A stretch of DNA of 64,000 nt, from positions 27,796 through 91,795 of the forward strand of contig ATMD01000003.1 in assembly GCA_001856825.1 (NCBI GenBank), given 5' to 3'. Shown here piece after piece: positions 1 through 64,000 of this stretch; the first letter of the stretch is position 1, and each line of letters opens with the position of its first letter. The notes below the pieces were generated by a model, which worked only from the letters and a program-made list of their open reading frames with translations, was not told the DNA's origin and ran no database searches. The position numbers and the translations under genes are program-made. This DNA comes from Thermoplasmatales archaeon I-plasma (GTDB taxonomy: Archaea; Thermoplasmatota; Thermoplasmata; Thermoplasmatales; GCA-001856825).

Positions 1-138
1 ACTTTCGTTACGGGAGGGTCGGGGAGAGATCACAGGGGTTTGAAAAAGAAAGCAGCCATTGAAGCCATTGAATCGAGGTCCGCTGTCACGCCAGCCATGA
101 AGAGAAAGAGAGGAAGGCCAAGAAAGAATGCCGACTGA
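1..138 (+). CDS. C-terminal end of an AT-hook protein (5' end outside window)
   Basis: An open frame runs from the first base to a TGA at 136-138, giving the last 45 residues of a protein that begins before the window. The tail is very basic and ends in KRKRGRPRKNAD. The RGRPRK core is a classical AT-hook, a motif that binds the minor groove of AT-rich DNA. The lysine- and arginine-rich composition of the whole visible part agrees with a nucleic-acid-binding tail. Its stop overlaps the start of the next gene (ATG at 128) by 11 nt, so it is translated as part of the element operon. The main domain of the protein cannot be seen. Confidence 0.6.
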   Translation, partial: TFVTGGSGRDHRGLKKKAAIEAIESRSAVTPAMKRKRGRPRKNAD

Positions 139-379
139 GTCGGATCAGGGATGGAAAGGACCTGCTGTCATGGGTGCGGGCTCAGGAAAGGTTTCAATTG
201 CAGTTGCTGCTGCCATCGAGGCACTGGAATCCGGCGTGGATATCCGAATAGTGGACAGGACCGGAGACGTTTCACACGGGTTGCTGAAAAGATACCTCCT
301 GAAACATGGTGGGGTGGTCGTCTCTCTGAGCAGCGGAAAAATTATTGTGGAATCAATCAAAAGAAGAGAAAAGGACTGA
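128..379 (+). CDS. small hypothetical protein of the element operon
   Basis: An 83-residue protein that starts inside the end of the AT-hook gene. It is rich in Gly, Ala, Val and Ile in the middle (around residues 15-35) and ends in a basic stretch (SIKRREKD). A GAGSGK run near residues 16-21 superficially resembles a P-loop, but the protein is far too short for a NTPase and has no Walker B motif. I do not recognise the family. A rival frame at 151-399 is cysteine- and arginine-rich and looks like a shadow. The 136-nt gap that follows is the largest within the operon and may hold an internal promoter. Confidence 0.5.
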   Translation: MPTESDQGWKGPAVMGAGSGKVSIAVAAAIEALESGVDIRIVDRTGDVSHGLLKRYLLKHGGVVVSLSSGKIIVESIKRREKD

Positions 380-412
380 AGAAAGATGGCATTGGTTAGG
401 GCGCTCTTGGCG

Positions 413-428
413 AAGTATTATATCTTTA
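413..428 (+). promoter_or_regulatory. possible internal promoter (TATA-like)
   Basis: The gap between 379 and 516 is the only sizeable one in the left operon. It contains a TATA-like run (TATTATATC around 416-424) and a second AT-rich stretch near 436-455. The gene at 516 also has a good ribosome binding site (GGTGATC just before the ATG), so a short 5' leader from a promoter here is plausible. No operator palindrome was seen. Confidence 0.3.
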
Positions 429-515
429 TGCCATATAGATTATTATGGTGAATTTATTTCTCGCTCACGCTGCTGAAAACATTCATGAGGTCCGTACGGT
501 CGGTAAAGGTGATCC

Positions 516-1073
516 ATGATGCTCTTCACCCCAGAGAATGCGGAGAAGGTGAAACAGGGGACTAAGACCGAAACAAGGCGTGACTGGAAGTCCCAGCACG
601 TCTACGCCGGCAGGGTGTACCCCGTCCGCCTCTCGAGGAAAGACCCCGTTCCCCCCGATGCCACCTACATTAGCATCGTGACGGTCTATATGGAAAGGCT
701 AGGGCTTATAACTGACAAGGCAGCTGTACGGGAAGGTCTTGCTACTAGGGAAGAGTTTTTTGCCATCTGGAAGGAATTACATGGGACGGTCGACATGGAT
801 AAGGAAATCTATGTCGTGAGGTTTCGCATCGCAACTCCTCTGGAGATATTCAAGCATCAGTTCAGTCAAATACTTTACAGGAAGAAACCCTTGGGTAAGG
901 AAAAGGCCGTGGCCGTGACGCTCCCTGATGGTAGAGTCTGCGTTTCAGACTCCTATGAGATTCTTCGGAGTCAGCAGGAAAGCTCCGGGCCTTGGGTTCG
1001 TTTGATGAATAAAGGGAATGTCGCTGAAACGATCAGTGTCAAAAATCGAATCAGCGTTGCAGAGGTGAACTAG
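516..1073 (+). CDS. ASCH-domain (PUA-like) protein
   Basis: A 185-residue protein whose first about 110 residues fit the ASCH domain: an early KQGTKTETRR stretch (residues about 13-22), a GRVYPVR strand, a hydrophobic YISIVTVYMERLGLIT segment, then EGLATREEFFAIWKELHG and a closing YVVRF strand. ASCH domains are PUA-like beta barrels that bind RNA or modified nucleotides, and some have amidohydrolase or nuclease activity. The C-terminal about 75 residues are an extra domain that I do not recognise. An SD-like GGTGATC lies just before the ATG. It is the first gene after the only sizeable gap in the operon, directly before an orphan gene and an RNA ligase. Substrate is unknown. Confidence 0.8.
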   Translation: MMLFTPENAEKVKQGTKTETRRDWKSQHVYAGRVYPVRLSRKDPVPPDATYISIVTVYMERLGLITDKAAVREGLATREEFFAIWKELHGTVDMDKEIYVVRFRIATPLEIFKHQFSQILYRKKPLGKEKAVAVTLPDGRVCVSDSYEILRSQQESSGPWVRLMNKGNVAETISVKNRISVAEVN

Positions 1074-1074
1074 G

Positions 1075-1488
1075 ATGGAAAAAGCCGAAGGTTGCTTCTA
1101 TGTTGAATATCTCGCTGCCAGAGAGGGTCTTGATCTGGCTGAATACTTTGCGGGAATTGTCAGGACTAAGGGGAATTGGAAGAAATTTGATAAAAGCGGT
1201 CTCACTGTTGTCTATGATAAGGAACATCCATTGCTGACCATCACGATCGATGGCTCAAAGGACACGTTCAAAACTGGCGATGTCCTGGAATGGTTGACCG
1301 AAAGTGACATCTCAAACATGCACAATGTTGCGTCCTTCACAAAATCTCTCCTGAGGATAGTCCCATCGGGTGGAAAGAATCTCTCAATAGAATTCATATG
1401 GACGGATACGGACAAGATGATAAAGGCAATAGACGACGCTTTTTCCAAAATGGTTGGTTTCGGACTTGATGTCTTTGGGTGGGGATGA
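1075..1488 (+). CDS. hypothetical protein between ASCH and RNA ligase genes
   Basis: A 137-residue soluble protein starting 1 nt after the ASCH stop, with an upstream GGTGA ribosome binding site inside the end of that gene. It alternates beta-like segments (SGLTVVYD, PLLTITIDG, NLSIEFIWT) with two helical segments, and ends in a Gly/Phe/Trp-rich tail. No catalytic motif is visible and I do not recognise the family. Tight coupling on both sides suggests that it works with the ASCH protein or the ligase, but this is inference from position only. Confidence 0.6.
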   Translation: MEKAEGCFYVEYLAAREGLDLAEYFAGIVRTKGNWKKFDKSGLTVVYDKEHPLLTITIDGSKDTFKTGDVLEWLTESDISNMHNVASFTKSLLRIVPSGGKNLSIEFIWTDTDKMIKAIDDAFSKMVGFGLDVFGWG

Positions 1489-1492
1489 AGGA

Positions 1493-2122
1493 ATGAGGGT
1501 GCTAAAAATAGAGGACATGCCGAAGCTGGAAAGTCCATTCGTCAGGAAGATGATAAACGGAAAGTTCTTGGTGACGTCGGAGGTAGCTCCCGGATACGAA
1601 TGGGTCTTTGCAGACCCTGCTACGATTGCAACAGAGAAGCTCGACGGTACCGATGTATCCATAGTCATAGAAGACGGCACCGTCACCTCCATTTGGAACA
1701 GGACGTATCGGATTCCCTTCATCAACAAGGAAAGAAGGTTCATCATTGATGCGGTTCTCGAATCCTATGACCGTGGTTACTGCATGCTGCCCGATGGCCA
1801 ATGGTTCGGGGAGGTCATTGGGAAGGACGTGCAGGGAAATCCCTACGGCATTGATTATACAATGTGGTTGCCGTTTAACACCTACGTTAGGGATAAGCTC
1901 AGTTACAATAGTTGGGGGAAGTACCCCAAGACTTACGAATCCATCCGCAGCTGGTTCCAGGATGGGCCGATATCTCTCTTTATGCTACAACACGGGATCA
2001 AGGATAAACTGGCGGAAGGTATAGTTTTCCATAATCCAAGGACGGAACAGATGGCGAAATTGAGAAGGGACATGTTCGATTTTTATGCCGGTAGCAGACA
2101 CAAGGAGGAAACCAAAAAATGA
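1493..2122 (+). CDS. RNA-ligase-family nucleotidyltransferase (minimal)
   Basis: A 209-residue protein with the full set of covalent nucleotidyltransferase motifs: motif I EKLDGT with the predicted AMP-accepting Lys49, motif Ia WNRT, motif IIIa around WFGEVIG, motif IV AEGIVF and motif V KLRRD. This is the order found in RNA ligases of the Rnl2-like group (PF09414 type). It appears to consist of the catalytic domain alone, without a C-terminal OB fold or other specificity domain. The ATG at 1493 follows the previous stop by 4 nt and has a GGTGGGG ribosome site; an upstream in-frame codon at 1454 is less likely. Expected role is joining or repairing nicked RNA. It overlaps the next gene by 4 nt. 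Confidence 0.85.
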   Translation: MRVLKIEDMPKLESPFVRKMINGKFLVTSEVAPGYEWVFADPATIATEKLDGTDVSIVIEDGTVTSIWNRTYRIPFINKERRFIIDAVLESYDRGYCMLPDGQWFGEVIGKDVQGNPYGIDYTMWLPFNTYVRDKLSYNSWGKYPKTYESIRSWFQDGPISLFMLQHGIKDKLAEGIVFHNPRTEQMAKLRRDMFDFYAGSRHKEETKK

Positions 2123-2397
2123 AGCAGGAAAGTACTGCTCAGATAGAACGCACCGAAATATTCTACGTCCCGCGATGCGGTGTCTGCGATAATGATGTCA
2201 GGCATTGCGATTATTGTAAAGGGACCAGAGCTTTTCATGAAAATCCGAACAGTCAGACTTCGGAAGAGATAATTTGTGTGCATACGAAAAGAAATTATAT
2301 TGGCCGTTTAGACAGGACAAGGCATTTCTGTAGTGAGGAGTGCATGGAAGCATACTTCAAGGAATATCCTGAGTTGAAGGGGCGGTTGGGAAAATGA
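2119..2397 (+). CDS. small zinc-finger protein
   Basis: A 92-residue protein with cysteine pairs CGVC and CDYC near the N-terminus and a second cluster HFCSEEC near the C-terminus. The FCSEEC signature followed by an aromatic helix (MEAYFKEYPELKG) resembles treble-clef or TRASH/MYM-like knuckles, so one or two bound zinc ions are likely. It starts with an ATG that overlaps the RNA ligase stop, with a GGAGG site about 13 nt upstream. Its coupling to the ligase suggests an accessory nucleic-acid- or protein-binding role, which is inference. Confidence 0.65.
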   Translation: MKQESTAQIERTEIFYVPRCGVCDNDVRHCDYCKGTRAFHENPNSQTSEEIICVHTKRNYIGRLDRTRHFCSEECMEAYFKEYPELKGRLGK

Positions 2398-2837
2398 GTT
2401 CCTTCATGCTGTTCCCCAGCATGTTTATCGAAGCCAGGAGGACCAGCGGGAAAGTGACTGTTTCCACCCCCGGCGGACCCGTCTACCGGGCCGACTCTTT
2501 TAGGAGGATAACGGACATCTGCACAGGGTACCCAGGGAGCTGGGTGGAGCTGTATAGCGGGAAAAAATTCATCGGCCAGGTGAACCTGCGCTGGGACCTT
2601 ACGGTCTCCCCTGCGGGCAAGAGGCAAAAGGCACCCCGGAGGTCTAGGGAGGAGATAGAGAAGCTCCTCCTGGAGAGGTCTTTTGAGGACGCGTTCTACG
2701 ACCCGCTGGTTATCACCGAAGAGGAAACCTCGTCCTTCGGTCAGGATCTTGCAAAAGCGGGAGAAGACATCACCGGGGTTGATGCAAGTGACAACCTCCG
2801 CTTCTACAGGAACGTCCCATTGAGGGTGGTGAAGTAG
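2394..2837 (+). CDS. hypothetical protein of the element operon
   Basis: A 147-residue protein that overlaps the preceding zinc-finger gene by 4 nt. The N-terminal half is predicted beta-rich (SGKVTVSTPGG, SWVELYSGKKFIGQVNL), followed by a basic linker (AGKRQKAPRRSREE) and a helical, acidic C-terminal half. I do not recognise the family and see no catalytic motif. GC-rich codon use matches the other left-operon genes and differs from the AT-richer core genes to the right. Confidence 0.55.
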   Translation: MSSFMLFPSMFIEARRTSGKVTVSTPGGPVYRADSFRRITDICTGYPGSWVELYSGKKFIGQVNLRWDLTVSPAGKRQKAPRRSREEIEKLLLERSFEDAFYDPLVITEEETSSFGQDLAKAGEDITGVDASDNLRFYRNVPLRVVK

Positions 2838-2838
2838 G

Positions 2839-3390
2839 GTGACCGGCACCAGTGGTTTTCACCACAATGCGTCCGAGAAGCGCACTAGGAGCGTCAAGGA
2901 ATTCGGTTCGCCCTGCCATCACGCCGATAGAGACGTACATGAAAAAGGTCTGCAGGAAACCGTAATGGGAGGTAACCTTGAAAAAATGACATGCGACGAC
3001 TACCATGGCAGAAACAAATTACTATGCATCCTGATGTCGATGGAGTTCTCGGACAAGGAAATCGACGAATGGATGAAGATGTATGATGACGCTCATGCAA
3101 AGACTGTACAGGCTTCTGAAAGATATGCGAAGGCGCATGGTTTGTCTCTACAGGCTTACCAGAGGCAGAGATCCGCAAGGCACTACAAAAAACTGCACCC
3201 GAATTATGTGCCAGGATTATATAATGGCAAAAAACCATGGACTCGTCTGATTCAGGGGAAATCTTATTGTGTTTCCTGTGGACGTCTCGTTCAGTATAAG
3301 CCGATTAATTGCTCTGCTGAACAACATCACGTATATTATGAAAAAATATTAAAAAAATGCAATGAGAGAAATCGGAGGAGAAAAAAATGA
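2839..3390 (+). CDS. hypothetical protein with C-terminal zinc-binding motif; start uncertain
   Basis: The frame opens at a GTG (2839) one base after the previous stop, with GGTGGTG a few bases upstream, and would give 183 residues. Later starts at ATG 2965 or ATG 2986 (GGAGGT at 2968-2973) are also possible; the first 40 residues look poorly protein-like. The clear part is a helical region (residues about 60-120) and a C-terminal CVSC pair with a later Cys and a His-His-rich stretch, then a lysine/arginine tail. The Cys/His arrangement suggests a zinc knuckle, perhaps HNH-like, but I cannot place it in a nuclease family. It overlaps the next gene by 4 nt. Confidence 0.5.
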   Translation: MTGTSGFHHNASEKRTRSVKEFGSPCHHADRDVHEKGLQETVMGGNLEKMTCDDYHGRNKLLCILMSMEFSDKEIDEWMKMYDDAHAKTVQASERYAKAHGLSLQAYQRQRSARHYKKLHPNYVPGLYNGKKPWTRLIQGKSYCVSCGRLVQYKPINCSAEQHHVYYEKILKKCNERNRRRKK

Positions 3391-3884
3391 ATGTCCACCG
3401 TTTCGACGAATTTGTCGCTGACCTTTTCCTTGAATACGTTGGAAAGACGGGTGACCAGGACGGTGCCGACAAGAAAACCAATGATTTCGGTTTTCAAATC
3501 CACACGTACATCAATTCGCCTCTCTGTTACGAGGGGTTTCTGGACGACATGGACGGCGTGAAGCCGTTTGCATTTTACAATCTTTTTACTGTCCTCGAAA
3601 AGATGGTTGATCATCATCCCCCACGAATTCTCAGCGGGATGAAAGTGCTCCTGAATCTGCTGCCCGACACCACATTGGACGAAAACCCGAAAGATATCAT
3701 CAGGGTGGTTAACATGATTTCATGGTTTATAAATCGGTATCAGGACATCCCGGTAGACTGGTATTGCCAGAAATTCAAGGAGATCGCGTCCAAGTGCAAA
3801 GATGATGAAAAGTCCATCTTTTGTGCCATCAGCCCCAGAATAGACGAAACTGCCGTTGGGAAGATGCGGGGTGAGATATATTGA
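3387..3884 (+). CDS. hypothetical helical protein
   Basis: A 165-residue, mostly helical, mildly acidic protein without recognisable motifs. It has a good SD site (GGAGG about 8 nt before the ATG) and overlaps both neighbours by 4 nt, so it is translationally coupled to the zinc-motif protein before it and the methyltransferase after it. I do not recognise the family. Confidence 0.55.
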   Translation: MNVHRFDEFVADLFLEYVGKTGDQDGADKKTNDFGFQIHTYINSPLCYEGFLDDMDGVKPFAFYNLFTVLEKMVDHHPPRILSGMKVLLNLLPDTTLDENPKDIIRVVNMISWFINRYQDIPVDWYCQKFKEIASKCKDDEKSIFCAISPRIDETAVGKMRGEIY

Positions 3885-4774
3885 CCGATAAATCCGGCCA
3901 GCTTGAGCCAGGTACGGGGCAGGAATCACTCCTCCCCCCATCTGCCGCTCCTCCCATGTCTCCCAAGTCCTCTAAACTCCCCAAGCTCGCTCCCTTCTCA
4001 GACATTGACCTTTCCCGCTGGAAGGACTACTCCGATGTCTGGACGGATTCCCTCTGGGTCATCGACAGGAGGGATACCTCCGGTGCCCACATAAACTCCT
4101 ACCATGGCAACTTCATCCCCCAGATCCCGCATCAGCTGATGATGCGCTACACGAAGAAAGGGGACTGGGTCCTTGACCCGTTCCTCGGCAGCGGCACCAC
4201 CCTTATAGAATGCATCAGGATGGGCAGGAACGGTATAGGTGTGGAGCTTAACGAGTCGGTGGCTGATAAGTCTAAATCCATCATCGCCTCGGAACCCAAC
4301 TCCTTCGGCGTCACCACCGTGACGTCAGTGGGCGATTCATCCACGCTTCCATTCCGCGACCTGTTAGACAGCATCAATGTGAAGAGCGTGCAGCTCGCCG
4401 TACTTCATCCTCCATACCATGGCATAATAAAGTTCTCCGACAACCCCGCGGACCTTTCCAATGCAGGCACGGTGGACGACTTCCTTTTGCAGCTGTCCAG
4501 AGTGGTCAGCAATACCATGCAGGTTCTCGATGAGGGAAGGTACATGGCATTGGTGATAGGGGACAAGTACGAGAAAGGGAAGTGGATTCCTCTGGGCTTT
4601 TATGCCATGCAAAAGGTTATGGACGCAGGCATGGAGCTGAAGAGCATAGTTGTCAAGAATTATGGAGAAACGAGGGGTAAGTCGCATCAGCAGTCGCTCT
4701 GGCGTTACAGGGCACTGCAGGGCGGGTATTACCTCTTCAAGCATGAGTATGTTTTCATATTCAGGAAGGCCTAA
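3881..4774 (+). CDS. DNA amino-methyltransferase (N4-cytosine/N6-adenine type)
   Basis: A 297-residue SAM-dependent methyltransferase. Around residues 74-90 is the HGNFIPQIPHQLM segment typical of motif X, then motif I DPFLGSGTT (99-107) for SAM binding, and the catalytic motif IV as HPPY (176-179), a variant of (D/S)PPY. The C-terminal strand-rich part ends with the usual EYVFIFRK. The start is TTG at 3881, overlapping the previous stop, with GGGGTGAG upstream. A proline/serine-rich leader of about 35 residues precedes the domain. No restriction endonuclease was recognised next to it, so it may be solitary and may modify element or host DNA. Base specificity cannot be read from the motifs. 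Confidence 0.85.
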   Translation: MTDKSGQLEPGTGQESLLPPSAAPPMSPKSSKLPKLAPFSDIDLSRWKDYSDVWTDSLWVIDRRDTSGAHINSYHGNFIPQIPHQLMMRYTKKGDWVLDPFLGSGTTLIECIRMGRNGIGVELNESVADKSKSIIASEPNSFGVTTVTSVGDSSTLPFRDLLDSINVKSVQLAVLHPPYHGIIKFSDNPADLSNAGTVDDFLLQLSRVVSNTMQVLDEGRYMALVIGDKYEKGKWIPLGFYAMQKVMDAGMELKSIVVKNYGETRGKSHQQSLWRYRALQGGYYLFKHEYVFIFRKA

Positions 4775-4776
4775 CG

Positions 4777-5145
4777 ATGAGGATACTTATATGCGGCAGC
4801 AGGTACGACATAGACGAAGACAAGGTGAGGCAGATAATAGAAGATATAGTGCATAACAACCCTGATGAAGAATATATGCACGGTGGAGCGGTGGGAGTGG
4901 ATTCCATGGCAGACAGCATCCTGAAATCTCACGGTATAACCCCTGAGGTGGTCAAGCCGGATTATGAGCTTCACGGGAACTACGCACCGTTGGAAAGAGA
5001 TAACCGGATGGTTGACGTTGCAGATGAAATACACGTTCTCTGGAACGGCAGGAGCAGAGGCAGTCAGTATGTGATGAGATACGCAAAAGCTCACGGCAAG
5101 GCCACGCACATGAGAGTATATGACGTTAGCAGGAAGGTGGAGTGA
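4777..5145 (+). CDS. SLOG-family protein (cpYpsA-related, DUF2493-like)
   Basis: A 122-residue Rossmann-like protein. The features of the SLOG superfamily are visible: GSRYD near the N-terminus, HGGAVGVDSMAD (residues about 35-46), a PDYELHG segment with a later ERDNRMV, and WNGRSRGSQYVM. SLOG proteins bind nucleotides or nucleotide-derived ligands, and relatives act as nucleosidases or as sensors in conflict systems. It lies 2 nt after the methyltransferase stop and abuts the glycosylase-like gene (stop TGA then ATG). The three genes probably act together; no effector domain is fused to it. Confidence 0.8.
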   Translation: MRILICGSRYDIDEDKVRQIIEDIVHNNPDEEYMHGGAVGVDSMADSILKSHGITPEVVKPDYELHGNYAPLERDNRMVDVADEIHVLWNGRSRGSQYVMRYAKAHGKATHMRVYDVSRKVE

Positions 5146-5733
5146 ATGACGGGCGCAAAGAGCTTGGCCGGCCCGTTTGACCTGCTTCATAAGGCGTACG
5201 AATATTCCAGCTCCACGCACCCTGATGAACTGGAATGGGCACGTAAATTGTCGGGTGTTGTCCCAACCCCTGACTTATTCCTGGGCGAGTACATCTGGGT
5301 TGTGCTGGCCAGCGGATTCTCGGCGAAGGCCGCCCGTTCCGTTGAACGGAAGCTGTACGGCGGCGATGGCAAACTCCATCCGGACGCTGTAAAAAACAGG
5401 GGCAAGAGGAATGCAGTCGAAATGGCATCGAGGGAATACATACAATGGTTCAATGCGTTCAACAGCAAGTCTTCCGATGCAGAGAAGCTGGATTATTTGG
5501 AGACGCTCCCGTACATTGGTCCCGTCACGAAATATCACCTCGGAAAGAACCTTGGGATGGATGTTGCAAAACCTGACAGGCACCTCCAGAGGCTGGCTGA
5601 CAGGTGGGGGTTCCGGGACGTCCAGCAGATGTGCAGGGTGATATCACTCGGTAGTGGTTATTCTATAGCAGTGGTTGACCAGGTCTTGTGGAGATTCTGT
5701 GCAGACCGGCCTGCTGAGGTTTGGAGTGAGTGA
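5146..5733 (+). CDS. HhH-GPD DNA glycosylase-like protein
   Basis: A 195-residue protein with a helix-hairpin-helix LPYIGPVTKYHL (residues 121-132) followed by KPDRHLQRL (142-150), whose Asp144 takes the place of the catalytic aspartate of HhH-GPD glycosylases. There is no C-terminal four-cysteine cluster as in endonuclease III. The conventional lysine position of bifunctional glycosylases is not obvious, so a monofunctional activity or a binding-only role is possible. The start directly follows the SLOG stop. With a methyltransferase and a SLOG protein upstream, recognition of modified bases is a reasonable guess. Confidence 0.75.
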   Translation: MTGAKSLAGPFDLLHKAYEYSSSTHPDELEWARKLSGVVPTPDLFLGEYIWVVLASGFSAKAARSVERKLYGGDGKLHPDAVKNRGKRNAVEMASREYIQWFNAFNSKSSDAEKLDYLETLPYIGPVTKYHLGKNLGMDVAKPDRHLQRLADRWGFRDVQQMCRVISLGSGYSIAVVDQVLWRFCADRPAEVWSE

Positions 5734-5736
5734 TAC

Positions 5737-6378
5737 ATGGCGGTTTACGCAATCTGGAAGTCCCGTTGCTGGAAGTGTGAAAAAAATATTAAGGTAGCCG
5801 TCCACTACGGCAGGGTTAATGGCATCGCATTCCTCTGGCAGGAATCGGTCCCGGAGACCACGATAGCACGCCTGGACGGTCTGGGGGTGAAAATGGAAAA
5901 ACGTAAGGTGGGGCAGTCCGGTCGTGCCTGCATCCTGAACATCTGTCCTTATTGCAAATCGACCCAGAGCGATTCTCCCCTCGAGAAGGAGTTGAAAGCT
6001 CTTCTGAAGACAGATGAGAGCATGGTCAGGTTCGTGGACATCGACATCGGATCCATATCCCCCGCCCCTTCCCCGCCCATGGCTGCCGGACGGACCGACG
6101 TGAAGCTGATTGACGGCGAGATACGGAAGCTGGTGGACATGGGGGTAGCGGTGGACGTTGAACGCTCGAGGGCCGCTGATGGGGTGGTGGACGTCATGGT
6201 TCTCAGGACGGACCGGCATTCCTTCGACGACCTTGCTGTCCTCATGACGGGTTTGGAGTACCATTACCTCAACATGAGTAAGATGGGATACCTGTTCAGG
6301 CGGTCTTTGAAGAGTGAACGGGAACACATCGTCTCGGAAAGCCTGCCGGACGTTCCGGAACACATTGCAGAAGAATGA
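5737..6378 (+). CDS. hypothetical protein with N-terminal zinc ribbon
   Basis: A 213-residue protein with CWKC near residue 11 and CPYC near residue 70, a spacing that suits a zinc ribbon enclosing a small beta domain. A proline-rich linker (residues about 107-116) leads to a C-terminal region with a VVDVMVLRTDRH strand. I do not recognise the family. Paired CxxC motifs and a TRP-like aromatic N-terminus suggest a nucleic-acid or protein binding role. It is the last gene of the plus-strand operon and converges on the minus-strand gene at 6398. Confidence 0.6.
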   Translation: MAVYAIWKSRCWKCEKNIKVAVHYGRVNGIAFLWQESVPETTIARLDGLGVKMEKRKVGQSGRACILNICPYCKSTQSDSPLEKELKALLKTDESMVRFVDIDIGSISPAPSPPMAAGRTDVKLIDGEIRKLVDMGVAVDVERSRAADGVVDVMVLRTDRHSFDDLAVLMTGLEYHYLNMSKMGYLFRRSLKSEREHIVSESLPDVPEHIAEE

Positions 6379-6397
6379 ACTCTGGGAGACCATTCAT

Positions 6398-6898
6398 CTA
6401 GCATGGTCCTTTTCCATGGACCCGGAGTTTCCGTTGTCTTCTCGACTCGCCGTCTATATATTTGCGCAGCCTATTCGTGCTTATGGAATCCCTGCCCCGG
6501 GATGAGGAAATGGGGTTTGCCTCCTTCCAGAGTTCCACTCCCGCCCTGAGGGCGGAGTTGCGGGCCTTTATGGGCATGCCGCTCACCAGACATTTCAGGA
6601 CCGTGAAAAAATCGTTTTGTGAGGCATCAAAAGGCAGCACCCTTCGTAGGAATCTTTTGATGACGGGGTCGAATTTTGAGGTCCGAATGACACGTACGAA
6701 GAACCCTTCCGGGTCATACACGGCGTTGTAAACCATTGCATTCTCCACTGTAATCGTCCGGGTCGTGCCCACTTCTTTCTTCTTTTCTATAAAATAGTGA
6801 ATGAATATCCGCTTCCGCTCGTTGATGCAGAGGTCCTTCCTCTGGTCTACTATAACTACGAGCCGATTGCTACACACTTTCCTCCGGAACGGTCCCAT
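6398..6898 (-). CDS. hypothetical basic protein
   Basis: A 166-residue, strongly basic protein without recognised motifs, transcribed toward the element operon. The N-terminal half alternates strands (NRLVVIVDQ, KRIFIHYFIEKK) and the rest is helical and rich in Arg/Lys. A TATA-like run (CTATATAAT on the minus strand, about 6909-6917) lies close upstream of the ATG; the spacing is short for a leaderless start, so the true start could be slightly downstream. A GC-rich inverted repeat at 6537-6557 is inside this frame. Coding is likely but not certain. Confidence 0.45.
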   Translation of the reverse strand: MGPFRRKVCSNRLVVIVDQRKDLCINERKRIFIHYFIEKKKEVGTTRTITVENAMVYNAVYDPEGFFVRVIRTSKFDPVIKRFLRRVLPFDASQNDFFTVLKCLVSGMPIKARNSALRAGVELWKEANPISSSRGRDSISTNRLRKYIDGESRRQRKLRVHGKGPC

Positions 6899-7062
6899 GT
6901 GTCAATCATATTATATAGTATCAACTAAAATTAATAGTTAATTGAATAATAGGAATGCACCTCTCTGCCTTAATCTTCCCTTTGTCGTGAAAATAACGGG
7001 TACGAAATGCCGATAGTTTTATATTGTAATAGCAATTGGTTTTAAATGTGTCTGTTCCTGCC

Positions 7063-7736
7063 GTGCTCTCTATTGATATATTGCTCCAGGCAGAAACGCC
7101 TATACCTTATAACTATCAGTACGAGCTCTATTCAGCCATCCAGTCTGGAATTAGTACTCGTAGCCCGGACATCTCAGCGCTCATACACAGCAGTAAGGGA
7201 GTACCACTACTCAATATGAGCGCCCTGCTTCCATTGAAATTCAACGGAGCACCCAGGTGGCAGAATGCAAGAGTGTTTGCCCTAGTTATCAACCCAACCA
7301 ATCAAGACGTTGCTGATGCGGTCTCAGCGATCCCGGGCCTTCTAATATTGAAACATTGGTGTGTATTGGGCAGGTGCCGGAGCATGGTCATTGTGAACTT
7401 GCCATTGATGTCATTCGGTTCATGGTAATGGGTCAGGGAAGGAAGTTTTACGGAACATCGATTTTTGATGGATTCTCCTCATTCGCGAAGCATAAAGGAT
7501 TATTAGTCAGTCTTGAATATAGTATTGGAGGAAACAGAAATGACGATGTACTGCGGTTGGTGTTACCGGGAAATGGAAAGGCATACGAAAACTCTGAATG
7601 TATATGGTCGCGATGGCTCGGTCAAAAAAAAAATAGCGTAGTGGTCTACAGATGCCCGTACGACCATCTCGAAACAATCAACTCAACGCAAAAGATAGTA
7701 CCCAAAGCAAATCCATACCCGAAGGCGAATATTTGA
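7063..7736 (+). pseudogene. decayed cas6-like gene (frameshifted, truncated)
   Basis: Two overlapping frames together resemble the N-terminal half of Cas6, the CRISPR RNA endoribonuclease. The first (to about 7340) has the hallmark IPYNYQYELYSAIQ near its start, then a D-x-x-ALIHSSKG segment and an ARVFALVINP strand, in the same order as in archaeal Cas6. The homologous reading then moves to another frame (by about 7340-7356) and continues with CELAIDVIRFM and a KFYGTSIF segment to a stop at 7734-7736. The C-terminal half with the glycine-rich loop is missing. The likely start is GTG 7048 or 7063, with a TATA-like TTTATATT near 7018. No CRISPR array or other cas gene is in the window, so this is probably a remnant. 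Confidence 0.55.
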
Positions 7737-7762
7737 CTTTTCTTCCAGGTTCCTTGACAAGA

Positions 7763-7835
7763 TCTTCCCACATAGGTTCGTACCGTCATCTCTGAGTTTA
7801 GAGCCTAGTATGCTTATCCATTACACCACGGAGTG
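7763..7835 (-). pseudogene. degenerate tRNA with CUA-type anticodon, tRNA-Glu-like 5' half
   Basis: On the minus strand, 73 nt can be laid out with exact tRNA arm lengths: acceptor CACTCCG with TGGGAAG (five of seven pairs counting G-U), D stem GTGT/GCAT, anticodon stem CTAGG/CTCAG (one mismatch) with loop CTCTAAA, giving anticodon CTA, and a T loop TACGAAC whose stem hardly pairs. The 5' half closely resembles the tRNA-Glu(CTC) at 28226 (shared CTCCG, TGGTGTA, AAGCATA and CTCT loop start); the anticodon differs by one base. The poor 3' half argues for a decayed gene or recombination scar. An active amber-type tRNA is not excluded. Confidence 0.45.
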
Positions 7836-7978
7836 ATAGCACAGATTAGAATAGTACTCTGGACTTGTTTTTAATCATTCTATGGGGTATTTACAACACT
7901 TCTCAAGTATTTTAGAAGTAAACACAATGCGCTCTTGGATAAAGTTGAAATACTTATTTCAGATTAAATAGCATTCAT

Positions 7979-8209
7979 ATGACAACCGGTGCAAGCGAAA
8001 TTGCTCAGGAATTGCTCAAAACTAATGGAGGCAGTTCGGGTTATAGGGTTGTCGATCTCAAACCATTGAAGGAATACGCGCTGACATTGGACGATCCGTT
8101 GAAGTCTCTTATTCTGCGCCAACCTGATACCATGCTCGGTGACGAGTTTGCAATCAAGGCGGGTCAATGGTCCGAAATAGCTAAAATAATGTACGGTAAA
8201 CACCACTGA
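7979..8209 (+). CDS. small hypothetical protein
   Basis: A 76-residue soluble protein, with no recognised family. A TATA-like AATACTTATT about 26 nt upstream of the ATG fits the leaderless promoter layout seen throughout the window, which supports the start and the gene. It stands alone between the tRNA-like remnant and the convergent integrase gene, a place where integrated elements often carry a small regulator, but no helix-turn-helix is evident. Confidence 0.5.
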   Translation: MTTGASEIAQELLKTNGGSSGYRVVDLKPLKEYALTLDDPLKSLILRQPDTMLGDEFAIKAGQWSEIAKIMYGKHH

Positions 8210-8266
8210 AATATATCATTCTCAGGATTGAGTGCGCCTATAAATCATTCCTATAAGGAATTGATA

Positions 8267-9622
8267 CTAGAATAGTTTGTACTCCATTATGGTTTTCTTC
8301 ATTATTGACTTGCCTCCGGAAATGGAACTGACAAATTCCCATCCTTGTTCTAGGAGCGAAGGGATTTCGTTATCGTTAATTACTTTCTGTTCTACCCTGT
8401 TAGTCGGTTGAGAATTATATTTGTCTTGATTATCTTTAGCAGTTCTTTCACGAATTAGTTTGACCAGTTCATCGGTAGGCATTTCCTCCAAATTCATCTT
8501 TTCAATCTCTTCTTTTTCAAATCCCGCGAGCATCAAGAACTTCCGGTTTGTTCCAATGTTGCGGTCCTCTACTATAGTTAAATGTTCTGTTTCTATATAC
8601 TGGCAACACTTCGAAAAGGCATTTCTCATTTCCTCCCTCATATCGGGTGGGAGAACTTTGTTGGTGCTGTATCTTGCAGATATATCTCCCATATGTCCGG
8701 CCCAATACTCTCTCCAGTTGTGTGGAATGATCTTCTTCATCTCCGCCATTTCCAAGGCTGTTTCAAAATACGACCTAAATACGTAAGGACGAAGTTCAAA
8801 ACCAGACTTCCTCAATGCATACCTCGTATCTCTCGTAATATCGTTTGTTGCGACCACTCCGTTATCCCGTTTAGACCTTCCCCGCGGAGCTATGGTTATC
8901 AAGGGAGATTCTTTATCCAATTTTTCACCAGTCCTGATCCTCAAATTAAGATAGGTCGAAAGGTATTTCAGCCCCTCCGAGGGTATGAATGTAAAGTACT
9001 TGTGCCCTTTCTTCGAGAGTTGGGCAACCGTTGGCTTCACCTGTCGTACAACTATAGCCGCAGGGACTTTTGAAAACTCGACGCCATCAGACTCTATGCT
9101 TATTCCCTCAACGTCCTTAATTCTAAGTGCGTCGGAACCATTGTAATTTCCGAGAGATTCGGGTCTCAGTCCGGAAAAGGCCAGTAAGGATATGATAGCC
9201 TTTGCCCTCGGTGTTGCGTTGCGAAGCACCAGTGCTACCGCAGATTGCGATGGTACTTCTTCGTCGTACAGGGTGGGAGACAGATTCGCCCCCGGTATTT
9301 TCACGGATCTTAAGTTAGGGTTAACATCGTTGAAGAAGCACCATGAGTTCAGCACTTTCTTGAACCTTACGACATATGAACCAGCCTTGGGTCTCTCCCC
9401 TGCCATCTGCCTGTCGACAAAGTCCATAAAACTCCGGCGCAGTCCACCATTCGCTGCATCTTCGATTATTTTTTCAGGGGTTGTTTTGTTGATAAAACAA
9501 TACAGCCCAAGAGTCCTTAAATATACATCACCAGTGACCAACGCACCTTTCTGGACGTTGTGATACCAGCGAGCCAATTCAGGGTCGTTCAGGAAGTTTG
9601 CATACTTCCGCTTTTTGGTCAC
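8267..9622 (-). CDS. tyrosine recombinase / integrase
   Basis: A 451-residue site-specific recombinase. The catalytic residues are visible: Arg153 in FSGLRPESLGN, box II as RPYVFRSYF with Arg283 (Tyr in place of the usual His), His310 in WAGHMGD, and the nucleophile Tyr318 in ARYST. The N-terminal about 125 residues form a SAM-like DNA-binding domain, and about 120 residues follow the tyrosine. The GTG start at 9622 has a TATA box (ATTTATATA, near 9645-9653) about 27 nt upstream, so the mRNA is probably leaderless. The gene starts 58 nt from the 3' end of tRNA-Val, as expected for an element integrated at that tRNA gene. Confidence 0.9.
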   Translation of the reverse strand: MTKKRKYANFLNDPELARWYHNVQKGALVTGDVYLRTLGLYCFINKTTPEKIIEDAANGGLRRSFMDFVDRQMAGERPKAGSYVVRFKKVLNSWCFFNDVNPNLRSVKIPGANLSPTLYDEEVPSQSAVALVLRNATPRAKAIISLLAFSGLRPESLGNYNGSDALRIKDVEGISIESDGVEFSKVPAAIVVRQVKPTVAQLSKKGHKYFTFIPSEGLKYLSTYLNLRIRTGEKLDKESPLITIAPRGRSKRDNGVVATNDITRDTRYALRKSGFELRPYVFRSYFETALEMAEMKKIIPHNWREYWAGHMGDISARYSTNKVLPPDMREEMRNAFSKCCQYIETEHLTIVEDRNIGTNRKFLMLAGFEKEEIEKMNLEEMPTDELVKLIRERTAKDNQDKYNSQPTNRVEQKVINDNEIPSLLEQGWEFVSSISGGKSIMKKTIMEYKLF

Positions 9623-9679
9623 AATTGCTTATAGAAGGGGGGTATATAAATATGAGCAGGATTCAGTTCGGTATCGCAA

Positions 9680-9752
9680 TGGGCCCGACCGGATTCGAAC
9701 CGGTGGTCTCCTCCGTGTCAGGGAGACGTCATAGCCGCTAGACCACGAGCCC
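9680..9752 (-). tRNA. tRNA-Val (anticodon GAC)
   Basis: A complete cloverleaf on the minus strand: acceptor GGGCTCG/CGGGCCC, anticodon stem TCTCC/GGAGG with loop CTGACAC (anticodon GAC, valine), T loop TTCGAAT with a paired stem, and discriminator A at 9680. CCA is not encoded. A TATA-like ATTATTTA lies about 25 nt upstream of the 5' end, between this gene and the dioxygenase gene. The 3' end faces the integrase and is the probable attachment site; no second copy of the 3' half was found in the window. Confidence 0.95.
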
Positions 9753-9791
9753 TTATTCGTCAGTATTGCGTAAATAATAATTTTTTCTTTC

Positions 9792-10562
9792 CTAGTTTGC
9801 TGTCGCAAGCAACATTCCAAAGTATTCCTGCAAGTAATAGTAGTGGAACTTTGGAACCAAATTTCCACGTCTTGTAAATCCGTAGAACATTAGCAAATTC
9901 CAGTAGCTGTCTGGTCTAGCTTCCTTTATGTAATCCTCATCCAGCTTGATGAGTTCGTCAAATCTGTTCTTCCTAATTGCATTGATGACCAAGTTATCAT
10001 ACTTCTTAGCTTTTGAGCTGAAACCGTATGGACCCGTCTTGGAATGTGTATGTGCTTGATCCGCACTGAATACCACGGATACGTCTTTATCGACCTTTGA
10101 TACAGCATCGTACATCTTTGCACCAAGCTCTATGAGTAATTCCCTTCTTGGGGTCCTCCATTGACCCAGTATAGAAACATTCTTCTTGCAGAAGAATGTA
10201 AGTGGGATTAGGCTCCCGAAATCAATTGGAAATGTGGAAAGTTCACCCTCCGTGGTGATGAAGCCCGTTTCTACGAAATACCTTGATGCCTTGAACAGTT
10301 GAGAATTTAGTTCCCTATCCGTCTGAAATCCTCCCTTTAGAATATTCTTGCCAATCGTATATTTGCCAGCAAGATACTGCGTGTTTATTACAGGAATGCC
10401 ATTCGGAATTCTGAGAAAGTGGGGGCTTATTATAAGTATAGTTTGTGATGAATCATTTTTTGTAGCATTCGTGATTGCCTTGTTCATTATCCTGCTTTCC
10501 TCGTTAGGGAATGAAAGGATCTCATCTCCATGAGGAATCAGATAGGTTCTATGTAACACCAT
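9792..10562 (-). CDS. LigB/class III extradiol dioxygenase-like protein
   Basis: A 256-residue protein resembling the catalytic subunit of class III extradiol dioxygenases: an N-terminal LIPHGDEIL with the metal-ligand His, a second ISPH segment near residue 47, and a conserved F-x-x-D-x-x-L region (FQTDRELNSQLF). A later AHTH lies near residues 167-172. These enzymes use Fe(II) to cleave catecholic rings, but this archaeal branch has no established substrate. The ATG directly follows the NreA stop codon, so it is the last gene of a ubiE, trm112-like, nreA operon; a repair- or quinone-linked role is inference from that. Confidence 0.65.
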   Translation of the reverse strand: MVLHRTYLIPHGDEILSFPNEESRIMNKAITNATKNDSSQTILIISPHFLRIPNGIPVINTQYLAGKYTIGKNILKGGFQTDRELNSQLFKASRYFVETGFITTEGELSTFPIDFGSLIPLTFFCKKNVSILGQWRTPRRELLIELGAKMYDAVSKVDKDVSVVFSADQAHTHSKTGPYGFSSKAKKYDNLVINAIRKNRFDELIKLDEDYIKEARPDSYWNLLMFYGFTRRGNLVPKFHYYYLQEYFGMLLATAN

Positions 10563-11792
10563 CTACATCACGTAATCACTTATCTTCCTTTGAAGCTTAA
10601 TCATTTGGTATGTTTTGCTAAAGTGCCTTAAGTCCTTATTCCTCCTGACCTTTATAATCTCAAAAAATTGGTCAATTCCATCGAGGTAGTTCTCTGTCTG
10701 CATTGCGGATTTTACATTTTCCCTGACCTGCCATACCCCTAACGGCATCGTGTAATCTCCATCAATAAACCTTATGACCAGAATGTTCCCCTTCCTCTCT
10801 TTCTTTTTAAGAAATTCAAGGATTGGCAATTTTGCAGCAAAGAAGGCGCCTCCGATCACTGGATTAGTCACCATTCTGCCAGGTCTCTCATAATCTCCCT
10901 CGGCGCCTGACTCCCTTGGTCCTGTCCAAACTGAACCGTTGTTCCAGTTCTCTATCATCTCGAACGAATAGTCCCCAGGGCTGATGAGAATGTAATATTC
11001 ATTCCCAATCCTCCTGAAATGGAAATACAAGTGCCCTTCAACTTCACTGAAGTTCCTGACAAGTTGTATTATTTGGTCTGAGAGTATCTTATCCACAGCA
11101 GTTATGGACCACCTTGTAGGTACTATTTTCCTGTGCCTGGTCTTTCCTATCATCCCCGCTGAAAACAATTTTTCTATAGTGTATATGGAAGTTTCTGGGT
11201 ACAGCAATTCAAGGGCATCGACCGTTTTCAGGTCGGTATCATAATATATCTTCTCAACAGACGGATGGGATGGCGAGCTCTCATGATAAAATCTTTTGGC
11301 GTATCCACCAGGTCCGAATGGTTGGGATTCAGCCGAGAAATCTATCTTCCTTTCTGTAGAGGAATATTCTATCTCGCTGAATACTGGCTTTGCAGAGAGT
11401 ATCAAGTCATGTATTTCGAGAAGGTAATTGTTCGGGTCTGCAGGTGAAGAAACGGGAAGGACCTTGTAACCCCTATAAAGGGAAAAACGCATCCTTGCTA
11501 TATCATCGACTGTCATCTTTCCCCAGAGATCCGGTCTTTCGTATATTTCAGTATCCCCCCTCATTGTGGGAAGTGCAGGTCCGATGCGCACCTTCGGGTA
11601 TCCATAATGGCCTACGAATATTGACGGCGGGCTGTCGCCAGACACGCTGTTAACGTCTACCTTTATCCCCTGGGCGATGTAAACTTTCGATACTATAGGG
11701 CATGCGGTCTTGCCGCATAACAGCTTTGCACCCTTGCACCTTATGCACAAGCTGACAGGGATGCCCCTTAGCTCTTCATCGATGTTCATCAT
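10563..11792 (-). CDS. nreA: NreA-type DNA repair protein
   Basis: A 409-residue protein of the archaeal Nre family (DUF650/DUF651). The N-terminal cysteine cluster CIRCKGAKLLCGKTAC (residues about 16-31) suits metal binding, and the FVGHYGYPKVRIGP segment is typical. It ends with QRKISDYV, which fits the PCNA-interacting pattern Q-x-x-(I/L/M)-x-x-(F/Y). Nre proteins are known to contribute to DNA damage tolerance and to bind PCNA through such C-terminal motifs. The start overlaps the Trm112-like stop (ATGA), and the dioxygenase-like gene follows without a gap. Confidence 0.85.
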   Translation of the reverse strand: MMNIDEELRGIPVSLCIRCKGAKLLCGKTACPIVSKVYIAQGIKVDVNSVSGDSPPSIFVGHYGYPKVRIGPALPTMRGDTEIYERPDLWGKMTVDDIARMRFSLYRGYKVLPVSSPADPNNYLLEIHDLILSAKPVFSEIEYSSTERKIDFSAESQPFGPGGYAKRFYHESSPSHPSVEKIYYDTDLKTVDALELLYPETSIYTIEKLFSAGMIGKTRHRKIVPTRWSITAVDKILSDQIIQLVRNFSEVEGHLYFHFRRIGNEYYILISPGDYSFEMIENWNNGSVWTGPRESGAEGDYERPGRMVTNPVIGGAFFAAKLPILEFLKKKERKGNILVIRFIDGDYTMPLGVWQVRENVKSAMQTENYLDGIDQFFEIIKVRRNKDLRHFSKTYQMIKLQRKISDYVM

Positions 11793-11962
11793 TCTGGAGG
11801 AAGCAGGTTAGGTATCCCTTCTTCGATCGGGTACTTGTTGTGGCATTTCACACATTCCAAAACGCCGGATATTATCTCATCCCCCTCAACCCTATCAATC
11901 TTCAAGGTAAGGTCTTCCTTGCATACCGGACAGCAGATGATGTCAAGAAGATCCTTTTTCAT
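11789..11962 (-). CDS. Trm112-like mini-protein
   Basis: A 57-residue protein. It begins MKKDLLDIICCPVCKEDL, has a second pair CVKC (residues about 39-42), and ends with YPIEEGIPNLLPPE. This is the Trm112 pattern: LLDIL-x-CP-x-C near the start and (F/Y)PI-x-(E/D)GIP-x-(M/L)LP at the end. Trm112 proteins are small zinc-binding activators that stabilise SAM-dependent methyltransferases. A UbiE-type methyltransferase lies 56 nt upstream in the same direction and NreA overlaps it by 4 nt, so the methyltransferase is an obvious candidate partner. Confidence 0.85.
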   Translation of the reverse strand: MKKDLLDIICCPVCKEDLTLKIDRVEGDEIISGVLECVKCHNKYPIEEGIPNLLPPE

Positions 11963-12018
11963 GATTTCAGAACAGTTCTATCAATTAATACGTTGTGGCG
12001 TGTTTTGATGAGGAATTA

Positions 12019-12669
12019 TCATTTCCTTCCATATACAATAGCAGCAGAAGGGGAGGCAAACCTCCTGATATTTACGTCCCTGAACCCTGCAGTCTTCATC
12101 TCTTCGGCCACAATCTCAGGCGTCTTGAAATTCTTGACTGTATTTGATAAGTATCCATAGGAATCAGAAGATGAAACAAGCTTCGCGATTACTGGAAGTA
12201 TTCTATAAAAGTACAGGGAAAAGAAGCTTGAAACTATCTTCCTCTTTTCTGGGAAAGCGTCCAAGTTTGCCATAATACCACCTTCTTTGAGTGTCCTGAA
12301 CCCCTCGCTAAAATAGCCCTTTGTGGAAGGAAGGTTCCTTAACACGAAGGAAGAAACGATGGCATCGAAAGTTCCGTCCTTTATCGGCATCTGCGTTGCA
12401 GATGCGAGGAGTAATTTTCCCTTGTTCCTGTTCAGGGCCATCATCTCCTTCGTCACGTCGAGTCCTATGAAATCCCTCTTGAATTCTGCAAGACTCTCAA
12501 GCTTTCCCGTCCCAGTTCCCACATCAAGTATTTTCGCTCCAAGGGGAATCATCCTCAGAAGGGTCAGCCGCCAGAAGACATCCATCCCTAGTGACATGTA
12601 GGTATTCATCTTGTCGTAGATGGAAGGTATTTCCTTGAATACCGCCTTTACTTTTTCAACTTCTGGCAT
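12019..12669 (-). CDS. UbiE/MenG-type methyltransferase
   Basis: A 216-residue class I SAM methyltransferase with motif I ILDVGTGTGKL (residues about 47-57), an acidic IGLDVT strand, the ATQMPIKDGTFDAIVSSFVLRNL block typical of the UbiE/COQ5 family, and ASPSAAIVYGRK at the end, matching the family's (H)xG closing strand. The family methylates (demethyl)menaquinone or ubiquinone precursors. A UbiA-type prenyltransferase gene lies nearby (13372), so a role in (thermoplasma)quinone synthesis is likely, though the family also contains enzymes with other substrates. It is the first gene of a minus-strand operon and is divergent from pyrH across 38 nt of promoter DNA. Confidence 0.75.
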   Translation of the reverse strand: MPEVEKVKAVFKEIPSIYDKMNTYMSLGMDVFWRLTLLRMIPLGAKILDVGTGTGKLESLAEFKRDFIGLDVTKEMMALNRNKGKLLLASATQMPIKDGTFDAIVSSFVLRNLPSTKGYFSEGFRTLKEGGIMANLDAFPEKRKIVSSFFSLYFYRILPVIAKLVSSSDSYGYLSNTVKNFKTPEIVAEEMKTAGFRDVNIRRFASPSAAIVYGRK

Positions 12670-12707
12670 TTATTCATGAAAGTTTTTATTCTATTATATC
12701 TTATTGA

Positions 12708-13367
12708 GTGGTGAGCGGGCCGGTTATCAGTTTGGGCGGTTCTATCTTCTCAAAGACTGATGAAAAGTATCTCCTGGATTTCATTGGAAGAATGAGAAAG
12801 GAAGAAGGGTATGCACTTGTCGTAGGCGGAGGGCCAATCGCTAGGGACGAAATATCCATCCTCAGGAAGATGGGCGCAAAGGAGTACTACCTGGACATGA
12901 TGGGAATACAGGCAACTCGATTGAATGCAACAATGGTTTCTCTTGCGCTTGGAAACCTCATGGAAGTTCCAAAGTCCATTGATGAAGCGGTCAGGCAGAT
13001 GAACCTTTATAGACGTGTTATAATGGGCGGGACGGAGCCCGGGCATACAACAGACGCAGTAACACTTCTCCTTGCAGAAGCCCTGAACAGGGACACTGTT
13101 GTCAATGTGACAAACGTTGACTATCTGTACGATAGGGACCCCAAGGTCAAGGGGGCGAGAAAGATTGAGAAGATATCCTATTCGTCTGCAATAAAGATGA
13201 TAGCTTCAGAAAAGAGGAGGGCTGGAGAAAATTTCCCGCTTGATATCCTTTCAATAAACATAGCCAGGAGAAGCAATATCAAGATCAAGATGGTATCTTT
13301 CAGGGACACATCCAATGCTTTTAATGCCATAGAAGGAAGGAAATTCAGGGGAACTACTGTTTCTTGA
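12708..13367 (+). CDS. pyrH: UMP kinase, archaeal type
   Basis: A 219-residue amino-acid-kinase-fold enzyme: an N-terminal SLGGSIF, VVGGGPIARDE (residues about 38-48), GTEPGHTTDAVTLLLAE and a VTNVDYLYDRDPK signature. These fit the archaeal PyrH subgroup that phosphorylates UMP to UDP. Tandem GTG codons at 12708 and 12711 are the likely starts. The 38 nt between this gene and the divergent methyltransferase gene must contain both promoters, with AT-rich TATA-like runs on the plus strand near 12682-12700. Confidence 0.9.
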   Translation: MVSGPVISLGGSIFSKTDEKYLLDFIGRMRKEEGYALVVGGGPIARDEISILRKMGAKEYYLDMMGIQATRLNATMVSLALGNLMEVPKSIDEAVRQMNLYRRVIMGGTEPGHTTDAVTLLLAEALNRDTVVNVTNVDYLYDRDPKVKGARKIEKISYSSAIKMIASEKRRAGENFPLDILSINIARRSNIKIKMVSFRDTSNAFNAIEGRKFRGTTVS

Positions 13368-13371
13368 TTGC

Positions 13372-14208
13372 CTATCCTGCCACTAAAAGCAAGGTGACGA
13401 CCACAGCCACGGTGAAGAGAAAGTGCAGTGCGACTGAATAGTTGGTCTGTCTTGCGATCTTAATTGCTGACCTTGGTAGGAAGGCTAAATGAATCAGGGA
13501 AGCTACAAATACTACGATGGAGGCGATCTCAAAGCTCCTCTCTACTGAAATCATGATTGAAGCGGTTATTATCATTATGGGGTAAACTATCTTGAACATC
13601 CTTACTCTCCTTCCCCCTTCCCTGTCTTCCGGTAGATGATGGAGGTACCTGATGGACGAAGCAAGAAGGCCCAGGCTCAGGGAAACAAGAATCGCATCAA
13701 GGCCAACGCTGTAACCCAAGGCAATAATTGTCCCAAGGACGGGAAATGGACCGAAGGAAAAAAACGTTGCAATCTCTCCTATACCTCTGGCCCCCAGTTT
13801 TATGGGTGGTACGACGTAAAGCAGCGAAAGAAATACAGCTGTAAGTCCAAGGGTTAAAAGCAGGATGCTCCTGGTCAGGTACACAACCAGCAGTCCTACA
13901 ACAACTGCTAATGTCATCATTGCAAGAAAGCCGTATCTTATGGTCTTTGGTCTAACCCCAAGTTTCTCTATGAAATACGAACCAAGTGGATAGACGGTAT
14001 CTTCGTTCCTTAAAGGTCTTGAGTTTGAGTGGTCGAAGTAATCCATTGCGAGATTCATGCCTGCCTGCATGGATATTGTGACTACAAGGAGAAGGGGGAC
14101 TAGGTAGGAGAATCTAAAGTTGGAAAATGCCCATCCAATAAGAACTGGGCTTATGCTGGTGAAGTATATCGGTGCCTTCAGTCCCTTTATAAAATCCCAT
14201 ATCTTCAT
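13372..14208 (-). CDS. UbiA-superfamily prenyltransferase (MenA-like)
   Basis: A 278-residue integral membrane protein with about eight hydrophobic helices. The first catalytic loop is NLAMDYFDHSNSR (residues 52-64), a variant of the aspartate-rich NxxxDxxxD motif; the second loop is LPEDREGGRR (about 193-202). The family transfers a polyprenyl chain to an aromatic acceptor, in this setting most likely a naphthoate for menaquinone-type quinones. It converges on pyrH with only 4 nt between the stops. Confidence 0.8.
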   Translation of the reverse strand: MKIWDFIKGLKAPIYFTSISPVLIGWAFSNFRFSYLVPLLLVVTISMQAGMNLAMDYFDHSNSRPLRNEDTVYPLGSYFIEKLGVRPKTIRYGFLAMMTLAVVVGLLVVYLTRSILLLTLGLTAVFLSLLYVVPPIKLGARGIGEIATFFSFGPFPVLGTIIALGYSVGLDAILVSLSLGLLASSIRYLHHLPEDREGGRRVRMFKIVYPIMIITASIMISVERSFEIASIVVFVASLIHLAFLPRSAIKIARQTNYSVALHFLFTVAVVVTLLLVAG

Positions 14209-14278
14209 TTTCCAAGGTTAATCCGTTAGGCCCATAATTACATTTTCTGATTTATTCCTTAACGCACATTTTCATCAA

Positions 14279-15964
14279 TTATTTCCTGGACGAATGGAGG
14301 TACCTGTAGATCATGAAGATAAGTTTCTTCTCTCCCATTGACGGAGAGCCCCACATAATCTGCTTCTTTAGAACCGTATATTTCCCGGAGCAGTTCCTAA
14401 TGAGCGCCTCTCCCTTCGACATCATACCATAATCCCCCGCCCTGGAAAGTTTCACTGCAAGTCTACTTGTCTCCAGGACGTGATGAGACCTCTCGTATTC
14501 CTCCTTATCGATGTAACCAAGTTCCTCTTTTTCCCTTAGCAGCATATCTATTGCATCATATGTAGTCTCGACTATCGTTTGCCTATCCATCCAGTTAGTT
14601 TCATAGTTCAGGTAATCTTCCCAGGTCCTACCCTTGTCAAGTGCGTCATAATGTTCAAGCAACGTCCTGAACCTCAACTTGTACCCCTTGGAAGGTGTTT
14701 CAAATGACATTGATCCCGGGTCCAGGAACGGTGAGAGGGGCGATGTAAATATGAACAATCTCTTGTCACTTTTGTTTGACTCCATCAAATGCTTGGAGTA
14801 TTTCACGTCATCTAGCACGTCTTCCCTTGTCTGGCCGCTCAGGCCAACCATGAAGTAAACATCTATTTTCTTTCCACCAAGGTCCATGAAATCAGAGACG
14901 AATTTTTCAAGCTCCCTGTTCTTGTAGGGTCGACCGTTGCGGAATCTTATATTATCGTTAGATGAGTCAGGTGATATTTCCATGGAAACATCGGATGTAG
15001 CTCGCATCAGCTTCTTGATTCTCTCCCTAGGATGAGGTACAAATACTTCCATCAGTAGAGGGACGTCCATGCCCTCTTTCTTGAGGTTGTCAAAGATGTA
15101 ATCGATCTCCTTCTCTGACCTCATGAGAAGATCGCCGGCAACAAAAACGGGGATCTTAAGGTCGTCGTTTATCCTCATGATGTCATCTACGATTCTTTTG
15201 GAGGATCTGTAGATAGGTCCATTCCTGTGGTAGAAGTTCTTGAACGCGAAGTACGACCCCCCGCAAATGCCACAGGAGAACGCGCATCCATGAGTTGACA
15301 GTACCATTGCTACGGGCTCTTTCATCCAGTCGCAGTACGGTAGATGACCCGATATGTCCATGGTTTTGATGGAGCTCTTGATTATCTGCGAATAATCAAA
15401 TTCCTGGTAGTCCATGTCAGGTGTGAAAGTAAACCCGTTGTCCTTTACCTTCCCTTCCGACCTGTAAATCGTGTTTGGTATATCTTCCATTTTCTTCCCA
15501 GAGATCACCATTTCCATTGGTTTCTCTGTTGTGTCCCCCCTGATTACCAGGTCCACGTCCTTGATTTTGGACATAATTTCAGTTGCGTAGTAGGTAGCAG
15601 AGAATCCGCCGAGCATGACCTTTATATCTGGCCTCTCCTCCTTTATAATGCGTGCAAGGCTCAGGGCACCGTGGACGTGAGGCAGCCAGTGAAGGTCGAT
15701 GCCGATGTACTCAGTGTCGAGCTTCAGTATTTCCTCATTGAAGCTGTATCTCTTAGAGCTGAGCATCTTCAGCGCTATGTTATCTATCCTCGCCCTGTAC
15801 CCTCTGGTGTTTAGGTAGGACAGCATGGCAAGAAAACCGATTGGGTACATCTCAAACACCCCTGTGCTGGGTACAAGCTCGGATATTGGGCCAGCGACGA
15901 TATCCCTCTTCCTGAAGTCATAGATGGAGGGGGGATGCATGAGGACAAGATCGAATCTCAACAA
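14279..15964 (-). CDS. B12-binding/radical SAM protein (resembles Ta0216 family)
   Basis: A 561-residue protein with an N-terminal cobalamin-binding-like Rossmann region (PPSIYDFRKRD near the start, MLGGFSATYYA about residues 117-126) followed by a radical SAM domain whose CAFSCGIC supplies Cys227, Cys231 and Cys234 for the 4Fe-4S cluster. Length and layout fit the archaeal B12/radical SAM family named after T. acidophilum Ta0216, whose substrate is unknown. No His ligand of a B12 DxHxxG motif is obvious, so cobalamin binding is not assured. It stands alone, divergent from the dehydrogenase gene at 16141. Confidence 0.75.
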   Translation of the reverse strand: MLRFDLVLMHPPSIYDFRKRDIVAGPISELVPSTGVFEMYPIGFLAMLSYLNTRGYRARIDNIALKMLSSKRYSFNEEILKLDTEYIGIDLHWLPHVHGALSLARIIKEERPDIKVMLGGFSATYYATEIMSKIKDVDLVIRGDTTEKPMEMVISGKKMEDIPNTIYRSEGKVKDNGFTFTPDMDYQEFDYSQIIKSSIKTMDISGHLPYCDWMKEPVAMVLSTHGCAFSCGICGGSYFAFKNFYHRNGPIYRSSKRIVDDIMRINDDLKIPVFVAGDLLMRSEKEIDYIFDNLKKEGMDVPLLMEVFVPHPRERIKKLMRATSDVSMEISPDSSNDNIRFRNGRPYKNRELEKFVSDFMDLGGKKIDVYFMVGLSGQTREDVLDDVKYSKHLMESNKSDKRLFIFTSPLSPFLDPGSMSFETPSKGYKLRFRTLLEHYDALDKGRTWEDYLNYETNWMDRQTIVETTYDAIDMLLREKEELGYIDKEEYERSHHVLETSRLAVKLSRAGDYGMMSKGEALIRNCSGKYTVLKKQIMWGSPSMGEKKLIFMIYRYLHSSRK

Positions 15965-16140
15965 ACCCTAATTGCTTTCTCGAATTTAACTGATTTGCGT
16001 TGATAAGGCACAGTTCATTTTCAATACGGGAGCGTTTGAGCAGATTTTTCCAGAACTTTTTCAGAAACAGCAAGGCTTTCCATTGTTACAGGGGCTGGAA
16101 AAGAATTAATCCGTATATCCTATCATCAAGGGGTGATAAA

Positions 16141-17259
16141 GTGAGAGTTCTTGTTCTCGGAGGGGGCATGGTCGGTCAGGGAATTGCATATGCACTGAAG
16201 AATGAAAGCGATATTACTATAGCCGATTATAGCTCTGAGAAACTTCAACGACTTAAGAAGGATCTTGGAGTGGACGTACTGAAGGTAGATGCAGTCAAAG
16301 ACCAGCTTGCGCCAGTCATGAAGGATTTTGATGTCGTTTCTGGAGCACTGCCTGGAAGGCTGGGAATGAAGGTCATACGGGAAGCCTGCAGGGCAGGAGT
16401 TGATCTGGTGGATAATAGCTTCATGGAGGAAGATTTCTATGCTCTAGAAAAGGATGCGTCGCAATCGGGCATAACAGTAGTTCCTGATGCAGGCATAGCG
16501 CCTGGATTATCAAACGTGATTGTTGGAAGAATAGCAGCTGACTACCCCCAACTCGAAAACGTTGATATCAAGGTAGGTGGTCTTCCTGAGAGGGACATTC
16601 CACCAATAGGGTACAAGGTTGTCTTTTCTCCGATAGATACCCTGGATGAATTCACAAGGAAGGTGAAGATCCTGAAGAACGGGAAGATCACCGAAACAGA
16701 ACCGGGAGAAGGGTTGGAGTATTTCTTCGTCAATGGACTCGGTTCACTTGAGGCGTTCTATACGAACGGTCTAAGGTCTCTGCTCAGGAACATCAAGGCG
16801 ACCAACATGGTGGAGAAGACAGTAAGATACAGGGGTCACATTGAGAAGATGAATTTCCTCAAGGATCTTGGGCTGCTGGATGAAACAACGACCGACGTTA
16901 ACGGTGTAAAAGTTGTTCCAAAGGAACTGCTTGCCTCCCTCTTCCTGAAGAATCTTAGCTTCCCTGATGTGAAGGACATCCTTTACATGGAGATCCGTGT
17001 CACGCCAGCAAATGGGAAAGAGGAGATTGTTTATACGGTCTTTGACAAGGAGGACGAGAAGACTGGTTTTACGGCAATGACAAGGACCACAGGCTTCACA
17101 AATGCAGCCATAACCAGGTTGATGCTCAAAGGTGCAATCAAGGAAAAGGGAATAGTTCCGCCTGAAATTGTGGGTAGCAACGAGAACAACTTCAACGAAA
17201 TAATCAGGTTCTTGGAGAAAATGGGTGTAACAGTTTCAAGCAACAAGAACAGGATATGA
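16141..17259 (+). CDS. saccharopine dehydrogenase-like oxidoreductase
   Basis: A 372-residue NAD(P)-binding enzyme. The N-terminal VLVLGGGMVGQGIAYAL is a Rossmann dinucleotide fold; the ACRAGVDLVDNSFMEED and PDAGIAPGLSNVIVG segments (residues about 85-130) are typical of the saccharopine dehydrogenase/Lys9 family. The GTG at 16141 with GGGGTGAT 5-12 nt upstream is chosen; an upstream extension to 16000 is basic and unlike the family. It ends with an ATGA overlap with the Dph6 gene. In an archaeon this could act in lysine metabolism, but the substrate is not fixed by the sequence. Confidence 0.8.
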   Translation: MRVLVLGGGMVGQGIAYALKNESDITIADYSSEKLQRLKKDLGVDVLKVDAVKDQLAPVMKDFDVVSGALPGRLGMKVIREACRAGVDLVDNSFMEEDFYALEKDASQSGITVVPDAGIAPGLSNVIVGRIAADYPQLENVDIKVGGLPERDIPPIGYKVVFSPIDTLDEFTRKVKILKNGKITETEPGEGLEYFFVNGLGSLEAFYTNGLRSLLRNIKATNMVEKTVRYRGHIEKMNFLKDLGLLDETTTDVNGVKVVPKELLASLFLKNLSFPDVKDILYMEIRVTPANGKEEIVYTVFDKEDEKTGFTAMTRTTGFTNAAITRLMLKGAIKEKGIVPPEIVGSNENNFNEIIRFLEKMGVTVSSNKNRI

Positions 17260-17930
17260 AGGCCGTCTCCCTGCTGTCAGGAGGGAAGGATTCTTTCCTT
17301 AGCCTCCTCATAGCATTATCAATAGGCATGGATGTTGAGAGAACGATTACCGTCAAGGCTGAACAAGATTCGTTCATGTTCCACTTCCCGAATGTGGAAC
17401 TAGGAAGCAAGCTATCTGATATCATGGGGATAAGGAACTCCCTCATAGACGAATCCAGTTTTCAGGAAACGTTATCAAAGTTCCAAGGATACTTCCTTGT
17501 AGCGGGTGCAGTGGAATCCGAGTTTCAGAAAACAAGGCTTGAGGAGATCTGCCAGGAATATGGCCTAAAGACATTCTTCCCCCTATGGAGGAAAGACCAG
17601 GAATCAATAATTCGCGACTTCATTTCCTCCGGCTCAAGGGGTATTTTCGTTTCAGTGGCAGCTGAAGGCCTGGGGGAGGACTTCCTGGGCATGCCAATAA
17701 CAGAGGAATCCCTCGAGAAGCTGAAGGCAGTCAAAAGGAAGTTTGGAATTTCAATCGTAGGGGAGGGAGGGGAATACGAAACCCTGGTTACCGGCTCCCC
17801 ATTCGCATCGAAGAGCATAGAGATTACTGGATCGGAAATTATAGATAGGGGTATCCAGAAGAACCTTAAGATCACCAGTTACAGGATTGTCAGTCCCTCA
17901 CGAAATGGGATACACCGGACGGATCGCTGA
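17256..17930 (+). CDS. dph6: diphthine-ammonia ligase-like ATPase
   Basis: A 224-residue PP-loop ATP pyrophosphatase: SGGKDSFLSL at residues 8-17 and the C-terminal block GEGGEYETLVTGSPF that is specific for the Dph6/MJ0570 family. The family catalyses the last step of diphthamide formation on elongation factor 2, amidation of diphthine with ammonium and ATP. Translation is coupled to the preceding dehydrogenase gene. Its 3' end overlaps the convergent Zpr1-like gene by 41 nt, an unusually long tail-to-tail overlap. Confidence 0.85.
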   Translation: MKAVSLLSGGKDSFLSLLIALSIGMDVERTITVKAEQDSFMFHFPNVELGSKLSDIMGIRNSLIDESSFQETLSKFQGYFLVAGAVESEFQKTRLEEICQEYGLKTFFPLWRKDQESIIRDFISSGSRGIFVSVAAEGLGEDFLGMPITEESLEKLKAVKRKFGISIVGEGGEYETLVTGSPFASKSIEITGSEIIDRGIQKNLKITSYRIVSPSRNGIHRTDR

Positions 17931-18357
17931 TTGAAATTGAAAATTTCAGCCTGCCTTCAATTGCATCGTTTATTCTCGATTCAATCTCATCTACCTTTGT
18001 CTTATCCTCAAAGAGGGGCATCAGCTGGAGGAACCTGTTCAGGAGGCCTTCAACATTAGTTATGAACGACTCGGCTAGTGGCCCCGGGAAGAGTTCCAGT
18101 CCCAATTCAGGAATGATGACAGTCCCTCCGCTCCCTCTCACTATCTTTATCTCCAGGTCCTTCTTCCCCTTTATCTCGACCTTGTCCTCTTTCGGGAAAT
18201 TGCCGTGGAATCCAAAGTCGTTGATCCTGTATCCGCAGCTCCTGCACCTCAAGTAATATACTACAACATTCCCGAAGTGGGGGACATCTATCTCAGTTGT
18301 CCCCCGCTCCAGGTCCTTTGATGAGCAAGCGGGACAGGTCAGATCTGATTCATCCAT
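17890..18357 (-). CDS. ZPR1-related zinc-finger protein
   Basis: A 155-residue protein with CPAC and CRSC zinc pairs (residues 8-11 and 38-41), the YYLRCRSCGYRINDF segment and a beta-rich C-terminal domain (EIKIVRGSGGTVIIPELGLEL), as in the single-unit archaeal homologues of eukaryotic ZPR1. ZPR1 binds and helps fold elongation factor 1A; the archaeal role is inferred to be similar. It is interesting that it overlaps dph6, another elongation-factor maturation gene, tail to tail. Its start overlaps the 3' end of fni by 19 nt. Confidence 0.85.
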   Translation of the reverse strand: MDESDLTCPACSSKDLERGTTEIDVPHFGNVVVYYLRCRSCGYRINDFGFHGNFPKEDKVEIKGKKDLEIKIVRGSGGTVIIPELGLELFPGPLAESFITNVEGLLNRFLQLMPLFEDKTKVDEIESRINDAIEGRLKFSISISDPSGVSHFVRD

Positions 18358-19388
18358 TCAATCAGTCGACCCCTGTAGATTCTCCGGACCTTCTTAACAT
18401 CGCTTAGTTTAGAGCACCCGGTCAAAAGCATCGCGCTCTTCAATTCAGTTTCTAGCTGTGAGATCAGTTTTGATACTTCCTTGTCGGACTGGAGGGCGGC
18501 CTTGAGGAATGTTGAAGCCAATCCTCCCAGCGTTGCTCCCATTGCGATCCCCCTGAAAACGTCCAGGCCGGTTCTTACTCCTCCTGATGCTATGAGCGGC
18601 AGTTCAACATTTGCAAGTACAAGGCTGATTGGTGATGGAATTCCCCAATTCCAGAAAGTTCTGCCAATTTGCTCCTTCACTGAATCTTCCCTGTTCCTGC
18701 TCCTTACGGATTCAACTGCTGCGAAGGATGTTCCTGACCTACCGCCCACGTCTATTGCCGCTACACCAAGCTGCTTGAATTCCATGGCATCCTGCATAGA
18801 GAAGCCTGCCCCCGTCTCCTTCGGTATAACCTTGTATTTCTTCGACAGCTCTCCCACCCTCCTCTTGATTCCCTTGGAGTTCCTGTCGCCTTCTGGCTGA
18901 GAAAGTTCCTGAACAAAATTGAAATGAACGGCTAGAGCATTTGCTTTAACCAGACCAACTGCATAATCAATGTCAGAATCTGTCAACGCATCACGTTTCT
19001 GCCTTATGAGCTGAGGTGCACCAACATTAGCAATCCTGAATGGAACGTCATATTCAGCAACGATGGAGTAAGAGTCTCCCACCGCTTTGTTCTGGATAGC
19101 TGCTCTCTCAGAACCGACTCCCATAGCTATTCCAGATTCTGCCGCCCCCCTTGCGAGGTTCTCATTTATCTTTTTCGTGTCAGGGTGTCCACCAGTCATT
19201 GAAGATATAAGGATGGGAAGCTTCAGTTTCCTGCCAAGGAAGGTTGTTGAGGTATCAATCTCGTCGTAATCTACCTCAGGCATGGATTTCTGTATTATGT
19301 CGATGTCGTCCCAGTAATTGTAATTGTGAGCGACATCCTGGGTGCTAATTATCTCAATGTGCTCCAGCTTTCTCCTCTCGACTGTCAT
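18339..19388 (-). CDS. fni: isopentenyl-diphosphate delta-isomerase, type 2
   Basis: A 349-residue TIM-barrel flavoenzyme: N-terminal RRKLEHIEI, ISSMTGG (residues about 60-66), IANVGAPQL, HFNFVQELSQPEGD, then DVGGRSGTSFAAVE and SGGVRTG phosphate-binding loops. It converts IPP to DMAPP with FMN and NADPH. It overlaps IPK by 4 nt upstream and the Zpr1-like gene by 19 nt downstream, so IPP synthesis and isomerisation are co-transcribed for archaeal lipid and quinone chains. Confidence 0.93.
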   Translation of the reverse strand: MTVERRKLEHIEIISTQDVAHNYNYWDDIDIIQKSMPEVDYDEIDTSTTFLGRKLKLPILISSMTGGHPDTKKINENLARGAAESGIAMGVGSERAAIQNKAVGDSYSIVAEYDVPFRIANVGAPQLIRQKRDALTDSDIDYAVGLVKANALAVHFNFVQELSQPEGDRNSKGIKRRVGELSKKYKVIPKETGAGFSMQDAMEFKQLGVAAIDVGGRSGTSFAAVESVRSRNREDSVKEQIGRTFWNWGIPSPISLVLANVELPLIASGGVRTGLDVFRGIAMGATLGGLASTFLKAALQSDKEVSKLISQLETELKSAMLLTGCSKLSDVKKVRRIYRGRLIEWMNQI

Positions 19389-20128
19389 GTGATCACCGTG
19401 GACTTCGTCTCCTTCCCCTCCAGGGAATCACTAAGCCTGTCAGGTCTCTTTCCGTTGATTATTATCACTCTGCCTGTATAGTGTACTATTTTCTTAATTC
19501 TTTCCATCTTCCCCGCCATGGAACCAGTAGCATCTCTTTTAGTGTCTATCACTTCGATCTCACTTGCCCTGATCTTTGGGATAAATTTAGCCCTCTTGTT
19601 GACCTTCGGGTCGGAATCATAAAGTCCGTCGACGTCAGTGACAAAGACAACTGACCTTGGCCTGAACCTTCTTGATAAATCCAGAGCTATCTCGTCCCCT
19701 GAGATTATCCTGTATTTTCCCCTATAGACAATTATGTCTCCGTAAAGCACAGGAATGAATCCGTTGGCCAGGAGCGTTTCAACTATCTTGAAATCGGGCA
19801 AACTCCCATGGTAGATTGCGTGTGGTGGTACTGCCACTCCTCTGACACCCTTCTCGTTGAGCTTATCTACGATTGCAGAATCGAGTGCAAGGACGTCACT
19901 CATAACCCTTGAGATCGATGCCTCCCTCCCCTTTGATGGTCCAGGTTTTTCAAGACCATGTTTGAGTGCAAGTATGTGGCCGAAGGATCCCGCACCGTGG
20001 ATGAGCACCATTTTCTCCCTGCTTTTAGAGAGAACATCAAACAATTTTACTATGGCGTCTTCGTTGATCTTCCTGTAACTGTCTTTTTCAGTTATGATGC
20101 TTCCACCGAGTTTTAAAACAATCACCAT
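19385..20128 (-). CDS. ipk: isopentenyl phosphate kinase
   Basis: A 247-residue amino-acid-kinase-fold enzyme starting MVIVLKLGGS. HGAGSFGHILALKHGL contains the His characteristic of isopentenyl phosphate kinases, and VTDVDGLYDSDPK closes the nucleotide site. It makes IPP from isopentenyl phosphate in the archaeal variants of the mevalonate pathway. The ATG at 20128 is preferred over the upstream in-frame codon (20158) because a TATA-like TTTTATTAAT lies about 25 nt upstream of it. It is coupled to fni by an ATGA overlap. Confidence 0.9.
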   Translation of the reverse strand: MVIVLKLGGSIITEKDSYRKINEDAIVKLFDVLSKSREKMVLIHGAGSFGHILALKHGLEKPGPSKGREASISRVMSDVLALDSAIVDKLNEKGVRGVAVPPHAIYHGSLPDFKIVETLLANGFIPVLYGDIIVYRGKYRIISGDEIALDLSRRFRPRSVVFVTDVDGLYDSDPKVNKRAKFIPKIRASEIEVIDTKRDATGSMAGKMERIKKIVHYTGRVIIINGKRPDRLSDSLEGKETKSTVIT

Positions 20129-20193
20129 TTGCAATCCTGTCTGAATTAATAAAATCATGGAAGATTGTTTATTTGTGAAATAATTGTACGTCC

Positions 20194-21186
20194 ATGCCTA
20201 TGGACGTTTCAATCTTCAGATACGTCGATTCGATTCCTGAAAACAATATCAACTTTGCATCAAGTGCGATGAGGGGCATGAACCCTGACGGTCTTGGAGG
20301 GGCAGATGTTGAGGAACAGATTGCGAAGCTTTATGGAGTGCAGAAGGAACAGGTGATCGTCACGCCTTCCAATACCTTCGGCTCGTTTTTCACGCTTTAT
20401 CACCTAAGGAATAAGATTTCGTCTATGGTAACAATCACACCGGAATATCCAGTCTTTCATTATCAGGCAAACGAGATTGGAATCAAGTCGTCTATGGACA
20501 ATAGAATATCTGCAGAGGGGCTGGACCTGTCACCGTGGGACGTGGAAGAGAAGACGGCATATTTCATCAGCAACCCAAATAATCCAACGGGACTGGCGTG
20601 GAGTGAGGAAAGCATAAAATCAATTGCACGGGAAACGGAAGGAAATGAGTCTTATTTGGTAATAGACGATACGTTCTCGTTCTTCAACGGGTCATTCCCT
20701 AGGAAGATGGAAACTGGTAATACAATAATCCTGGGGTCTGTTTCAAAATTCTTTGGGGAGTCCGGGATAAAGATGGGATGGATAATAGCTGGAAGGCACA
20801 TCATAGATGACATGAGGGAGCTCATTGGGCTCATGGTCCCGGTTATCTCAAACGCCGTAAAGAGAAGGGGCAGTTATCTTCTCAGCAACATAAACGTGTA
20901 CAAGGAATACAACAGGAAGAAACTCGAAGAAAACTCAAGGATATTATTTGAGAATCTTGACGAATATATCATCGGATTCAAGGGAAGCATCGTGAATGCA
21001 ATATCTGTTGAGGGAGCGTCCACGAAATTCTCATTATCACTTATGTCTGAAGGGGTATCTACAGTCCCTGGCTATTACTTCGGGAGCGATTCGCTTGTCA
21101 GGGTTGGAATTGGTGCTGAGGACGCTGAGAGGACTGAAAAAGGGGCGAAGATAATAGCCAAGATGATATCAGAATGGAAGAGATAA
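20194..21186 (+). CDS. class I/II aminotransferase
   Basis: A 330-residue PLP enzyme, somewhat shorter than the usual 380-400. SNPNNPTGL (residues about 127-135) and DDTFSFF are the substrate and PLP contacts, and SVSKFFG (about 180-186) carries the Schiff-base lysine, followed by the IKMGW arm. The N-terminus begins just before the region corresponding to the cofactor domain, so it may be a compact histidinol-phosphate or aspartate-type member; substrate cannot be assigned. A TATA-like TTGTTTATTT sits about 26 nt before the ATG. The end overlaps the HerA-like gene. Confidence 0.8.
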   Translation: MPMDVSIFRYVDSIPENNINFASSAMRGMNPDGLGGADVEEQIAKLYGVQKEQVIVTPSNTFGSFFTLYHLRNKISSMVTITPEYPVFHYQANEIGIKSSMDNRISAEGLDLSPWDVEEKTAYFISNPNNPTGLAWSEESIKSIARETEGNESYLVIDDTFSFFNGSFPRKMETGNTIILGSVSKFFGESGIKMGWIIAGRHIIDDMRELIGLMVPVISNAVKRRGSYLLSNINVYKEYNRKKLEENSRILFENLDEYIIGFKGSIVNAISVEGASTKFSLSLMSEGVSTVPGYYFGSDSLVRVGIGAEDAERTEKGAKIIAKMISEWKR

Positions 21187-22625
21187 GAATGGATCCAGTT
21201 GGAATTCTCTATGGGGATATTCATCCCACACTCGTTAACTGTTCCGTCTCAGGAAAGCTCCGCCAGGGGGACTACGTAAAACTCAAGCATCACGAGGACG
21301 GATGGGTGCTTGGGAAGGTGGACGCAATTGAGGCAAAGACGAATTTGTCCATTGAGAAGTCCTACCAGATAATGGAGGGGAACAATGTGGAGATACAGCA
21401 GACCATATCTGCACAGATAGTTGTGATAGGTTATCTTGATAATAAAGGAATTCTCCAGTACCCCAGGACACCATTTCTGGCAGGAACTCCAGTGTACCTA
21501 GCAGACGATGATTTCATATCATCGACCCTTAACGTTGGAGTAGGGAAGAAGGGCCGTGCCTACATCGGGCTGATTTACGGCCATAGCATTCCATTCTCCA
21601 TAGACATAAATTCCATGGTGCAGAAGCACATCTCCGTGATGGCTAAAACTGGAGGGGGAAAGAGTTACCTCACAGGTGTCATAATAGAGGAGCTCATAAA
21701 GAATGACGTTACAGTAGTTGTCATAGACCCTCACGGTGAATACGGGTCTATGAAGAACAAGGCGTCTGATTCAGAGGAAATGAAGAGATTCTCGATCCAT
21801 CCTGCTTCGTACGGTAACAGAATAGTAACTTATTCTCCAGACCATGGAGACGAAAAACTCACATTCACCCTGTCGCAGATAAACGTCAAGGAACTTGTCA
21901 GCATCATGAATCTTTCTGATCCCAAATCATACGTTTTGCCATTGAGGAAAGCGATTGATGCAATAAGATTGTCAAGCAGGGATTATGATTTCGACGATAT
22001 CATAAAGGAGCTAAAGAGGCAGGACGATTCATCCCTGTCCCAGACTCTCGAGAAGGAGCTGATTTACCTAAAATCGCTGAACGTCCTCGGAAAGAGGGGG
22101 CTCAGGGTGGACGAACTCGTGTCAAAGGGGAAGGTTTCGATAATTGAAATGAAAGGTCTTCCGCCTGACATGCAGGAACTTATAGTGCAGAGACTCCTTT
22201 ACGCTCTATTTGAAGCGAGGAAGAAGGAACGAATACCTCCGCTTCTTGTCGTTGTGGAAGAAGCACATAATTTTGCACCTCAGCAGGGAAAGGCATTCTC
22301 ATCAAAGATCATGAGGACTGTTGCTTCCGAAGGCAGAAAGTTCGGTTTTGGGTTGCTGGTGGTATCACAGAGGCCTGCGAAGGTGGATAAGAACGTACTG
22401 TCCCAATGTGGCACACAACTGATCCTGAAGGTTACCAATCCTAACGACCTGAAGGCGATAGGGAACTCCGTAGAAGGTCTTACGAACTCTTCACTTGATG
22501 AAATCCAGCGGCTGCCAGTTGGAACTTCCTTAGTTGCTTCGCCAGAGCTTCCAATTCCTCTTTTCATAGAAGTAAGGCCTAGGGAAACCGACGATGGAGG
22601 GAAGAACGTGAGGGTCGTAAGATGA
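21174..22625 (+). CDS. herA: HerA-type hexameric DNA translocase
   Basis: A 483-residue FtsK-HerA superfamily ATPase. An N-terminal beta-barrel (HAS-like, residues about 1-140) precedes Walker A MAKTGGGKSYLTG (about 154-166), IDPHGEYG, Walker B LVVVEEAHNF (about 358-367) and a QRPAKVDKNVLSQC arginine-finger-like segment. HerA works with the NurA nuclease in DNA end resection, but no nurA, rad50 or mre11 gene is visible here; instead a nuclease-helicase pair lies 0.8 kb downstream. An alternative start is ATG 21189. It overlaps the DUF357 gene by 4 nt. Confidence 0.85.
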   Translation: MEEIRMDPVGILYGDIHPTLVNCSVSGKLRQGDYVKLKHHEDGWVLGKVDAIEAKTNLSIEKSYQIMEGNNVEIQQTISAQIVVIGYLDNKGILQYPRTPFLAGTPVYLADDDFISSTLNVGVGKKGRAYIGLIYGHSIPFSIDINSMVQKHISVMAKTGGGKSYLTGVIIEELIKNDVTVVVIDPHGEYGSMKNKASDSEEMKRFSIHPASYGNRIVTYSPDHGDEKLTFTLSQINVKELVSIMNLSDPKSYVLPLRKAIDAIRLSSRDYDFDDIIKELKRQDDSSLSQTLEKELIYLKSLNVLGKRGLRVDELVSKGKVSIIEMKGLPPDMQELIVQRLLYALFEARKKERIPPLLVVVEEAHNFAPQQGKAFSSKIMRTVASEGRKFGFGLLVVSQRPAKVDKNVLSQCGTQLILKVTNPNDLKAIGNSVEGLTNSSLDEIQRLPVGTSLVASPELPIPLFIEVRPRETDDGGKNVRVVR

Positions 22626-22906
22626 CCATACAGGAGAGGTGCAAGAGGTACATTGAAATGACAAAGGAGGCCCTAGAATGCGTGAAAATATCCCCTTCAA
22701 AGGAGAGCTTCCTAAGCAAAGCCGCAAGTGACTTCATTGATATGTGTAACAACTACCTGAACGATGCAAGCTACTTCTACGAAAAGGGAGACTTTGAGAA
22801 CTCGCTTGCTGCCAGCTCATATGCATACGCCTGGCTTGATGCCGGAGTAAGGCTTGGAATACTGAACGCGACTGGCGATTACAAGAGATTTACGCAGTAT
22901 TCTTAG
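22622..22906 (+). CDS. DUF357-family helical protein
   Basis: A 94-residue all-helical protein. The C-terminal half YLNDASYFYEKGDFENSLAASSYAYAWLDAGVRLG, here described in parts (YEKGDF, SYAYAWLDAG), matches the DUF357 pattern of archaeal proteins with an HEPN-like up-down helical fold. Function is unknown. The ATGA overlap with herA suggests joint translation with the translocase. Confidence 0.8.
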   Translation: MTIQERCKRYIEMTKEALECVKISPSKESFLSKAASDFIDMCNNYLNDASYFYEKGDFENSLAASSYAYAWLDAGVRLGILNATGDYKRFTQYS

Positions 22907-23196
22907 CGGTATGTGCTGTAATCGTAGATCAGGTCTATGAGTCGCTTGCTTGTGCTCTCATCGATTATCCCTTCATTCTTCTTTACCAAAACATAATCTC
23001 GAGCTTCCAGGACCCCGTTTTTAGCTGCCTTTGCATAAACAGAGCCAATTACACCCCCCCTGACACTCTCAGGGAGATCCTTCAAACACTTTCCCAAAAG
23101 AAACCTGAACTCCTCGTTTTTCCTCATATTGAGTTTTCTCAATTTCCTCTTCGTCTCAATTCCGTTTGCTGTCGTAGGGGTTCGATTTACCTCCAT
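22903..23196 (-). CDS. hypothetical small basic protein
   Basis: A 97-residue basic, helical protein that converges on the DUF357 gene with a 4-nt overlap of the stops. I do not recognise the family. A TATA-like ATATTTAAAT directly precedes an in-frame ATG at 23223, which is too close for that start; the ATG at 23196 lies about 30 nt from the box and is chosen. The C-terminal part (KRLIDLIYDYSTYR) is amphipathic. Confidence 0.6.
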   Translation of the reverse strand: MEVNRTPTTANGIETKRKLRKLNMRKNEEFRFLLGKCLKDLPESVRGGVIGSVYAKAAKNGVLEARDYVLVKKNEGIIDESTSKRLIDLIYDYSTYR

Positions 23197-23378
23197 CTGT
23201 AACTTCGAATCAATACGTAACATTTAAATATTTCTATGTGGAAGGCAAATTCGGTCCTTCTACGAGTGCGGAAAAGCCTTCTTCCAACTTCCTCATGCAA
23301 GATAACCGGGAGGGGGTCGGAGACAATTTTGTGCACACATACCGGCAAATAATTTATTGTAAGTTACCTTAGGCATTC

Positions 23379-25754
23379 GTGGCTGATGGAGGAAACAAGA
23401 GGCATATTTTCTATTCCGGCGGAGCCGCAAGTGCTTTTTCAGCAATAAGCAGTCTAGAAGCCCAAGGGATAAAAGAGCTGATAAGGGAGATATCATCGTC
23501 TGTAAAGGTAAACATAATCACTGAGGAGGAAAGCCTGGTTGCACTCCTGAAGTCCGGTGCCTCTGTAGATGACCTTCTTACTATGAAGTCAATCCAGAAT
23601 TTCCTGAAGATAATGGGGGAGACTTCAAAGGTACACAAACTTGTCGCAGGGGACAGTTCGGAGAAGAAGATCGAGAGGTACAGTGAAATCACCCTTAATT
23701 ATTATAAACTCATTTCGGAAATGGGGAAGAGCGAGGCAGAGGATTTCTGTGAGTTCATCACTCTATTTCCTATTAATCATAACCTTTCGGCCAATTATGT
23801 GAGCCACATACCTCCATTCCTTGCACCATACCACAAGATATTCACTTCTCACTACGATGTAAAGAAGAAAAAACCGAAAATATCAAAGAAGAGATTTCCA
23901 GATTACTATTCCGAGACAAGGTGGATTGTCAGGGACATACTGAGAAGGGAAGGTCTGAAAATCATAGTTGTTCCGGATGATTTATTCGCGGTCAATGTGG
24001 CAAAGGAGCTTGAGATGTATGGTGTAAGCCCAACCGTGGCTTCACCGGTTCCGGAATTCATTCTCAATGATTCTCCGTACAATTTTGTCATTTCCCTACT
24101 GAGGGCTATTGACGAGGACTTCTCCTATGAAACAATGATCCCCCTCTTCCAGAACCCATACTCAGGCATAGACAAAAGCAAGATTTACAGCATCAAAAGG
24201 CAGTGTTACGATAAGAACATTACTAAGGGAATAAACGACTGGAAGACGCTGTTCGAAGAACTCAGGATAAGTAGTGGAATCCTTGGGGATTTGGACGCTC
24301 TATCAAGGGAAATTGATCAAGAGGGTGGCATTAGGGAGCTGGTTGTATTATGCGAAAAATACCTGGGAGAAAGAAATTACCCGAACAAGATTCTTAATGT
24401 TCTTGCCTCTTCATTTGAGGACTATAGGAATGACACCATTGGGATAATTAACGATCTAGAATCCATGAAATATCTACCGAGGGTTAGCATAGTAGGAGGA
24501 ACAGAAGTTCTGATAGGGGGGCCCATGGATTTTCTTGGATTAGAGATAGACAATCTATACCTTGCCGGACTTGATGCCGCTTCCTCACTCCGTTCCTTTT
24601 CAGAGGAATCTCGTGACTTCATCTCAAAACTGGGGCTTGAGGACGCTTATGAAAAGATGGTCGACAGCGCATATAGAGAATTACTGGATCAATCGGAGTC
24701 AGTCACTATGACCTATTCGTCAACGGATGAAAAGCTGTCATATACGGAGTCCATACCTTTATATGACGAGATCGAGGCTCAGGAGGAATACGTGCCGAGG
24801 GACTTGGTGTTCATACCTGAGAAACCCGTCGCTGATTGGGAGCTTGGTTCAGGGGTTATGGTGAAGGACAAGTATACCCTTGAGAAGTCCATCATAGATG
24901 CGAGACTTCAGAAACCAATCTATCCCACGTTCGTCGAGAATTACGCGGGATGTCATTTCAAGGGGTTTGTGAATGGCCTTCTGGGAGTGGACGAGGTTGA
25001 CCCGCCGAGGGAATTCCTGGACCCTAGAACAACGGGGTCGATGACCCACAGGATACTTGAAAAGTATTATTCAACCGATATATCGCCTGCAGACTTCGGG
25101 AAACTCGCTGATTCTTACGTGAAGGGAGAAATTAGCAGGGAGAAATTTGAGTCAAGAATCGAGGCACTGAAGTTTTACAGGGACAAGTACATAGCTAATG
25201 GCAAATTGGTTAAATTTTTCGTTATGGATGTAAATCATGCACTTGAACTTGGAAGGAAGACTATACAGAAGGAATTCCATTTTCCGACCAGTGACCAGCA
25301 GGTCTTTTATGAAGTAGGGGGAAACAAGATAAGGATAGGGGGGTATGTTGACAGGGTTGACGAGGAGGGGGACGCACTTTGCATAATAGACTACAAGAGT
25401 TCGCTCTACGGATATCCAAAGAATGACCTATGCGACGAAAGGCACGGGAAGGTTCAGCTCTTCTTTTATAAACTCGGCGTTGAGAGTATATTGAGAAAGA
25501 AGGTCAGGGCTGCAGCATACGTTTCGTTCAGGGACATAAATGAAGGGTTCAATACTGCAGGCTTCTTCAATGCGATACCAAACGAGGAGGCCCAGCTCAG
25601 GAAATGCAGGGAAATTGTAGATCCTGTGTTGGAGTGTTTCCTGAGCGGGGATGTGGATCCAGTTGTGAAGGAGGGGGATAGTCTCTGGAAATGTGAAAAT
25701 GAACTTTTCTGCCCTCTTCTGAGCGTCTGCAGAGTCCAGGAAAGGAGGTGGTAA
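23379..25754 (+). CDS. AddB-like protein with RecB-family nuclease domain and Fe-S cysteines
   Basis: A 791-residue protein. The N-terminal and middle parts resemble a helicase fold without a functional Walker A (SGGAASAFS at the expected place). The C-terminal quarter is a PD-(D/E)XK nuclease: GGYVDRVD then IIDYKSS (about residues 653-673) and GKVQLFFYKLG. One Cys near residue 523 (AGCHFKG) plus a C-terminal CENELFCPLLSVC cluster (about 771-784) have the split arrangement of the 4Fe-4S staple in AddB-type nucleases. GTG start at 23379 has a TATA-like AATTTATT about 26 nt upstream. The UvrD-type helicase gene follows after 1 nt, so the two probably form a resection complex. Confidence 0.75.
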   Translation: MADGGNKRHIFYSGGAASAFSAISSLEAQGIKELIREISSSVKVNIITEEESLVALLKSGASVDDLLTMKSIQNFLKIMGETSKVHKLVAGDSSEKKIERYSEITLNYYKLISEMGKSEAEDFCEFITLFPINHNLSANYVSHIPPFLAPYHKIFTSHYDVKKKKPKISKKRFPDYYSETRWIVRDILRREGLKIIVVPDDLFAVNVAKELEMYGVSPTVASPVPEFILNDSPYNFVISLLRAIDEDFSYETMIPLFQNPYSGIDKSKIYSIKRQCYDKNITKGINDWKTLFEELRISSGILGDLDALSREIDQEGGIRELVVLCEKYLGERNYPNKILNVLASSFEDYRNDTIGIINDLESMKYLPRVSIVGGTEVLIGGPMDFLGLEIDNLYLAGLDAASSLRSFSEESRDFISKLGLEDAYEKMVDSAYRELLDQSESVTMTYSSTDEKLSYTESIPLYDEIEAQEEYVPRDLVFIPEKPVADWELGSGVMVKDKYTLEKSIIDARLQKPIYPTFVENYAGCHFKGFVNGLLGVDEVDPPREFLDPRTTGSMTHRILEKYYSTDISPADFGKLADSYVKGEISREKFESRIEALKFYRDKYIANGKLVKFFVMDVNHALELGRKTIQKEFHFPTSDQQVFYEVGGNKIRIGGYVDRVDEEGDALCIIDYKSSLYGYPKNDLCDERHGKVQLFFYKLGVESILRKKVRAAAYVSFRDINEGFNTAGFFNAIPNEEAQLRKCREIVDPVLECFLSGDVDPVVKEGDSLWKCENELFCPLLSVCRVQERRW

Positions 25755-25755
25755 T

Positions 25756-28095
25756 GTGAGCGGAGATTTCGTAACTGCGGTTCCCGGATCCGGCAAGACT
25801 GAAACACTAATAAACAAGTGTTACGAGCTAATGCAGGAGCAAGGTCCTGAAAACGTTGTAGCAATTACATTCACCGAGAGAGCATCAGAAGAGCTCATAG
25901 AGAGGTTGAAGAAGAAGGCTCTCAAGGACGGACAAATTGACCTGATAAGGCAACTGCCGACTTCGAACGTAGGAACAATACACAGTTTCTGCTCAAAGAT
26001 AGTAAGAAAATATGGGATGGAAATCGGAATACCTTGGTATTTCCGCGTCATGGATGACTTAGAATCGTTCAATCTTTTGGAGAAGAGTGTAAGGAATTTT
26101 ATAATAAGGACAAGAAATGAGAGGAAAATAACAGAAGAAGGGTTAATCCTGAACAGGATACTTGAGGAGTTCGGGACAGACATAGAGCAGGTCATAAAAG
26201 ACTGCTCTGGAATCATGGAGGCTTCAAAAGGATATCTTGATTACATGATTTTTACCAACAACTCTTTCTTCACAAATTATGCTAAAGAAGCTTATGACGA
26301 TCAGGTGATGAAGGAGGTTTCATCGAGACTGCGGATATCTATGCTTCCTGATCTTCTGTCCCTACTATCCTTCTTCGTGATTGAATACCAGAATGTCAAA
26401 CAGAGGTCAAGGCTGATGGATTTCGACGATCTGCTACTGTACACACTTAGGATAATGGATTCAAAGGGTGAGGAGATAGCAGGAAAGTTCAGGTACATTC
26501 TTGTGGACGAATTCCAGGATACTGACGAGCTACAGATTGCAATCTTCGAGAAATTCCTGGAACACGGGGCCTCATTTTTCGTAGTAGGTGACCTCAATCA
26601 AAGCATCTACTCGTTCAGGGGAGCTCATCCCGGTGCGCAAAGAAGATTCTCTTACCGGATTTCCAACCAGATATCTTTGAAGACAAACAGGAGGAGCGGA
26701 AGGAATCTAATCGCATTCTTCAACCGTTTCTTTCCTAACATAATGGAGTATGAGGAGATGGATGGCCTCTCAGATCACGATGGAGGCGCATTCTGTTATA
26801 TTGAAGAAGACAAGATTCAAACAGTTGCCGAAATAATAAAGAAAAAAATCAGGGAGGGCGAGCTGCCTGGAAGAATTGCTGTCCTAAGTCGGACTTCAAC
26901 AGATTTCTTCAACCTGAAAAGGTACCTGAATAAGCAAGGCGTAGATTGTGTTCTGGTATCAGGTGAATCAATCCTGAAGTCGCAGGAAGGACTCGACATC
27001 AGGTCGCTCGTTCGTTATCTTGCCGATCCAGGTGATCAGGTTGCCCAGGTATCCCTTCTATTCTCCCCCTTGTTTAACATGAATGCTTCCGAGGTCGCCA
27101 CTTCCAAGGATAGCATGGGAGAGATTCTGGAAGGTAAACTGGGAAAGTACAGGGAGGGGCTGAAGCACGAAAGGCTAGATTTCATTCTGAACAAGATACT
27201 GCTAAATGAGGGGTACATATCTGCATTACTTGGAGCACCTGAAGGCATGGAACGAACGAGCAGGCTTAGCAGGATCATGGAATTGGTATCCTCCCATATC
27301 ACGGAGTACGGCGGCGATCCATACCTAGTCTCAGAGTGGCTGCAGAATGCCGGTGAAAGTAAGGAAAGCGGACCAGTTGAAGACCTTCTGGAGGACATGT
27401 CGCGCGTAAAAATAATGACTATACATCAGTCAAAAGGACTGGAGTTCAATACTGTGATAATTTATGACCTAAGACCTGGGCTGGACAGGGAGAAATACTA
27501 TTCGGACGAGTATTCAGGAATAGTTGCTAAAAGGGACAAGGATTTCATAAATTCTCCAAGCAGGAAGATCATTGGAAAGAGCGAGAAACACAATTTCTCC
27601 TTGAATGAGGAATCAAGGATATTGTATGTCGCGTTCACTAGGGCCAAGTATGAGTTGCACGTGATACTCTCCGAGAAGGAACTAAAGGATGAAAAGGCAG
27701 CAAGGAAATCAGACGACTTGGTGAGCCTCTTTCAGAGAACCTTGGGGCTGTGGAGGGAAAGCGGGAAAAAGGAGAGAAATGAAGCCATTGAGAGAATGTC
27801 GATGAGCCCTTCAAAGGTCACTATAACAGGCCCTATAGAGCGAAAGAGGCTTGAACAGAATCCTGCGAGCATAAGGAGGCTGGAAGGGGGGCGGATCAAT
27901 CTTCAGAGAGAAGATGACAATGAAGATGCAATCAAACAATTCCTGAAGGAAAAGGGAGACAGGATAAAAGAATTCAGGATATCTTCAATGGGTTCAAGAG
28001 TTACTACTTCAGAGCAGGGCATAAGGATCTTTGAGGACAAACCAGTTTCCAATAACTATTTTGTAAGTGATGGAAAGATTAGCTACATACTTTAG
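25756..28095 (+). CDS. UvrD/RecB-type SF1A helicase (AddA-like, without nuclease)
   Basis: A 779-residue SF1A helicase that begins almost directly at motif I, AVPGSGKTE (residues 8-16). Motif II DEFQDT is near 251, motif III GDLNQSIYSFRGA near 277, motif IV KTNRRSG near 308, motif V TIHQSKGLEF near 555 and motif VI YVAFTRAKYEL near 624. There is no C-terminal nuclease domain, unlike AddA or RecB. Its GTG start lies 1 nt after the stop of the AddB-like gene. The pair could process double-strand ends in an archaeon in which HerA is encoded next door. Confidence 0.88.
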   Translation: MSGDFVTAVPGSGKTETLINKCYELMQEQGPENVVAITFTERASEELIERLKKKALKDGQIDLIRQLPTSNVGTIHSFCSKIVRKYGMEIGIPWYFRVMDDLESFNLLEKSVRNFIIRTRNERKITEEGLILNRILEEFGTDIEQVIKDCSGIMEASKGYLDYMIFTNNSFFTNYAKEAYDDQVMKEVSSRLRISMLPDLLSLLSFFVIEYQNVKQRSRLMDFDDLLLYTLRIMDSKGEEIAGKFRYILVDEFQDTDELQIAIFEKFLEHGASFFVVGDLNQSIYSFRGAHPGAQRRFSYRISNQISLKTNRRSGRNLIAFFNRFFPNIMEYEEMDGLSDHDGGAFCYIEEDKIQTVAEIIKKKIREGELPGRIAVLSRTSTDFFNLKRYLNKQGVDCVLVSGESILKSQEGLDIRSLVRYLADPGDQVAQVSLLFSPLFNMNASEVATSKDSMGEILEGKLGKYREGLKHERLDFILNKILLNEGYISALLGAPEGMERTSRLSRIMELVSSHITEYGGDPYLVSEWLQNAGESKESGPVEDLLEDMSRVKIMTIHQSKGLEFNTVIIYDLRPGLDREKYYSDEYSGIVAKRDKDFINSPSRKIIGKSEKHNFSLNEESRILYVAFTRAKYELHVILSEKELKDEKAARKSDDLVSLFQRTLGLWRESGKKERNEAIERMSMSPSKVTITGPIERKRLEQNPASIRRLEGGRINLQREDDNEDAIKQFLKEKGDRIKEFRISSMGSRVTTSEQGIRIFEDKPVSNNYFVSDGKISYIL

Positions 28096-28225
28096 ATTGC
28101 ATTAGGCTGCTTGGAATTCATATAGAGATTGCTAAAGGGACGTGGACATATAAATCGTTCCCTAAATTGGGCAGATAGAGAAAATTCATTGAGAGATATT
28201 TTATATTTTTATAGAATTAGGCTTA

Positions 28226-28300
28226 GCTCCGGTGGTGTAGACCGGCCAAGCATATGGGGCTCTCAATCCCACGACCCGGGTCCAAATCCCGGCCGGAGCA
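28226..28300 (+). tRNA. tRNA-Glu (anticodon CTC)
   Basis: Full cloverleaf: acceptor GCTCCGG/CCGGAGC with discriminator A at 28300, D stem GTGT/GCAT, anticodon stem TGGGG/TCCCA with loop CTCTCAA (anticodon CTC, glutamate), and T stem CCGGG/CCCGG with loop TCCAAAT. No encoded CCA and no intron. A TATA-like TTTATATTTTTATA (about 28199-28212) lies about 20-25 nt upstream. Confidence 0.94.
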
Positions 28301-28342
28301 TATTGGAAATAAGCAATTATCGTACAATTTCAATTTCCACAA

Positions 28343-29002
28343 TCAGGCTCCAGCCGTAGAAAGCATCAATACTACTTGCTCCTTGAACATTGTTGTTTCG
28401 TAGGTTATAGCTGGTCCATAGAATTGCATTATGAGTAAGTAATTCTTGTCCTGTGCAAAATAGACATTGATTGGTGTGGATGAGATGTTCCCTTTCCAGA
28501 GTGCATAATGGAAACCATAAAAGTAACCAGTAGAAACCTCTGTTGTACCTACGTACAGAGAAGTTTCAAGCGTCGAGTATGAAGAACTTGCCTGAGATGT
28601 GCTGTTCATCTCCATTATCAATGTGGAAACGGCAACGATAGATGAGGCGTTGATGGAATTGTTGGTCTGTAGAGGGAAATAGACCCAGGCTTCTGCATAG
28701 AGCAATCCTTTTGAAGAGAATTTTGGAGGCAGCGAAAATGATAGATTTGATGTGTAATTGGTCCCTATGAACTGAATCCCGTAAGTCCTTGTAAAGTCGG
28801 AGGTTGGCAGAAATGCGAAGGAAGGCTGCGGTCCTCCTTGATATGGGGAAAATGTGTAATAGTAGTGGACAACGACAATAATACCTACAGACGCCAAGAC
28901 AACCACAATCGCAATAACCGTCGCTAACTTAAGGCGATACCCTTTGGGTGGCTGGGACGGCAGCTGGGGGTCTATTTGATAACGTGAGGGGGGATGGGGC
29001 AC
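28343..29002 (-). CDS. N-terminally anchored extracytoplasmic protein
   Basis: A 219-residue protein with a short proline-rich basic N-terminus, one transmembrane helix (LATVIAIVVVLASVGIIVVV, about residues 26-45) and an outer domain rich in Ser, Thr, Asn, Tyr and Phe. Many N-x-S/T sequons are present (for example NYTSN and NSSI-like sites), as expected for a glycosylated archaeal surface protein. Topology is most likely N-in, C-out. No catalytic motif is visible and I do not recognise the family. Confidence 0.6.
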   Translation of the reverse strand: MPHPPSRYQIDPQLPSQPPKGYRLKLATVIAIVVVLASVGIIVVVHYYYTFSPYQGGPQPSFAFLPTSDFTRTYGIQFIGTNYTSNLSFSLPPKFSSKGLLYAEAWVYFPLQTNNSINASSIVAVSTLIMEMNSTSQASSSYSTLETSLYVGTTEVSTGYFYGFHYALWKGNISSTPINVYFAQDKNYLLIMQFYGPAITYETTMFKEQVVLMLSTAGA

Positions 29003-29381
29003 AGATTTTTATAAGAAATGAATTTAAAAGATTTTCCAAGCTAACCGAAATAATCCCTTTTTCAGGCAATTAAGTTTTTACAAATGGAATTTGATCAATA
29101 GGCCCATAATGCACGCCAATAATAACTGCTTCTATCTCGGGCATATTAACTAAATATCTCTTTCATTGAGATTGATTATTTGCGGCATTAAACTCTCAAG
29201 GTCGTCGACACTTGCTTTAAGTTACTGAATATGTAACTGGTGTTCTAGATTTCCAGACGAAAGAGACCAACGCACAGGTACTCCTCCTATGACAATGGGA
29301 AATGAACGAATCTAAAGACCTAAAGGTAATAGTAATAGGAGAGCCGTTGTTCTCCAGCTTGATAGAGTCCTTCAGTTTGGT
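29003..29381. other. 379-nt intergenic stretch without a clear gene
   Basis: This stretch lies between the minus-strand surface protein gene and the minus-strand DUF1059 gene. Its left end holds the TATA-like promoter of the surface protein gene (ATTTTTATAAG region near 29006-29015 and more AT-rich DNA). I see no tRNA, no convincing RNA hairpin and no long frame. A 27-codon plus-strand frame from ATG 29304 to 29387 starts like a response-regulator or GTPase strand (LKVIVIGEP) but stops inside the DUF1059 gene, and may be a remnant. Confidence 0.5.
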
Positions 29382-29567
29382 TTAGAAGAAGCTCTTCTTT
29401 ATAGCGCTTTCGACCTTTTTTGCGACGTCTGGTGGTATCTCATTCATATTGTGAGCAGTCTTGGCGTGATTGACTATCAGTGGCATCAACTCTTCCTTAG
29501 TTGAAGCTTTAGTCTCGAAGCCACAGTTCATGCCAATGTCTGCACACTTAAAACTGTACTTTGCCAT
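29382..29567 (-). CDS. DUF1059-family protein
   Basis: A 61-residue protein that fits DUF1059: YSFKCADIGMNCGF at the start with two conserved cysteines, then a helical STKEELMPLIVNHAKTAH and EIPPDVAKKVESAIK. Function of the family is unknown; the Cys/His pattern suggests metal binding. A TATA-like TTATATTTATAT lies just upstream of the ATG on the minus strand. Confidence 0.85.
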   Translation of the reverse strand: MAKYSFKCADIGMNCGFETKASTKEELMPLIVNHAKTAHNMNEIPPDVAKKVESAIKKSFF

Positions 29568-29673
29568 ATAAATATAACTTAATTCCTCATATATACATTG
29601 CTGTTGGCAAAAAGGTAACTATTTTCAGCGGATGCTTCTAAATACTTTTTAACGAGATGCCCATATCAATTCA

Positions 29674-30183
29674 ATGGAAAGACCCTCTTGGGATGAATAC
29701 TTCATGCGAATGGCCTTCATGGCAGCCACTAGGTCTAATTGTGTTAGGAGGAAGGTGGGTGCTGTCATCGTTAAGGAGAAGAGGATAATGGCAACTGGAT
29801 ATAACGGTCCACCCAGAGGCGCACTTCACTGCGATGAGGTGGGTTGTCTAAGGGATAAGCTCAACGTCCCATCTGGAGAAAGGAGGGAACTTTGCAGAGG
29901 TTTGCATGCTGAGCAGAATGCAATCATCCAGGCCGCTTACAATGGAACGGCAATCAATGGAAGCATAATATATGTGACTACTCATCCCTGTTCTGATTGT
30001 ACCAAGATGATCATCAATTCTGGCATTAAGGAGATAATATTCTCTGAAGGGTATCCAGATGAGCTGTCTGAGCTCATGCTCATAGAGAGTAGTATAGAGA
30101 CACGCCAATACGATGTATCACAGGATTTCAAGAATCTACTATTCGGGTCAAGCGTTGAACTCATACACAAAATTGATGATTAG
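29674..30183 (+). CDS. dCMP deaminase-family protein
   Basis: A 169-residue zinc-dependent deaminase. HAEQNAI (residues about 77-83) supplies the zinc His and catalytic Glu, and HPCSDC (about 107-112) the two zinc cysteines; [11 protein letters not shown] and TGYNGPPRG are typical of deoxycytidylate deaminase, which makes dUMP for thymidylate synthesis. A TATA-like AAATACTTTTT about 27 nt before the ATG indicates a leaderless mRNA. Confidence 0.9.
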
Positions 30184-30238
30184 GTAGAAAGCTCCCTATC
30201 TTCGAACAACGGGAATGCAAAGTCACAGAAGATCGAAT

Positions 30239-31171
30239 CTAGAAAGTGTCCAGCTTATCCTTAATCTCCTGATACTTGTCCTCGATCCTCTTAATCTGTT
30301 CCTGACTCAGTCTCCATCCGTTTGACTGGAGGTTGATTGTTGCCTGGTCCCTATTTTTTGCACCTGGGATCGGTATAACATTATCCCTTGATATTAGCCA
30401 GTTAAGCGCCAGTTGCACCACAGAATGTCCTGTCTCCAACGATATGTCCTTCAACACAGAGAGGAATGAGGCTATCATCCTGATGTTCGGTTCCGTGAAG
30501 AGTTTATTGCTCTTTCTGACGTCGCTCGCCTCTAGGTTTGCGTGGTCATACTTGAATGTGAGGAGTCCCTGTGCTAGCGGTGAATAGGCGATTACGCTTA
30601 TCTTCTCCTTTGTTAGGTAGGGGAGCATTTCCTCCTCAATCTCTCTCTGCAGGATGTTATACCTTACCTGGTTGGACACTATGTCCATGTTTGAAAGGTA
30701 GGACCTTGCTTCTTCTATCTGGCAAACACTGAAGTTGGAAAGTCCGATATACCTAATCTTCCCATTGTTTGCCATTCTTTCCAGTGTCTTCATCGTTTCC
30801 TTGAGGGACGTGTAGATGTCTGGCCAGTGCAGTTGATAGAGGTCAATGTAATTTGTGTTGAGCCTCTTTAGGCTTCCCTCCAATGCTCTCTCAAGGTATT
30901 CCGGTTTCAAATGATTGCCCGAGGCTTTCGTTGCTATAACTATGTCGTCCCTGTTATCTTTAATGACTTCCCCTATGACTGATTCAGAATGGCCATCTCC
31001 ATAAACTTCAGCAGTATCGATGAAATTCAGGCCCATTTCAATTGAGGTCAAAATTGCGCTTTTTACATCAGAATCTACGATTTTGCCCCATCCCTTGGCT
31101 CCGGCTTGCCAGGCTCCGAGGCCTATTACAGATACCTTTAGGTCGGATTTCCCTAGATTCCTATACTCCAT
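30239..31171 (-). CDS. aldo/keto reductase
   Basis: A 310-residue TIM-barrel oxidoreductase with the catalytic tetrad visible: Asp and Tyr in FIDTAEVYGDGHSE (residues about 51-64), Lys in VIATKAS (about 82) and His in LYQLHWPD (about 115). The C-terminal IPIPGAKN contributes to NADPH binding. Physiological substrate cannot be deduced. It stands alone, divergent from the Orc1-like gene, with TATA-like DNA in the shared 54-nt gap. Confidence 0.9.
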   Translation of the reverse strand: MEYRNLGKSDLKVSVIGLGAWQAGAKGWGKIVDSDVKSAILTSIEMGLNFIDTAEVYGDGHSESVIGEVIKDNRDDIVIATKASGNHLKPEYLERALEGSLKRLNTNYIDLYQLHWPDIYTSLKETMKTLERMANNGKIRYIGLSNFSVCQIEEARSYLSNMDIVSNQVRYNILQREIEEEMLPYLTKEKISVIAYSPLAQGLLTFKYDHANLEASDVRKSNKLFTEPNIRMIASFLSVLKDISLETGHSVVQLALNWLISRDNVIPIPGAKNRDQATINLQSNGWRLSQEQIKRIEDKYQEIKDKLDTF

Positions 31172-31225
31172 GCTTCGACATAATAGGGTTTATAATTAAT
31201 TTTCGTTTAAGGTGATAAATCAGAA

Positions 31226-32311
31226 ATGAAGGTTATTAAAAACTCAGCAATCCTCTCGCAGGATTACATCCCGGAATCTGTAATAGGCAGGGAAGATAAG
31301 CTGAATGAACTTGAGGAACTAATAAGCGGAAGTGATGTATCATCCACATTTGTAGTCCGTGGGAACCCCGGGACGGGGAAGACGCTTATTGGAAAAACAT
31401 TGCTCAAGCAGCTGAAAAGCTTCAGGGGGACGTACGTGAACTGCTACATCAACCAGACTGACAGGTCCATCATATCCACCATCTTGGATAACCCTAGCAT
31501 AAGGCTTCCAGAAATAGGAAATACCAGGGCAGAATCACTTGCCAACATTCTTTTCAGGGAACTTAATGGAAGAAATAATCTCGTGGTACTTGACGAATCA
31601 CAGTCTTTAAAGAAAGCGCACGGCCAGATTGTGTATCTTCTTTCCAGAAGCAAGGAACTCGGAGGCCCTGAAATAAAGCTTGTCCTACTATCTATGGAAG
31701 AACCAGAAATGTACCTGGATAGAAGTACCCTTTCAGGAATAGGGAAATACAACAGGATCTCTCTCAAGGAATATGATGCCAATGATCTTTACAAGATTAT
31801 ATCATCAAGAGCAAACCTAGGCCTTTACGAAGGCGCGTACACTGATGGCGCAATTTCAAGGATATCAGAACTTGCAGAGGAGAGCGGAAGTGCAAGGGTC
31901 GCGATAGAACTTCTGAGAAACTCTGCATTGTATGCCGAAACGAGAAACGTATTTCTGGATGAGGATTCGGTTCTCCAGGCATACAGGGACTTCTCACCAC
32001 CTCTTGAAGATAGTTCACTCATAAATCTGGAGGAGGATGAAATCCTTCTACTGAGGTCCCTGCTAGAATCCGTAAATATTGAGAACGGATTCAAAACATC
32101 TGACATCAAGAATCTGGACAAGAATATCTCTGACTCCAAGATGTACAAGTTCCTGAAAACAATAGAGGTTTCTGGACTGGTTAAGAAGAGCAGGATTGGA
32201 AAAGGGTATTCAGGGGGAGTCGAGAACGAATACGTTCTGAGAGTTCCACCAAAGGTACTGCTGAGTAAGCTTAGTTTAATGGAAAAGGCTGGAAAGTTGT
32301 CAGGCGGCTGA
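31226..32311 (+). CDS. Orc1/Cdc6-type AAA+ ATPase, divergent paralogue
   Basis: A 361-residue AAA+ protein with a C-terminal winged-helix region. N-terminal IGREDKLNELEELI, Walker A GNPGTGKTLIGK (residues about 44-55), a Walker B of the form LVVLDESQSL instead of the usual DEID, and a sensor 2 region GSARVAIELLRN (GDAR in canonical members). The divergent box and the lack of an ORB-like sequence upstream suggest a paralogue with a specialised role. It has an SD-like AAGGTGAT before the ATG. The canonical Orc1 gene lies 4 kb downstream (36170). Confidence 0.8.
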   Translation: MKVIKNSAILSQDYIPESVIGREDKLNELEELISGSDVSSTFVVRGNPGTGKTLIGKTLLKQLKSFRGTYVNCYINQTDRSIISTILDNPSIRLPEIGNTRAESLANILFRELNGRNNLVVLDESQSLKKAHGQIVYLLSRSKELGGPEIKLVLLSMEEPEMYLDRSTLSGIGKYNRISLKEYDANDLYKIISSRANLGLYEGAYTDGAISRISELAEESGSARVAIELLRNSALYAETRNVFLDEDSVLQAYRDFSPPLEDSSLINLEEDEILLLRSLLESVNIENGFKTSDIKNLDKNISDSKMYKFLKTIEVSGLVKKSRIGKGYSGGVENEYVLRVPPKVLLSKLSLMEKAGKLSGG

Positions 32312-32350
32312 CATTAAATATAGCCCCGGTTATACGTTAGAATATAAAAA

Positions 32351-32385
32351 AGCTTATATAGTGTCATATTAATGTCATTAATATG
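32351..32385 (+). promoter_or_regulatory. TATA box and perfect palindrome over the FtsZ-like gene start
   Basis: A TATA box (GCTTATATAG, 32352-32361) lies about 26 nt before the ATG at 32383, so transcription should begin at the start codon. Over the same site is a perfect inverted repeat, CATATTAAT at 32365-32373 and ATTAATATG at 32377-32385, separated by GTC. The GTCA tetramer also recurs three times at 11-bp spacing (32363, 32374, 32385). This places a likely repressor operator exactly on the initiation region. Confidence 0.6.
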
Positions 32386-32934
32386 TCAGACAATTTTAAG
32401 GTTATTGGTGTAGGAGGCGCAGGTGTAAATGTTGTTAAGGCTCTTGGGTACGAGAATTCTGTCTACATAGACTCTAGTCATTTCGGTAGCATGGAGGGAG
32501 TAGTTGATTATGTCAATTCCCAGGTGAGGGGATCAAAGGTAGTAGTAGTTTCTTCCCCTGCAGGTCAGTTTTCATCTTCAGTTCTGAAGCCAGTCTGTAA
32601 TGCGCTGAATTCAAATGGGAACAGTGTTTTCTTTATAGGCATCATGCCATTTCATAGTGAATCCCCGGAGAGAAAGGTTAGGGGGGACATGCTCTTGAGG
32701 GAACTGAAAAAGTCGGTTGAGGTAACTTCGGTTGTGGAAAACGAGAATTTTGCGTCTTCCATGAAGGAATACCCATGGACTAACGTTCTAGCGAAGATAA
32801 ATGAGCACATCGATAGTCTTGTGAAAGGCATAGTATCAGAAAATGGAAAGTTGCGGGCTAGTGATAATTCAACGGCTCCCAGGCAGGTCGAACAGAACGC
32901 GTTTCAGGGTAGTATCAGCATTTCGCTGAATTGA
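32383..32934 (+). CDS. short FtsZ/tubulin-like protein lacking the GTP signature
   Basis: A 183-residue protein that resembles only the N-terminal GTPase domain of FtsZ. The first nucleotide loop IGVGGAGVNVV (residues about 8-18) is intact and FIGIMPFHSESPERKVRGD aligns with the FtsZ (T)LPF..EG..R segment, but the place of the GGGTGTG signature has SSPAGQFSSS, and the C-terminal domain is absent. It ends in a disordered, Ser/Asn/Gln-rich tail. GTP hydrolysis and normal polymerisation are unlikely; it could cap or regulate FtsZ (gene at 57659). The leaderless start carries the palindromic operator described separately. Confidence 0.7.
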   Translation: MSDNFKVIGVGGAGVNVVKALGYENSVYIDSSHFGSMEGVVDYVNSQVRGSKVVVVSSPAGQFSSSVLKPVCNALNSNGNSVFFIGIMPFHSESPERKVRGDMLLRELKKSVEVTSVVENENFASSMKEYPWTNVLAKINEHIDSLVKGIVSENGKLRASDNSTAPRQVEQNAFQGSISISLN

Positions 32935-33023
32935 TCCAAAGACTTCCTATAAAAAATCAACTAAGGAAGAAGGATTGGGAGTGGGAGACAGGTTTAAATC
33001 AAAATCTGAAATCACTTTCACAA

Positions 33024-33959
33024 ATGGGGAAAAGTCATGAAGTACTGGGCAACACTCCCTTGATAAGTGCAAAGAATCTGGGGAAGGAGCTAGGGATTGA
33101 AAGGTTATACCTGAAATATGAAGGATCTAATCCCACAGGCACACAGAAGGACAGGGTTGCCTCACTGCACGTTCAAAAAGCGGTGGAGTATGGTTATGAC
33201 ACCGTTGTGGTCGGAAGCTGCGGAAATTACGGAGCGGCGATTGCGTACTATGCTTCGTTACATCATCTGAAATCCTTAATTTACATACCCAGACAGTTTC
33301 ATTCGCCAAGACTTGAAGAAATACAGTACAAGTATGGTGCAAGATTGATGCTTGTGGACGGGATGTACGAAGACTCGGTAGAGGCAAGCAAGAGGGACGC
33401 AACCGAGAATAACTGGTTTGATGCGAATGCGGGCGCACATCCTGAGCTAGGTCTGGAGGCCTACGCGCCGATTGCACAGGAATTATTCCAGGTTATAGGG
33501 GATGTGCCAGATACCGTGTCTGTTCCAGTTGGCAATGGAACTACGCTTGCAGGCATATACCATGGATTCGAAAAAATGAAGATATCTGGTCTGGTGAAGA
33601 AAGTACCTAAAATCATAGCTGCTAGCACAGACGGAGGGAACCCGGTAATTTCAAGCTTCAAGGGACGGCTAGCAAAAATAGCCGACTTCCCTAGAAATAG
33701 AATAAGGGAAACTGAGATCAATGAACCACTTGTCAACTACCATTCATACGATGGTGACCTTGCATACGAAGCAGTCATAAAATCGAAGGGATATGCAGAA
33801 TATGTGACTGACGAAGAGTTGCTATCTTTTAAGAAGCTTGTGAAGGAAAGGGAGAATTTGGATGCTATTCCAGCAGCGGTCGCCTCTTTGGTGGGTACGT
33901 ATCACGTTGTGGGCAGGAAGAACGACAAGGGCATCCACGTAGCTGTGCTGACAGGCTGA
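33024..33959 (+). CDS. threonine synthase-like PLP enzyme
   Basis: A 311-residue fold-type II PLP enzyme: NPTGTQKDRVA carries the PLP lysine, SCGNYGAA binds the phosphate of PLP, and VPVGNGTTLAGIYHG is the glycine loop. This pattern is typical of threonine synthase (L-threonine from O-phosphohomoserine). The ATG at 33024 is chosen because a TATA-like GGTTTAAAT lies about 27 nt upstream; an in-frame TTG at 32931 would overlap the FtsZ-like stop and extend an atypical N-terminus. It converges on the TrmJ-like gene. Confidence 0.85.
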   Translation: MGKSHEVLGNTPLISAKNLGKELGIERLYLKYEGSNPTGTQKDRVASLHVQKAVEYGYDTVVVGSCGNYGAAIAYYASLHHLKSLIYIPRQFHSPRLEEIQYKYGARLMLVDGMYEDSVEASKRDATENNWFDANAGAHPELGLEAYAPIAQELFQVIGDVPDTVSVPVGNGTTLAGIYHGFEKMKISGLVKKVPKIIAASTDGGNPVISSFKGRLAKIADFPRNRIRETEINEPLVNYHSYDGDLAYEAVIKSKGYAEYVTDEELLSFKKLVKERENLDAIPAAVASLVGTYHVVGRKNDKGIHVAVLTG

Positions 33960-33976
33960 CTTGCTGAAAGCTCTAT

Positions 33977-34675
33977 TCACTTCTTCCGCGGACCATTGTG
34001 TCTGCAGCCGATGGCACCCATCAGTATCCTGTATTCGTAAGGTGTCAGTATGGCCCTTGAAATGACACGCCTGAAGAGAAGCGTTGTCTTGTTGATCCTG
34101 TGACTGGGGTAATTATTTTCGATGAGTGATTCCCTGAACTTCTCAATCAGCCTGTCGTTATCCCTTCTTGTTACCGTTTCAACCTTCTTCGTTCTTTTAC
34201 CACCGAACAACTCATAGAATAGAATCGCAGCTGCGCTTGACACGTTGAGTATCGGATACTCTTCATCGGCTGGGATATGGACAAAGAAGTCGCACATTGC
34301 AAGTTCACTGTTCGTCAATCCAATATCCTCCCTCCCAAGTATGATCCCTACCTTTCCACCAATCCTTCTGGACTGGTTAACAAATTCTTCAGGGTTCATG
34401 TAGTTCCTTAGGACCTCCCTCGGCGAATCGCTCTTTACTCCAGAGGTTCCGACAACAAATTCAAGCCCTTCGATGGCATCTTCCAGTTTTTCTACCATTC
34501 TACATCTCGAAAGTATTTCACTTCCTTTCATGGAGCGAAAGAAATCCTCGCTGGGAATCCTGTGGGTGTTTACAACAGTCAGGTCACTCAGTCCAAAATT
34601 CTTCATCAACCTTGCAATTGCCCCTAGGTTTCCCGGGTTCTTAGGCTCAACAACTATGATCCTAACCGACTGCAC
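33977..34675 (-). CDS. TrmJ/SpoU-type RNA ribose methyltransferase
   Basis: A 232-residue SPOUT enzyme with the three knot motifs: NPGNLGAIARLMKNFG (residues about 13-28), GREDIGLTNSEL (about 117-128) and YPILNVSSAAAIL (about 143-155). In archaea this subgroup (TrmJ) methylates 2'-O of C32 in tRNA. The basic C-terminal extension is typical of TrmJ. It converges on the threonine synthase gene. Confidence 0.85.
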   Translation of the reverse strand: MQSVRIIVVEPKNPGNLGAIARLMKNFGLSDLTVVNTHRIPSEDFFRSMKGSEILSRCRMVEKLEDAIEGLEFVVGTSGVKSDSPREVLRNYMNPEEFVNQSRRIGGKVGIILGREDIGLTNSELAMCDFFVHIPADEEYPILNVSSAAAILFYELFGGKRTKKVETVTRRDNDRLIEKFRESLIENNYPSHRINKTTLLFRRVISRAILTPYEYRILMGAIGCRHNGPRKK

Positions 34676-34730
34676 AATCTTAATTTTGAACGTAAATAAA
34701 CCTTTTTACTAACGAATATCTTCACTGGCA

Positions 34731-36044
34731 ATGGACGGGGAGAAATACCTATTTTCCCTCTCAAGATTTGGAATAAAGCTAGGACTCGGTCCAACGCTAG
34801 ATTTTGCAAAGCAATTAAGGGATCCACACAAGAGTTTCAAAAGCATCCATGTTGCAGGGTCTAATGGGAAGGGATCTACTGCCACGTTCATATACAGGAT
34901 ACTGAAAAGGAAGTATCTTGCAGGGCTCTACACGTCTCCTCATCTCAGAAGATTCTCTGAAAGGATTATAGTGAACGATGAGGAAATCCCTGCAATGTTT
35001 GTGGACGAGTTTGTTAAAAAGCACAGCTCAAAAATAGAGTACCATGGGATGGAGACACAACTCACTTTCTTTGAATATACGACCAACATGGCTTTTGACT
35101 TCTTCAGGAGCAAGGGGGTACAATTTGCATCAGTGGAAGTAGGGCTTGGAGGAAGGCTAGATTCAACCAACATAATAGACCCTGAAGTTTCAATCATCAC
35201 CAGTCTATCGCTCGAGCACGCAGACAAGCTTGGTGGGAGCATCGAGTATATTGCGAAGGAGAAGGGAGGCATCATAAAGAGGGGTAAACCTGTAATTCTA
35301 GGAAAGGTCCCTGAGATTGCAAGGAGGGTCATCCTGGACATTGCAAGGCAATCTAAGTCCCCCGTGAAGGAGATTGTTGACTATACCGCAAGGAACATTG
35401 ACCTTTCTTTGGATGGAACTAGCTTTAGCGTTAAAACCGATGTGGGCAGTTACAATGTGAAACTGAAGGCACTAGGAGACTATCAGGTGAACAATTCAAT
35501 TGCGGCCATTCTTGCTTCAGAATCGCTGGAAACTCCTATGAATGGTAGTGATATTCTTTATGGTCTTCAGGAGAGGCAGATACCAGGTAGATTTGAGATC
35601 AGGAGGAGAAATCCACTCATGATTCTAGACGGAGCCCACAATTCAGAGGCTACAAGAGTCCTAAGCTCGAACATAAAGAGATACGCAATAAAGGACCCGT
35701 TGATTTTAATGGGGGTTCTTAGAGACAAGAACAGTTACAACATCCTCCAGAATTTGGCAGAAGTTTCAGATAGCGTTTTACTGACTGAACCAAACGAACC
35801 AGAGAGGAAGAAGAGAGTTGAAGACCTGAAAAGGGAAGCACGTCTATTCTTCAAGGAAGTAGAAATTGAAAACGTACCTAAAAAAGCGTTAGATTCAGCA
35901 ATCATGTCCGGTAGAAATGTTGTCATAACAGGCTCTCTATACCTTGTTGGTGAAGCTGAAACGTTGTTGGATGAGAGGGAAAAATCGGAAAGGTTTCCAG
36001 TGGAAATAGAGGGACTGCAAAAACCCACGGAATTAATCGAGTAG
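34731..36044 (+). CDS. folC: folylpolyglutamate/dihydrofolate synthase-like ligase
   Basis: A 437-residue Mur-ligase-family enzyme: IHVAGSNGKGSTATFI (P-loop, residues about 39-54), YTSPHLRRFSERI, EVGLGGRLDSTNI and ITSLSLEHADKLG follow the FolC order, and the C-terminal half has DGAHNSEATRVL with the glutamate-binding His. It adds glutamate to folates or, in an archaeon with modified pterins, to a related cofactor. A TATA-like ACTAACGAATATC region sits upstream. The Orc1/Cdc6 gene follows at 125 nt. Confidence 0.85.
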   Translation: MDGEKYLFSLSRFGIKLGLGPTLDFAKQLRDPHKSFKSIHVAGSNGKGSTATFIYRILKRKYLAGLYTSPHLRRFSERIIVNDEEIPAMFVDEFVKKHSSKIEYHGMETQLTFFEYTTNMAFDFFRSKGVQFASVEVGLGGRLDSTNIIDPEVSIITSLSLEHADKLGGSIEYIAKEKGGIIKRGKPVILGKVPEIARRVILDIARQSKSPVKEIVDYTARNIDLSLDGTSFSVKTDVGSYNVKLKALGDYQVNNSIAAILASESLETPMNGSDILYGLQERQIPGRFEIRRRNPLMILDGAHNSEATRVLSSNIKRYAIKDPLILMGVLRDKNSYNILQNLAEVSDSVLLTEPNEPERKKRVEDLKREARLFFKEVEIENVPKKALDSAIMSGRNVVITGSLYLVGEAETLLDEREKSERFPVEIEGLQKPTELIE

Positions 36045-36060
36045 AAACATTATCTCAGAT

Positions 36061-36084
36061 TCTCCAGTCGAAATGTAGGGGAGC
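36061..36084 (+). other. ORB-like sequence before the canonical orc1/cdc6 gene
   Basis: The sequence CTCCAGTCGAAATGTAGGGG (36062-36081) resembles the archaeal origin recognition box, which has the form TCCA(G/C)-x-GGAAAC-x-x-AGGGG, with only a few mismatches. It lies 86 nt before orc1. ORBs near an orc1 gene are known to be Orc1 binding sites that act in replication origins or in autoregulation. No second copy was found beside it; a single site is weaker evidence for an origin than an array. Confidence 0.5.
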
Positions 36085-36169
36085 GCATGTGACGTGTCGT
36101 ATTTATCGATTTTGGTAAAAGACTTGATAAGAAACCGTTTTAATAAGGTACCATTTCTCTTATCATAAC

Positions 36170-37426
36170 ATGGAAAATTCATCTAAAAATTTATTTGAAA
36201 AATTCTCTCACTCTTCACTGATAGTAAAGGGACAGAGGCAGGCACTCGAGCCAGGTTTTGTCCCAGACAGGCTTCCTCACAGGGAAAAGGAAGCTGAACA
36301 ACTTGCAGAAATCCTTTCTCCCTCCTTGAAGAATTTCAAACCTTCTAACGTTATAATATTCGGCAAGCCAGGCGTGGGGAAGACGAGCGTTGTAAAATTT
36401 GTTGAAAGCGAAATTACAAAGGTAATCCAGTCAAGACTTGACGCTAGAATAAAGCTCATTGACATAAATTGCGGAGTTGTGGACAATCCTTACGGTATAC
36501 TTCTCGCAGTAGGCGACGGTCTGCTTGAGTCATGGGAAGAGAAGTTGCCATTTACTGGATGGCCATTGGACAAGCTTTATTCTACTGTTCTCGACAAAGT
36601 CAAAAACTTCGGTGGAATAGCTATAGTGGTTCTGGATGAGATTGATAAACTGGTAAAGAAGAACGGTGATTCTGTTCTCTACCAGCTTCTGAGAATAAAT
36701 GAAATTACAAATGAGGGAAGAGTCTGCATACTCGGCATAAGCAATGATCTCAGGTTTACAGAATATCTGGACCCCAGGGTAAAGAGCCGTCTAGTCGAGG
36801 AGACGATGGTATACAATCCATACAACGCATCACAGATTTACGACATCCTGCGTGATCGGTCCCTTTACGCAGGAATAGGTGACTCGATTGATGAGTCTGC
36901 AATGAGAACGTGCGCTGCACTTGCTGCCCAGGAGCACGGGGATGCCAGGAGAGCAATAGACATGCTCAGGATAGCAGTTGAGCTCACGGAGAAAGGTAAC
37001 CAAAACAGGATTATTGACGACACAGTATATGAAGCAAAGAAGAAACTAGAAAGGGACGTGGTAGTTGAGACAGTTTCATCATTGCCTCTCCACAGCAAGC
37101 TTGTCCTTTTTGCGATTTCTCTGATTGACGAAATCAAAAATGGGGGAAGCTCGACAATGGGAGAATTCTACGAGCTATACGAGAAGGTTTCTGACAGGAT
37201 GGGGGTTGGGAGCTTAACCCAGAGAAGGGTCGCAGACATCATAGGGGAAATGACGAATCTTGGTCTCATAGATTCAAAGGTACAAAGCTTCGGAAGGTAC
37301 GGGAGGACAACAACTGTTTCATTAAATTACAGTTCAACTAAGATAAAGGAGATATTGCTGGCGGATGAAATTCTAGGTCAGCTCAGAGATGTCAAACCAC
37401 CTCAAAAATCACTACCTGTTTCGTAA
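36170..37426 (+). CDS. orc1: Orc1/Cdc6 origin-binding protein (canonical)
   Basis: A 418-residue AAA+ initiator: DRLPHREKEAEQLA near the N-terminus, Walker A IFGKPGVGKTSVVK (residues about 63-76), Walker B IAIVVLDEIDKL (about 147-158), sensor 1 GISNDL, the initiator-specific motif region and sensor 2 EHGDARRAIDMLR, and a C-terminal winged-helix domain. It should bind origin boxes and load MCM. The ATG has TATA-like AT-rich DNA (CCGTTTTAATAAG) upstream, and an ORB-like element at 36061 may serve in autoregulation or as an origin. Confidence 0.92.
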   Translation: MENSSKNLFEKFSHSSLIVKGQRQALEPGFVPDRLPHREKEAEQLAEILSPSLKNFKPSNVIIFGKPGVGKTSVVKFVESEITKVIQSRLDARIKLIDINCGVVDNPYGILLAVGDGLLESWEEKLPFTGWPLDKLYSTVLDKVKNFGGIAIVVLDEIDKLVKKNGDSVLYQLLRINEITNEGRVCILGISNDLRFTEYLDPRVKSRLVEETMVYNPYNASQIYDILRDRSLYAGIGDSIDESAMRTCAALAAQEHGDARRAIDMLRIAVELTEKGNQNRIIDDTVYEAKKKLERDVVVETVSSLPLHSKLVLFAISLIDEIKNGGSSTMGEFYELYEKVSDRMGVGSLTQRRVADIIGEMTNLGLIDSKVQSFGRYGRTTTVSLNYSSTKIKEILLADEILGQLRDVKPPQKSLPVS

Positions 37427-37456
37427 ACATATATATCTCCATGATTATCGGGTATT

Positions 37457-38002
37457 GTGAAGGCGAAGGCAATACTCATTATAGGGATGCCCGGTTCTGG
37501 CAAGGATGAATTTGCTATGGTTGCCAGGGAGATGGGGATAGAGGTAGTAAATATGGGGGACATTGTGAGGAAGTACACCAGTAGCATAGGTGTCAGCATT
37601 TCTATGAGCGGAGAGATTGCCTCGAAGGAAAGAAAGGACCATGGAATGGACATATGGGCAAAGAGAACAATAGAGCAGATCAAGAGTGGTTTCGTTGTGG
37701 TGGAGGGTGTCAGGAATGTGGAGGAGGTCGTCAGGTTCAGGAAGGACATGAAGGTTGGGCTCGTTGTAGGCATATCTTCAGGCAGGGAAAAGAGATTCAG
37801 CCGTCTCCTGAAAAGGGGAAGGGAAGACGACCCGAGGAATATAGAGGAGTTTACGGTCAGGGAGAACAGGGAACTCTCCTGGGGAATCGGCGAAGTGCTA
37901 GCAACCGCAGATCGTTACATATGCAACGACGGTACAATAAAGGAATTCAGGGAAAATGTAAGGGAATTTCTCAATGAGCACATAGTTCAAGAAAGTTCTT
38001 GA
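37457..38002 (+). CDS. UPF0200-family NTP-dependent kinase-like protein
   Basis: A 181-residue P-loop protein with Walker A IGMPGSGKDEF (residues about 8-18) and a nucleotide-kinase fold (WAKRTIEQI, VVVEGVRN, RENRELSWGIGEVL). This corresponds to the archaeal UPF0200 family, annotated sometimes as a (deoxy)nucleoside or dephospho-CoA kinase-like protein; substrate is not established. GTG start at 37457 has a TATA-like ACATATATA about 25 nt upstream. Its end overlaps the convergent guaA gene by 32 nt. Confidence 0.75.
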   Translation: MKAKAILIIGMPGSGKDEFAMVAREMGIEVVNMGDIVRKYTSSIGVSISMSGEIASKERKDHGMDIWAKRTIEQIKSGFVVVEGVRNVEEVVRFRKDMKVGLVVGISSGREKRFSRLLKRGREDDPRNIEEFTVRENRELSWGIGEVLATADRYICNDGTIKEFRENVREFLNEHIVQESS

Positions 38003-38537
38003 AGATATCCCGACCGAATTCTGTGTGCTCCACTTCAGGATGGAACTGGAGTCCATATCTCTGCAAATCTGCGTTGCCCATCGCCTGTACCTTGCATGTC
38101 TTTGAAGAAGCAAGAAGCGAGAATCCTTTGGGTATCTCCTTAATTTCGTCATTATGGCTTTCCCATGCCACGAACTTTTCAGGCAGCCCCTTCAGTAAGG
38201 AATCTTCGCTCACCATAGAAATTTCAACCTTGCCAAATTCCGGATGAATGGCAGGAGAAACTCTTGACCCATAATGCAGTGCCATGAATTGCGCCCCGAC
38301 GCAGATTCCAAGTATTGGAACATCCATCCTGTCAAGGAATTCTGCAGTATTTCCAAGTTTGAAGCTCTCATAGGCTATTGAAGGAGCTCCACCAGAAAGG
38401 ACTATTCCGTCCGCATCACGCAATTCACTCAGCGCTGATTCGTTGCTCTTGATCTCGCATTCAACATCCAGGTCCCTTAGAACCCTCCATTCCCTGTGGG
38501 TCCATTGCCCTCCGTTATCTATTACGTAGATTTTCAC
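37971..38537 (-). CDS. guaAA: GMP synthase glutamine amidotransferase subunit
   Basis: A 188-residue class I glutamine amidotransferase: LGICVGAQ carries the catalytic Cys (residues about 75-82), and FHPEVEHTE the His-Glu pair (about 164-172). The short length is that of the separate archaeal GuaA subunit A, which passes ammonia from glutamine to the ATP-pyrophosphatase subunit. That partner subunit is not in this window. The gene follows the TrmB-type regulator gene on the minus strand, and its 3' end overlaps the UPF0200 gene. Confidence 0.88.
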   Translation of the reverse strand: MKIYVIDNGGQWTHREWRVLRDLDVECEIKSNESALSELRDADGIVLSGGAPSIAYESFKLGNTAEFLDRMDVPILGICVGAQFMALHYGSRVSPAIHPEFGKVEISMVSEDSLLKGLPEKFVAWESHNDEIKEIPKGFSLLASSKTCKVQAMGNADLQRYGLQFHPEVEHTEFGRDIFKNFLELCAH

Positions 38538-38550
38538 TTTAATTCACGTT

Positions 38551-39258
38551 TCATATCTTCTTGCTCATTAGCATCTCTATGTAGCTGTTAATGTGCTCGG
38601 CAAGCAAGGGGTTGTCAGTAAATCCGCAGGCCGATAGGTCAGGTGCTGCTATCAGAGCCTTAGTCCCATCGGAAACCATGTCAGTTGCAATTAGAGAATT
38701 GTTCCTGAATACTCTCGTGCCCTGCGGTACTCTTTGATTGTCTGGTGCCACGATCGAAACAGTAACATTCCTAGTTATGGCAGATTCTATCTCCTTCCCT
38801 AGTTCCTGTCTAAGCTCTCTGAGCTTGGGAGTAGATATCGACGCCGATCTCTCTGCGGAGTTGAGAACTTCCTTCATCTTTTCTAGAACCCTTTCCCTTC
38901 CGTAAATTGTGTAGATCAGTTGGGGGAGCCCCTGTTGGGTTAGAAGCTCGCTCATCTCAGTGAGCTTGTCAAAAAGGACATCAAGGTTCTTTGAAAAATT
39001 CTTCCTTATCTCATAGACGTTCTTCGCCTTGAAGACCTTTGGTCTTCCCTCGAGCGAAGTGATGAAGCCTCTCTCCTCGAGCTTTTCGAGAACTTTGTAT
39101 GTGGATGTTCTCGGAATTTTAGCAGTCATTGCTATTGTATCTGGTGTACTGGCACCCAGTAATATCAGGGCTAAGAATCCTCTCAGCTCGTAATCTGTCA
39201 TAGCGAAACTCTCGAAGTATTTCGATACTTCCTCAAGTTCCTTTTCAAAATCTTCCAT
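38551..39258 (-). CDS. TrmB-family transcriptional regulator
   Basis: A 235-residue protein with an N-terminal winged helix-turn-helix (GASTPDTIAMTAKIPRTSTYKVLEKLEERGFI, given here by its core TSTYKVLEKLEERG at about residues 51-64), a helical linker (FSKNLDVLFDKLTEMSELL) and a C-terminal ligand-binding part typical of TrmB regulators. It lies divergent from the tRNA thiolase gene with only 41 nt between, which hold both TATA boxes (TTATAAAAG on the minus strand). Binding there would affect both genes. Confidence 0.8.
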   Translation of the reverse strand: MEDFEKELEEVSKYFESFAMTDYELRGFLALILLGASTPDTIAMTAKIPRTSTYKVLEKLEERGFITSLEGRPKVFKAKNVYEIRKNFSKNLDVLFDKLTEMSELLTQQGLPQLIYTIYGRERVLEKMKEVLNSAERSASISTPKLRELRQELGKEIESAITRNVTVSIVAPDNQRVPQGTRVFRNNSLIATDMVSDGTKALIAAPDLSACGFTDNPLLAEHINSYIEMLMSKKI

Positions 39259-39299
39259 GGGTAATAATAATAAAGGCTTTTATAACTTTTTTTACTACA

Positions 39300-40217
39300 A
39301 TGTCAATGCAATGCTCCTTGTGTAACAGCGAATCTGTTGTTTTTCTCAAGTACAATGGTAGCCATCTCTGTGAAAAGCACTTCACAAAATTTTTCCAAAA
39401 AAGGGTAAATCTGGAATTCAGGAGTGAATTGAAAATTAGAGATCCCATCAGGTTAGGTGTTGCATTATCCGGTGGGAAGGATAGTTCGGTAGCACTCTTT
39501 GAAACGCATAGGATATTCGGCAAGAGGCGAGATGTGGAAATCGTTGCAGTAACAATAGATGAAGGCATAAAATCGTACAGACCCGAGACTATAAAGGCAG
39601 CACAGTCCCTGACTAGGAAGCTTGGAGTTGAGCACAGGATACTTAAAATTGAGGACAATTTCCACACTACTATGGACGTTGTTTCTGAAGGGGGGAAACT
39701 TGCACCCTGCAGCTACTGCGGCGTATTCAGGAGGAAATTAATCAATAGTGCAGGTATAGACGATGACCTGGACTACATGGTTACGGGGCTCAACCTGGAT
39801 GATACAGTTCAGTCGATGATGATGAACATCGCCAGGGGGGACATAACCAGAATGGGAAGAATGGGGCCCCATAACACAGCCAAGGAAGGCCTTGTGCCAA
39901 GACTGCAACCGTTAAGGAAGATATCAGAGAAGGAAGTTATGTTGTACGCCATACTGCAAGGCGTTGAATTCTCGCACGCAGTCTGTCCCTACGCAGATAG
40001 GGCAATCAGGAATGAATTCAGGGAATCAATTGACAAGTGGGAGGAGAGGTCCCCTGGAACAAAATATTCAATACTCAACTCATTTGACAAGATTAAAGCA
40101 CTCATCCCATCAGAACAAGAAGAAAAGATGGGGAAATGCAGGATATGCGGATCTCCCACCCCTGGCGATATATGCAAGAGTTGCTCATTCGAGCAGGAGT
40201 TGAAGACGTGGACTTGA
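39300..40217 (+). CDS. tRNA 2-thiolation ATP pyrophosphatase (TtuA/Ncs6 family)
   Basis: A 305-residue adenylating thiolase: N-terminal C-x-x-C zinc motif (CSLCN), PP-loop LSGGKDSSVAL (residues about 57-67), PCSYCGVFRR with active-site cysteines (about 139-148), CPYADRAIR and a C-terminal CRICG...CKSC zinc motif. This is the full layout of TtuA/Ncs6/CTU1 proteins, which thiolate U34 or U54 of tRNA. It shares a 41-nt bidirectional promoter region with the TrmB regulator gene. The 3' end overlaps the membrane protein gene. Confidence 0.88.
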   Translation: MSMQCSLCNSESVVFLKYNGSHLCEKHFTKFFQKRVNLEFRSELKIRDPIRLGVALSGGKDSSVALFETHRIFGKRRDVEIVAVTIDEGIKSYRPETIKAAQSLTRKLGVEHRILKIEDNFHTTMDVVSEGGKLAPCSYCGVFRRKLINSAGIDDDLDYMVTGLNLDDTVQSMMMNIARGDITRMGRMGPHNTAKEGLVPRLQPLRKISEKEVMLYAILQGVEFSHAVCPYADRAIRNEFRESIDKWEERSPGTKYSILNSFDKIKALIPSEQEEKMGKCRICGSPTPGDICKSCSFEQELKTWT

Positions 40218-40690
40218 TTCTTGGGCTTGGAACACTATTCGTCGTTATGGCAGTTGCTCTCTACGGGCGAGGGATGGTGTTGAGGTCGAGGATAAGAAAT
40301 GCCACATTCATCTACAGAGACCTCAGGGTTCTAACATCTGAAGGTAGCACCCCTGGGATCATGATGTACCTCGTATCTATTCTGACAGTATTCATTGGAC
40401 CATTTTCTTACAAATTCTATCCTATCGATACAGTGACCTATGTAGCGATGAATATAATTGCGGCAATCTTCTTTGCCTTCCTCTACCCTCCTTTTGCACC
40501 TGTAACGGGGTTCTCTACGATAGATGTCATTGATGACAGGGGTACCAAGCTGTGCATAGTGGGAAAGATGTTAAACAGAAAATTCCAGGTGGTTTCAATC
40601 TCGGAAAAGCCAAACTTCGAAATTGTTGCCCATTCACGGAGGCATAGGCTGGTCTTCAGGGTTACTTCCCCTATGCCTAGCCAGAAGTGA
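40208..40690 (+). CDS. small membrane protein
   Basis: A 160-residue protein with three to four hydrophobic helices: VDLILGLGTLFVVMAVALYG at the N-terminus, MMYLVSILTVFIGPF and VTYVAMNIIAAIFFAFLY, then a beta-rich cytosolic C-terminus. The GTG start at 40208 overlaps the thiolase gene by 10 nt and has GGAG about 8 nt upstream; an earlier in-frame ATG at 40136 would place 24 residues fully inside the thiolase gene. Family not recognised. It ends by overlapping the convergent ACT gene by 14 nt. Confidence 0.65.
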   Translation: MDLILGLGTLFVVMAVALYGRGMVLRSRIRNATFIYRDLRVLTSEGSTPGIMMYLVSILTVFIGPFSYKFYPIDTVTYVAMNIIAAIFFAFLYPPFAPVTGFSTIDVIDDRGTKLCIVGKMLNRKFQVVSISEKPNFEIVAHSRRHRLVFRVTSPMPSQK

Positions 40691-41312
40691 GTTTTGTCAT
40701 GACCCTTACAGCTGAATCCATGTACTCCTCGTCCATTATGTAGGTGACGTCGTTGTAGAAGGACGCAACCTGATATACGTTTATTCCGTTGATTGCAAGT
40801 ATTGTAGATATATAGGCCACATAGCCCCTTAGTTTCTCTATGATCAGGGGGGAGATCACCACGAGCTCTGCAAGATTGTCCCTGAATGAAAGAATCTCAT
40901 CCGAAGAGAATTTTTTCCTGACTTCGGGAGTATTTTTCTTGTCTATGACCATAACTATCCCCTGGCTACCCTGAACCACCCTTATCTTCCCTCCGGAACC
41001 GTAGATGTCGGCATAAATTCTTGAGACCTTGACAAAATTGTCCACTGAATTTCTTACCGTAAGGTTTGTCATTGAATAGAACGCTTCGATCCTGGATTCG
41101 ACGAGTGCCGACCTGTATGCAGATTCAAGGGATGGATTCCTTTCCGGATACCGCTTGATGGCAGCGAGGACGGCATTGAAATTCTGTGTCTTCAGCTGTT
41201 TCATCAGGTATCTTGCAAGTGAGGAGTAATTGACGATACCTGACTGGAGGGATTCCATTGCGCATGGGTTTGATGACAGGTACTCTGAGACTCTCTTGCT
41301 TATCCTTTCCAT
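40677..41312 (-). CDS. ACT-domain-like archaeal protein
   Basis: A 211-residue protein. The N-terminal helical domain (residues about 1-70, SNPCAMESLQSGIVNYSSLA, then LMKQLKTQNF) resembles a winged-helix archaeal domain, and the C-terminal part has the beta-alpha pattern of an ACT domain (VAYISTILAINGINVY, then DVTYIMDEEYMDSAVRVM). Such archaeal proteins are expected to bind small ligands and may regulate transcription. The start is ATG 41312 with a TATA-like run on the minus strand about 30 nt upstream. Confidence 0.65.
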   Translation of the reverse strand: MERISKRVSEYLSSNPCAMESLQSGIVNYSSLARYLMKQLKTQNFNAVLAAIKRYPERNPSLESAYRSALVESRIEAFYSMTNLTVRNSVDNFVKVSRIYADIYGSGGKIRVVQGSQGIVMVIDKKNTPEVRKKFSSDEILSFRDNLAELVVISPLIIEKLRGYVAYISTILAINGINVYQVASFYNDVTYIMDEEYMDSAVRVMTKLTSG

Positions 41313-41392
41313 ATGACAAAATGTAGTTCCACCATAAATATTAGATTTGGCACAAAACCAATTTCCTAATATCTTGATTTACAATTAACAGA

Positions 41393-41602
41393 ATGATGTC
41401 ATCTCCCAAGAAAGTCATATTGCTGCATAATTTTGACAGAGCAGGCTACACAAAGTTGGTCTCTGCCCTTAACAGCGTTGGATTATCAGAGAACACAATA
41501 GTTGCAGTAACCACTCCCGTTACACTAGAATGGAAGGTCTCGGACCTTATTGATGAGCTATTCTCTGAGGACGAAAGCCTGAGGAAGGAGAGGCAGGAGT
41601 GA
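41393..41602 (+). CDS. DUF3783-like small protein
   Basis: A 69-residue protein beginning with KKVILLHNFDRAGYTKL and ending with VTTPVTLEWKVSDLIDELFSED, the pattern of DUF3783. The family has no known function. Its stop (TGA) is directly adjacent to the stop of the convergent rubrerythrin gene. A TATA-like run AATATCTTGATTTACAATTAA lies upstream in the 80-nt gap. Confidence 0.75.
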   Translation: MMSSPKKVILLHNFDRAGYTKLVSALNSVGLSENTIVAVTTPVTLEWKVSDLIDELFSEDESLRKERQE

Positions 41603-42106
41603 TCAGAATTTCCTGAATTTTGCCCCGGAAGCTCCGCATACAGGGCATTTCTCAGGAGGTTTGCCCATGACTGTATAGCCGCATACGGGGCAGATGTAGA
41701 TGTCCTTATTTTCCATATCCTTTCCCTTCTTAATTGCTTCCAGTGCGCTGGTATATAGTGCTTCGTGGATTCTTTCTGCCTCGAGGGCATAATGAGTGGA
41801 TGTCTCTGCCCCCTTTTCATTCTGGAATTTTGCAACTGCGTTGAATACAGGGTACATTTCCGTTACCTCATAATGTTCCCCTTCTATCGAATCAACTAAG
41901 TTTTCTGAGGTACCCTTAATCATTCCTATGTTTCTGTAGTGGTTTGTCGCATGGACGGTCTCTGCATATGATATAGCCTTGAATAGTTTTGATGTGTTTG
42001 GGAAACCCTCTTTTTCTGCGACTTCGGAGTAGATAGAATATTTCATCGCAGCCTTACTTTCGCCCGCAAAAGCTCCTTCCAGATTCCTTTTAGTAGAAAT
42101 TCTCAT
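41603..42106 (-). CDS. rubrerythrin
   Basis: A 167-residue non-heme iron protein: an N-terminal ferritin-like four-helix domain with EGAFAGESKAAMKY and EAERIHEAL, carrying the di-iron Glu/His ligands, and a C-terminal rubredoxin domain with CPVCG twice (residues about 139-143 and 154-158). It reduces hydrogen peroxide. With MsrA and MsrB genes 3 kb away the region has an oxidative-stress flavour, although the genes are not co-transcribed. Confidence 0.92.
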   Translation of the reverse strand: MRISTKRNLEGAFAGESKAAMKYSIYSEVAEKEGFPNTSKLFKAISYAETVHATNHYRNIGMIKGTSENLVDSIEGEHYEVTEMYPVFNAVAKFQNEKGAETSTHYALEAERIHEALYTSALEAIKKGKDMENKDIYICPVCGYTVMGKPPEKCPVCGASGAKFRKF

Positions 42107-42312
42107 TTAGATCAATGGATGATTGCATTTGAGTTATTTAGAAGCATGGAAAGTGGATTGATAAGCTCGATTAACAATCCTCATATTCCAAAAAGAATTA
42201 AAGTATGTGCGTCCCAACATAAATCTGGAACACCCTCCTATTTCGTGGTTTAACGTGTCAAGCTCGTTATCATTCAAATGCAACCTCGTTGTCAGCACGG
42301 GGAGGTAAAAGT

Positions 42313-43500
42313 GTGGGCTTCCTTTTCAAGGCTACGTCCATAAACGTTGCAAGGGCAATTTACGCACTAAACTGGTTTGACATTGCACCGGGGTTAACAT
42401 ATATTGCAGGGGACCTGAATCTAAGGATCGTGCAGCTTGGCATAGCGACCACGTTCTTCTACGTAGGTCTTGCCCCATTCCAGCTGATTGGTGGTGCGAT
42501 AGCATCCAGAATCGGCTCAAGGAAGGTTGCATTCATAGGACTGATCTTGCTTGGAATTGGAGCTATACTTTCTGGCGCTTCCAATAATCTGTTAGAACTT
42601 TCACTTTCAAGATTTGTTGCAGGATGGGGTTCTGCATTCTTCTTCTCACCTGGCCTATCTATCTTACGTGACCTCTCTCCACCTGAGGCATATCCAGTGC
42701 AGGTTGGAATATATAATGGTGTGTTCGGCCTGGGAGCAGGTGCCGGTGCCTTTGGATGGGTCTTTGTAGATAAGGCTATAGGATGGCGTCTCGGGCTAGC
42801 TGTAGGAGGCATATTGATGATTGCCGTTGCTATCGAGAATTTCATAGTCCTTAGAGGTATGAAGGAGCACAAGGCTGAATCTATGGGCTTCAGTCGGAAG
42901 ATGTTCACAATTATCAGAAACAAGTTCCTCTGGTTTCTTGCAATCGGTACGCTAGCAGCTACATTTGTTGAAACGATCGGGGGGCAGTTCCTGGTATACT
43001 TCGGAGAGAATTACCTTAGGATTGGGTCATTTAATTCCGGACTGGTGGACGGTGTCTTCCTGATGATCGGTTTCCTTGGTGGACTTATTGGGGGGCATTT
43101 GCTTTCCAGTCCCAGGATCAGGAGGCCATTTACCTATACAACTCTTATAATAAGCAGCATAGCGTTCATACTAATACCTCATACTCTAGACGTAGCTGAA
43201 CTTGTCCTAGCAGCAGGGGTGGCAGGTTTCACTGTCCAATCAGGATTTTCAGCCCTTTACGTTCTTTCCATGCATTATGTGAAGGAGAGATCAATGGTTC
43301 CATTCGCTCTTTCATTTGTGAACTTCATAGGAATCGCAGTAGGGTCAGTATCGCCATTCTTCTTTACACTTATTACTGATAGGATTGGCCCCGACTACGG
43401 ATGGCTGATATTAGGAGTTCTCGGAATAGCACTGGTCCCAGTACTACTTCTTGCAAAACCTGTTCAAGAATCACAGGAGATAATGGAAGTTCCAGGATAG
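42313..43500 (+). CDS. major facilitator superfamily transporter
   Basis: A 395-residue membrane protein with about 12 hydrophobic segments and a short basic loop between the two halves (MKEHKAESMGFSRK). The GAIASRIGSRKVAF segment is the typical loop 2-3 motif of MFS transporters. The GTG at 42313 is chosen because GGAGGT lies 6 nt before it; an upstream TTG (42289) has no such site. Substrate is unknown. A long AT-rich gap (42107-42300) precedes it. Confidence 0.8.
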   Translation: MGFLFKATSINVARAIYALNWFDIAPGLTYIAGDLNLRIVQLGIATTFFYVGLAPFQLIGGAIASRIGSRKVAFIGLILLGIGAILSGASNNLLELSLSRFVAGWGSAFFFSPGLSILRDLSPPEAYPVQVGIYNGVFGLGAGAGAFGWVFVDKAIGWRLGLAVGGILMIAVAIENFIVLRGMKEHKAESMGFSRKMFTIIRNKFLWFLAIGTLAATFVETIGGQFLVYFGENYLRIGSFNSGLVDGVFLMIGFLGGLIGGHLLSSPRIRRPFTYTTLIISSIAFILIPHTLDVAELVLAAGVAGFTVQSGFSALYVLSMHYVKERSMVPFALSFVNFIGIAVGSVSPFFFTLITDRIGPDYGWLILGVLGIALVPVLLLAKPVQESQEIMEVPG

Positions 43501-43538
43501 ACGTAAAACTGTTATATCTCTACAGTTGTTAAAGAGCG

Positions 43539-43967
43539 ATGGACGACTGCCAATTTTGTGATATAGCAAATCGCAGAACTAAGGCACAGATCATTTATGA
43601 ATCTGATCTTGCAGTAGCCTTCCTTGACCACCGCCCGGTATCAAAGGGGCACTCACTTGTAATTTCTAAGGCTCACTTCGAAAACCTGTACGATATCGAA
43701 TTTGAACCTCTGCTTGATGTGTTCAGAGTAGCAAAGATTGTTTCTGTTGCCCTTGATAGGGTTTTCAGCCCATACGGCATAAACCTGATACAGAACAACG
43801 GGATGCATGCAGGCCAGACAGTCTTTCACTTTCACGTGCACATAATACCTAGATATGATTCTGAATATGTAAAGGTCCTGGAAGAGGCTGCAATGAAGAG
43901 GTTTGTCACGGATGACTCATTCTTGGAAGCCGATGCAAGAAAAATTAGGTCTGCAATGAAAGATTGA
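43539..43967 (+). CDS. HIT-family protein
   Basis: A 142-residue histidine-triad protein: CQFCDI zinc-like cysteine pair at the N-terminus, GHSLVISKAHFE, and the signature HFHVHIIPR (residues about 94-102) with its catalytic histidine. HIT proteins hydrolyse phosphoramidate or dinucleotide substrates such as AppppA-like molecules. It is one of two HIT genes in the window; the other is at 46212. Confidence 0.88.
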   Translation: MDDCQFCDIANRRTKAQIIYESDLAVAFLDHRPVSKGHSLVISKAHFENLYDIEFEPLLDVFRVAKIVSVALDRVFSPYGINLIQNNGMHAGQTVFHFHVHIIPRYDSEYVKVLEEAAMKRFVTDDSFLEADARKIRSAMKD

Positions 43968-44101
43968 CAATTTGTACGATTTGGAAAATATCCAATTGAG
44001 GAACAGGGATCACCTGATTGTGAGGGACATGGCAATTAATATCCGTAGGACGACGGTTTATTCACAAGGTTTTATTACCAGCCTTTTATAAGGATAAGCG
44101 A

Positions 44102-45115
44102 ATGTATAGGTTCGGTATCGCAGGTATCCCTCTTGGTTCAAAGGGGAGGACCGTAAAAGATGCGGTTGAAAACACTTTTCAGCTGGGGTTGAATTATCTT
44201 GAGATTCAGCTCTTCAGGATAAGCACGCAAGAGCGTGAGATGAGGGATTTTGTAGGTTTGAAGCCAAAGGACCTGGACGAGATGCTTCTCGTTGACCTGC
44301 TCAGAAGCGACGATGATGGGAAATACAAGTCAGTTGGGTTGAACACTGTAATTGAAGAAGATGACATTGGTACAGAACTTTTCTGGAGCATGGCCAGGGA
44401 TTACAAGGAACTCAGCCTTGCAAGGGACGTCGCGAAGGAACTGGACGTAAAGATTTCTCTTCATACTCCATACTACGTTGATTTCTGCAATGAAGAAAGG
44501 ATGATTCTAGATTCCATTCAGCACACCATATGGGGGGGAGTAATTGCAGATGCGCTAGACTCAGAGTATCTCATAACGCATCTTGGACTGGCTTCAAAGG
44601 ATAGGAAGAAGAGTCTTGCAAAGACAGCAACATCCCTCAAGCAGATATCCGAAAAGATGTCGTCCCTGAAGATCAAACCAAAATTGTGCATAGAGAACTC
44701 TGGAAAGGAGGAAGTAATTGGGAGTCCAGAGGAGATAGACCATCTTCTGAGCAGTGTCAAGGGCATCACGTCCATAACAAATATATCTCACATCTATTCA
44801 TCAAGGAAAAACTCACCGACTGAACAGGAGGAGTTTTCTGAAATAGTGGAGGAGACCAAGAAAAAGAAGAGGCCTCTCTATTTTGAATTCTCGGGCGTAG
44901 AATTTCTTGATCAGTCTGAATACAGGATTACTCCAATCAAGAAGGGCAACCTGAAATTCGAACCGTTTGCAGATGCACTAGCTGACTTTGACGATGAAAT
45001 TACCCTCATCTCATTTTCTCCGTTACTGGAACACGACGCACTTTACATGAAGGTTATTTTTGAAAGGAGCATACTGAAGAAAATAGGGAAAACTGTGAAA
45101 CCACTTGCACAGTAG
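44102..45115 (+). CDS. TIM-barrel endonuclease IV-like / xylose isomerase-like protein
   Basis: A 337-residue TIM barrel with conserved metal-ligand-like residues in endonuclease IV order: LHTPYYVDF (His), ITHLG (His), CIENSG (Glu), SHIYS (His), YFEFSG (Glu) and LEHDA (His). Not all classical endonuclease IV ligands can be confirmed, so activity at abasic sites is only likely. It stands alone, with a TATA-like TTTATTACC about 26 nt before the ATG. Confidence 0.7.
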   Translation: MYRFGIAGIPLGSKGRTVKDAVENTFQLGLNYLEIQLFRISTQEREMRDFVGLKPKDLDEMLLVDLLRSDDDGKYKSVGLNTVIEEDDIGTELFWSMARDYKELSLARDVAKELDVKISLHTPYYVDFCNEERMILDSIQHTIWGGVIADALDSEYLITHLGLASKDRKKSLAKTATSLKQISEKMSSLKIKPKLCIENSGKEEVIGSPEEIDHLLSSVKGITSITNISHIYSSRKNSPTEQEEFSEIVEETKKKKRPLYFEFSGVEFLDQSEYRITPIKKGNLKFEPFADALADFDDEITLISFSPLLEHDALYMKVIFERSILKKIGKTVKPLAQ

Positions 45116-45159
45116 CAGCCGCTACCTTAAAGACTGTTTGCTTCTTCTGGAAAATCCCA

Positions 45160-45696
45160 CTATCTAACCAAAATCTGTTCGTAAGTGTGCTTAATTTTGT
45201 CTACCTTTGGTCTAATCACAGCTCTGCAATAACCGGCGTTGGGATTTTTCTTGAAATAGTCCTTATGATATTCCTCAGCCGGAAAGAAATTCCTCAGTTG
45301 TTCTACAGCAGTAACTATTTTTTTCGAGTAATTCTTTTGTGCTTCATCCATAGCCTTCCTGATCAACGGCACATCATCTTCGTCGCTGTAGAATATTACT
45401 GACCTGTACTGATAACCAACGTCCCCTCCTTGCCTGTTAATTGAGGTTGGATCGTGCATGAAGAAGAAAATATCCAGGAGTTCCCTGAGGGATACCTCTT
45501 CAGGTTCGTATTCGACCTTGGTCACTTCTGTATGACCGGTATTTCCTTCACATACCATCTCATAAGATGGGTTATCAACGGTGCCACCAGCATACCCGGG
45601 CTGGGTAGATTTAACGCCCCTGACTATTGAAAAGACTGCTTCACTGCACCAGAAGCAACCGCTTCCAAATACTATGGACTTGGTCATTTTAATCAC
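45160..45696 (-). CDS. msrA: peptide methionine (S)-S-oxide reductase MsrA
   Basis: A 178-residue protein with the catalytic GCFWC (residues about 14-18), GYAGG, and the [10 protein letters not shown] and [19 protein letters not shown] blocks of MsrA. It reduces the S-epimer of methionine sulfoxide. The resolving Cys is near the C-terminus (AGYCRAV). It overlaps msrB by 4 nt, so both epimers are repaired from one transcript. Confidence 0.93.
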
Positions 45697-46067
45697 TCCT
45701 CCGGGATGAATTTCATAGAAATAGAGTTGACGCAGTGCCTAACATTCTTTGGCGTAAATCTTTCACCGTAGAATACGTGCCCAAGATGGCCGTCGCAGTT
45801 CGCACACCTTATCTCAGTCCTCATTCCATCCTTGTCTGGCAGCTTTCTCACTGCACCTTCTATCTCGTCGTCAAAACTGGGCCAGCCACAGTCTGATTCA
45901 AATTTGTCACTTGACCTGTACAGGGCTGCACCACATCTCCTGCAGACGTATGTACCCTTCCTGAAATTATCATAATACTCACCCGTAAAGGGGAATTCTG
46001 TTCCGCCCAGCAGTATGACCCTTTCTTCTTCCTTTGTCAGAGTGTTGTATGTTGTCTGCTTTTTCAT
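45693..46067 (-). CDS. msrB: peptide methionine (R)-S-oxide reductase MsrB
   Basis: A 124-residue MsrB: zinc pairs CRRCG (residues about 42-46) and CANCDG (about 90-95), CGWPSF, HLGHVF and catalytic RHCVNSIS near the C-terminus. It reduces the R-epimer of methionine sulfoxide. It precedes msrA with an overlap. Confidence 0.93.
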
Positions 46068-46211
46068 TACGAAATTATCGAAAGTAGAGATAAAAACATA
46101 TTGTCAAGTGCACTGCAAATAATGCTGACCTTTTATCTGGTGTTGCTCTCCATTACAAATCAATCGCAAGTAAATCAAAAAGACTTTAAACGGAAAAAAA
46201 TTATCAATCGT

Positions 46212-46652
46212 TTGAAAAATCAGGGGAGACACAACTCCGATTGCATATTTTGCCGGATACTTGATGGCTTGGAGGAGGGGACATTTATTTACAGGGATGA
46301 CAACGTGTCTGCATTTATGGATATTCACCCATTGTTCGAGGGGCACACACTCGTTATTCCAAATGAACATTTCAAGGACGTTACTGACGTGAAGCCGGAG
46401 ATAATGGCAGAAGTAATGAAGGTTGCACAGATTGTCAGCAAATTGATGATTGATAACCTAGGTGCAGACGGCATAAATATCATGCACTCTACAGGGAGGT
46501 CTGCTGGTCAAACGATATATCATTTTCACGTCCATGTTCTTCCAAGAAGGATAGGAGATGATGCAGGCTTTGAGCGTTGGTGGTTCTCACGCTCTCATAA
46601 GGCATCTCGCGATGAATTACAAGAGGTTGCTAACAGGCTCACACAAAGATGA
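46212..46652 (+). CDS. HIT-family protein
   Basis: A histidine-triad protein with CIFC, GHTLVIPNEHF and signature HFHVHVLPR. The in-frame region upstream to 46101 is hydrophobic and then basic, without typical HIT features. The TTG at 46212 is preferred because a TATA-like GACTTTAAAC lies about 26 nt upstream, the same layout as other leaderless genes here. This gives 146 residues. It is divergent from msrBA. Confidence 0.75.
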   Translation: MKNQGRHNSDCIFCRILDGLEEGTFIYRDDNVSAFMDIHPLFEGHTLVIPNEHFKDVTDVKPEIMAEVMKVAQIVSKLMIDNLGADGINIMHSTGRSAGQTIYHFHVHVLPRRIGDDAGFERWWFSRSHKASRDELQEVANRLTQR

Positions 46653-46902
46653 TCCGTTCGGATGGAGAGTTTCATTAAAGCATTGTAAAAAGCTGCTTCA
46701 TGCAATGAACTGTACGAATAAAACGAGTTATGAAATTATAGTTGGTGCTTCTTTAATCATATCGGAGCGCTCATTACGGTTCAAAAGGAGAACTGGCTCA
46801 TCAAAAATATTGAGTCATTAGCGGAAGTTTCCAGCTCTTGATAGCACAACTGGCAACATATACTCTGGGTACCTTATAAATATTCATATTTGATATGGAA
46901 AC

Positions 46903-48279
46903 ATGGTCAGGAAGGAACGGGATTCACTGGGTGAAGTTGAGATTCCTGATGGGAGATTGTATGGTCCGGAGACAGTCAGGGCACTCTCCAACTTCCCATA
47001 TTATAGATTTATGGATAGAAGAATAATAGACACACTTATAGTGATAAAGAGATCCTACGTCAAGGCATTCACTTCTAAGGGAAAGATACCCAAGGAAATC
47101 GGGGACGTCATAACGAAGGCAGCCGACGAACTTCTAAAAAGTAAGAACGAACTGGACTTTCCCCTGAAGTACATTCAGGCAGGTGCTGGGACATCGACAA
47201 ACATGAACGTAAATGAGGTAATTGCCAATAAGGCACTGGAAATGTTGGGTAAACCATTGGGTAGCCACGATGTCATCAGTCCTCATAACCAGGTCAACAT
47301 CGGCCAATCTACAAACGACACGATTCCCGCCGCAATAAGAATTACTGCCTATTTTGCACTAAAGGCGCTATCAAAATACATTGAGAAGACCATTGATAGG
47401 CTCGATTCTCTCGCTGAAGAGAACGCAAACAAGATAAAGACTGGAAGGACGCACATACAGGATGCATCAGCCGTGACCTTCGGTGGAGAATTCAAAGCGT
47501 ATGCTGACCAACTGAGATCATTCCTAGAAGAGAAGGATTATGTTCTCACTAGATTGAGGAGGCTAAACCTTGGAGGAACTGCAGTTGGCACTGGGGCAAA
47601 TCTGCCTAGGGATGTAAGGGACTTGGTGTACAAGAACCTGAATGAATATTATGGGGAGGAATTCGTGCCTGCCAATAACCTGATGATGGTTATGCAGTTT
47701 ACCTCGGACTTCAACCTTCTTGCGTCGTGGATGAGCAACCTTTCTGCTGCGTTGATAAAGATTTCCAGGGACCTAAGGCTCATGAACTCAGGACCTGTAG
47801 CAGGCTTCAACGAAATAGTACTTCCAGCTGTGCAACCCGGATCATCAATAATGCCTGGAAAAGTCAATCCAAGCATTCTGGAGGCAGTAACGATGAGCGC
47901 ACTGATGACTAGGGGGCTGGCACAGACTGTAAATGACGCATCATCCCAGGGAGAGATGGAAATAAACGTGTTCACACCAATTATATACACAGCCCTTATG
48001 GAAGCATTCGACATACTTACGGTTACATTTAGCATCCTGGAAGATAAAACACTCAAGGGGATCAAGATAAATTCAGAATATGCGTTCCAGATGCTCCTTA
48101 ACTCACCAGGAACTGCCCTTTTGCTGAATCCAGTGTTGGGCTACGAAAGAACGGCCGAAATCGTAAAGGAGGCAAAGGAGAAGAACGTACCGTTCCTCAA
48201 ACTTTTGAGGGAGAGGAAAATATTGACAGAGGAGCAGATAAACAAGATATTCAGCCCTGAGAACATGCTGAACAAATGA
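46903..48279 (+). CDS. fumarase/aspartase-superfamily lyase
   Basis: A 458-residue protein with QAGAGTSTNMNVNEVIAN (residues about 91-108), NIGQSTNDTIPAA (about 128-140), GRTHIQDA, and the superfamily signature GSSIMPGKVNP (about 313-323). The motifs fit both class II fumarase and aspartate ammonia-lyase; QAGAGTSTNMN is closer to aspartase and MPGKVNP to fumarase. Either would link fumarate with malate or aspartate. A TATA-like CTTATAAAT lies about 30 nt before the ATG. Confidence 0.85.
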   Translation: MVRKERDSLGEVEIPDGRLYGPETVRALSNFPYYRFMDRRIIDTLIVIKRSYVKAFTSKGKIPKEIGDVITKAADELLKSKNELDFPLKYIQAGAGTSTNMNVNEVIANKALEMLGKPLGSHDVISPHNQVNIGQSTNDTIPAAIRITAYFALKALSKYIEKTIDRLDSLAEENANKIKTGRTHIQDASAVTFGGEFKAYADQLRSFLEEKDYVLTRLRRLNLGGTAVGTGANLPRDVRDLVYKNLNEYYGEEFVPANNLMMVMQFTSDFNLLASWMSNLSAALIKISRDLRLMNSGPVAGFNEIVLPAVQPGSSIMPGKVNPSILEAVTMSALMTRGLAQTVNDASSQGEMEINVFTPIIYTALMEAFDILTVTFSILEDKTLKGIKINSEYAFQMLLNSPGTALLLNPVLGYERTAEIVKEAKEKNVPFLKLLRERKILTEEQINKIFSPENMLNK

Positions 48280-48387
48280 CTTGATTGCTAGATTAAGAAT
48301 GTGCTTTGCTCCATGAACTGAGATTAAGGAAAATACTTGAAAAAAATAAATACTCAGGATAAATCGGGTGGTATATAAGAGGATTAC

Positions 48388-48966
48388 ATGTATTTCATAA
48401 TTGAGACTAATGAGACGGTCAGAGTTCCCCCCGAGCACCTTGGGGAGGAGTATGAAGCTACAGCCAAATCCATAGCAGTGAAGAACGTCGAAGGGAAGAT
48501 AGGAGTTCTGGACCGTGATATTGTGAGGGACGCAAACGATAGAAAGTACATAAATCTCCTTGTTATGGAATCAGATCTCGATGGGGAAGGAAGAATCGTT
48601 CATGGCGACGGTGGAGTATATCAGGAGGTCAAGATGAAAATCCTAGCCTTCCAGCCGATGATGCAGGAAGTGGTCGAGGGTGATGTTGCAGACGTTAAGA
48701 AATTTGGGGCTTTTGTTAGTATAGGCCCACTTGAAGGACTTCTACACGTAAGCCAGGTCATGGATGACAGGATTGAGGTTGATGAGGAGAACAAGAGGAT
48801 GACCGGAAAAGATACAAAGAGGGACCTGAAGACAGGGGATCTCGTTCGTGCGAGGATCGTTGCCCTATCTCTTTCTGATTCTAAACTAGAAGAAAGCAAG
48901 ATCGGCCTGACTATGAGGCAGAATTTCCTTGGCAAGTTCTCATGGCTCAAAGGTGAGGCCAAGTGA
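48388..48966 (+). CDS. rpo7: RNA polymerase subunit Rpo7 (RpoE1)
   Basis: A 192-residue subunit: N-terminal RNP-like domain (MYFIIETNETVRVPPEHLG) and a C-terminal S1 domain (GDVADVKKFGAFVSIGPLEGLLHVSQV, core KFGAFVSIGPLEGLLHVSQ). With Rpo4 it forms the polymerase stalk. It is the first gene of the rpo7, spt4, dephospho-CoA kinase, eS24 and eS31 operon, a classical archaeal arrangement. The spt4 start overlaps its stop. Confidence 0.94.
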   Translation: MYFIIETNETVRVPPEHLGEEYEATAKSIAVKNVEGKIGVLDRDIVRDANDRKYINLLVMESDLDGEGRIVHGDGGVYQEVKMKILAFQPMMQEVVEGDVADVKKFGAFVSIGPLEGLLHVSQVMDDRIEVDEENKRMTGKDTKRDLKTGDLVRARIVALSLSDSKLEESKIGLTMRQNFLGKFSWLKGEAK

Positions 48967-49148
48967 TAAAACTCAGGAGCTGCAGGAATTGCAAGAACGT
49001 CACTGAAGAAATGAAGTGCGAGAAGTGCGGTGGAGATACTGTCCTAGAATGGAAGGGGTACCTATTCGTCCTTGATCCAACACGTTCAATGATAGGGAAG
49101 AAGGCAGGTATTTCAACTTCCGGTGAGTATGCAATTAAAGTTAGATAA
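48963..49148 (+). CDS. spt4: transcription elongation factor Spt4
   Basis: A 61-residue zinc protein with CRNC (residues 7-10) and CEKCGG (19-24) and the WKGYLFVLDPTRSMIGKKAGI segment of archaeal Spt4. It partners with Spt5 to increase processivity of RNA polymerase. GTG start overlaps rpo7 by 4 nt; its end overlaps the following gene. Confidence 0.93.
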   Translation: MIKLRSCRNCKNVTEEMKCEKCGGDTVLEWKGYLFVLDPTRSMIGKKAGISTSGEYAIKVR

Positions 49149-49638
49149 AGATATAGTCATACCACAGGAATTCAGGCAGGTTTTTTCTCGGAAGCCTGAT
49201 GTTCTGATTACAAAGGAGTCGCAGATAGAGTTCCTTTCATCAAAGATGCTCGTAACCGTTGGAGATGTAGTTACAGCCACTGCAATCAGATACAAGATAA
49301 TCCCAAAACTTTCCATCGTGGATTTCAAGACGAAGAGGGACGAGATTTTGCCATCAATGCCAAATAAGTGGGACAGACGGATCTCCGTAAGAAATGAGCC
49401 GGGGTCAATATCCGTTGACCTTTGGAATTCGATAGAAACAGCATTCAAATCCAAGGGAAATACCCTGATAGAGGTGGACGGGGAAGAGGATTTAGCTTCC
49501 ATACCTGCAATACTGATGGCTCCTGATGGTGCGATAGTTATTTATGGCGTTCCCGATAAGGGGATAGCCGTGTATGAGGTTGGAGAACACCTCAGGCAAA
49601 TGGTAATAAGTGACATGGAAAAAATAAGGGGAGAATAA
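49129..49638 (+). CDS. GTP-dependent dephospho-CoA kinase
   Basis: A 169-residue DUF359-family enzyme, the archaeal kinase that uses GTP to phosphorylate dephospho-CoA. VGDVVTATAIR (residues about 44-54), GEEDLASIPAILMAPDG and VYGVPDKGIAVYEV-like segments (as IYGVPDKGIAVYEV) are typical. ATG 49129 follows GGTGAGT directly; it overlaps spt4 by 20 nt. Position in the rpo7-spt4 operon between spt4 and eS24 is conserved in many archaea. Confidence 0.9.
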   Translation: MQLKLDKDIVIPQEFRQVFSRKPDVLITKESQIEFLSSKMLVTVGDVVTATAIRYKIIPKLSIVDFKTKRDEILPSMPNKWDRRISVRNEPGSISVDLWNSIETAFKSKGNTLIEVDGEEDLASIPAILMAPDGAIVIYGVPDKGIAVYEVGEHLRQMVISDMEKIRGE

Positions 49639-49950
49639 ATGAAGATTGAAATTGAGAGCAGGGAAGAAAACAAGCTCCTGAACAGGATCGAGGTTAGGTA
49701 CAGGGCAATCCACGCAAAGGAGAAGACACCAAGCAGAGAGGAGGCAAGAAACCAGATAGCCGCTAATCTTCAGGTTCCCAAGGAGCTCGTAATAATCGAC
49801 TATCAGAAATCTAAATTCGGAAAGAATTATACAGAGGGTTATGCAAAAATCTACAAGACGAAGGAGGAAGCCATGGCCCTAGAGCCGGATTTCCTTCTCA
49901 TAAGGAATGGATTGAAATCCAAGGAAGGTGACCAGAATGCAAAAGCGTGA
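49639..49950 (+). CDS. rps24e: ribosomal protein eS24
   Basis: A 103-residue small-subunit protein: N-terminal [15 protein letters not shown], then [12 protein letters not shown] and [13 protein letters not shown], all characteristic of eS24. It directly follows the dephospho-CoA kinase stop and overlaps the eS31 gene by 14 nt. Confidence 0.95.
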
Positions 49951-50092
49951 GATGTACAAGGTAGAAGATGGAAAGCTTGTGAGAATTGGCAAGTTCTGCC
50001 CAAAGTGTGGACCTGGTGTTTTTCTCGCAAAGCACGAAGATCGCCTCACTTGCGGAAGATGCGGATATTCTGAGCAGACCACAAAGGACTGA
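49937..50092 (+). CDS. rps27ae: ribosomal protein eS31 (S27ae)
   Basis: A 51-residue zinc-ribbon protein: [13 protein letters not shown] and LTCGRCGY give the four-cysteine zinc site, and [14 protein letters not shown] is typical of archaeal eS31. Start ATG 49937 lies within the end of eS24, preceded by AAGGTGA, so translation is coupled. It is the last gene of the operon. Confidence 0.95.
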
Positions 50093-50235
50093 CAAAATTT
50101 TAAATTAAACTGCTACTTTCATTTCTTGAATAAATTGCAATTGAGTTTAGTTAGCACTATGATACTGCATTTGTTGTAATGCTGGAATCTCAAGGAAAAG
50201 CTTAAAAGGACGTAATTTTTTAACTCTCGGTAATT

Positions 50236-50976
50236 ATGCTTCAGATTAAGGTCGATGCCAAGACTATAAGGGAGTTTTCCAATATCATTCTGACTCTGGT
50301 TCAAGAAGCCAGGGTCGATTTTAGGCCTGACGGTATATCAGCAAAAGTAATGGATCCTGCAAGGGTCGCAATGATATCAGTAGAGGTAAAGAGGGAAGCA
50401 TTCCAGGAATATGACGTAAATGGGGAAGATAGTCTTGGACTCGACATCGAGAAGATGAGGAATTTCCTCAAGCTTACTGCGTCCACAGAGATAATTGATT
50501 TCAAATACGATGGGAAGAAGATATCCATGAAACTTGGGAATCTCTCGGCAGGAATTCCCATTATAGACCCCTCCGCACTGACAACACCCAAGATACCGAC
50601 GATAGAACCTCAGGACAAGATTGTCGTAAGTCTTGACATTCTTGCCCAGGGAATCAAGGCTGCGGAAGGAATATCTGAAGTTGTGACGTTCAGCGTAAAG
50701 AGCGATGAGCTTAGGGTGTACGCGAAAGGGGAGACGGACTCGGAAACAACAGAAATGACTATACCAAAAGGGCTCGCCAAGGAGTTCATTTTCAGCTCTG
50801 ACGCAAAGAGTTCCTTTGCCCTTGAATACCTAACAAAGTTCCTGAGGTCACTTGAAAGTACAGATGAAATATCCATAGCTATTGGAAATGATTATCCGTT
50901 GAGAATGGAGGCACCAATCATGAACGGGAAGGGTAAGGTAATCTTCCTGATTGCACCTAGGATCGAGAACATCTGA
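50236..50976 (+). CDS. pcn: DNA polymerase sliding clamp PCNA
   Basis: A 246-residue clamp subunit with the usual two-domain layout: DGISAKVMDPARVAMISVEV near residue 32-51, the interdomain loop around residue 120 (TTPKIPTIEPQ), and the C-terminal LRMEAPIMNGKGKVIFLIAPRIE, core LIAPRIE, that forms the PIP-binding site. It encircles DNA and anchors polymerases and NreA-type proteins (gene at 10563). Its end overlaps the convergent glycosyltransferase gene by 20 nt. Confidence 0.96.
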   Translation: MLQIKVDAKTIREFSNIILTLVQEARVDFRPDGISAKVMDPARVAMISVEVKREAFQEYDVNGEDSLGLDIEKMRNFLKLTASTEIIDFKYDGKKISMKLGNLSAGIPIIDPSALTTPKIPTIEPQDKIVVSLDILAQGIKAAEGISEVVTFSVKSDELRVYAKGETDSETTEMTIPKGLAKEFIFSSDAKSSFALEYLTKFLRSLESTDEISIAIGNDYPLRMEAPIMNGKGKVIFLIAPRIENI

Positions 50977-51649
50977 ACCTTTTCGTTCTTACGCCAGATT
51001 TTAGGCGCAGCTTAAGGAGGAAGAGCAGGTTGGAAGTTCCATCCTTCCATGGCCTGAGTTTCTTCTCTCCCATCCTCCTGTCATAGCTGATTGATATTTC
51101 CTTGTAGCAATATCCTGTAGCAGCTCTTATCTTGATCTCCTCTGAAAATTCCATTCCTTCTCCCCTTGGTAGAATGGATTGCAACAGTTCCCTCCTGAAC
51201 AGCCACATTCCGGATTGACTGTCCTTTATATCCACCATGAATAGAACCTTCGTTACCAGATTCAAAATCTTGTTGCCAATAAGATGCTGGAGTGACATTG
51301 CCTCACTGGATGCCTTGGAAAGCCTTTCGCCGGAAATAAAATCGTATCCCTTGTTCAACTGTTCAAGCATTTTTGGCACCTCCTCTGGAGGATACGTACC
51401 ATCTGCATCCAAGGTTGCAATAATGTTCCCGCTGGCAATTGAGAATCCTTTCTTATATGCGTTTCCGTAACCCAACTTATCTTCATTTACCAGCTTGGCA
51501 CCAAGTGAGAGAACGATCTCAGCAGTCCTGTCCTTAGAGCTTGAGTCGACTACAATAATTTCCCCATCCTTATCTATCTCGCGAATCTTCCTTATCACAT
51601 TCCCTATGGTCTTCTCCTCGTTGAGAGCAGGGATGACGTATGAAATCAA
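50957..51649 (-). CDS. GT2 glycosyltransferase (dolichol-phosphate sugar synthase-like)
   Basis: A 230-residue GT-A enzyme: VIPALNEEKTIG, VVDSSSKD and a DADGTYPPEE (DxD) nucleotide-sugar site, with SGMWLFRRELL late in the domain, as in dolichol-phosphate mannosyl- or glucosyltransferases. It lacks a C-terminal membrane domain. Start overlaps the next upstream gene by 4 nt, forming a two-gene glycosyltransferase operon. Confidence 0.85.
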   Translation of the reverse strand: MISYVIPALNEEKTIGNVIRKIREIDKDGEIIVVDSSSKDRTAEIVLSLGAKLVNEDKLGYGNAYKKGFSIASGNIIATLDADGTYPPEEVPKMLEQLNKGYDFISGERLSKASSEAMSLQHLIGNKILNLVTKVLFMVDIKDSQSGMWLFRRELLQSILPRGEGMEFSEEIKIRAATGYCYKEISISYDRRMGEKKLRPWKDGTSNLLFLLKLRLKSGVRTKRFRCSRS

Positions 51650-52395
51650 TTTGAGCCCCCGAGAACATACCCCAGCATCCCAAATGCAAGCCTTGAGGAT
51701 TCTATTAGAGGGTGTTTCTTCAAATTAACTCTGTTGAACGAACTCTTCAATCCATATTTCTTCTTGATCAGTTTTCTGCCGATTCCATCGCTGTAACTCT
51801 GTCTCAAGAGAGATGAGTAGGTCTGTCGTGGGTGGTGGCGTATTACTAATTCCTCATTATAGAATATTTCATAACCCCCATTAATAGCCCTTATATTCAG
51901 GTCGATGTCTTCCGCTGTATTGAATTGTTCATCAAACATGCCTATGTCATCGATGACCTTCCTGTCATAGACAAGGTTGTTTGATGGGTAAGTTACATCT
52001 TTCCCTTTGTATAACATAGGTACACGCTCAAGGTCCGACCATATTGAAACAGGGTCTTGAACTATCTTTCCTGCCATGACATTTCTGTCCATAAACGATT
52101 TCAACACTCCCCCCCAATTAGCAGATATTTCTGAATCTGAGTCCAGGAATACCAGCTTCCTGCCAGTGGAGAGTCTTATGCATTCGTTCCTGCCGACTGC
52201 CCGGTTACCATTCTTTCTTGAAAGAACTAAATTCATGTCATTACCCACTTTTTGCAGGTACTCGTACGTCCCGTCAGTCGAATAAGCATCGACCACAACT
52301 ATCTCAAACTCGTTATCGAGGACTTTCAGAGAGGAGATTAACAATCCAATATTCCTGATGTCATTCTTTACCGTTGTGAGGATTGATATCTCCAT
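51646..52395 (-). CDS. GT2 glycosyltransferase
   Basis: A 249-residue GT-A enzyme: ILTTVKNDIRNIGLL, VVDAYSTDGT, LDSDSEIS (the DxD-like metal site) and FDEQFNTAEDIDLNIRA. Substrate unknown; rhamnosyl or hexosyl transfer to surface glycans is possible. It is the first gene of the pair, with a TATA-like TTTATTACATTTATGAAT stretch in its upstream region (given in parts: TTATTACAT). Confidence 0.85.
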   Translation of the reverse strand: MEISILTTVKNDIRNIGLLISSLKVLDNEFEIVVVDAYSTDGTYEYLQKVGNDMNLVLSRKNGNRAVGRNECIRLSTGRKLVFLDSDSEISANWGGVLKSFMDRNVMAGKIVQDPVSIWSDLERVPMLYKGKDVTYPSNNLVYDRKVIDDIGMFDEQFNTAEDIDLNIRAINGGYEIFYNEELVIRHHPRQTYSSLLRQSYSDGIGRKLIKKKYGLKSSFNRVNLKKHPLIESSRLAFGMLGYVLGGSN

Positions 52396-52469
52396 ATATT
52401 CATAAATGTAATAAAGAATAAAAGTTTGCTTTAAAGTTCAGCTTATTTACCTGTTTACAATGACTTTAA

Positions 52470-53354
52470 GTGGAAAATATCCTAGATGACGAATTTGTAA
52501 TTCAGATGGACGATTCTCCTCCATTCAGCTGGATCAAACAAGCACCCAACAGGTTCATGAACTGTAGTGCTGCAACGAAGGTGAGTCAGTTATGCGTAAA
52601 TGCTGTTGGAAATGCATTTGAGATAGGCGAAATGGTAAGGGATGTACTAGGAGTGGAGAGCATCGAGATATCAGATACCTTCTATCCCAAATCCATGGAT
52701 CCTGAATGCGTACCGTGCATTGTATCCTACTCGGGCCAGATGAAGCAAGCAATTAATGCAGTCGAATCTTACGAAAGAAAGGGAATAGTCATTTCATCAG
52801 GAGGTATGATAAAGAATGCGGCTAGAAGTAGGGGGTGGGATTACATTTCGCTACCCAAGGGATATCCAAGCAGATTCCTGTTTCCAGAATTATTCGGTTG
52901 CCTTCTTGCCATTAAAGGAAAGTCAGTTGCCATTCCTGACCTCGAATCTTTCTTGGAAAGGAATTTGCCATCAGAAATTTCTGCAAACAATGAATCGAAA
53001 CTCACAGCGCTATCCCTTTCCAAACAAAGCATAGCAATCATGTACGATAGACATTCATACGGTCTCGCTAGAAGGTTCAAGACTTTGTTCTTATCCAATT
53101 CTGGGACAAAAGTTGACCTGGTGGGTAACAAGGATGAGCTTAGCAGGACCGAAAACAAATCTAGTGAGGTGAAATTGATTTCATTTGTAAGCGACCTTGC
53201 AATTCCAGGTGCGGTCAGAATTGGAGGCTTTCCGTACGATTCCACAACACTGGAGGGATACGTCAAGAATGAACTAATAGCGGAACTGTCTTCATTATAT
53301 TTTGGATTACTAAAAGGCTTTGAAATAGAACTTTTTGATACTCAAATAGAATAA
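52470..53354 (+). CDS. SIS-domain sugar isomerase (phosphoglucose/phosphomannose isomerase-like)
   Basis: A 294-residue protein with SIS-type motifs: VSYSGQMKQAINAVE (residues about 83-97) in place of the usual SYSGNTEE, VISSGGMIKNAA and LPKGYPSRFLFPELFGCLL, the latter matching the archaeal bifunctional PGI/PMI family. It is slightly short for the family (about 300-330). GTG start at 52470 with TATA-like GCTTATTTAC about 26 nt upstream. Isomerisation of glucose- or mannose-6-phosphate is the probable role; it may feed the adjacent glycosyltransferases. Confidence 0.7.
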   Translation: MENILDDEFVIQMDDSPPFSWIKQAPNRFMNCSAATKVSQLCVNAVGNAFEIGEMVRDVLGVESIEISDTFYPKSMDPECVPCIVSYSGQMKQAINAVESYERKGIVISSGGMIKNAARSRGWDYISLPKGYPSRFLFPELFGCLLAIKGKSVAIPDLESFLERNLPSEISANNESKLTALSLSKQSIAIMYDRHSYGLARRFKTLFLSNSGTKVDLVGNKDELSRTENKSSEVKLISFVSDLAIPGAVRIGGFPYDSTTLEGYVKNELIAELSSLYFGLLKGFEIELFDTQIE

Positions 53355-53421
53355 TGGAAATTTTTGATAGAATAGAGGAAGGTTGGAAAATTTATATCCG
53401 GGGAAAGAATCAACGTCAGTA

Positions 53422-53775
53422 ATGTCTGCTGAGAAAATTAGAGACCTTTTAGAAGAGTTCTCTGCGAGACCATACGTTAAAGGATCAATATTAACTTCAA
53501 AGGTTGGGGTTCCAATAGCTAGCAACGAACAAAATGATGATTTATTACAACTAATGGCACCGCTTGTTAGCATAACCTGTGAAGGGGCCCACGAACTTGC
53601 TGCAACTGCAGGGCAGAATTTTACTCAGCTGGACGTGGAACTTGGAAATGGAAGCAGGATTGTGATCAAGAAATTGAAGGAGATGTTCCTGCTTGCAATT
53701 CAATTGCAAAAGTATGACGACCAGATACAGTCTGAAATTGACGGTCTGAGCAAAAGGGTACTTGAATCTATATAA
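53422..53775 (+). CDS. roadblock/LC7-domain protein
   Basis: A 117-residue protein of the roadblock/MglB fold: IRDLLEEF, SILTSKVGVPIAS and a series of beta strands (SRIVIKKLKEMFLLAIQL). In archaea such proteins partner with small GTPases. The ATG at 53422 is chosen because a TATA-like AAATTTATATCC lies about 27 nt upstream; an in-frame ATG at 53383 would precede it. No partner GTPase gene is visible beside it, although a GPN GTPase lies 5 kb away. Confidence 0.7.
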   Translation: MSAEKIRDLLEEFSARPYVKGSILTSKVGVPIASNEQNDDLLQLMAPLVSITCEGAHELAATAGQNFTQLDVELGNGSRIVIKKLKEMFLLAIQLQKYDDQIQSEIDGLSKRVLESI

Positions 53776-53854
53776 ACTGTGCTTGAGTCGTCGCTTGTAA
53801 ATCTGCAACTAAAATTTCAAAGGTCCCCTGCGAATATCAATCAATTACATGTTG

Positions 53855-53895
53855 GTAATATATAAATAGCAGTTTGTCATATCTGAATCAGATAT
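53855..53895 (+). promoter_or_regulatory. TATA box and palindromic operator of the PadR-family gene
   Basis: A TATA box (AATATATAAATA, about 53857-53868) is followed by a perfect 8+1+8 inverted repeat, ATATCTGA-A-TCAGATAT, at 53879-53895, just at the expected transcription start. A nested CAGATATCTG and a further GATATAG give more half-sites before the GGTGAT ribosome site. This is the layout of an autoregulated PadR-type repressor gene. Confidence 0.65.
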
Positions 53896-53919
53896 CTGAA
53901 AAAGATATAGGTGATGAAA

Positions 53920-54405
53920 ATGAGATTTGAAGAACACGACGGAGATTATAGGAACGGCAGGCATGGAAGGATGGGTCAAGCGAGGGGTCATTCTCGGGGA
54001 TTTGGCCTTAGGTACTGGATACTGAGCATTGTTTCAAAGGAGCCTTCTACAGGTGCAATGATAATGGACAAGATAGAAGGGGTATCGATGGGGAATTGGA
54101 GACCATCTCCAGGTCATATTTATCCACTTCTTGAGAGACTCTTGTCTGACGGCTATCTATCCGTAGATATCAGGGATGGAAAGAAATACTACACTGTGAC
54201 GGAAAAGGGAAGGGAGGTAATTGAAGGAAACTGGTTTCCGTGGAGAACTATGGGAGGCATAAACGGCTTTAATGGGATTGAGGACGCAGTTGGGAACATA
54301 GAGGTACTCTCTGACTATATCATGGATAACAAGGAGAAAATAGCCGGTGATGCAGGACTAAAAAGCAGGCTCAAGGCAGTATTGGAGAGACTCGAAAAGG
54401 TCTAG
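53920..54405 (+). CDS. PadR-family transcriptional regulator
   Basis: A 161-residue regulator. After a Gly/Arg/His-rich leader (residues about 10-25), the winged helix appears: LRYWILSIV...MIMDKIE, WRPSPGHIYPLLERLLSDGYL and KKYYTVTEKGREV, the typical PadR recognition helix and wing. The C-terminal helices are for dimerisation. Starts at GTG 53911 and ATG 53914 overlap the GGTGAT site, so ATG 53920 is preferred. A perfect palindrome over its promoter suggests autoregulation. A T-rich run after the stop (54411-54423) may terminate transcription. Confidence 0.85.
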   Translation: MRFEEHDGDYRNGRHGRMGQARGHSRGFGLRYWILSIVSKEPSTGAMIMDKIEGVSMGNWRPSPGHIYPLLERLLSDGYLSVDIRDGKKYYTVTEKGREVIEGNWFPWRTMGGINGFNGIEDAVGNIEVLSDYIMDNKEKIAGDAGLKSRLKAVLERLEKV

Positions 54406-54472
54406 TCACTCTTCCTTTTTTATTTTAACTGCCTTCTATTTTTTAGTCTAAAATGTGGAAATAGTTGCCCCT

Positions 54473-55102
54473 CTATATTCTCTTGAATCCTCTCTTAACA
54501 TAGTCCTTTCCAAGTTTGAAGTATAATTTTATCTGGTCCGAAGGAGACAAGTCATTACCATAAGTCTTAACCTTATTATTCAGAATGGCTTTCCTTATGG
54601 ATTCGTCGTCTGTTCCATCCAGTTCAATATACGTTCTCCCTATCTCATCATAGAAATGGGAGTCACTTCCTGCTGTTACCGGCCTCTTTAATTTTGCAGC
54701 AAGCACACTCGCTTTCTCATTGCAGGCAGCACTACATCTACCATTCTTAGCTTCAATGGCATCGTAAATGTCACTAAATTTGGATCGGACTCCATTCACT
54801 CTCCTAAAAGGATGAGCGCAAATTGCGATCCCGTTTTTATCGTGGATCATTTCTACAGTTTCTGCCTGCGAAAGCCTCGGTGGTATCTCTCCATCTATGA
54901 AAATAGCAAGTATGTGCCCGTCTATAGAAGACACCTCCTCAGCCCTGATCGTTGGAAAACCTAGCTTGTATTCATTGAACCTGTTGTGGTCAGATATTGC
55001 TATGAAATCCAGTCCAATCTTTTGAGCTACCCTGACAATCTCTTCCGGTTCCTGTCTTGAGTCTGGGGAATACTTTGAATGGATATGAAGGTCACCTTTC
55101 AT
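54473..55102 (-). CDS. PHP-domain phosphoesterase
   Basis: A 209-residue PHP-domain protein: DLHIHSKYSPD (metal His pair), AISDHNRF, a RAEEVSS segment, AHPFRR and GSDSHFY. These are the four PHP motifs; enzymes of this family hydrolyse phosphomonoesters or nucleoside phosphates. It starts with a 4-nt overlap with metG, so it is translated after it. Substrate is unknown. Confidence 0.8.
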   Translation of the reverse strand: MKGDLHIHSKYSPDSRQEPEEIVRVAQKIGLDFIAISDHNRFNEYKLGFPTIRAEEVSSIDGHILAIFIDGEIPPRLSQAETVEMIHDKNGIAICAHPFRRVNGVRSKFSDIYDAIEAKNGRCSAACNEKASVLAAKLKRPVTAGSDSHFYDEIGRTYIELDGTDDESIRKAILNNKVKTYGNDLSPSDQIKLYFKLGKDYVKRGFKRI

Positions 55103-57201
55103 TTTATTACCAGACCTTCGCCCGGAGAGCCATCCAGAATCAGTCGGCCACCGCTTATCTCTAAATAAAGTTCCTTTTCATTTATAAATAGAGCAGGCAC
55201 AGTGTCAGAACCCCTCTTCACTGTTCTTATGACTAATTTTCTGAATTTTTCAATTGATATTTCTGATGGGTCTGTTTGCAAATCGCCAATCTTTACCTCT
55301 TCCCCATTTTTGGCTGATTCTGGTGCAAGAACAAGATGAATGCCCTGTTCGTCTTCTGCGGCCAGCAACATTCCGTTTGATGTTTCCCCCCTTATGGATG
55401 CCGGCTTCAAGTTTGTAACCACTACAATCTTCTTTCCCTTTAGTGCGTCCCTGCTGTAGCTCCCTTTTATCCCACTTACTATCCTCCTGTTACTCTCTCC
55501 AAGGTCCAGGTCAAGGAGGTACAGCTTCTCTGCGTTTGGATGGTCTTGAACCTCTCTCACCTGTGCGATCTGCAGCCTCAGGTTGATTGTGTTGCTGACA
55601 ATCTTCTCAAACAGCTTGTCAGGTTTCGAGGTGAGCCTTGACACTGGTAACTCCAAATCGTCTTTAAGCTCCACCTGTTCTCCATATCCAAGCCAGGATA
55701 GTATCTTCTTTGATGTTACAGGCAGGAACATCTGTCCTGAAACAGCAAGAGCGAACACTATCTTTACCCCAGTATATATGGCCGCATTACAGTTTGCGTC
55801 ATCCTTCTTACACTGCTCCCACGGCTTCCTGTTGGTAATATAACTGTTACCGTAGTATGCGAGGTCTAACCATGCCCTGAATGCATTCCTAATATGGACG
55901 CCATCCATTTCCCTGATAATAGTTGCAATGGAATTCCTTATCCTGTTCTCAGCCTCAGTATCCAGGTCGTTTTGGGCAATCTGGTCGATACTTATTGGTC
56001 CCTTTTTGAATGCTAATATCAATGCACGATTCACAAAATTCCCGAACTTATCTATCAATTCCGTGTTAATCCTGCTTTCAAACTCCTCAATTGAAAAGTC
56101 GGCATCGTGCTCTTCAGGGAGATTGTACAGTGCTCCGAACCTGATGAATTCTGAATCATAGCGTTCAAGCAACTGTATCATTGAAAATCCAGTTCCCTTG
56201 CTTTTGGAAAACTTCTCCCCCCTGAAATTTAGGAATTCGTTTGCGGCCACATAGTAAGGAAGAGTCATGTTTCCGTGAGCTAGCAGCATGCCAGGCCATA
56301 TGATAGAGTGGAATACTATGTTGTCCTTCCCTACAAAATGGTAATACCGTAAATCCGGGTCCTTCCACAATGCCAATGCCTCTTCCTGACTATCGAGGAC
56401 GGTTGATACGCCGGTTAGGTATCCAATAAGTGCCTCGAACCAGACATATATCTTCTTGTTCTCATATCCTGGGAATGGAACATCGACTCCCCAGTTGAGG
56501 TCCCTAGTTATCGGCCTATCTTTAAGTCCTCCTGAAATGAAGTTCCTGGAGAAATTGAGCACATTCTGCCTCCAATTTACCCTGGAATCTATATATTTCT
56601 CAAGTTCGTCCTGCAGTTTAGACAGCCTGAAAAAAAGATGCTTGGTCTGCCTAAATTCAGGTGGGGTTAGGTCAAAGATGCACAATGGATTTATGAGTTC
56701 GGCTGGTTCCAGGGTTCTACCGCAATTCTCACACTGGTCCCCGGTCGCTTCCTCGTATCCGCAGTATGGGCATTTGCCTTTGACGTACCTATCTGCTAGG
56801 AAAATGTTTTCCTTTACACAGAATGGCTGCGTCATCTCCGCTTCGTATATGTAATCTTTATTCTTCAGAGTTACAAGAAACTTTGAAGTTATTTCCTTGT
56901 GGAGTTTGGATGATGTCTCAATATATGCATCAAACTCAATGTTCATCTTTTTGAAAATCTCAAGATTGAGCTTATGGTATTTCTCCACTATTTCCTCTGG
57001 CGGGATACCTTCCCTGATCGATTTTACGGTAATTGGGGTACCGTGTTCGTCGCTTCCGGAGGTGGAAATGACGTCGTACCCCCTGAGTTTCAGAAATCTA
57101 CGGAATACGTCGTACGGAAGATATGCTCCGGCAATGTGGCCTAGGTGAAGACTGCTGTTGACATACGGCAGGGCCGCAAATACGAATACCTTTTCCTTCA
57201 C
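55099..57201 (-). CDS. metG: methionyl-tRNA synthetase
   Basis: A 700-residue class I synthetase: PYVNSSLHLGHIAGAY (HIGH motif, residues about 12-27), a zinc region CPYCGYEEATGDQCENCG given here as CPYCG and CENCG (about 147-163), FSKSKGTG (KMSKS motif, about 337-344) and a C-terminal OB-fold tRNA-binding domain (REVQDHPNAEKLYLLDLDLG, about 585-604). The fused EMAP-type domain makes it longer than the core enzyme. Confidence 0.95.
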   Translation of the reverse strand: MKEKVFVFAALPYVNSSLHLGHIAGAYLPYDVFRRFLKLRGYDVISTSGSDEHGTPITVKSIREGIPPEEIVEKYHKLNLEIFKKMNIEFDAYIETSSKLHKEITSKFLVTLKNKDYIYEAEMTQPFCVKENIFLADRYVKGKCPYCGYEEATGDQCENCGRTLEPAELINPLCIFDLTPPEFRQTKHLFFRLSKLQDELEKYIDSRVNWRQNVLNFSRNFISGGLKDRPITRDLNWGVDVPFPGYENKKIYVWFEALIGYLTGVSTVLDSQEEALALWKDPDLRYYHFVGKDNIVFHSIIWPGMLLAHGNMTLPYYVAANEFLNFRGEKFSKSKGTGFSMIQLLERYDSEFIRFGALYNLPEEHDADFSIEEFESRINTELIDKFGNFVNRALILAFKKGPISIDQIAQNDLDTEAENRIRNSIATIIREMDGVHIRNAFRAWLDLAYYGNSYITNRKPWEQCKKDDANCNAAIYTGVKIVFALAVSGQMFLPVTSKKILSWLGYGEQVELKDDLELPVSRLTSKPDKLFEKIVSNTINLRLQIAQVREVQDHPNAEKLYLLDLDLGESNRRIVSGIKGSYSRDALKGKKIVVVTNLKPASIRGETSNGMLLAAEDEQGIHLVLAPESAKNGEEVKIGDLQTDPSEISIEKFRKLVIRTVKRGSDTVPALFINEKELYLEISGGRLILDGSPGEGLVIK

Positions 57202-57275
57202 CTCCGATGATAAATAGATACTATATTAACGCTTAGAACAAGAAAGAAGAGTCTATAATAAAAAAATGAAAAAAA

Positions 57276-57656
57276 TTAATGGGCCTTTAGGCCCAACTTG
57301 CTTACGTTTCTATGGTAGCCTGCCGCATATGATGCATAGATGTAACTTATTGCCGCAATCACTGCCGTTGTAACTGCAAGATACAGGAACATGTTGTGTC
57401 CGCCTGCAAGAACGACCACTGCGTACACCATTGCCAGTCCAGCCCCAAGATAGATGAATGGTATTACCCTAACAACCTTGTTGGGTGAGTTGGACAGAAG
57501 CAGGTAGGATGCTAAAGAGTATGCAAGGAATGCAAAAGATGTGTAAAGCACTGCTTGTAGTATTGCATGAGTTACCTGGAAGACGTAGACTACCAAGAGA
57601 ATCGAAGCAAGGAATCCGAAGAGACCGGAAACCAGTCTAAATACTTTCTTCTCCAT
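57276..57656 (-). CDS. small four-helix membrane protein next to ftsZ
   Basis: A 126-residue protein with four predicted transmembrane helices: LVSGLFGFLASILLVVYVF, AVLYTSFAFLAYSLASYLLL, VIPFIYLGAGLAMVYAVVVL and YLAVTTAVIAAISYIYASYA. Family not recognised. It begins 2 nt after the ftsZ stop and ends before a T-rich region. A membrane link to the division machinery is a reasonable guess from this position. Confidence 0.65.
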   Translation of the reverse strand: MEKKVFRLVSGLFGFLASILLVVYVFQVTHAILQAVLYTSFAFLAYSLASYLLLSNSPNKVVRVIPFIYLGAGLAMVYAVVVLAGGHNMFLYLAVTTAVIAAISYIYASYAAGYHRNVSKLGLKAH

Positions 57657-57658
57657 TT

Positions 57659-58744
57659 CTACATCACCGAGTCTATTTCTGCATCCAATCCCTTTGCTCC
57701 ACTCATGGAAACTCCTTTATTGGAGCTAAGGAAATAAGGAGAGTTAACGCCTGTGAGTACTACGAGAACTTTGAATTCCCCTGCAAGGGTGGGATCTACA
57801 GAAGCACCCCAGACAATCCTTGCCATGGGGTTAACTTTCTCTTGAACCATTCTAACTGCCGTCTCTGCCTGGGAAACTGTCATGTCTTCCCCGCCTACTA
57901 TCCTGACCAATGCTCCTCTTGTCGTCGATATATCAGCCTCAATCAATGGAGATGTTATGGCTTCAGTGACTGCTTCTTCTACCGATGCCTTTCCGCCCGT
58001 GCTTTCACCTATGCCAATCATTGCAACACCGCCTTCTTTCATGACTGTCTGAATATCCGAATAATCAAGATTTACCAGACCAGGTTTCGTTATTATTTCC
58101 GTTAGTCCCTTGAGGGATTCCATCAGTATTTCGTCAGCTACCTTGAACGCTTGGTCAAGAGGCAGCCTCGGTACAATTTCGAGGAGTTTGTCGTTAGGGA
58201 TCACTATAGTGGTATCTGAAGTTTTTCTCAATTTTTCTATGCCATAAATTGCGTTGTCCATTCTAACTCTTCCCTCTGCAGAGAACGGAAGGGTTACTAT
58301 GCTTATGACAAGGGATTTCTGCTGTTTTGCAGCTTCTGCGACAACGTGTGCCACCCCTGTACCTGTTCCTCCACCCATTCCGGACGTAATGAAGACTATT
58401 TCCGAGTTGCCTAGGGATGATTGAATGTCTCCATAATCTTCACGTGCAGCTTCTTCCCCAACTTGAGGGATTGCTCCTGCTCCAAGACCCCTTGTTGTCC
58501 TCTTCCCGACAAGTATCTTCCTGTTAGCCTGAACAGTGAGCAGGTGAGGTGCGTCAGTGTTCATTGCAATCAATTCAGCCCCAAAAATGCCGGATTTTGC
58601 ACATCTGTTTATTGTGTTTGTTCCAGCCCCGCCGCAACCCACAATTTTGATGTTCACCTTCATCGATTCCACTAGTTTTGCAAGTTCTTCATCATCAGGA
58701 GAGGCAAAGTTCCTCTGATTTTGAATGAAATTATCGTTTGGCAT
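57659..58744 (-). CDS. ftsZ: cell division protein FtsZ
   Basis: A 361-residue tubulin-fold GTPase: IVGCGGAGTNTINR (T1), NTDAPHL, TSGMGGGTGTGVAHV (the GTP signature), LPFSAEGRVRM and IPNDKLLEIVPRLPLDQAF. The C-terminal domain ends in a short linker with SGAKGLDAEIDSVM. An upstream in-frame ATG (58768) overlaps the TATA box CTATAAATAT; from that box transcription should begin at about 58745, so ATG 58744 fits a leaderless start. A second FtsZ-like, signature-less protein is encoded at 32383. Confidence 0.95.
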   Translation of the reverse strand: MPNDNFIQNQRNFASPDDEELAKLVESMKVNIKIVGCGGAGTNTINRCAKSGIFGAELIAMNTDAPHLLTVQANRKILVGKRTTRGLGAGAIPQVGEEAAREDYGDIQSSLGNSEIVFITSGMGGGTGTGVAHVVAEAAKQQKSLVISIVTLPFSAEGRVRMDNAIYGIEKLRKTSDTTIVIPNDKLLEIVPRLPLDQAFKVADEILMESLKGLTEIITKPGLVNLDYSDIQTVMKEGGVAMIGIGESTGGKASVEEAVTEAITSPLIEADISTTRGALVRIVGGEDMTVSQAETAVRMVQEKVNPMARIVWGASVDPTLAGEFKVLVVLTGVNSPYFLSSNKGVSMSGAKGLDAEIDSVM

Positions 58745-58797
58745 AATCATACGTATGTCAGACGCCATATTTATAGTTTTCTTAATAAACCCTGAAT

Positions 58798-59565
58798 TTA
58801 TCGCTTTTCCAAGTCGTCTGACCCATAAAACAAACTTTGCAAGAATGAATAAATATTCTCCATGCCATCTTCAGATTCTGATGAGGTGAAAACGCTTTCA
58901 CCAAGTATGTTGAGACTTTCGCTTCCTCCGAGTATTGCCTCTGATAGCTGCAGGTTTAGCTTGGCCGATTTAGCCCTTAAGTCCTCAAGAATTTCGTTCT
59001 TGTTCCTGTCCCACCTTTCAATATTATGTCTTTCAACAGGTTCTAGGAGGTCCGATTTAGAAACTATTCCCAGGAATGGGATGTAGAATCTAGTCATCAC
59101 GCTCATTGCTAGGAATTTCGACGACACGTATGATTCAGGATTCTTCATCAATACCGAGTCAAACAGGTATATGAGTGCGTTGCTCTCTTCGCCAAGCGCG
59201 GTCACAAGTTGTGTTGACGATCCTCTGAAAGCAAAAAGTTCCAGTTGGCCGGGGGTGTCGATTAGTGTGTAATCTGAGTCGTAAGAATCTATCAGTTCCT
59301 TAATCCTTTCCACCTCCTGAACCATGAGGTCCGCTGCGACGACCTGTGCGCCGTTTGGACCCAAATTATAGTTCTGCATCACGCTTTCTAATGATATGTT
59401 CTCCCTTATGTCTATATCCGGGGTGTAAGGTAGGAACTCTGCACCCGGATCTAAATTCACGGTAATGGCATCGTAGCTCATGTTTTCAAGCCATTCTTTG
59501 AACGAACTTACCAGCGTTGACTTTCCAGAACCAGCAGTGCCCACAAAGTATACCCTAGGTATCAT
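58798..59565 (-). CDS. GPN-loop GTPase
   Basis: A 255-residue GTPase with P-loop GTAGSGKSTLV (residues about 9-19), the GPN tripeptide in NLGPNGAQVV (about 67-76), switch region IDTPGQLELF and SKSDLLE. GPN proteins help assemble RNA polymerase in eukaryotes; archaeal ones probably act in similar complexes. It overlaps the 3' end of the DP2 C-terminal frame by 11 nt. Confidence 0.92.
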   Translation of the reverse strand: MIPRVYFVGTAGSGKSTLVSSFKEWLENMSYDAITVNLDPGAEFLPYTPDIDIRENISLESVMQNYNLGPNGAQVVAADLMVQEVERIKELIDSYDSDYTLIDTPGQLELFAFRGSSTQLVTALGEESNALIYLFDSVLMKNPESYVSSKFLAMSVMTRFYIPFLGIVSKSDLLEPVERHNIERWDRNKNEILEDLRAKSAKLNLQLSEAILGGSESLNILGESVFTSSESEDGMENIYSFLQSLFYGSDDLEKR

Positions 59566-61432
59566 CGAAATCCTCCAGTGTTTTGAAATTTACAGTATTT
59601 TCTCTTACCTCGAAGATTGAGTTTACAGACTCTCTCATAATCTTGATTCTCTGGCGGACGTAATTGCTTACATCATATTGGTTCGTGATGTTGTAGCTAG
59701 TTTCAAGGTATTTGGTGATGTTCCCCTTGTGGACAGTTCCGATGAGTTGAGTCCCGCACTTTCTGCACTTTCCTGTTATGGGCGGTCGTCGATAAATGCG
59801 GTTGCACGATGTGCACCTGAAAGTCTGTGATCCAAACTTATTGAGGTTCCCCATTATGTCGGGGATAAAGTGGGACTTTAGGATTCTCTCTGCCATATCA
59901 GATGCATCAACGGCCCTCAACTTTCTTGCTAGTTCCAGTGTCATCTCAAGTTTCTGCTCCATGCTCGGTATACTCTTGTAACTTGAATTTATAGTCCCGA
60001 GGTTTATTGATGACGTATCATCACTGAATCCGCACTTAGGAAAAAAATCTCCCTTTGCAATCCTCATCCCTGCAGTTACGACAAATTTCATAACTTCCGA
60101 GGGGTCAGGGAACTTCATAGTCATCTCAAGTAATTCTGGAGGGTATTCGCCTGTGATGTCAAGGTTTAGTGCTTCCTTGTCAATCTCCGTCGGATTAATC
60201 CTTAGGGAAAGAACAAGTGGCGCGTCCATAAGACTACCTCTTGAATTGGGCAGATAATCAAGGGAGAAATTCAGCAGTCCGTCAAGAAGAAGCATGATTG
60301 AGTCTTCGTCCCCGTCACAATTCCTCCTCTTTGCAGCGTGAAAAAAAGGATGGGCATAACAGACATCCCCCTCAGTATAGCCGATAATTCTGCCCAGTAT
60401 GCCTCCCGAGGTATGAGGTGCCAGGCCTATTATTAAGGTGCCGATCAGGTCCTCCTTTGTCTTGGCACGATAGAAGGGATCAAGATTGTAGAATTTCTGG
60501 AGAAGATCATCCACAAAATTAGACACCCTTAGAAGGTAATCCCCCGCCTTTTTGCTCGGTACAATGTCCTGCGGGAAAATCTCAATTATCTGAGATATGT
60601 CCACAAGTTCATTACCCTTGTAATCCTTGGTATATCCCAATTTCCTGGCAGTCTCAGTTGTGAGACCTATCTCGTCCAGTCTTGCATGCGTTAATGGAAC
60701 GTCAGACATATCAAACCGGCAAGTGCCATCCTTGAATGGATACACTGATCTAGACGCCCTAAGAACACCTTTCTCCAAAGGTTCCGGCGTCTTGTGAGTG
60801 GAAGTAAGTCCCCTTACCCCATTAACCTTCTTTGGAAGAACTACGCCCAGTTCCTCTCCCTTTTTTCTCAGGACTTCAGATATGTTTACATCAAACTCCT
60901 TGGTTCTGTCAGTGGGGGTTGTATGAGCACCACATTTCTCGCAGGTGTTCAGGTACGTTGAGTTCCCACATCCAGGACACTGCCGGATCTGCATCTCAGT
61001 TCCAGACAGTTCCTCGTACTGGTTTAGGTCTCTCCTGTTCTTCTGGATGTTGCCAACAGGGAAGAGTACGTGAACAGGTGGGTTCATCTTTCTCTCTTCC
61101 GCCTTCTCTGGTCTTCCCATCCTTGCCCCGATCCTCGACAGTCCCTTTGGGTAGACAGGAAATCCTGCCAGGTCGTTGATTGTTTTCATTATATCATTAC
61201 CATATGCCTTCTTTTCAGAGACTGGTCTGGAGTTTTGGATCCTCATTCCAAGCGGTACCACAAGGCTCAGGTAATTCCTCACAGTTATCTTGTCAGTTAC
61301 GTCGTACTCGCACAACAGGTCTGCAAGGAACCTCCTGGTGAATTCTGTATCTGGGAGTTCAAGGTGATCGTCCTTAATCGTGGAGTCATTTTCCAATATC
61401 TCCCTAAACAGCTGGATATCTTCTATGTTCAC
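59555..61432 (-). CDS. polC: DNA polymerase II large subunit DP2, C-terminal part
   Basis: A 625-residue frame that covers the catalytic part of archaeal DP2. QCPGCGNSTYLNTCEKCG-like zinc motif (CPGCG and CEKCG), then GLAPHTSGGILGRIIGYT and the active-site NCDGDEDSIMLLLD, and a late CTSCNRIYRRPP...CRKCG zinc motif. The apparent GTG start at 61432 overlaps the end of the N-terminal frame, but the frame continues upstream with PLHPRYTYLWHD, a block normally inside DP2. So this is one gene with the N-terminal part, separated by a frameshift; an independent start is unlikely. It follows rnhB and the N-terminal part in the same operon. Confidence 0.9.
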   Translation of the reverse strand: MNIEDIQLFREILENDSTIKDDHLELPDTEFTRRFLADLLCEYDVTDKITVRNYLSLVVPLGMRIQNSRPVSEKKAYGNDIMKTINDLAGFPVYPKGLSRIGARMGRPEKAEERKMNPPVHVLFPVGNIQKNRRDLNQYEELSGTEMQIRQCPGCGNSTYLNTCEKCGAHTTPTDRTKEFDVNISEVLRKKGEELGVVLPKKVNGVRGLTSTHKTPEPLEKGVLRASRSVYPFKDGTCRFDMSDVPLTHARLDEIGLTTETARKLGYTKDYKGNELVDISQIIEIFPQDIVPSKKAGDYLLRVSNFVDDLLQKFYNLDPFYRAKTKEDLIGTLIIGLAPHTSGGILGRIIGYTEGDVCYAHPFFHAAKRRNCDGDEDSIMLLLDGLLNFSLDYLPNSRGSLMDAPLVLSLRINPTEIDKEALNLDITGEYPPELLEMTMKFPDPSEVMKFVVTAGMRIAKGDFFPKCGFSDDTSSINLGTINSSYKSIPSMEQKLEMTLELARKLRAVDASDMAERILKSHFIPDIMGNLNKFGSQTFRCTSCNRIYRRPPITGKCRKCGTQLIGTVHKGNITKYLETSYNITNQYDVSNYVRQRIKIMRESVNSIFEVRENTVNFKTLEDFDDT

Positions 61433-62811
61433 GTCATGCCATAGGTAGGTATACCGCGGGTGTAGCGGAACCCCCGAAGTAGGGCGGATGCACCTATGGC
61501 GCTTTTCTCATCATTCACTTCCGGAATCCTGCCTATCTTCTGCAGGCACAGCTTTTCCCACCACGATTCTGTGAAAGCACCAGGAAATAGAACTTTGTTA
61601 TTTTCTATGAACTCGCCGAATGATATCATTATCTCTCCTAGGTCAACTATCTCTCTTATGGCCCCCTCATGCTCCCTGAACATCTGCTCATTCCTTAGTG
61701 TCACCAGGCTTCCGTTTTCAAGAAGGACAGTCGGCCCTTCAAGGGTTGAATTGGCTACAACTGCACCTGCCTTCCCAGGTCTTTCCATCTTTATCTGGGT
61801 ACCTATTGCTATGAAATCATCAAGTACTTTCATGGTCACTGGATTGATCGCAACAGCGGCAAGGCCTGTATTCCTTGACCTCCCATAACGGAGCCTGAAA
61901 CCCCCCTTCTTTGAGGGGTATGCGAGAGCAGGCCTCCCTGCGAGCATTTCCTTCAGGTAGTTGGAGTTCGGGAATACATTCTTCTCAGTTTTCTTCTCCG
62001 ATGAGAAAGACCAGCCTTCCAGTCCGAAAGTGCTCACGTACTTCTTTAGCTTCGGTCCTTTTAAAATGAGGCCCTCCGCAATTACAAGAGCCATTCCACC
62101 TCTAAGCCTGTTTGTTTCTATATCAGGCAGATTCCTGTGGCCTGTTATTTCTGCCTCTTCCGTTCCTTCGCCAGTAATGCACACTGGAGATCCCTTGACT
62201 GCCGCCTCTATCTCCTCCACTGTGGGCAGGTACTGCAGATGCTGCACTCTTGCATATAACGGTATCTCCTCTTTTGACCTTTCTATCTCTTCCTGGCTTG
62301 CAACATATTTTCCGATTCCAAACTTTCTGCGAAGGAGGTCCCCTACGAATACGCTCAGTGCTTGCGCTGTGCCGCCTGCGCTTCTTATAGGCCCTGAATA
62401 ATAAATTGCAAGGTAATTCCCACCGTTTCTCTGTTTTATCTTCACTCCTGTTATGCCTTCCAGCGGTGCAACCAAAATACCCTCTGTAAGTATTGCAAGG
62501 GCTACCCTTATTCCCTTCTCAATCCTGACTTCTTCTGGTCCGTCATAGCTTTGAGACACAGATAGGGCAGCTTCGATAGCCACCCTTTCTCTGTCATACT
62601 TCTTGGAAAGTTCCTTTATAATGTCCGATGCCTTTATGCCCGTCAGCGCCTGGACCCTACCTGCCAAGTCCTCAGCCTGGGGTATCTCAACAGATGTCTC
62701 ACAGTCCTTGCCCTGTGACCTTGCCCTTCTCGCTATATCATATTGAAAGCTCGAAAGGTTTTTCAAATTCTGAAAGTAATTTTCGAGCTGATCTGACATT
62801 GATACACTCAT
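61429..62811 (-). CDS. polC: DNA polymerase II large subunit DP2, N-terminal part (frameshifted)
   Basis: A 460-residue frame with the N-terminal part of DP2 (YFQNLKNLSSFQYDIARRARSQG, then EVRIEKGIRVALAILTEGILVAPLEGI and YYSGPIRSAGGTAQALSVFVGD). The reading leaves homology near residue 447: the end RYTRGIPTYGMT is the out-of-frame version of what should read GVPLHPRYTYLWHD. One added base at the C5 run 61471-61475 (G5 on the coding strand) would restore a single gene of about 1,090 residues, as expected for DP2. Either the sequence has an error there or the gene is truly shifted. An inactive replicative polymerase is unlikely, so an error or recoding is favoured. Confidence 0.9.
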   Translation of the reverse strand: MSVSMSDQLENYFQNLKNLSSFQYDIARRARSQGKDCETSVEIPQAEDLAGRVQALTGIKASDIIKELSKKYDRERVAIEAALSVSQSYDGPEEVRIEKGIRVALAILTEGILVAPLEGITGVKIKQRNGGNYLAIYYSGPIRSAGGTAQALSVFVGDLLRRKFGIGKYVASQEEIERSKEEIPLYARVQHLQYLPTVEEIEAAVKGSPVCITGEGTEEAEITGHRNLPDIETNRLRGGMALVIAEGLILKGPKLKKYVSTFGLEGWSFSSEKKTEKNVFPNSNYLKEMLAGRPALAYPSKKGGFRLRYGRSRNTGLAAVAINPVTMKVLDDFIAIGTQIKMERPGKAGAVVANSTLEGPTVLLENGSLVTLRNEQMFREHEGAIREIVDLGEIMISFGEFIENNKVLFPGAFTESWWEKLCLQKIGRIPEVNDEKSAIGASALLRGFRYTRGIPTYGMT

Positions 62812-62832
62812 TTTGTTGTAGAATAAATAATT

Positions 62833-63447
62833 TCAATAATCATCCAGCGTAGATGTAATTGCGTTAACGGTTTTCCATGACTTCCTCACGTGTGGTGGGA
62901 GCGACCTGTTCCTCTTATAATAATCCTTGAGGAACTTTATCGTCCTCTCATCGGACGGATACCCTGACCCGAAATCGCCAATTTCGTTCTTTATTGATAG
63001 GATCTCCTTTTCCCTGGTCACCTTTGCAACGATTGAGGCAGCAGAAACTAGCGGGAAATGAACATCTGCCTTGTGCTTTGAGATTATGTTCCTGTTTCCG
63101 CTGAGTTCCGTGAGGAGCCTGGAGAACCTTTCTTCGTTGACGTCTGGGCAGTCTATGATATATTCATTTTCAGGCCGTATCATCTTAGCTATTGTTCTTG
63201 CCTCAAGTAAATTGAGACCTTTCTTGAACGTAGCTTCGTCGATCTGACCCTCATCCACTATCACATACTCAACGGACTCCGCTGTTTCATATATCTCCTT
63301 CATCATCGACTCCCTTGTCCTCTCAGATAGTAGCTTTGAATCTTTGACGCCTATCCTCTTCATTTTATCAGGGTCCCCACAAACAACCGCAATGACCATT
63401 GGCCCGATTACTGGTCCTCTTCCAGCCTCGTCACATCCGCAGAGCAT
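62833..63447 (-). CDS. rnhB: ribonuclease HII
   Basis: A 204-residue RNase HII: GCDEAGRGPVIGPMV (catalytic Asp-Glu, residues about 4-18), KDSKLLSERTR, the IIDCPDV motif and KADVHFPLVSAASIVAKV with a third acidic residue. It removes RNA from RNA-DNA hybrids. The gene starts upstream of the DP2 gene in the same direction with a 21-nt gap, linking primer removal with the replicative polymerase. Confidence 0.94.
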   Translation of the reverse strand: MLCGCDEAGRGPVIGPMVIAVVCGDPDKMKRIGVKDSKLLSERTRESMMKEIYETAESVEYVIVDEGQIDEATFKKGLNLLEARTIAKMIRPENEYIIDCPDVNEERFSRLLTELSGNRNIISKHKADVHFPLVSAASIVAKVTREKEILSIKNEIGDFGSGYPSDERTIKFLKDYYKRNRSLPPHVRKSWKTVNAITSTLDDY

Positions 63448-63515
63448 ATGCCATCGTATTATCTACTTCCGTATTATCTTAGTCGTAAGTATTCGCATTT
63501 AGTGGAATCTCTATC

Positions 63516-64000
63516 CTATTCCCGCAAGGGTAATGAATCTTCGAGAGACACACCCTGCTCCTCTTTAATCTGATTGTCAGAAACAAAACTGATCCGTCCA
63601 AATTCAGTCTCTAGCAGGTAGTTGTTCTTCAATCCTTTTTCGTGGTAGAGGATCCTGATCCTTGTCTGCCCCCCTGCCCTCACTCTGGTAGGGTGGATTG
63701 CGTATTCCATACCATCCATCGTGAATATGTTGTATCCAAGTATCCGCGCAACTGCAGCATTCCTGGGATGATTAAGTATGAACTCCTTTTCACCGTCGTC
63801 AAGGATCGAACCCTTGTCCAATATAGCTATGGAATCGGCAAGTATTTCAGCATCTGCAAGGTCATGAGTTACATAAATTATGGAAACGCCGAATTTCTTC
63901 TGAATGTCCTTTATGTACCATCTCATGGAGTTCCTGAGAAAGGAGTCGAGGGATGATAGTGGTTCGTCCATGAGGATCAGGTCAGGATTCGTTATCAGCG
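63516..64000 (-). CDS. ABC transporter ATPase, C-terminal part (5' end outside window)
   Basis: The frame runs off the right end of the window. The visible 161 codons begin in the Walker B region (LITNPDLILMDEPLSSLD), then the switch His in YVTHDLADAEILADSIAIL, and end with a TOBE-like C-terminal domain (HPTRVRAG, LLETEFGRISF). The arrangement fits importer ATPases of the MalK/PotA/ModC type with an HPRNAAVARILGYN segment. The substrate cannot be decided without the rest of the operon. The stop is followed by about 68 nt before rnhB. Confidence 0.85.
   Translation of the reverse strand, partial: LITNPDLILMDEPLSSLDSFLRNSMRWYIKDIQKKFGVSIIYVTHDLADAEILADSIAILDKGSILDDGEKEFILNHPRNAAVARILGYNIFTMDGMEYAIHPTRVRAGGQTRIRILYHEKGLKNNYLLETEFGRISFVSDNQIKEEQGVSLEDSLPLRE

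Follow-up and report, generated by a model that had tools for sequence, protein, structure and literature searches.

An operon carried by an integrated archaeal element as likely anti-restriction cargo, with a solitary methyltransferase, an RNA ligase, a SLOG protein and an OGG-family protein

We report that an eleven-gene operon of the Thermoplasmatales archaeon I-plasma (positions 516-6378, plus strand, of the window, i.e. the whole stretch of 64,000 nucleotides that was analysed) is carried as cargo by an integrated archaeal element that spans at least 37 kb and also encodes PolB, helicases and ATPases of the conjugation type. The likely role of this cargo is anti-restriction, and the DNA methyltransferase of the operon would shield the element from a DNA-cutting defence of the host. 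The wider reading, that the operon as a whole helps the element to establish itself in the cell by blunting host defences, is in our judgement evenly balanced, and its parts differ in strength as set out below.

Organisation of the operon

The junctions between the eleven genes are, in operon order and with the start of the ligase gene set at ATG 1493, +1, +4, -4, -4, +1, -4, -4, +2, 0 and +3 nt. Spacings of 0-4 nt or 4-nt overlaps confirm the tight coupling on the plus strand that a sequence-only reading of this DNA had described, and an 83-aa ORF (128-379) is set apart from the operon by 136 nt. The first gene encodes an ASCH-like protein of 185 aa (516-1073), with a Pfam ASCH match of 18.3 bits that lies below the cut-off of 21.2, and is followed by an orphan of 137 aa (1075-1488) and a stand-alone RNA ligase of 209 aa that consists of the nucleotidyltransferase domain only (1493-2122). 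Next come a small zinc-finger-like protein of 92 aa (2119-2397; weak zf-FCS/TRASH matches in Pfam, all below cut-off) and three orphans of 147 aa (2394-2837), 183 aa (2839-3390, GTG start) and 165 aa (3387-3884). Neither the 137-, 147- and 165-aa orphans gave any match in Pfam, PADLOC and PHROGs, nor did the 183-aa orphan give one above cut-off. The remaining genes encode a solitary DNA methyltransferase of 297 aa (3881-4774, TTG start; Pfam N6_N4_Mtase, 8.8e-23; PADLOC MTase_II, 5.1e-124), a YspA-type SLOG protein of 122 aa (4777-5145; Pfam YAcAr, PF10686, 9.7e-18), an OGG-family protein of 195 aa with the HhH-GPD fold (5146-5733) and an orphan of 213 aa with CxxC pairs (5737-6378). The PADLOC and PHROGs scans covered ten of the eleven proteins, i.e. 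all except the 92-aa zinc-finger-like protein.

The domain labels of the earlier reading thus differ in standing: those of the methyltransferase and the SLOG protein are clear, the RNA ligase lies barely above its cut-off and ASCH falls below. Structure prediction, which had been proposed for the orphans, was run for the 213-aa protein and gave a model of low confidence (pLDDT 64); this protein has four relatives besides itself, and a profile scan with its family and a plasmid search returned nothing useful. No anti-defence family was matched in Pfam by the orphans of the operon.

The integrated element

A tRNA-Val(gac) gene (9680-9752, minus strand), identified with both ARAGORN and Rfam, is the probable integration site and confirms that a tRNA-Val adjoins the operon. 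Beside it lies an ORF of 451 aa (8267-9622, minus strand) that had been called a tyrosine integrase. We retain it as a probable integrase since it is weakly similar to an integrase-like ORF (23% over 338 aa, E 1e-5) and is positioned next to the tRNA gene; the family name has the same two supports, and no Pfam or PHROG match accompanies them. A second copy of the tRNA-Val end was not present in C3:1-91795, the contig beginning inside the element, and no left boundary was found; the remaining full-length matches to this end elsewhere in the genome fall in two further tRNA-Val genes. An archaeal host is supported by TBP, which is present in the I-plasma genome and whose family was detected, among 14 controls, in the four archaea alone.

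One ORF of the element matches P-loop_TraG (1.7e-7; 30.7 bits against a cut-off of 25.8), while the T4SS-DNA_transf match in an ORF of 1679 aa is weak (0.0018) and with 17.6 bits below the cut-off of 20.1. Relatives of the 1679-aa ORF are present in two genomes of the same genus (G288, 36%, and G285, 33%) and, if weaker matches are included, in 39 of 300 genomes. A general scan of the element ORFs named no relaxase family among those scanned. The possibility that the element is a virus was rejected: a terminase-like PHROG match spans just 46 residues, and the VirB4/TraG-type matches are better. The element also carries PolB, a UvrD-like helicase and further helicases, which from their domains we take to be XPD-, Hel308- and Hef-like.

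A methyltransferase related to a DpnI-associated enzyme

The element methyltransferase is 56% identical, over 257 aa and without gaps, to a chromosomal methyltransferase whose gene lies 88 nt from that of a DpnI-family endonuclease (DpnI, 7.4e-67; DpnI_C, 3e-31). DpnI-like genes were present in 11 of the 101 genomes searched, and in nine of the eleven genomes of the genus, I-plasma included. A relative of the methyltransferase adjoins the DpnI-like gene in six of these 11 loci, and also in one further locus, the twelfth, where a DpnI fragment is present. Of the five loci without it, which count against the anti-restriction reading, three have no methyltransferase within approximately 1.5 kb and two stop at a contig edge. 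The DpnI-family locus of the host genus combines endonuclease and methyltransferase genes, and the element has a relative of the latter, with no other part of the locus found. PMC10609329 gives, in its accessible part, no DpnI-type locus for the Thermoplasmatota group.

GATC, the site of DpnI, is the most depleted of the 256 tetranucleotides in host and element alike. To the right of the tRNA-Val gene (54 kb, host) 162 sites were observed where 262 were expected (z -8.2) and to the left (37.5 kb, element) 94 where 166.5 were expected (z -7.6), the expectation being that of a Markov model only. This depletion could be inherited. Together with the chromosomal relative beside the endonuclease gene, it supports, for the methyltransferase, the counter-defence role that had been suggested for the operon. 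The element enzyme would mark the same sites as the host methyltransferase and so protect incoming DNA.

True DpnI cuts methylated Gm6ATC, and the DpnI-like enzyme of the host retains the DpnI_C domain. Should this host enzyme likewise depend on methylation, the element would be harmed by a GATC adenine methylase, and its methyltransferase would then need another mark or another site. With regard to plasmids, orphan methyltransferases in leading regions have been described as potentially protective (PMC11541004, in part) and target avoidance has been noted (PMC11602122, in part).

The OGG-family protein

The 195-aa protein is assigned to the OGG family known from type IV CBASS (PADLOC PDLC00910, E 1.3e-37, 127.5 bits; PADLOC supplies no cut-off for this model). 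It has no Pfam match, and the earlier HhH-GPD label is upheld by the PADLOC match and by the fold. Its closest folds are archaeal and Thermotoga 8-oxoguanine glycosylases, to which it is similar in sequence at E 0.011 only. It is placed in a mobile-element-rich OGG lineage, in which no CD-NTase was detected nearby.

The fold bears on a reading in which the operon is part of the replication and repair kit of the element: the glycosylase would deal with damaged bases, the ligase with nicked nucleic acid and the methyltransferase with marking, near PolB and the UvrD-, XPD-, Hel308- and Hef-like helicases of the same element. The catalytic aspartate (D144) is D in 120 of 122 alignment rows, with gaps in the other two, and like the fold is shared with the Ogg2 8-oxoguanine DNA glycosylases (MjOgg, SsOgg and TmOgg). 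In contrast to these, the position of the Schiff-base lysine is I, V, A or T in 120 of the 122 rows (gaps in two), and the hairpin of the HhH motif is altered, its first Gly being replaced by F, Y, W, H or M in 119 rows (G in one, gaps in two). In our protein V127 aligns, in a weak match, with the K of GMKEA in 9o00, which is presumably the catalytic (Schiff-base) lysine. A further difference from the Ogg2 enzymes is a Lys two residues before the Asp in all gap-free OGG rows. Moreover, a CD-NTase is present in 38 of 116 OGG loci, which likewise counts against repair, and we consider the repair kit unlikely.

With respect to these loci, ORF calling was crude: an ORF passing the OGG profile was recovered in 114 of 125 OGG loci (11 dropped out), and the 116 loci are these 114 together with L170 and L188. 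One of the two sets of OGG loci kept 80 of 105. A tblastn search of phage records with the OGG sequence gave no match.

Recurrence of the gene set

The RNA ligase matches Pfam RNA_ligase (PF09414) with 27.4 bits (cut-off 27) and a PHROG RNA ligase at 3e-11. It has 1278 homologues, of which the best 120 were listed, and K50, E108, E176-G177, K190 and R192 (numbered from 1490) are invariant in 27 of 27 sequences; we take these residues to be the nucleotidyltransferase motifs. The SLOG match reaches 64.2 bits (cut-off 28.2), and relatives are present in 138 phage records. Viral scans with a single ligase or SLOG sequence returned nothing useful.

The sequence-only reading had proposed that ligase, SLOG and glycosylase-like proteins act jointly as an undescribed system, for which the tight coupling of the eleven genes speaks. 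Within flanks of up to 10 kb, and with metagenome contigs outside the set, neither the OGG nor the YspA-type SLOG family of the window was found in any of 38 ligase loci (ligase ORF recovered in 37, L044 missing), and the ligase family of the window in none of 125 OGG loci. The search for co-occurrence had a divided outcome. Ligase and OGG never recur together within this range. Of the 116 OGG loci examined, as recounted with a profile built from eight sequences, two hold a YspA-type SLOG gene: in the viral locus L074 it follows OGG at a distance of 28 nt, and in L071 it is 8 kb away. In six loci, mostly CBASS, OGG is directly neighboured by a Cap17-like SLOG protein, which belongs to a different SLOG family; taken with L074 and L071, this indicates that SLOG beside OGG may carry meaning. 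Another RNA ligase family, PF09511, was matched by one of 138 near neighbours of OGG scanned, in the mobile lineage. As ligase and OGG do not recur together within the flanks covered, we rejected the dedicated system, which we regard as very improbable.

The near-neighbour scan comprised 138 of 141 chosen proteins (the other three being those of the chromosomal locus L090); it ran without 105 far-away control proteins and excluded L071, which is identical in the tree to L070. A hypermodification reading, in which the DNA of the element would carry a modified base produced or altered by the OGG-like protein and the methyltransferase, finds some echo: some phage OGG relatives lie near a deoxynucleotide-kinase-like gene, and the 138 neighbours include three C5 methylases and one TET-associated glycosyltransferase. 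Pfam, however, matched no family for base synthesis among the operon proteins, and no fixed OGG partner appeared among the first 25 of 54 neighbour families listed; we give this reading hardly any credence.

Relation to type IV CBASS and QueC loci

Type IV CBASS comprises genes for a CD-NTase, Cap9 (QueC), Cap10 (TGT) and OGG. The operon shares the OGG family with it, while the 195-aa protein groups with another set in the OGG tree. The operon has no SMODS or cyclase match (Pfam, 11 of 11 proteins; PADLOC, 10 of 11) and neither a QueC-like (Cap9) nor a TGT-like (Cap10) protein in Pfam or PADLOC, and was therefore rejected as a type IV CBASS operon.

Five cellular loci combine OGG with a small glycine-tailed protein and no CD-NTase, and four of the five have a QueC-family gene. 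In L101, L126, L146 and L160 the QueC-family gene adjoins a PfkB-PF05014 fusion, which resembles the QueC 'cluster 4' (PfkB/deoxyribosyltransferase) as described in part of PMC13329287; these four loci differ from it in additionally holding OGG and the glycine-tailed protein, here of approximately 120 aa. The terms 'glycine-rich', 'OGG' and 'glycosylase' each have 0 occurrences in the main text of that paper. Our literature search found no paper on OGG or a DNA glycosylase with CBASS, and the deazaguanylation literature, in the parts available and the original type IV CBASS papers aside, gives no function for OGG.

We suggest, as a speculation with a rather small chance of being right, that the OGG family acts not on DNA but on glycine-rich protein tails, where it would read or strip the 7-deazaguanine base put there by QueC-family enzymes, and that stand-alone OGG proteins of mobile elements and viruses are anti-immune, disarming type IV CBASS and a second immune cassette, the CD-NTase-free one of QueC and glycine-tailed protein. 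Thermoplasmatota retain CBASS according to the available part of PMC12988326; in the I-plasma genome no relative of the G214 CD-NTase was found, which weakens the case for a target of OGG in this host.

Discussion

In the reading that we prefer, namely element cargo that blunts host defences, protection of incoming DNA by the methyltransferase would be joined by the RNA ligase, which would rejoin RNAs such as tRNAs that host nucleases have cut. The SLOG and OGG-like proteins would bind nucleotide or base ligands of host immunity, and this is the weakest step. The anti-defence islands in the leading regions of conjugative plasmids, as covered in part of PMC11541004, are likewise mobile and have conjugation-type genes, a solitary methyltransferase and small uncharacterised genes. 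The present element differs in being archaeal and chromosomally integrated, in an operon that lacks any anti-restriction family known to Pfam, and in the RNA ligase, SLOG and OGG-like genes that the operon includes. The main text of PMC11541004 has 0 occurrences each of 'RNA ligase', 'glycosylase' and 'archaea'.

The part concerning the methyltransferase would be a concrete example, from an archaeon, of an element carrying a relative of a restriction-linked methylase of its host. Deazaguanylation of proteins has only recently been discovered in bacterial immunity, and the mobile-element-rich OGG lineage, in which the Asp is kept and the lyase Lys is lost family-wide, may offer a direct test of the role of OGG and of its use against the host.

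Host and integrated element

The window (G000:C3:27796-91795) belongs to a 1.69 Mb genome that encodes TBP, and since the TBP family matches only the 4 archaea among 14 control genomes, the host is an archaeon. The sequence-only reading was right about the eleven tightly coupled plus-strand genes, which span 516-6378 with junctions of -4 to +4 nt; downstream of these are a 166-aa ORF on the minus strand and a 451-aa probable integrase with tRNA-Val(gac). Left of the window, the contig encodes a UvrD-like helicase, three more helicases (XPD-, Hel308- and Hef-like by domains), a family B DNA polymerase (minus strand), a ParB-like protein, a VirB4/TraG-like ATPase, and a protein of 1679 aa whose coupling-protein match is below threshold. 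Relatives of the latter are present in the same-genus genomes G288 (36%) and G285 (33%) and, including weaker matches, in 39 of 300 genomes. The contig begins within the element and its size, at least 37 kb, is therefore a lower bound; the element resembles an integrated conjugative plasmid more than a virus.

Methyltransferase and GATC depletion

The solitary operon methyltransferase (3881..4774) shows 56% identity to a chromosomal methyltransferase in a gap-free alignment of 257 aa. Separated from the chromosomal gene by 88 nt is one that encodes complete DpnI and DpnI_C domains (endonuclease and methyltransferase locus, L206:7150-9151, contig C2 of the same genome). DpnI-like genes were found in 11 of 101 genomes (9/11 of the genus, own genome counted). 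A same-family methyltransferase stands beside the DpnI-like gene in six of these eleven loci and beside a DpnI fragment in a twelfth; three of the eleven have no methyltransferase within about 1.5 kb, and two without one stop at a contig edge. Of 256 tetranucleotides, GATC is the most depleted on both sides of tRNA-Val: the 54 kb to the right, treated as host DNA, contain 162 copies where 262 are expected, and the 37.5 kb to the left, treated as element DNA, contain 94 where 166.5 are expected. This depletion in host and element suggests that both have long been exposed to a GATC-directed nuclease, and that the element's methyltransferase would have a protective role. DpnI cuts adenine-methylated GATC, and this methyl dependence is a serious caveat to the protective reading. 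The abstract of PMC11037411 describes the DpnI winged helix as a sensor of GATC adenine methylation.

Recurrence of the gene set

The ligase family (stand-alone RNA ligase, 1493..2122; 1278 homologues) was found in 31 viral loci and, with the host's genome counted, in 6 of the 250 genomes examined from the class; the glycosylase-like OGG family (5146..5733) was found in 45 viral loci and in genome loci, 80 of which were kept out of 105. An undescribed system of ligase, SLOG and glycosylase-like protein, as had been proposed, is unsupported: OGG was present in none of 38 ligase loci (L007-L044) and the ligase family in none of 125 OGG loci. The YspA-type SLOG gene (4777..5145 in the window) was absent from all ligase loci. 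Among 116 OGG loci checked, it stands directly behind OGG, at 28 nt, in L074 (a viral locus), and in L071 the two genes are 8 kb apart. The SLOG-OGG association has some support and the full gene set none. The order of the pair on the viral contig (L074:9938-11072) is reversed relative to that in the window. A different, Cap17-like SLOG-type protein, labelled a TIR effector by PADLOC, adjoins OGG in L100, L108, L142, L152, L163 and L169, and three further loci have it at a distance of two to four genes; in L188 it is PF18178. A passage of PMC10952713 describes PF18178 as a SLOG family that associates with TIR and PNP.

In halovirus HGTV-1 (L222:251-851), a window-type SLOG gene adjoins an annotated RtcB tRNA-splicing ligase, which is another SLOG/RNA-ligase neighbourhood. 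In L037, L038, L040 and L042, a gene that we take to encode a calcineurin-like phosphoesterase lies no more than 3.5 kb from the ligase family and is possibly an RNA end-healing partner. The best account of the operon, to which we give about an even chance, is accessory cargo comprising an anti-restriction methyltransferase and likely further anti-defence genes; its chief rival, a repair kit, appears less likely.

The OGG lineage

In the mobile-element-rich lineage of the OGG tree, which includes the window protein, no fixed OGG partner was seen among 138 neighbours (first 25 of 54 families listed); the matches listed include phage integrase (10), DUF3768 (4) and C5-methylase (3), and one neighbour matches PF09511, a different RNA ligase family. 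Eight viral OGG loci (L059, L061, L065, L077, L082, L084, L088 and L089; contigs of 62 to 427 kb) all have a nearby gene that is presumably deoxynucleotide-kinase-like. Seven others (L064, L068, L069, L079, L083, L085 and L086; three identical) fall within the CBASS set of the tree and are possibly captures from host CBASS. On the archaeal plasmid P-10H_0 (LC711081.1; L170:5057-14065), OGG is near genes annotated as three DNA methyltransferases, an intein-bearing radical SAM protein and a PAPS-reductase-like protein.

OGG stands behind a PfkB/deoxyribosyltransferase and a protein of about 120 aa whose N-terminus is glycine-rich in L101:7551-10678, L112:7442-10573, L126:2319-5196, L146:7732-10435 and L160:7635-10579, from Bacteroidota, Planctomycetota (two), Lentisphaerota and Balneolota. 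A QueC-family gene was detected in all of these except L112, and CD-NTase was not detected within 6 kb in any of the five. PfkB/deoxyribosyltransferase is also found with CD-NTase (L139, L169, L188); L188:1-6374, from the same-genus G214, is a type IV CBASS operon with the Cap17-like effector, PfkB/deoxyribosyltransferase and an exonuclease. According to the abstract of PMC11996544 and passages of PMC13279940, the N-terminal glycine of CD-NTase receives a deazaguanine base from the QueC enzymes of type IV CBASS, and a passage of PMC13329287 gives the pairing of QueC with PfkB/deoxyribosyltransferase as QueC cluster 4. Given the glycine-tail protein, QueC in four of five loci and the undetected CD-NTase, OGG seems to track QueC and the glycine tail, not the nucleotide cyclase, and the CD-NTase-free cassette is possibly a second deazaguanylation immune system. 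This apparent tie is the basis of a novel, low-probability reading in which OGG would act on the deazaguanine mark and a stand-alone, element-borne OGG would interfere with it; the OGG lineage is the part worth following.
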